Assembly (NCBI GenBank): GCA_021793595.1
Contig: JAJYSL010000118.1
Coordinates: forward strand, 1-12,123
Source of the DNA: Acidobacteriota bacterium
GTDB lineage: Bacteria; Acidobacteriota; Terriglobia; Terriglobales; Acidobacteriaceae
DNA length: 12,123 nucleotides
Reading direction: 5' to 3'
Both the position numbers and the translations under genes were made by a program. Below the pieces are notes generated by a model. That model ran no database searches and was not told the DNA's origin. It worked only from the letters and a program-made list of their open reading frames with translations. This document shows positions 1 through 12,123 of this stretch, one piece after another (position 1 is the first letter of the stretch; each line of letters opens with the position of its first letter).

Positions 1-2
1 CG

Positions 3-110
3 ATCTACGATCTGTACTCCAAGGGTGCGGCAAAACCGAACATGCAGGAAATTCTTCCGTATTATCAGGATCTTATCGAGGAATATTTTCCGGGCAAGAT
101 TCAGTGGTAG
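3..110 (+). CDS. C-terminal end of a protein of unknown family (partial)
   Basis: The window opens inside a plus-strand reading frame that ends at a TAG at 108-110. The last 35 residues run from IYDLYSKGAAKPN through an aromatic, acidic segment to a terminal GKIQW. The composition (amphipathic, rich in Tyr, Glu and Leu) looks like a real soluble protein end rather than a chance frame, and no minus-strand gene competes for this stretch. I do not recognise the family. It converges on the LarA-like gene, with 119 nt between the two stop codons and no convincing Rho-independent terminator there. Whether it belongs functionally with the sugar-acid genes cannot be judged from this fragment. Confidence 0.55.
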   Translation: MYDLYSKGAAKPNMQEILPYYQDLIEEYFPGKIQW

Positions 111-229
111 CTACCGGGAGCCCTCTGCAAGGTTGAAACTATCTCTATCAGGGTTGGATAGCGCCGGACAACCACAGCAGAGCCGCGAAGTTTCCGCGGG
201 CGAAGATGCAAATCCGCACAATCCCGAGC

Positions 230-1504
230 TTACTGACTGAAGCGTCCCGGATAGGCCCAGAGCCCTAACGCCGGATTCGAGATGAAGAAGATTTCTTCGC
301 CGTCAACCATGTTCCAACCATCCGTGAGCTTGGCAGGATCATATTTCGCGGAGTAGTCGCGCAAGTCCCCATAGGCGAAGTGTGCAGATTCGATTTCCTC
401 GCGAGTCAGATGACCGGGACAGTAGCGAATGGTGAACCGCCCTTCGCTGGAGCCGTGGATTAGATGCGCCGCGGCGGAAAGATTGTTGGCCAGCGCCGAG
501 TCATTCTTGACAGCTTCGAGAGTCGCTGGGGTGCCGCAATAGCCGTATTTGCGAATGAGCGCATCGATGGCAGCATCTTCACCAAAGGCATGCACACCCG
601 GAGCTAGGACGATCAGTTCCGCGCCATTGGCCAGCGCCATGCGCGTGCGATAGACGCTTTTGTTGCCAAGCCAGGTGGATTTGAATTCGCGTGGATCCAG
701 GAAGACAACCGCTTTGCGAATCTCCCGATCCATCATAAAGAAATTGACTTTGAGACTGAGCTCGGCCGCGCGTTCAAAACACTCAAAATCGTCGCCGATA
801 AAGAGACCATTCATGACTAGCTTGCCAGCTGCATTCTTGCTGACGACGGTGAGCACATAAACAATCGGCATATCCTGCGCGAAGTGGTCGCTGGCATAGT
901 TGAGAACTCGCCTGACCGGCGTATCCGCGCGGCCCATCATGCGCTCCATGCCATACACCGCGCCCAGAAAGTGGGTGCGGTGTATGCCCAGAACTCCGCC
1001 CGTGCCAACGAAAATGTTTTTGTTAAAGTTGGCCATGCCAATAACCTCATGCGGCACCACCTGACCGATGGACAGGATCAGGTCATGGCCGCCGTCTCTC
1101 AGCAGTCTGTTTACCTGGACGGGCACCGGAAACTGGAGCTTGCCTTCGCTGACTTCGTAGATAAACTCGGGTGGAACTTCTCCCAGAGTGACAACGTCGT
1201 TGCGCCAGTCGTGCACGCGAAATAAATTGTGGGGCACGGGTCCGAACATGGTCTGCATCTCATATTCGGTCATTGGATTGTGCGTGCCCAGCGCCGGCAG
1301 CACATCCGTGAGTGCTTCGCCGTAATAATTCCACGCGTGCTCCGTAAGCATGCCGCTCATGGAGTGCATGCGCGTAAAGTCTGGGGGCACGGCCAGGACT
1401 TTCTTGCGAGGGCCAAGTTTCTCGAGCGCGAGAAACAAGCTCGCCTTCACCTCGGCGGGTGACAATTCGGTAGTTGGCGATCCGGCAGCGAAGAAGAGAC
1501 TCAT
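230..1504 (-). CDS. LarA-like nickel-pincer racemase/epimerase family protein
   Basis: This 424-residue protein belongs to the lactate racemase LarA superfamily (DUF2088), whose characterised members racemise or epimerise 2-hydroxy acids with a nickel-pincer nucleotide. The family landmarks are in order: DFTR at 42-45 (the family D-x-T-R motif), GTHNPMT at 73-79 (first catalytic-type His, H75), PHE at 151-153 (second His, H152), a lysine at K162 in the position that tethers the cofactor, and H175/H178 after it. The usual Gly-Phe-Ser-Gly-Gly stretch before the lysine is replaced by GMANFN, so the substrate is probably not lactate; a sugar acid is plausible but inferred. There is no signal peptide, so it should be cytoplasmic. 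It is the last gene of a four-gene minus-strand set, 56 nt after the RraA-like gene. The ATG at 1504 has only a distant SD-like AGGA. Maturation genes larB/C/E are not in the window. Confidence 0.8.
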   Translation of the reverse strand: MSLFFAAGSPTTELSPAEVKASLFLALEKLGPRKKVLAVPPDFTRMHSMSGMLTEHAWNYYGEALTDVLPALGTHNPMTEYEMQTMFGPVPHNLFRVHDWRNDVVTLGEVPPEFIYEVSEGKLQFPVPVQVNRLLRDGGHDLILSIGQVVPHEVIGMANFNKNIFVGTGGVLGIHRTHFLGAVYGMERMMGRADTPVRRVLNYASDHFAQDMPIVYVLTVVSKNAAGKLVMNGLFIGDDFECFERAAELSLKVNFFMMDREIRKAVVFLDPREFKSTWLGNKSVYRTRMALANGAELIVLAPGVHAFGEDAAIDALIRKYGYCGTPATLEAVKNDSALANNLSAAAHLIHGSSEGRFTIRYCPGHLTREEIESAHFAYGDLRDYSAKYDPAKLTDGWNMVDGEEIFFISNPALGLWAYPGRFSQ

Positions 1505-1560
1505 CAGTTTCTATGGTATTCCTGCTCGGCTAGCTGGAGAAGCCACGCGATGACGAGCGA

Positions 1561-2535
1561 TTATTGCGACGGTGATGCAACCCGAGAAGAATTGCTTCGC
1601 GCAGAGGAGCGCTGCTTCCCTTTCGCGACCATTGCATCAAATTCGCTGCGCGGCATCTTCAGCATGTTCGGGTGAACATCGATCCATTTTGCGAAGGCGT
1701 CATATTTCTCCGGAGTCCACCCTCCCTCAAATTGCGCGCCGTTCTTGCCTTCGCGATTCAGTTCGAAATTGAATGCGTCTTGCAGCGATGTAAATTCAGC
1801 GGAACTGATGGCAGCTTCAGCCAGGATTGCGGGGATAAAGATGACCCCCTCCGGTTTCGCCAAAACCAGGTCACCCGGTAAGACCACGGCTCGACCAATT
1901 CGGATCGGAGCATTGATCGACGTCAGCTCCATTTGGCCCCACGCTGACGGATCATAGCCACGATAGAGACCGTTGAAGTTAGGAATCGCCCGGTTTTCCT
2001 CCTGATCGCGAATCCCGGCGTTAAACACAAAACCCGTGTGACTACGGGCGGCAATTCCATTGCCAAGGTTCGACCCGATGAGGGTGCCGTCGATGATCTT
2101 CCCAAATCCATCGGCCACGTATACATCGCCTGGCTGCAATTCCTCAATAGGCCACGAATTGGTGTCGCCCACGCGGTGCTCCTGCTTGCCCTCGGCGGCG
2201 ATCGCTGCGGCCATATCCGGACGTAAAGGTATGTACTGCGCGGTCAGCGCTCTACCGGCAAAAGATTGCTTAGGGTGAAGGGCCTGCCAACCTCCCTCAA
2301 ACTGATTGTCATAACCATGAGCACGCAGAAAATCCCAGATGTCTTCAATCGTCATATTGACGGCCCGTTTCAGCAGATCATCGGGCAATTTCGGACGTCC
2401 ATCCGGGAATCGCTCGCCCTTCCAACCCGACGTATAGAACAGAATCTGCCGCCGCGTCATTTTCACTTGGCCGAAAACCGGCGATGTCCCCAATACCATG
2501 CATGTCAGCACGGCGGCCCAGATCATCTTCCTCAC
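1561..2535 (-). CDS. Exported RraA-like (HMG/CHA aldolase-type) protein
   Basis: This 324-residue protein carries the RraA/HMG-aldolase fold motifs. PGDVYVADG at 135-143 is followed by the conserved Gly/Leu-rich helix GTLIGSNL (150-157), then GIRD at 174-177 with the Arg-Asp pair that binds metal and substrate and an acidic residue three positions on (E180), and PGDLVLA at 220-226. Family members are metal-dependent aldolases or oxaloacetate-type decarboxylases; RNase E regulation applies only to a subgroup. The N-terminus is a clear Sec signal (MRK, a hydrophobic stretch from about 5 to 16, likely cleavage near residue 22 after VFG), which is unusual for this normally cytoplasmic family. The motif QFEGGW occurs twice (78-83 and 268-273), flanking the core, and the tail is Ser/Arg-rich. 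I chose the GTG at 2535 because AAAGGAG lies 5 nt upstream; the ATG at 2526 would be too far. It sits between a SelA-like and a LarA-like gene. Confidence 0.82.
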   Translation of the reverse strand: MRKMIWAAVLTCMVLGTSPVFGQVKMTRRQILFYTSGWKGERFPDGRPKLPDDLLKRAVNMTIEDIWDFLRAHGYDNQFEGGWQALHPKQSFAGRALTAQYIPLRPDMAAAIAAEGKQEHRVGDTNSWPIEELQPGDVYVADGFGKIIDGTLIGSNLGNGIAARSHTGFVFNAGIRDQEENRAIPNFNGLYRGYDPSAWGQMELTSINAPIRIGRAVVLPGDLVLAKPEGVIFIPAILAEAAISSAEFTSLQDAFNFELNREGKNGAQFEGGWTPEKYDAFAKWIDVHPNMLKMPRSEFDAMVAKGKQRSSARSNSSRVASPSQ

Positions 2536-2624
2536 GCGATTCTCCTTTTAGCGCACATTCGGCCAGAGAAACTGAGCCGTCTCATCGCACTCGATTCTTG
2601 TCCCTCTTTTGCGCCGCTTTACCT

Positions 2625-3911
2625 TCAAGAAGTTCGAGTTCCCGCGGCATTCATCAGAATCTGCTTCAGCCGCTTGGCGACGATCACATCCTGACCCGAC
2701 TGCAGCATCCACACGCCAACCACAATTGTGTTTGCGTCAGATGGCAATCCAGCCTCCGGGGAACCTGTAGCCGGATGCAACTCGATACTCGGCGATCCAT
2801 GACGGCACATTTCAGCTACTTCCAGCGGAGCGATCTTCACTTTCTGCTGATCGTACCGCAATAAAAGAGTAGGAACGTGATTCGCCACTTCAGGAACATA
2901 GATCTGTGAAGTCAGCGTAGGTACGCTAGAAAGGTAGTCGGCGATTCTCTGCGCGCGCCCACGGAACTCCCTTTCCATCTCTTCGTCCGTCTGGCTCAGG
3001 AGCCAGTCGATGGCGGCCACCATGCCGACAATTTGTTCCTTAGCCACCTTCTGTCCACGACCCACCACGTTATCAATTGGATTATTATTCCGCGCTGCGG
3101 CTGCGATCAGCTCTTTCTTGCCGAGTAATAGACCCGTATTCTGCGGACCTCGAATGCCCTTACCACCGGAAAAACAAACTAGATCAAATCCCATTTGGGT
3201 ATATTTCCAAAGGTTCGATATCGGGGGCATATCCGCAGCAGCATCGTTCATGCTAGGGACGTTATGTTCATGAGAAACTCGGATCCAATCCTCCCGACCG
3301 ATCGTTCCACTTGTAGCCGCGTTGAAGAAATGTGTCATGACCGTTCTTGGGGTGAAAGCTGCGCGATATTCATCGAGGGTTTCTACCTCGACAATGCGAA
3401 CGCCACAGCTCAATAATGCGTGGTCATATCCGTAGCGGTGCCCCTTCTGCATGATGACTTCGTTCTTCAATGAATCCATCCCTTGCGGGATAAGGGGCGG
3501 GATGTGCCGGCCGCTTTGATCATTCGCCACCGTCACACATGCGGCGGTTCCAAGCGTCAGCGCGGACGCTGCACCGGCAGACACTAAGGCCGATTCACAG
3601 TGCAACCGTTTCGCCAGGTAGGATCCGGCGGCTAGCTGCAACTGTTCCAGCCGCACAGGATGTTTCGCCGCTCTGGCAACTGCCAGCTGGACACTCTCCG
3701 GCATGACGGCTGCCGTGAGAAAGGTATAGGTGCCGGCGGCATTGATGATCTCCTCCACTCCAAGTTTCGCGTAGTAGTCGACGCCATCGTTTTCATGGGG
3801 TGAAAGCTCCGCCCCAAACAAGCGCATCGGTGTCAAGGTTGAGACTCCAATGGAGGCTAACGCGGTGCGAACGTGAGCAAAGAAGGACCTGCGCGAATAG
3901 CAAGTCGTCAT
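2625..3911 (-). CDS. Tat-tagged SelA/DgaE-like PLP enzyme, paralog 2
   Basis: This 428-residue aminotransferase-fold PLP enzyme belongs to the SelA-like group that includes D-glucosaminate-6-phosphate ammonia-lyase (DgaE). The internal-aldimine lysine is K251 in FSGGKGIRGPQ; D223 in the NDAAAD stretch is the expected pyridine-nitrogen ligand. The bacterial SelA signature would read FSGDKLLGGPQ, and the tRNA-binding N-terminal domain is missing, so selenocysteine synthase is unlikely and a beta-elimination of an amino or hydroxy sugar acid is more likely (inference). The first residues contain SRRSFF (6-11) followed by a hydrophobic run, a twin-arginine signal, with mature protein probably starting near residue 35. 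Tat export would suit an enzyme folded around PLP. It follows its paralog after 133 nt and precedes the RraA-like gene by 89 nt. The ATG at 3911 has AGAGGA a few nt upstream. Confidence 0.8.
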   Translation of the reverse strand: MTTCYSRRSFFAHVRTALASIGVSTLTPMRLFGAELSPHENDGVDYYAKLGVEEIINAAGTYTFLTAAVMPESVQLAVARAAKHPVRLEQLQLAAGSYLAKRLHCESALVSAGAASALTLGTAACVTVANDQSGRHIPPLIPQGMDSLKNEVIMQKGHRYGYDHALLSCGVRIVEVETLDEYRAAFTPRTVMTHFFNAATSGTIGREDWIRVSHEHNVPSMNDAAADMPPISNLWKYTQMGFDLVCFSGGKGIRGPQNTGLLLGKKELIAAAARNNNPIDNVVGRGQKVAKEQIVGMVAAIDWLLSQTDEEMEREFRGRAQRIADYLSSVPTLTSQIYVPEVANHVPTLLLRYDQQKVKIAPLEVAEMCRHGSPSIELHPATGSPEAGLPSDANTIVVGVWMLQSGQDVIVAKRLKQILMNAAGTRTS

Positions 3912-4044
3912 ATGTTCCTCTCTAATGCTTGCTTACCGCTGACACGATCTAGTTAGTTCCCGTCCTACTGCACCGACTGAATAGTTATTGCGGAAGTTGG
4001 CAATGCGTGATTCCTCCGATATGTCTAAGTTCCATTCGCCGCGG

Positions 4045-5310
4045 TCAGACCTGGTGCTCTCGCAAGACCTTCGACAGGGCATCGGCAATTATTCGATCCT
4101 GTCCGGGCTGCAGCACGATCGCAGTAATTCCAATGGCGCTGTTCTCGTGATTTCCGCCTCCACCTAGAACAATGGATGGCTTCATGCTCGCAAGTTCTCG
4201 ATTCACCTGACGTGCGTCAATGGAAAACTTGCTGGGATCTAGGTGGATCTGGATAGTTGGAAAATTATTCGCGATCTCCGGAACGTGTCGAGTCACCGTA
4301 ACTCCCGCGAGTTTAGTGACCCTGTTCGCAATTGTATCCAGCTGCCTCCATTGCTCTTTTGCAAGGGCTTGCTCATCTTCAGCCAAATAAAGCTCCAACG
4401 TCTTCAGCATGCCAACAATTTCTTCTTTACCAACTTTAGTTGGACGGCCCAGCGTATCCTCGTTGGGGCTCATATTCAGAAGTGCATTGCCGATCATTTC
4501 CTGGCGACCAATGAGCAGACCCGTACACTGCGGACCGCGCATTGCTTTGCCGCCGCTGAATGAGATCAGATCGTACCCCATATTTGCGTAATCCCAGAGA
4601 TGCGATTTTGGCGGAGTGTCCGCTGCCGCGTCAATAAACGCGGGAAGATTCGCCGCATGAGCCAACTTCAACCATTCTTCCCTCTTGATCTGTCCATCTG
4701 GATCCGCCAAATTTAAAAAATGCATGGCAGCGGTCCGCTCACTGATGGCGTTGTGCACATCGGCTACCGTCTCTACCTCAACCATCTTGACTCCGGTAGC
4801 ACGAATCTGATGATTCCAGGGACTGCGATGCGCTTTCTGAATAATGACCTCTGACTTGAGTCCCGTGAGGTCCGGAATCTGTTTGATATAGGTCTCATTG
4901 CTTCCGGTCAGAATTCCAGAGTAGCCATTTTGAATGGCGGATGCAGCTCCGGAAGTGACGAGTGCGCTATAGCCTTGCGGCAGCTTGAGCATTTCGGCAA
5001 TACGTTTCCCTGCCGCGGCTTCCAGATCATTAATATTGACGAAGTGCAAAGAGGCGAGCTTCATGACGGCTTCCGCCTCCGGCCGCATCAACGATCCCCC
5101 AAGGTAGGTCATGGTCCCTTGGCCGTTGATCACCGTGGTTAATCCCAGCTCTTCGTATACATTCCCACTCTCGCCCAAGCCCTTGATCTTTCCACTCCAC
5201 GAAGCACCCCTGTTTGGAGCAGAAGCGGCCATGGCCTTGCGGCCAATCATTGACGCTGACAGCACTGCAATCGCGCGTAAAAAAGCCCGACGATTGATCT
5301 TGTTTCGCAT
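4045..5310 (-). CDS. Tat-tagged SelA/DgaE-like PLP enzyme, paralog 1
   Basis: This 421-residue paralog of the next gene downstream is the first gene of the left operon. The N-terminus carries NRRAFLR (6-12) followed by a short hydrophobic run and AMAAS (26-30), a twin-arginine signal with a likely Ala-x-Ala cleavage near residue 28. The PLP lysine is K255 in FSGGKAMRGPQ, and D227 in IDAAAD is the cofactor-pairing Asp. Blocks shared with the paralog include the T/VSAGAAS-type segment (119-124), EVIIQKAHR (154-162) and DLISFSGGK (247-255), so the pair arose by duplication. The reaction is probably ammonia or water elimination on a sugar-acid substrate, as in DgaE, but the substrate is unknown. 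GGAAA lies about 5 nt before the ATG. A candidate promoter and a palindromic operator sit 60-110 nt upstream. Confidence 0.8.
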   Translation of the reverse strand: MRNKINRRAFLRAIAVLSASMIGRKAMAASAPNRGASWSGKIKGLGESGNVYEELGLTTVINGQGTMTYLGGSLMRPEAEAVMKLASLHFVNINDLEAAAGKRIAEMLKLPQGYSALVTSGAASAIQNGYSGILTGSNETYIKQIPDLTGLKSEVIIQKAHRSPWNHQIRATGVKMVEVETVADVHNAISERTAAMHFLNLADPDGQIKREEWLKLAHAANLPAFIDAAADTPPKSHLWDYANMGYDLISFSGGKAMRGPQCTGLLIGRQEMIGNALLNMSPNEDTLGRPTKVGKEEIVGMLKTLELYLAEDEQALAKEQWRQLDTIANRVTKLAGVTVTRHVPEIANNFPTIQIHLDPSKFSIDARQVNRELASMKPSIVLGGGGNHENSAIGITAIVLQPGQDRIIADALSKVLREHQV

Positions 5311-5371
5311 GAAATTTCCGCCGATGGAGCTGAATGGGTTTGGGGCGGGATGCGTGCTTCTCGTCCGTGCG

Positions 5372-5385
5372 CGTGCATATGCACG
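5372..5385. promoter_or_regulatory. 14-bp perfect palindrome, candidate operator
   Basis: CGTGCATATGCACG reads the same on both strands. It lies 62 nt upstream of the first SelA-like gene and only about 6 nt past the candidate -10 box, so it would cover the transcription start. That placement is typical of an operator for a dimeric repressor such as a GntR- or LacI-family sugar-acid regulator. The palindrome is seen directly; its binding protein is not encoded in the window. Confidence 0.45.
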
Positions 5386-5391
5386 AATTAT

Positions 5392-5422
5392 TTTATAGAG
5401 AGGCTAAATCGATACTGGCCAA
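5392..5422 (-). promoter_or_regulatory. Candidate sigma-70 type promoter of the left operon
   Basis: On the minus strand TTGGCC (5422 to 5417) and TATAAA (5397 to 5392) are separated by 19 nt, slightly longer than the ideal 17. The area is the only AT-rich patch upstream of the SelA-like genes and includes a run of eight A on the plus strand just beyond the -35. It would give a leader of about 75 nt containing the palindrome. Promoter boxes in acidobacteria are poorly defined, so this is a moderate call. Confidence 0.4.
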
Positions 5423-5720
5423 AAAAAATACTACACCATCCTAGTGCCGTATACAGCGTGGATGCGTGCGGCGCTTTGCCAGGATCGCAATGCCGGAGCC
5501 GATTGCATGTCTTCGGGTCAACCGCGTCCAAAGCTACACGAACGGGATTCACTTTGAGCTTCGGCGGCAATCCGCCATGAGAGATTCGACCACGTGGATG
5601 CAGGAACGACCACGATCTGCACACATCTGGCGCCAACCAATGATGCAAGCGTCGCTGGAGAGCCTGGAGTACTTCTGGCCACAAAACTCTTTCTCCATGA
5701 CTGGCACGAGTTTACACAAA
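5423..5720. other. Stretch without a supported gene between the two operons
   Basis: The whole interval between the left operon start and dsrE2 is 516 nt. Outside the promoter/operator and the terminator I see no gene with a start, ribosome binding site and protein-like content. Open frames exist on both strands, but none has a recognisable motif. A plus-strand frame from 5558 to 5761 has a protein-like composition (ending SEWKLEAV) yet no ATG start, and its 5' neighbour lies in another frame. A decayed gene is therefore possible but unproven. No tRNA or rRNA was recognised here. Confidence 0.4.
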
Positions 5721-5759
5721 ACGCAAAAACGGCCTCCGAGTGGAAATTGGAAGCCGTTT
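5721..5759 (-). terminator. Rho-independent terminator after dsrE2
   Basis: On the minus strand AAACGGC (5759 to 5753) pairs with GCCGTTT (5733 to 5727), and three more base pairs (TCC with GGA) follow inside after one mismatch, leaving an 11-nt loop. The transcript then continues with a T run (5729 to 5725) and a second T run (5721 and beyond). It lies 68 nt after the dsrE2 stop codon and points the right way to end the tusA-dsrE2 operon. On the plus strand no T run follows the stem, so it is one-directional. Confidence 0.7.
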
Positions 5760-5826
5760 AGAATCTCCATCTGCTTGTTGATGAAGCCTAAAATCCCCTA
5801 TCAGCACTGCGGATGCGTTCCTTCCG

Positions 5827-6387
5827 TTATAGGAAGAACGCCTGTTTCGATTCACTGATCATTTGAATAAAGCTGCCGGCTCCAACAAAATCGAGGTGCG
5901 GATAGTCGATCATCTCCTCCGGCTTGAAACCCATCAGATCCATCGACATTTCGCAGATGTGGATTTGGATGCCATACTCTCCGGCCTCCTGCATCAGTTG
6001 CTCCAGGGACTTGACTCCGTGCTGCTTCATGATCGAACGGATCATCTTTGGGCCAATGCCGCCCATCTGCATCTTCGAGAGGGGGAGCGCCCCGGAGCCG
6101 CGCGGCAGCATCCAGCCAAACATCTTTTCCATAAATTTCTTCGGAGGCGCCTTTTTTGGATCGCGCAACGCAGCCACGGCCCAGAAGGTAAAGAACATGT
6201 CCACCTTGATGTCATAGGCGGTCGCTGCTAAGGCAATAATAAAGGCCGCTATGGTGGTGTCGAGATTTCCCGTCATCACCCCGATGGAGAGGTGGTCGTT
6301 GCCCGCTGATTGTTCTATCGCATCCACGCGGGCGGTGAGTGTATCCAGCGCATTCTTGAAATCGACTTCTGTAAGTGTGTCAGGCAT
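5827..6387 (-). CDS. dsrE2: DsrE2-type sulfur-carrier protein (DsrE/DsrF family)
   Basis: This 186-residue DsrE/DsrF-like protein is of the DsrE2 type. It has a hydrophobic segment after TGNLD leading to DMFFTFWAV (63-71), the PLSKM(Q/N)M block (102-108), and IHICEMSMD (142-150) with a single cysteine C145. In DsrE2 proteins the corresponding C-x-M-S-M-D cysteine is thought to carry sulfane sulfur and exchange it with TusA; tusA opens this operon. The hydrophobic N-terminal half suggests membrane contact. I chose the ATG at 6387 rather than the in-frame ATG at 6420: AAAGGA (6402 to 6397) is 9 nt before the former, whereas the latter has no SD and would overlap qmoC. It is the last gene, 25 nt after qmoC, and a terminator follows. 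Confidence 0.85.
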   Translation of the reverse strand: MPDTLTEVDFKNALDTLTARVDAIEQSAGNDHLSIGVMTGNLDTTIAAFIIALAATAYDIKVDMFFTFWAVAALRDPKKAPPKKFMEKMFGWMLPRGSGALPLSKMQMGGIGPKMIRSIMKQHGVKSLEQLMQEAGEYGIQIHICEMSMDLMGFKPEEMIDYPHLDFVGAGSFIQMISESKQAFFL

Positions 6388-6396
6388 GATTGGCTT

Positions 6397-6402
6397 TCCT
6401 TT
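6397..6402 (-). promoter_or_regulatory. Ribosome binding site deciding the dsrE2 start
   Basis: AAAGGA on the minus strand is 9 nt upstream of the ATG at 6387 and lies between the qmoC stop and that ATG. No comparable site precedes the in-frame ATG at 6420, so translation most likely starts at 6387. Confidence 0.7.
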
Positions 6403-6412
6403 GCGTACGGCG

Positions 6413-7624
6413 TTAGGCATTGCTGACGGCAGCCGTGGTTTTTTGTGGAGCCGGCGCCAGGGCCCACTCGTGGAGGGCCAGGGCCAGCGTCCGGTAGAGG
6501 ACGTGCGCGAATTTTGTCAGGGGCAGCATGATCAGGATGTCCATTGCCAGAATGATGTGGGTGAGGAAGATTGTGTATCCGAACAAGGTCGGATGCGGCA
6601 TGTAAACGACGATCTCGGTCAGCAGTCCGGTAAGGACGGTGGCCGCAAGAAGCAACAGGAAGAACCAGTCGGAGAAGGAACTCTTATCGTACGGGGATTC
6701 TTTCGCGCTGATCCTGCGCGAGATGGCAATGGTTAAGCCGTAGAGGCAGGCCAGGCCGCCCAGGAGTCCGAGGAGACGCATCGGATACCAAGGTGGCACA
6801 GGTGAGCCGATTGGCTTGAAGAGAAAATCAAGTGTGGTGGCAATCAGCATCGCGAGAAAGCCCCACATGATGGTGCCGTGGACGAACCAGGCGCGCCGAT
6901 AGACGGGCTCATGGGTGGGTTCCGTTGTCTGTTCGCAATTGCGGAAGCGGCGATGATTGAGAGCGTCCGTCACAGCCAGCCAGAGGGAGGGAAGGAGCGC
7001 CGCGAGCGGAAATGCCGGCCGCTCACCGGTGTGATTCTTTTTTCTCATCACCCTGTAGATCATGGAGAAAACGCCAAAGGCCAGGCTGACGCCGATCACA
7101 GCAAACAGCGCAACGCCGATGCTGTGGACCCACTCGCCGGGTATGAACTGGAAGAGCCGGGAGGAGCCGATGCCGCTGAAGATTGCGCCGTTGCCGCCCA
7201 TTTCCAACCCGCCTTTGTGCGACAGCAGCAAGAGGGCGAAGAACGCGGAGAACAACAGGAAAACCAGGATGTTGACGGCTGCGGAGCGATACATCCAGCC
7301 GGCCAGCCCGGTCGCATCATAACGGGAGATGGCGTAACTGCGAGCCGCTGCCATAAATTGCATCGGGTCTGCTTCGCGCGGACAGGTCTCGGTGCATTCG
7401 CCGCAGGCATAGCAGCGCCAGATATCTTCATCGGCCAACAGTTCCTTTTCCATGCCCACTTGCGCCATGCGAATGACGCGGCGCGGAAAGCCGGACGAAT
7501 CCTCTGCCAGCGGGCAGACGGCAGTACAGTTTCCGCAGTTGAAGCAGGCGCTCACATCCAGCGTGCCGCCCGGGCCATGCTTCTTGATCTTGTCCATCAA
7601 TGCAACATCGATTGGGTGTGCCAT
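6413..7624 (-). CDS. qmoC: QmoC-like protein: HdrC ferredoxin fused to a haem-b membrane anchor
   Basis: This 403-residue protein has a soluble HdrC-type part with two 4Fe-4S sites (C27, C30, C33, C37 and C71, C74, C77, C81). An integral membrane domain follows, with about six helices near 117-135, 167-189, 246-266, 283-301, 318-339 and 349-370. Histidines in or beside the helices (H167, H249, H356, H374) are candidate haem-b ligands, as in the NarI/HdrE-type part of QmoC. In sulfate reducers QmoC passes electrons between the QmoAB flavoproteins and menaquinone; the same role at the membrane is likely here. The frame is open 36 codons further upstream, but that would overlap the preceding gene. 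GAGGG lies 6 nt before the ATG at 7624, and the earlier ATG at 7630 abuts it. The gene starts 22 nt after the winged-helix gene. Confidence 0.87.
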   Translation of the reverse strand: MAHPIDVALMDKIKKHGPGGTLDVSACFNCGNCTAVCPLAEDSSGFPRRVIRMAQVGMEKELLADEDIWRCYACGECTETCPREADPMQFMAAARSYAISRYDATGLAGWMYRSAAVNILVFLLFSAFFALLLLSHKGGLEMGGNGAIFSGIGSSRLFQFIPGEWVHSIGVALFAVIGVSLAFGVFSMIYRVMRKKNHTGERPAFPLAALLPSLWLAVTDALNHRRFRNCEQTTEPTHEPVYRRAWFVHGTIMWGFLAMLIATTLDFLFKPIGSPVPPWYPMRLLGLLGGLACLYGLTIAISRRISAKESPYDKSSFSDWFFLLLLAATVLTGLLTEIVVYMPHPTLFGYTIFLTHIILAMDILIMLPLTKFAHVLYRTLALALHEWALAPAPQKTTAAVSNA

Positions 7625-7630
7625 TGCCAT

Positions 7631-7635
7631 CCCTC
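7631..7635 (-). promoter_or_regulatory. Ribosome binding site deciding the qmoC start
   Basis: GAGGG on the minus strand is exactly 6 nt from the ATG at 7624 and directly touches the ATG at 7630. The second, downstream ATG is therefore the usable one and gives an N-terminus starting MAHPIDV. Confidence 0.65.
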
Positions 7636-7646
7636 GCACTCTGTTT

Positions 7647-7961
7647 CTAGTGACTCGTTGTGGTCTCTTCCCTGACGACGAGCGCATACAAGAGGTACTC
7701 GCCCGCTTCGCCGGCTTCGGCGACCTGTCCATATTTGCGCATCCCCGTCAGGTGCCACAGGGCTTCGTCGCTTGGCATGTTCAATGCCGCGGCGATCTCG
7801 GGAACCGTGGCCGGTTTCTCCGTCAGCATCTGAATGATCGCCTTACGCGCGGCTTTCAACTGCTTCGCGTGCTGTTTCTTTTGCTCGCTGATACCGCCCA
7901 TGCGCTCGCGCATAGTGGCGAGAGCCTTTTTCTGCTGAGCCGTGAGTGTCTTCATTGCCAT
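7647..7961 (-). CDS. Small winged-helix-like protein inside the Qmo/Hdr operon
   Basis: This 104-residue protein begins with a basic, Gln/Lys-rich helix (1-40). A winged-helix-like fold follows: a helix KAIIQMLTEKP (40-50), a helix-turn-helix around ATVPEIAAALNMP (51-63), a recognition-type helix SDEALWHLTGMRKYG (64-78), and a short wing ending GEYLLYAL (87-94). There are no cysteines and no metal-site motif. It could be a DNA-binding regulator of the operon, or a structural or assembly partner that reuses the fold. Its position, 28 nt after the long hdrA and 22 nt before qmoC, argues for co-translation with the complex. AAGGGAG lies 9 nt before the ATG at 7961, supporting this start. I do not recognise a named family. 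Confidence 0.8.
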   Translation of the reverse strand: MAMKTLTAQQKKALATMRERMGGISEQKKQHAKQLKAARKAIIQMLTEKPATVPEIAAALNMPSDEALWHLTGMRKYGQVAEAGEAGEYLLYALVVREETTTSH

Positions 7962-7989
7962 TGTCGATTTCTCCCTTCAGCTGCACGGG

Positions 7990-10008
7990 TCAACCCAGGT
8001 GCACCAGTTCTTCTACACCGCATTGTGGGTGAAGAGCGTCGGCGACCAGGCCGTCCACCATCGCATCGTACTGATCCAGGCGCCAGCCATCGACATCGAT
8101 GGCGCGACTGGGGCATACCGGGACGCAGGCACCACAACCGGAACAAAGCCCCGCATTCACCTCGGCGCGTTGCACCTTGCGTCCGTCGACCTCAACTTCG
8201 ACCATCTTCAGCGCGCCTTCGTAGTCGCATTGCGTGACGCAGATCGCGTTGCCGGTGCAGCGCGACGCATCGACGACCGCCACAAAGGGATTCAGCTCCA
8301 CTACATCCTTGGCAAACATTGAGGCCGCCTTGACTGCTGCGGCACTCGCGGCATTCAGCGTCTCCTGAATATTCATCGGACCCTGCGCCGTGCCCGCAAG
8401 CAGTACGCCGTTGACAGCCACCTCAACCGGGCGCAGTTTGGGGTGAACCTCCTGTAGAAAGTGGTCTTCACCGGTCGGAAGCTTGATGCTCTCAACCAGG
8501 TCTTCGATGTGACTGGGCATCATGCCCACACCAAGCACCACCATGTCCACGGGGACTTCCAGTTCCTCGCCCCAGGTGAGAGCGTCCTTGACAGTGACCG
8601 TCAGGGGAGCAGCCTTTTTGCCGCCAGCGTGCCCACTGCGCTCCACCTTGACCGGGTCCTCGCCATTGAAGCGGAAGAAGACGACTCCGGCCTTGGAGGC
8701 ATTGATGTAGTAATCCTCTTCTCCGCGCCCGTAGGTGCGGATGTCACGATGAAAGTCGTAGACACGGATTTTCGGGAAGCGCTCACGGACAGCGAGTGCC
8801 TGCTGCAGAATGGTGCTGCAACAAACGCGCGAGCAGTAGGTGTTCAAGGTGCCGTCGGGTTGCGGTTCGTGGACTCCATCCAGTTGCCGACTGCCGACGC
8901 AGTGCAGGAATGCAAGGCTGCGAATGGTACGTCCCTGGTAGACCATGTCCTTAGCGCCGGGGTCGAGGCTCTGGGAAAACCGGATGAACTCCGGCGTCGT
9001 CAGCACGCAGGGATCCTCATGATAGAGGAACTCGCCGTCGCGCGGAACATACGGACGGAAGCCGGTTGCCATGACGATGGCGCCGACCAGTGCGTCGGTC
9101 GACGCAGTGGCGCCTGCGGGCCCGAAAGGTCCCGTGATCACCGTGCGGAAATTTCCGATAAAGCCGTTCACTTCCGTGACGTTGCTGTTCAGCAGGACTT
9201 CGATATTCTTGTTGGCCTGCACCTTTTGGATCAGCTCGGTTACAAATTCGCTGGCCAACCTTTCGGATGGATAGACGCGTCCATGTTCATTCAGTCGGCC
9301 GCCGAGACGATCGGACTTTTCGACGAGCATCACCAGAATGCCGCGGCCTGCCATGTCCACGGCCGCCTTCATCCCGCCGATGCCACCGCCAATCACCAAA
9401 GCCTTGCGATGGTTGGGGAGCTTGATCTGGTCGAGTGGAATGGAATAGCGCAGTTTGCCGACAGCGGCAGTAATCATCTGGATGGCGAGTTGCGTGGCTC
9501 CTTCGGGATCGTGCCGATGCGCCCATGAACCCTGTTCGCGAATGTTCACCTGCTCGTAGAGATAGGGGTTCAGGTTGGCGCGGGAGACCGCACCGCGGAA
9601 GGTCTGCTCATGCAGAGACGGCGAGCAGGAGGCCACCACGACGCGGTCGAGATTTTGCTCGATGATGTCGGCGGTGATGGTTTGCTGGCCTGGGTCGGAA
9701 CAGCAAAAGGTGTTTACCTTGGCCGTGACGACTCCTGGAATCAGGCTGACGACTTCGGCTACCCGCTCGACATCGACGACATCGGAGATGTTGCCGCCGC
9801 AGCGGCATATATAGACTCCGACTCTTACCTCCGGCGGCAGATCGGAGCGTTGCTGCTGGGCCCTCTCCAGTTGCTGCTTCACGGCAGAGTGTTGCTTCAT
9901 ATAGGTTGCGTCCGATTCGAGCAGCGCCTCGTCCTCTTCCAGAGTTCCGCATACCAGATCGAGGTCTTGTGTGCTCGGCTGTTGGATGAAACCATTTTTG
10001 TCGCTCAT
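7990..10008 (-). CDS. hdrA: Long HdrA-like flavoprotein, QmoB position
   Basis: This 672-residue protein has a charged, Gln-rich extension (1-60), then the HdrA N-terminal iron-sulfur domain (C68/C70 in YICRCGGNI, C102/C103, C128 in ASCSP). A Rossmann FAD domain follows (GGGIGG, 207-212), with the HdrA-type cluster cysteines C370 and C392, C396, C397 (YCSRVCC). At the C-terminus is a two-cluster ferredoxin: C584, N587, C590, C594 and C622, C625, C628, C632. The second ferredoxin site is complete; the first has Asn where a Cys is expected. The ferredoxin insert normally found within the flavin domain of HdrA is missing, and there is no fused MvhD domain as in QmoB of sulfate reducers. It probably relays electrons between the partner HdrA, MvhD and QmoC; flavin-based bifurcation is possible but unproven. 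AGGA lies 8 nt before the ATG, and the gene starts 38 nt after qmoA. Confidence 0.85.
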   Translation of the reverse strand: MSDKNGFIQQPSTQDLDLVCGTLEEDEALLESDATYMKQHSAVKQQLERAQQQRSDLPPEVRVGVYICRCGGNISDVVDVERVAEVVSLIPGVVTAKVNTFCCSDPGQQTITADIIEQNLDRVVVASCSPSLHEQTFRGAVSRANLNPYLYEQVNIREQGSWAHRHDPEGATQLAIQMITAAVGKLRYSIPLDQIKLPNHRKALVIGGGIGGMKAAVDMAGRGILVMLVEKSDRLGGRLNEHGRVYPSERLASEFVTELIQKVQANKNIEVLLNSNVTEVNGFIGNFRTVITGPFGPAGATASTDALVGAIVMATGFRPYVPRDGEFLYHEDPCVLTTPEFIRFSQSLDPGAKDMVYQGRTIRSLAFLHCVGSRQLDGVHEPQPDGTLNTYCSRVCCSTILQQALAVRERFPKIRVYDFHRDIRTYGRGEEDYYINASKAGVVFFRFNGEDPVKVERSGHAGGKKAAPLTVTVKDALTWGEELEVPVDMVVLGVGMMPSHIEDLVESIKLPTGEDHFLQEVHPKLRPVEVAVNGVLLAGTAQGPMNIQETLNAASAAAVKAASMFAKDVVELNPFVAVVDASRCTGNAICVTQCDYEGALKMVEVEVDGRKVQRAEVNAGLCSGCGACVPVCPSRAIDVDGWRLDQYDAMVDGLVADALHPQCGVEELVHLG

Positions 10009-10046
10009 ACATTTTTCCTCGAGGTTCTATTTCTGTCCCTTGTTCC

Positions 10047-11390
10047 TTATCCAACCAGAACCGCTTCTTGCGTCTGATCCATGGCGATGAACCGCTTCTG
10101 ATAGAGATATTGGCTGACCTGCATCGCAGCAGCGCCTGCCTCCGCGATGGTGTCCACGATGTCCTTGGGGCCGGCTGCGACCCCGGCGACAAATATGCCC
10201 GGCGCTGTCGTGAGGGTTGGCGAAGTCAGCATCGGCGTGGCGACAAAGCCGTCCGCCGCCCGACGCACGGGTGTGGTCCCGGACATATCCCACTCCGGCA
10301 GCATTCCCTGCGCAAGGACTACCAGGTCGTGCCGACGTTCTTGCAGAAAGTTCGCTGGGTCCTCCGTCGTCTCCACGTGCAGCACCAGATCGCCATCGTC
10401 CACTGGATCGATGCGCGCCACCTTGCCGCGCACGAAGTTGATACCCATCGCTTTGGCGTTCTGATAGAACTGCTCATAGCCTTTGCCAAAGGCGCGAATA
10501 TCCATGTAGTAGATGGTGATGTCCGCGATGGGCAGGGCGCCGGAGAGCAACATAGCCTGCTTGATGGCGTACATGCAGCAGACGCGCGAACAATACGACA
10601 CTCCGATCGAAGCATCGCGGGAACCTGCGCATTGAACGAAGGCGACGGAAGAGGGGATTTTCCCGTCGGAGGGGCGAAGCACGCGCCCATACGGACCGTG
10701 CGGCGCCAGCAGCCGTTCCATCGTCAGCCCAGACACAATATTCTTGCTGCGCATCGCGTTGTACTGCGGCTTCACGTTCAGCGAGTTGAGAGCAAAGCCG
10801 GATGCAACCACGACGGCGTCGGTCTCGACGATCACGGTCTCGGGCTGCTGGTCGAACTCGATGGCGTCGGTCGGACAGACGCGGGCACAGGTTCCGCAGG
10901 TCGCGCACAGTTCCGGATCGAGCACGGCTTTTTGCGGGATTGCATTGGTGAAGGCCACACCGATGGCGCGCTTCGCACCCAGGCCTTCTTCCAGCGGATC
11001 CGGATACTCGGCATCGCAGGCGTACTCGCAGAGGCGGCAGCCGATGCACTTGTCGAAGTTGACGTAGGTTGCCTTCTTCAGCAACTTCACATGGTGCACG
11101 CCATCGATGGTCTGGATTCCCTGCACCTCGGTGTTTACGAGAATCTTGATGTTGTCATGGTGTGAGGACGCGGACATCTTCGGCGCCGTGATGCAACTGG
11201 CGCAGTCCAGCGTGGGAAAGACCTTGGCCAGCGCAATCATGTGTCCGCCAATACTGGGGCCGCGCTCAACCAGCATCACCTTCAGCCCCTGATCGGCCAG
11301 ATCGAGGGCCGACTGCATGCCTGCGATGCCTCCTCCAACCACCAGGGCGTCAGGACGATACGCTTTGCTTTGTTCCATGGCCGGTGTCAT
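10047..11390 (-). CDS. qmoA: Short HdrA-like flavoprotein (QmoA-like)
   Basis: This 447-residue protein begins directly with the FAD-binding Rossmann motif VVGGGIAG (17-24). It has LDCASC (61-66) after the flavin motif and an inserted ferredoxin with two full 4Fe-4S sites (C115, C118, C121, C125 and C162, C165, C168, C172). The HdrA cluster cysteines C254, C267, C271, C272 have exactly the 13/4/1 spacing described for the flavin-proximal cluster of methanogen HdrA. The N-terminal HdrA domain and the C-terminal ferredoxin are absent, as in QmoA. It should be the FAD subunit that meets the redox partner. Its ATG overlaps the mvhD stop (ATGA), indicating translational coupling, and AAAGGG sits 8 nt upstream. 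No substrate-specific motif reveals whether the partner is APS reductase, TusA-bound sulfur or another thiol. Confidence 0.87.
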   Translation of the reverse strand: MTPAMEQSKAYRPDALVVGGGIAGMQSALDLADQGLKVMLVERGPSIGGHMIALAKVFPTLDCASCITAPKMSASSHHDNIKILVNTEVQGIQTIDGVHHVKLLKKATYVNFDKCIGCRLCEYACDAEYPDPLEEGLGAKRAIGVAFTNAIPQKAVLDPELCATCGTCARVCPTDAIEFDQQPETVIVETDAVVVASGFALNSLNVKPQYNAMRSKNIVSGLTMERLLAPHGPYGRVLRPSDGKIPSSVAFVQCAGSRDASIGVSYCSRVCCMYAIKQAMLLSGALPIADITIYYMDIRAFGKGYEQFYQNAKAMGINFVRGKVARIDPVDDGDLVLHVETTEDPANFLQERRHDLVVLAQGMLPEWDMSGTTPVRRAADGFVATPMLTSPTLTTAPGIFVAGVAAGPKDIVDTIAEAGAAAMQVSQYLYQKRFIAMDQTQEAVLVG

Positions 11391-11893
11391 AGCGAGACCC
11401 TTTCTGAAGTCAAGTTTCCGCCCAGCAGCGCGGGATTCACCGTGGAGTGCAGGCGCTGCAACGACTCGTGGTAGAGCTTCTCAGCCAGCGAGCAGTTAAC
11501 GGGCCCCAGGCGGACCAAGTTCTCGGTCATCTCCGCGATCTCCTTCAGGAACGCCTTGATGCATACCGTGCAAATCGCCGTTAGTCGGATCCGCTCAATC
11601 TCCAACCCACCGTTCTTCATATTGGTTGTCAGTTGATCGATCCGCGCCGCCAGACGTTCGTATGCCCCGTGATAAGGACAGTCCGAACCGCAAGCGGCGA
11701 TGATGATGCCGTCAACTCCCTTGCTGTAGGTCCGTAAATAAAAGTCTTCTGGAAACAGCACCGGGGAGAGCACCCGCAAAATGTATACGCTGGAGGGATA
11801 TTCCAAATGAGCCTTGCCTACCGCGTCTGCGCCAGGATAGGCACACTTTTCAGTGGCCAGCACAAGTATCTTAGGAACGAAAACATCGGCCAT
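11387..11893 (-). CDS. mvhD: Stand-alone, divergent MvhD-like iron-sulfur protein
   Basis: This 168-residue protein is a relative of MvhD/FlpD, the small 2Fe-2S protein that docks electron donors onto HdrA. Family landmarks are KCAYPGADAVG (16-26, C17), the hydrophobic strand VYILRVL (36-42), GVDGIIIAACGSDCPYH (59-75, C68 and C72) and a C-terminal helical part. Compared with the usual C-x-W-C at the start and R-V-M-C in the second strand, only one N-terminal Cys remains and S43 stands near the second position. New cysteines appear as ICTVC (C108, C111) and at C134. In sulfate reducers this domain is fused to QmoB; here it is a separate gene just upstream of qmoA, overlapping its start. GAGG lies 6 nt before the ATG at 11893. 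Confidence 0.82.
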   Translation of the reverse strand: MADVFVPKILVLATEKCAYPGADAVGKAHLEYPSSVYILRVLSPVLFPEDFYLRTYSKGVDGIIIAACGSDCPYHGAYERLAARIDQLTTNMKNGGLEIERIRLTAICTVCIKAFLKEIAEMTENLVRLGPVNCSLAEKLYHESLQRLHSTVNPALLGGNLTSERVSL

Positions 11894-11912
11894 ACCACAC
11901 CTCTTACCCGAC

Positions 11913-11930
11913 CGCGGCCATCATGCCGCG
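11913..11930. repeat. GC-rich inverted repeat between tusA and mvhD
   Basis: CGCGGC and GCCGCG form a perfect 6-bp stem around a 6-nt loop, 20 nt before the mvhD start codon and just upstream of its ribosome binding site. No T run follows on the minus strand, so it is not a canonical terminator. It could be a leader hairpin, an mRNA processing or stability element that sets the ratio of TusA to the complex, or chance in GC-rich DNA. Confidence 0.3.
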
Positions 11931-12005
11931 ATCTTGAACTTTGATCTGCAACTGCGGGGACCGCTTGGATGAAACGGATCCATGCCACGATCCCCCCCTG
12001 TGTGG

Positions 12006-12123
12006 TTACTTCTTTCTCATAACGAAGAGACGGTCATGGCCATCCGCTTCGATTAGTCCCAGGAATTCGTGCCCGACCTTTGTTGCCCAGGTGGATAGAT
12101 CCTTGCGAGAGCCTTTGTCGTTG
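12006..12123 (-). CDS. tusA: TusA-family sulfur carrier, C-terminal end (partial)
   Basis: The last 38 residues of a minus-strand gene run off the right edge. They match the end of TusA: the DKGSRKDLSTWATKVGHEF stretch corresponds to the family pattern D-x-G-S-x-x-D-(I/L)-x-x-W-A-x-x-x-G-H-x-(L/F), followed by a central strand, GHDRLFVMRKK and TAA. TusA carries sulfane sulfur on the Cys of an N-terminal C-P-x-P motif, which lies outside the window. The gene is co-directional with mvhD and separated from it by 112 nt, longer than the other gaps in the operon, but no clear terminator intervenes. Its presence ties this Qmo/Hdr set to sulfur transfer. Confidence 0.8.
   Translation of the reverse strand, partial: NDKGSRKDLSTWATKVGHEFLGLIEADGHDRLFVMRKK

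What the first reader, a model, noticed from the sequence alone, without database searches (positions are those of the whole stretch)
5827..12123. Qmo/Hdr-type membrane complex encoded together with TusA and DsrE2 sulfur carriers
Seen: the order tusA, mvhD, short hdrA/qmoA, long hdrA, winged-helix gene, qmoC, dsrE2, all on one strand with tight spacing from mvhD onward and one terminator at the end. Known: QmoABC usually neighbours aprBA (APS reductase) in sulfate reducers, and TusA/DsrE-type carriers usually neighbour the sHdr set (HdrA, HdrB, HdrC, lipoate-binding protein) in sulfur oxidisers. Here the carriers flank a Qmo-like set, with no HdrB and no AprAB in the window. Inference: a quinone-linked complex that oxidises or reduces sulfane sulfur delivered by TusA and DsrE2, a hybrid between Qmo and sHdr.
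Basis: partly seen in the sequence, partly recalled or inferred. Interest (0 to 1): 0.82.

Follow-up and report, generated by a model that had tools for sequence, protein, structure and literature searches.

The report
TusA-linked Qmo-like sulfur redox complex
A gene set from what appears to be an acidobacterium encodes a membrane electron-transfer complex that, wherever its neighbours could be read, sits beside the sulfur-carrier protein TusA in very different bacteria and archaea, and it carries a pair of cysteines that its well-known relatives lack, which suggests an uncharacterised way of moving electrons to or from protein-bound sulfur.

Summary
Window 5827-12122 (minus strand) carries tusA (last 38 codons only), mvhD-like, short hdrA, long hdrA, winged-helix, qmoC-like and dsrE2-like genes, then a terminator. 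It is not a one-off hybrid. Of 80 related loci from many bacterial phyla and from Asgard and Archaeoglobales archaea, 66 have enough upstream sequence: TusA, MvhD, both HdrA proteins and QmoC recur in 66 of 66, the winged-helix gene in 65. An mvhD-first survey added 54 loci, all with tusA within 1.8 kb. Canonical QmoABC in the same genomes is a different set: MvhD fused to QmoB, no tusA, no winged helix. Of 50 carrier genomes, 32 lack aprA and dsrA above cut-off. The MvhD carries a CxxC (68/68) not seen in ordinary MvhD, at a predicted helix start. The exit module varies: QmoC, or HdrC plus a CCG protein. Best reading: a persulfide/thiol oxidoreductase acting on TusA/DsrE-bound sulfane sulfur at MvhD, passing electrons through HdrA flavins to quinone. 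Direction and product are unresolved; nothing is tested biochemically. Closest described kind: 'type II Qmo', whose role its authors leave open (PMC10504309). New variant of a known kind.

The parts
12006..12122 (-). tusA, last 38 codons (truncated by window end)
   Evidence: TusA profile 54 bits; near-identical to the C-terminus of TusA in L001/L002. The CPxP cysteine lies outside the window; it is present in 66 of 66 TusAs of related loci
11387..11893 (-). mvhD-like subunit, 168 aa, with C108-x-x-C111
10047..11390 (-). short HdrA (QmoA-like), 447 aa, FAD-type domain plus inserted 2x[4Fe-4S] ferredoxin domain
7990..10008 (-). long HdrA (QmoB-like without MvhD), 672 aa, N-terminal HdrA cluster domain, FAD-type domain, C-terminal ferredoxin
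7647..7961 (-). winged-helix protein, 104 aa, conserved member of the set
   Evidence: fused to long HdrA in 8 of 8 Bacteroidota loci of the first set; ArsR/SmtB-like fold
6413..7630 (-). QmoC-like membrane subunit, 405 aa: HdrC-type 2x[4Fe-4S] domain plus about 6 hydrophobic helices with conserved His
5827..6420 (-). DsrE2-like sulfurtransferase, 197 aa, one invariant Cys
   Evidence: PF13686; single Cys 48/48; below NCBIfam DsrE2 cut-off
5725..5759 (-). predicted intrinsic terminator (11-pair stem ending in a run of five T)
   Evidence: fold; sequence

Best explanation
The operon encodes a cytoplasm-facing, membrane-attached Hdr/Qmo-like complex (MvhD-like + short HdrA + long HdrA + winged-helix subunit + QmoC) whose reaction partner is sulfane sulfur carried by TusA and a DsrE-type protein. 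Proposed steps: (1) TusA and the DsrE-like protein carry a persulfide (known chemistry of these families, recalled; here inferred from the conserved CPxP cysteine and single DsrE cysteine). (2) TusA docks on the MvhD-like subunit, whose CxxC at a helix start does thiol-persulfide exchange and is the two-electron site joining or splitting the S-S bond (inferred). (3) Electrons pass through the flavin and [4Fe-4S] centres of the two HdrA proteins to the HdrC-type domain and haem-b membrane part of QmoC and so to the quinone pool (inferred from homology). For the window's form I favour the oxidative direction (thiol plus sulfide to carrier persulfide, quinone reduced), which should be downhill (redox values recalled); the reverse would need a second low-potential donor, which variants with a built-in NAD(P)H (GltD) module could supply. 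Shown: gene set, order, breadth, CxxC, separation of the HdrA proteins from canonical Qmo, swappable exit module. Not shown: substrate, direction, complex formation.
For: TusA, MvhD, short HdrA, long HdrA, QmoC in 66 of 66 loci with at least 4.7 kb upstream, winged helix 65, DsrE-like 48 of 50 with enough flank. Independent MvhD-first surveys: 17 of 17 new acidobacterial-phylum loci and 37 of 37 loci from four other phyla have tusA near a CxxC MvhD; of three MvhD hits of about 83 bits taken as controls none has the CxxC. CxxC 68/68; the three solved MvhD sequences aligned (two nearly identical), and L143, L134, L145, lack it. TusA CPxP 66/66. Constant core with two exits, QmoC or HdrC + CCG protein, places the TusA chemistry in the MvhD-HdrA core. 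Winged helix fused to long HdrA in 8 Bacteroidota loci argues for a structural part. GltD/NAD(P)H-type module inserted in short HdrA in Bacteroidota and others.
Against: No biochemistry exists. The invariant CxxC could ligate a cluster with neighbouring cysteines (45/68, 45/68 and 58/68 conserved). The profile used for the surveys was built from CxxC MvhDs, so CxxC among its hits is partly circular (tusA adjacency is not). The winged helix has an ArsR-repressor-like fold and is a separate gene in all 46 later loci that show it, so it may be a regulator. One control MvhD locus (L189) has a weak TusA hit 2.5 kb away. TusA has many roles beyond energy metabolism (recalled). The Hdr active site (HdrB) is missing from the QmoC form, so nothing here is shown to make sulfite. 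QmoC of a few cluster members groups with apr-linked QmoC.
Confidence: 0.5

Rival explanations
1. It is simply a Qmo that feeds AprAB in sulfate reduction or sulfite oxidation; the tusA link is incidental.
For: Homology to QmoABC; 11 of 50 carrier genomes have aprA, including the closest relative G001; type II Qmo is assigned to sulfate reducers V. moutnovskia and A. degensii (PMC10504309, passages read). QmoC of four acidobacterial or planctomycete apr-linked sets groups with a few cluster members rather than with type I QmoC.
Against: 39 of 50 carrier genomes have no aprA above cut-off; six of the genomes that do have it (G001, G014, G017, G018, G019, G048) show a second, complete qmoABC beside aprA with MvhD fused to QmoB and no tusA; tusA adjacency held in every locus where it could be seen.
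Confidence: 0.1
2. It is a variant of the sHdr sulfur-oxidising system that oxidises carrier-bound sulfane sulfur to sulfite.
For: TusA and DsrE carriers beside an Hdr-like complex; a form with HdrC and a CCG protein exists.
Against: No CCG pattern in the window nor in 67 of the 80 loci searched; no GCV_H/lipoate-binding gene within about 15 kb of the cluster's QmoC in the 50 genomes searched (searches compared); HdrA proteins nearer methanogen HdrA than 6tjr.
Confidence: 0.12
3. It works reductively: quinol, or NAD(P)H plus quinol by flavin-based confurcation, reduces persulfide or disulfide on TusA/DsrE/DsrC to sulfide (sulfur respiration or persulfide detoxification).
For: Carriers include lineages thought to be anaerobic (Desulfobacterota, Asgard; recalled); GltD insert; five Bacteroidota loci add DsrC, a DsrK/TmcB-like and HmcE-like protein and a cysteine-desulfurase-family gene, and the genomes G033, G036, G038, G044 had no dsrA match; a CoA-disulfide reductase-rhodanese gene follows dsrE2 in L002-L008.
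Against: Menaquinol alone is a weak donor for persulfide (recalled); the window's form has no GltD insert.
Confidence: 0.2
4. It supplies sulfur or electrons for biosynthesis (tRNA thiolation, cofactor or Fe-S assembly) rather than energy metabolism.
For: TusA serves such roles in many bacteria (recalled).
Against: Membrane quinone-type subunit and patchy distribution (20/297, 8/201, 2/198, 18/198, 13/148 genomes by phylum, centre genomes included) do not suit a housekeeping role.
Confidence: 0.08

Closest known systems
Type II Qmo (PMC10504309)
   Different: The passages of that paper I saw do not tie it to TusA, DsrE, the MvhD CxxC or the winged helix (its two TusA mentions are a figure legend and a reference); its named examples could not be fetched here, so identity is likely but untested
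Canonical QmoABC (type I)
   Same: Two HdrA-type flavoproteins plus a haem/[4Fe-4S] QmoC; MvhD domain present
   Different: MvhD is fused to QmoB, no winged helix, no tusA, mostly beside aprBA; no CxxC in the two rows long enough to tell (L143, L134)
sHdr sulfur-oxidising complex
   Same: Served by TusA/DsrE carriers; HdrA-type flavoprotein; cytoplasmic (recalled)
   Different: Here no HdrB, no lipoate-binding protein, a different HdrA type, and a membrane quinone-type subunit
Methanogen HdrABC-MvhD
   Different: HdrA duties split over two proteins; no HdrB in the window's form; MvhD carries CxxC and keeps only part of the usual cysteines
YTD cluster of sulfur disproportionators (PMC12998232, passages read)
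   Same: TusA and DsrE-type protein together
   Different: An Hdr/Qmo complex in place of YedE and the conserved hypothetical proteins; YedE itself was not searched for
DsrEFH type II sets (PMC13293266, passages read)
   Same: That paper notes that in archaea these DsrE-family genes appear with QmoAB genes, which may touch on the same loci
   Different: No mention of MvhD in its text (0 occurrences)

Membership tests
Canonical QmoABC (type I) | Subunits group with canonical QmoA/QmoB/QmoC | tested here: not met
   Short HdrA: 64 cluster rows on one side (SH-aLRT 95*), 9 canonical rows on the other (100*; 8 beside aprA, L141 not); long HdrA 74 vs 9 (51; canonical 100*); QmoC 78 of 80 rows in one branch (88, not starred), 7 type-I rows apart (100*), but four apr-linked QmoCs outside type I
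Canonical QmoABC (type I) | MvhD domain fused to QmoB | tested here: not met
   Separate gene in the window; fused in the canonical sets of the same genomes
Canonical QmoABC (type I) | Adjacent to aprBA | tested here: not met
   No apr in the window, whose upstream end is cut; in G001 aprA and canonical qmoABC lie on contig C6, the tusA cluster on C130
Canonical QmoABC (type I) | QmoC over NCBIfam NF038018 cut-off 300 | tested here: not met
   215 bits
Type II Qmo (PMC10504309) | QmoA/B nearer HdrA than bacterial QmoAB | tested here: met
   374/386 bits to solved HdrA against 178-239/141-183 bits to nine complete canonical QmoA and nine QmoB; fragments in L139, L138 and L144 scored lower and are left out (phmmer in both)
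Type II Qmo (PMC10504309) | Groups with V. moutnovskia and A. degensii proteins | not testable with these tools
   No named sequences of these were fetched
sHdr | HdrB with CCG domains in the set | tested here: not met
   No CCG pattern in the window; 13 of 81 sequences had a pattern match anywhere, five of them a DsrK/TmcB-like gene in Bacteroidota. A CCG gene does occur in the exchanged-exit form
sHdr | Lipoate-binding protein gene in the set | tested here: not met
   GCV_H searched in 50 genomes; by contig and position none lies in a tusA cluster, the nearest about 17 kb from its QmoC
sHdr | sHdr-type HdrA | tested here: not met
   6tjr (identity recalled) scores 113 and 97 bits against 374 and 386 for methanogen HdrA
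DsrE2 (NCBIfam NF047629) | Score over cut-off 210; two membrane helices | tested here: not met
   54.4 bits; no hydrophobic segment at 1.6 or more; the two helices as a DsrE2 trait are from PMC12998232
TusA | PF01206 fold with CPxP | tested here: inconclusive
   CPxP part lies outside the window; L006 TusA passes PF01206 and CPxP is in 66 of 66 relatives
MvhD/FlpD | PF02662 domain and MvhD fold | tested here: met

The most novel reading that the evidence does not exclude
A separate, ancient class of Hdr-type enzyme, a TusA-dependent persulfide oxidoreductase whose active site is a CxxC in a repurposed MvhD subunit, shared by Bacteria and Archaea, with interchangeable electron exits (quinone through QmoC, disulfide through HdrC plus a CCG protein, NAD(P)H through an inserted GltD module) and possibly flavin-based bifurcation.
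Probability: 0.4. Interest if true: 0.88.

Novelty: new variant of a known kind. Interest (0 to 1): 0.72.

Why it matters
How cells join electron transfer to protein-bound sulfane sulfur without DsrAB or HdrB is open. This set's MvhD turns up in 1-9% of sampled genomes in five phyla (centre genomes included), and 32 of 50 carrier genomes lack aprA and dsrA above cut-off, so it could explain sulfur metabolism in many uncultured lineages now scored as having none. It also gives a concrete residue-level test (the MvhD CxxC) and a job for the unexplained 'type II Qmo' proteins. A practical point: annotating these as QmoABC could wrongly predict sulfate reduction.

Tried and rejected
Whole-genome search of the window's own genome: none held, so whether this organism has apr/dsr is unknown. 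Rfam and tRNA scans gave no hits and the promoter/terminator scan nothing useful. Chance co-location was rejected by the survey loci. 'Hybrid of Qmo and sHdr' was rejected on HdrA type and on the missing HdrB and lipoate-binding genes. A selenium role (SelA-like neighbours, weak YedF hits of TusA) was dropped: the SelA-like genes match DgaE-family models best and were not among the recurring neighbours. A sulfane-sulfur-sensing regulator was considered: an ArsR gene lies within 1.3 kb upstream of tusA in 35 of 58 loci, but its two cysteines are each in only 23 of 41 aligned proteins, so no claim. Loss of one ferredoxin cysteine in long HdrA (N in the window) was considered as an open substrate site; 22 of 73 relatives keep it, so rejected as general. 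Searches for the winged helix found no sequence match in the PDB better than E 0.35 and only weak ArsR/SmtB-like fold matches (best E 5e-4, TM 0.51).

Literature: no description of this gene set was met in the listings (0 papers), nor in the passages seen of eleven papers; these were searches of the main text for a few terms, not whole readings. Subscription papers (for example the V. moutnovskia paper) and supplements were not readable.
Full report
What is in the window. On the minus strand from 12122 to 5827 lie the end of tusA, an mvhD-like gene, a short hdrA, a long hdrA, a winged-helix gene, a qmoC-like gene and a dsrE2-like gene, with gaps of -8 to +38 bases from mvhD on, then a terminator at 5759-5725. 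The genes further down (230-5310) look like an unrelated sugar-acid set: two SelA/DgaE-like PLP proteins, an RraA-like protein and a nickel-dependent putative hexonate epimerase. Among the best protein hits, those that bear an organism name are Acidobacteriaceae or other Acidobacteriota metagenome proteins; the organism is inferred, not given.

Is the order real? One scan of genome contigs with a QmoC alignment (A1: the window's protein and 28 of the 120 hits listed) found 264 encoding stretches, of which the best 80 were kept. Profiles were built from the recurring families and run on all loci. Of the 80 loci, 66 have at least 4.7 kb before QmoC: all 66 hold TusA, MvhD, short HdrA (plain or with insert), long HdrA and QmoC; 65 the winged helix; 64 follow the exact order (L037 has an extra weak HdrA hit, L045 no winged-helix hit). 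Of 50 loci with enough sequence on both sides, 48 hold a DsrE-like gene on the same strand; L035 and L072 do not. The 14 shorter loci were not counted; of these only L074 (Archaeoglobales) reaches tusA, and it shows the full order. Titles place the 80 loci in Acidobacteriota, Planctomycetota, Chloroflexota, Actinomycetota, Myxococcota, Desulfobacterota, Bacteroidota, Verrucomicrobiota, Fibrobacterota, Armatimonadota, Heimdall- and Hodarchaeota, Archaeoglobales and a few others. These loci were chosen by likeness to the window's QmoC.

An independent check started from MvhD. Alignment A2 (45 MvhDs) was searched in 297 genomes of the phylum of G006 (an Acidobacteria record): 20 genomes have a hit of 121 bits or more, the next best hit is 84. 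Seventeen of the 20 were new and were fetched with three hits of about 83 bits as controls: 17 of 17 have tusA (in four with an ArsR-like hit between) and a short HdrA beside a CxxC MvhD; 0 of 3 controls have the CxxC, and one control has a weak TusA hit (42 bits) 2.5 kb away. Other phyla: 8 of 201, 2 of 198, 18 of 198 and 13 of 148 genomes at E 1e-28 or better (the tallies include centre genomes and a few already known). Of the loci found, 37 were fetched: 37 of 37 have tusA on the same strand within 1.8 kb, the CxxC and the short HdrA; 32 the winged helix (in the other five the stretch ends before its place); 17 a QmoC over 200 bits. The profile was made from CxxC proteins, so the CxxC count there is partly circular; tusA adjacency is not.

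Not the canonical Qmo. Six of 50 carrier genomes hold a QmoC over the NCBIfam cut-off. Nineteen regions were fetched. Complete QmoA-QmoB-QmoC trios with MvhD at the end of QmoB lie in L131-L136 (beside aprA) and L141 (no aprA hit on that contig); L138, L139 and L143 show parts of such a set; L137, L140 and L142 show QmoC without QmoAB; L144 has a QmoB-like piece and a CCG-type gene. None of these has a TusA or winged-helix hit. The other regions are further tusA clusters (L146-L149) and an Hdr/Qmo-like set without tusA (L145). aprA is over cut-off in 11 of 50 carrier genomes and dsrA in 17 of 50; 32 of 50 have neither, with the caveat that these are metagenome genomes of unknown completeness (genomes of 50 of the 80 loci). 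In G001, the closest relative, aprA, canonical qmoABC and dsrA share contig C6 while the tusA cluster is on C130.

Trees (quick method, with long-branch warnings): short HdrA 64 cluster rows against 9 canonical rows, supports 95* and 100*; long HdrA 74 against 9, supports 51 and 100*. QmoC is less clean: 78 of 80 rows form one branch (88), but L074 and L078, and the cluster QmoC of L147, group with four apr-linked QmoCs (L131, L134-L136; 99*), apart from seven type I rows (100*). Rows with a GltD insert were left out of the short HdrA tree. All 80 loci were labelled tusA-linked in the QmoC tree (79 of them plus the window passed the length filter), though 13 are too short to see tusA.

Nearer HdrA than Qmo. 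By phmmer the window's short and long HdrA score 374 and 386 bits against solved methanogen HdrA, 178-239 and 141-183 bits against nine canonical QmoA and nine QmoB (fragments left out), and 113 and 97 bits against 6tjr, the sHdr-type HdrA (identity of 6tjr recalled). The short HdrA keeps the HdrA motif LDCxxC where canonical QmoA has LCPPxC. [quoted passage not shown]

The winged helix. Its model (pLDDT 88) weakly matches ArsR/SmtB repressors. Yet it sits between structural genes throughout, and in all 8 Bacteroidota loci of the first set it is fused to the end of the long HdrA, which points to a structural or docking role. It is a separate gene in all 46 later loci that show it, one Bacteroidota-phylum locus (L207) among them, so a regulator is not excluded.

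Modular exits. In L179 and L186 QmoC is replaced by a short HdrC-like protein plus a CCG-type protein, while TusA, MvhD, both HdrA proteins and the winged helix stay; in L179 Pfam confirms both. Profile hits suggest the same or a like exchange in 10 of 17 Desulfobacterota loci (L191, L193, L195, L199-L204, L206), 2 of 6 Chloroflexota loci (L209, L223) and perhaps L217 and L218; those were not checked with Pfam. In Bacteroidota and many others the short HdrA holds an inserted GltD-like NAD(P)H module. So the constant part is TusA-MvhD-HdrA-HdrA-winged helix, and the sulfur chemistry most likely lies there.

Verdict. The gene set is real and widespread; its tie to TusA is the strongest fact. That it moves electrons between carrier-bound sulfane sulfur and quinone is the best reading at about even odds; direction and product are open. 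No description of the set was met in the searched library.

Noticed in passing
window 230-5310: Downstream sugar-acid gene set: nickel-dependent putative hexonate epimerase (NF052594, 646 bits over cut-off 500), RraA-like protein, two SelA/DgaE-like PLP proteins.
   Followed up: no
L046, L052, L056, L062, L070 (upstream part of each locus): Bacteroidota loci place DsrC, an HmcE/DsrM-like and a DsrK/TmcB-like protein and a cysteine-desulfurase-family gene before DsrE2-TusA-MvhD; the genomes of L046, L052, L056 and L070 had no dsrA match.
   Followed up: partly
L179:6973-8253, L186; by profile hits also L191, L193, L195, L199-L204, L206, L209, L223: QmoC replaced by an HdrC-like protein and/or a CCG-domain protein with the winged helix kept.
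   Followed up: partly
L131, L134, L135, L136: These apr-linked sets have canonical QmoA/QmoB but a QmoC that lies outside the type I QmoC branch.
   Followed up: no
L002-L004, L006, L008, L010, L015, L016, L019, L059 and most of L190-L201: A sigma-54-activator-like gene (family f10, named by eye from its sequence) lies near the cluster in both Acidobacteriota and Desulfobacterota.
   Followed up: no
L002-L008: A CoA-disulfide-reductase plus rhodanese gene follows dsrE2, and a FadL/TodX-type outer-membrane gene lies upstream where the contig reaches.
   Followed up: no
P0018 (protein): A QmoC-like protein with a divergent N-terminal Fe-S part joined to a window-like membrane part.
   Followed up: no
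L145 (G044): An Hdr/Qmo-like set with an ordinary MvhD, two HdrA proteins and a QmoC-like protein but no tusA, in a genome that also holds the tusA cluster.
   Followed up: no
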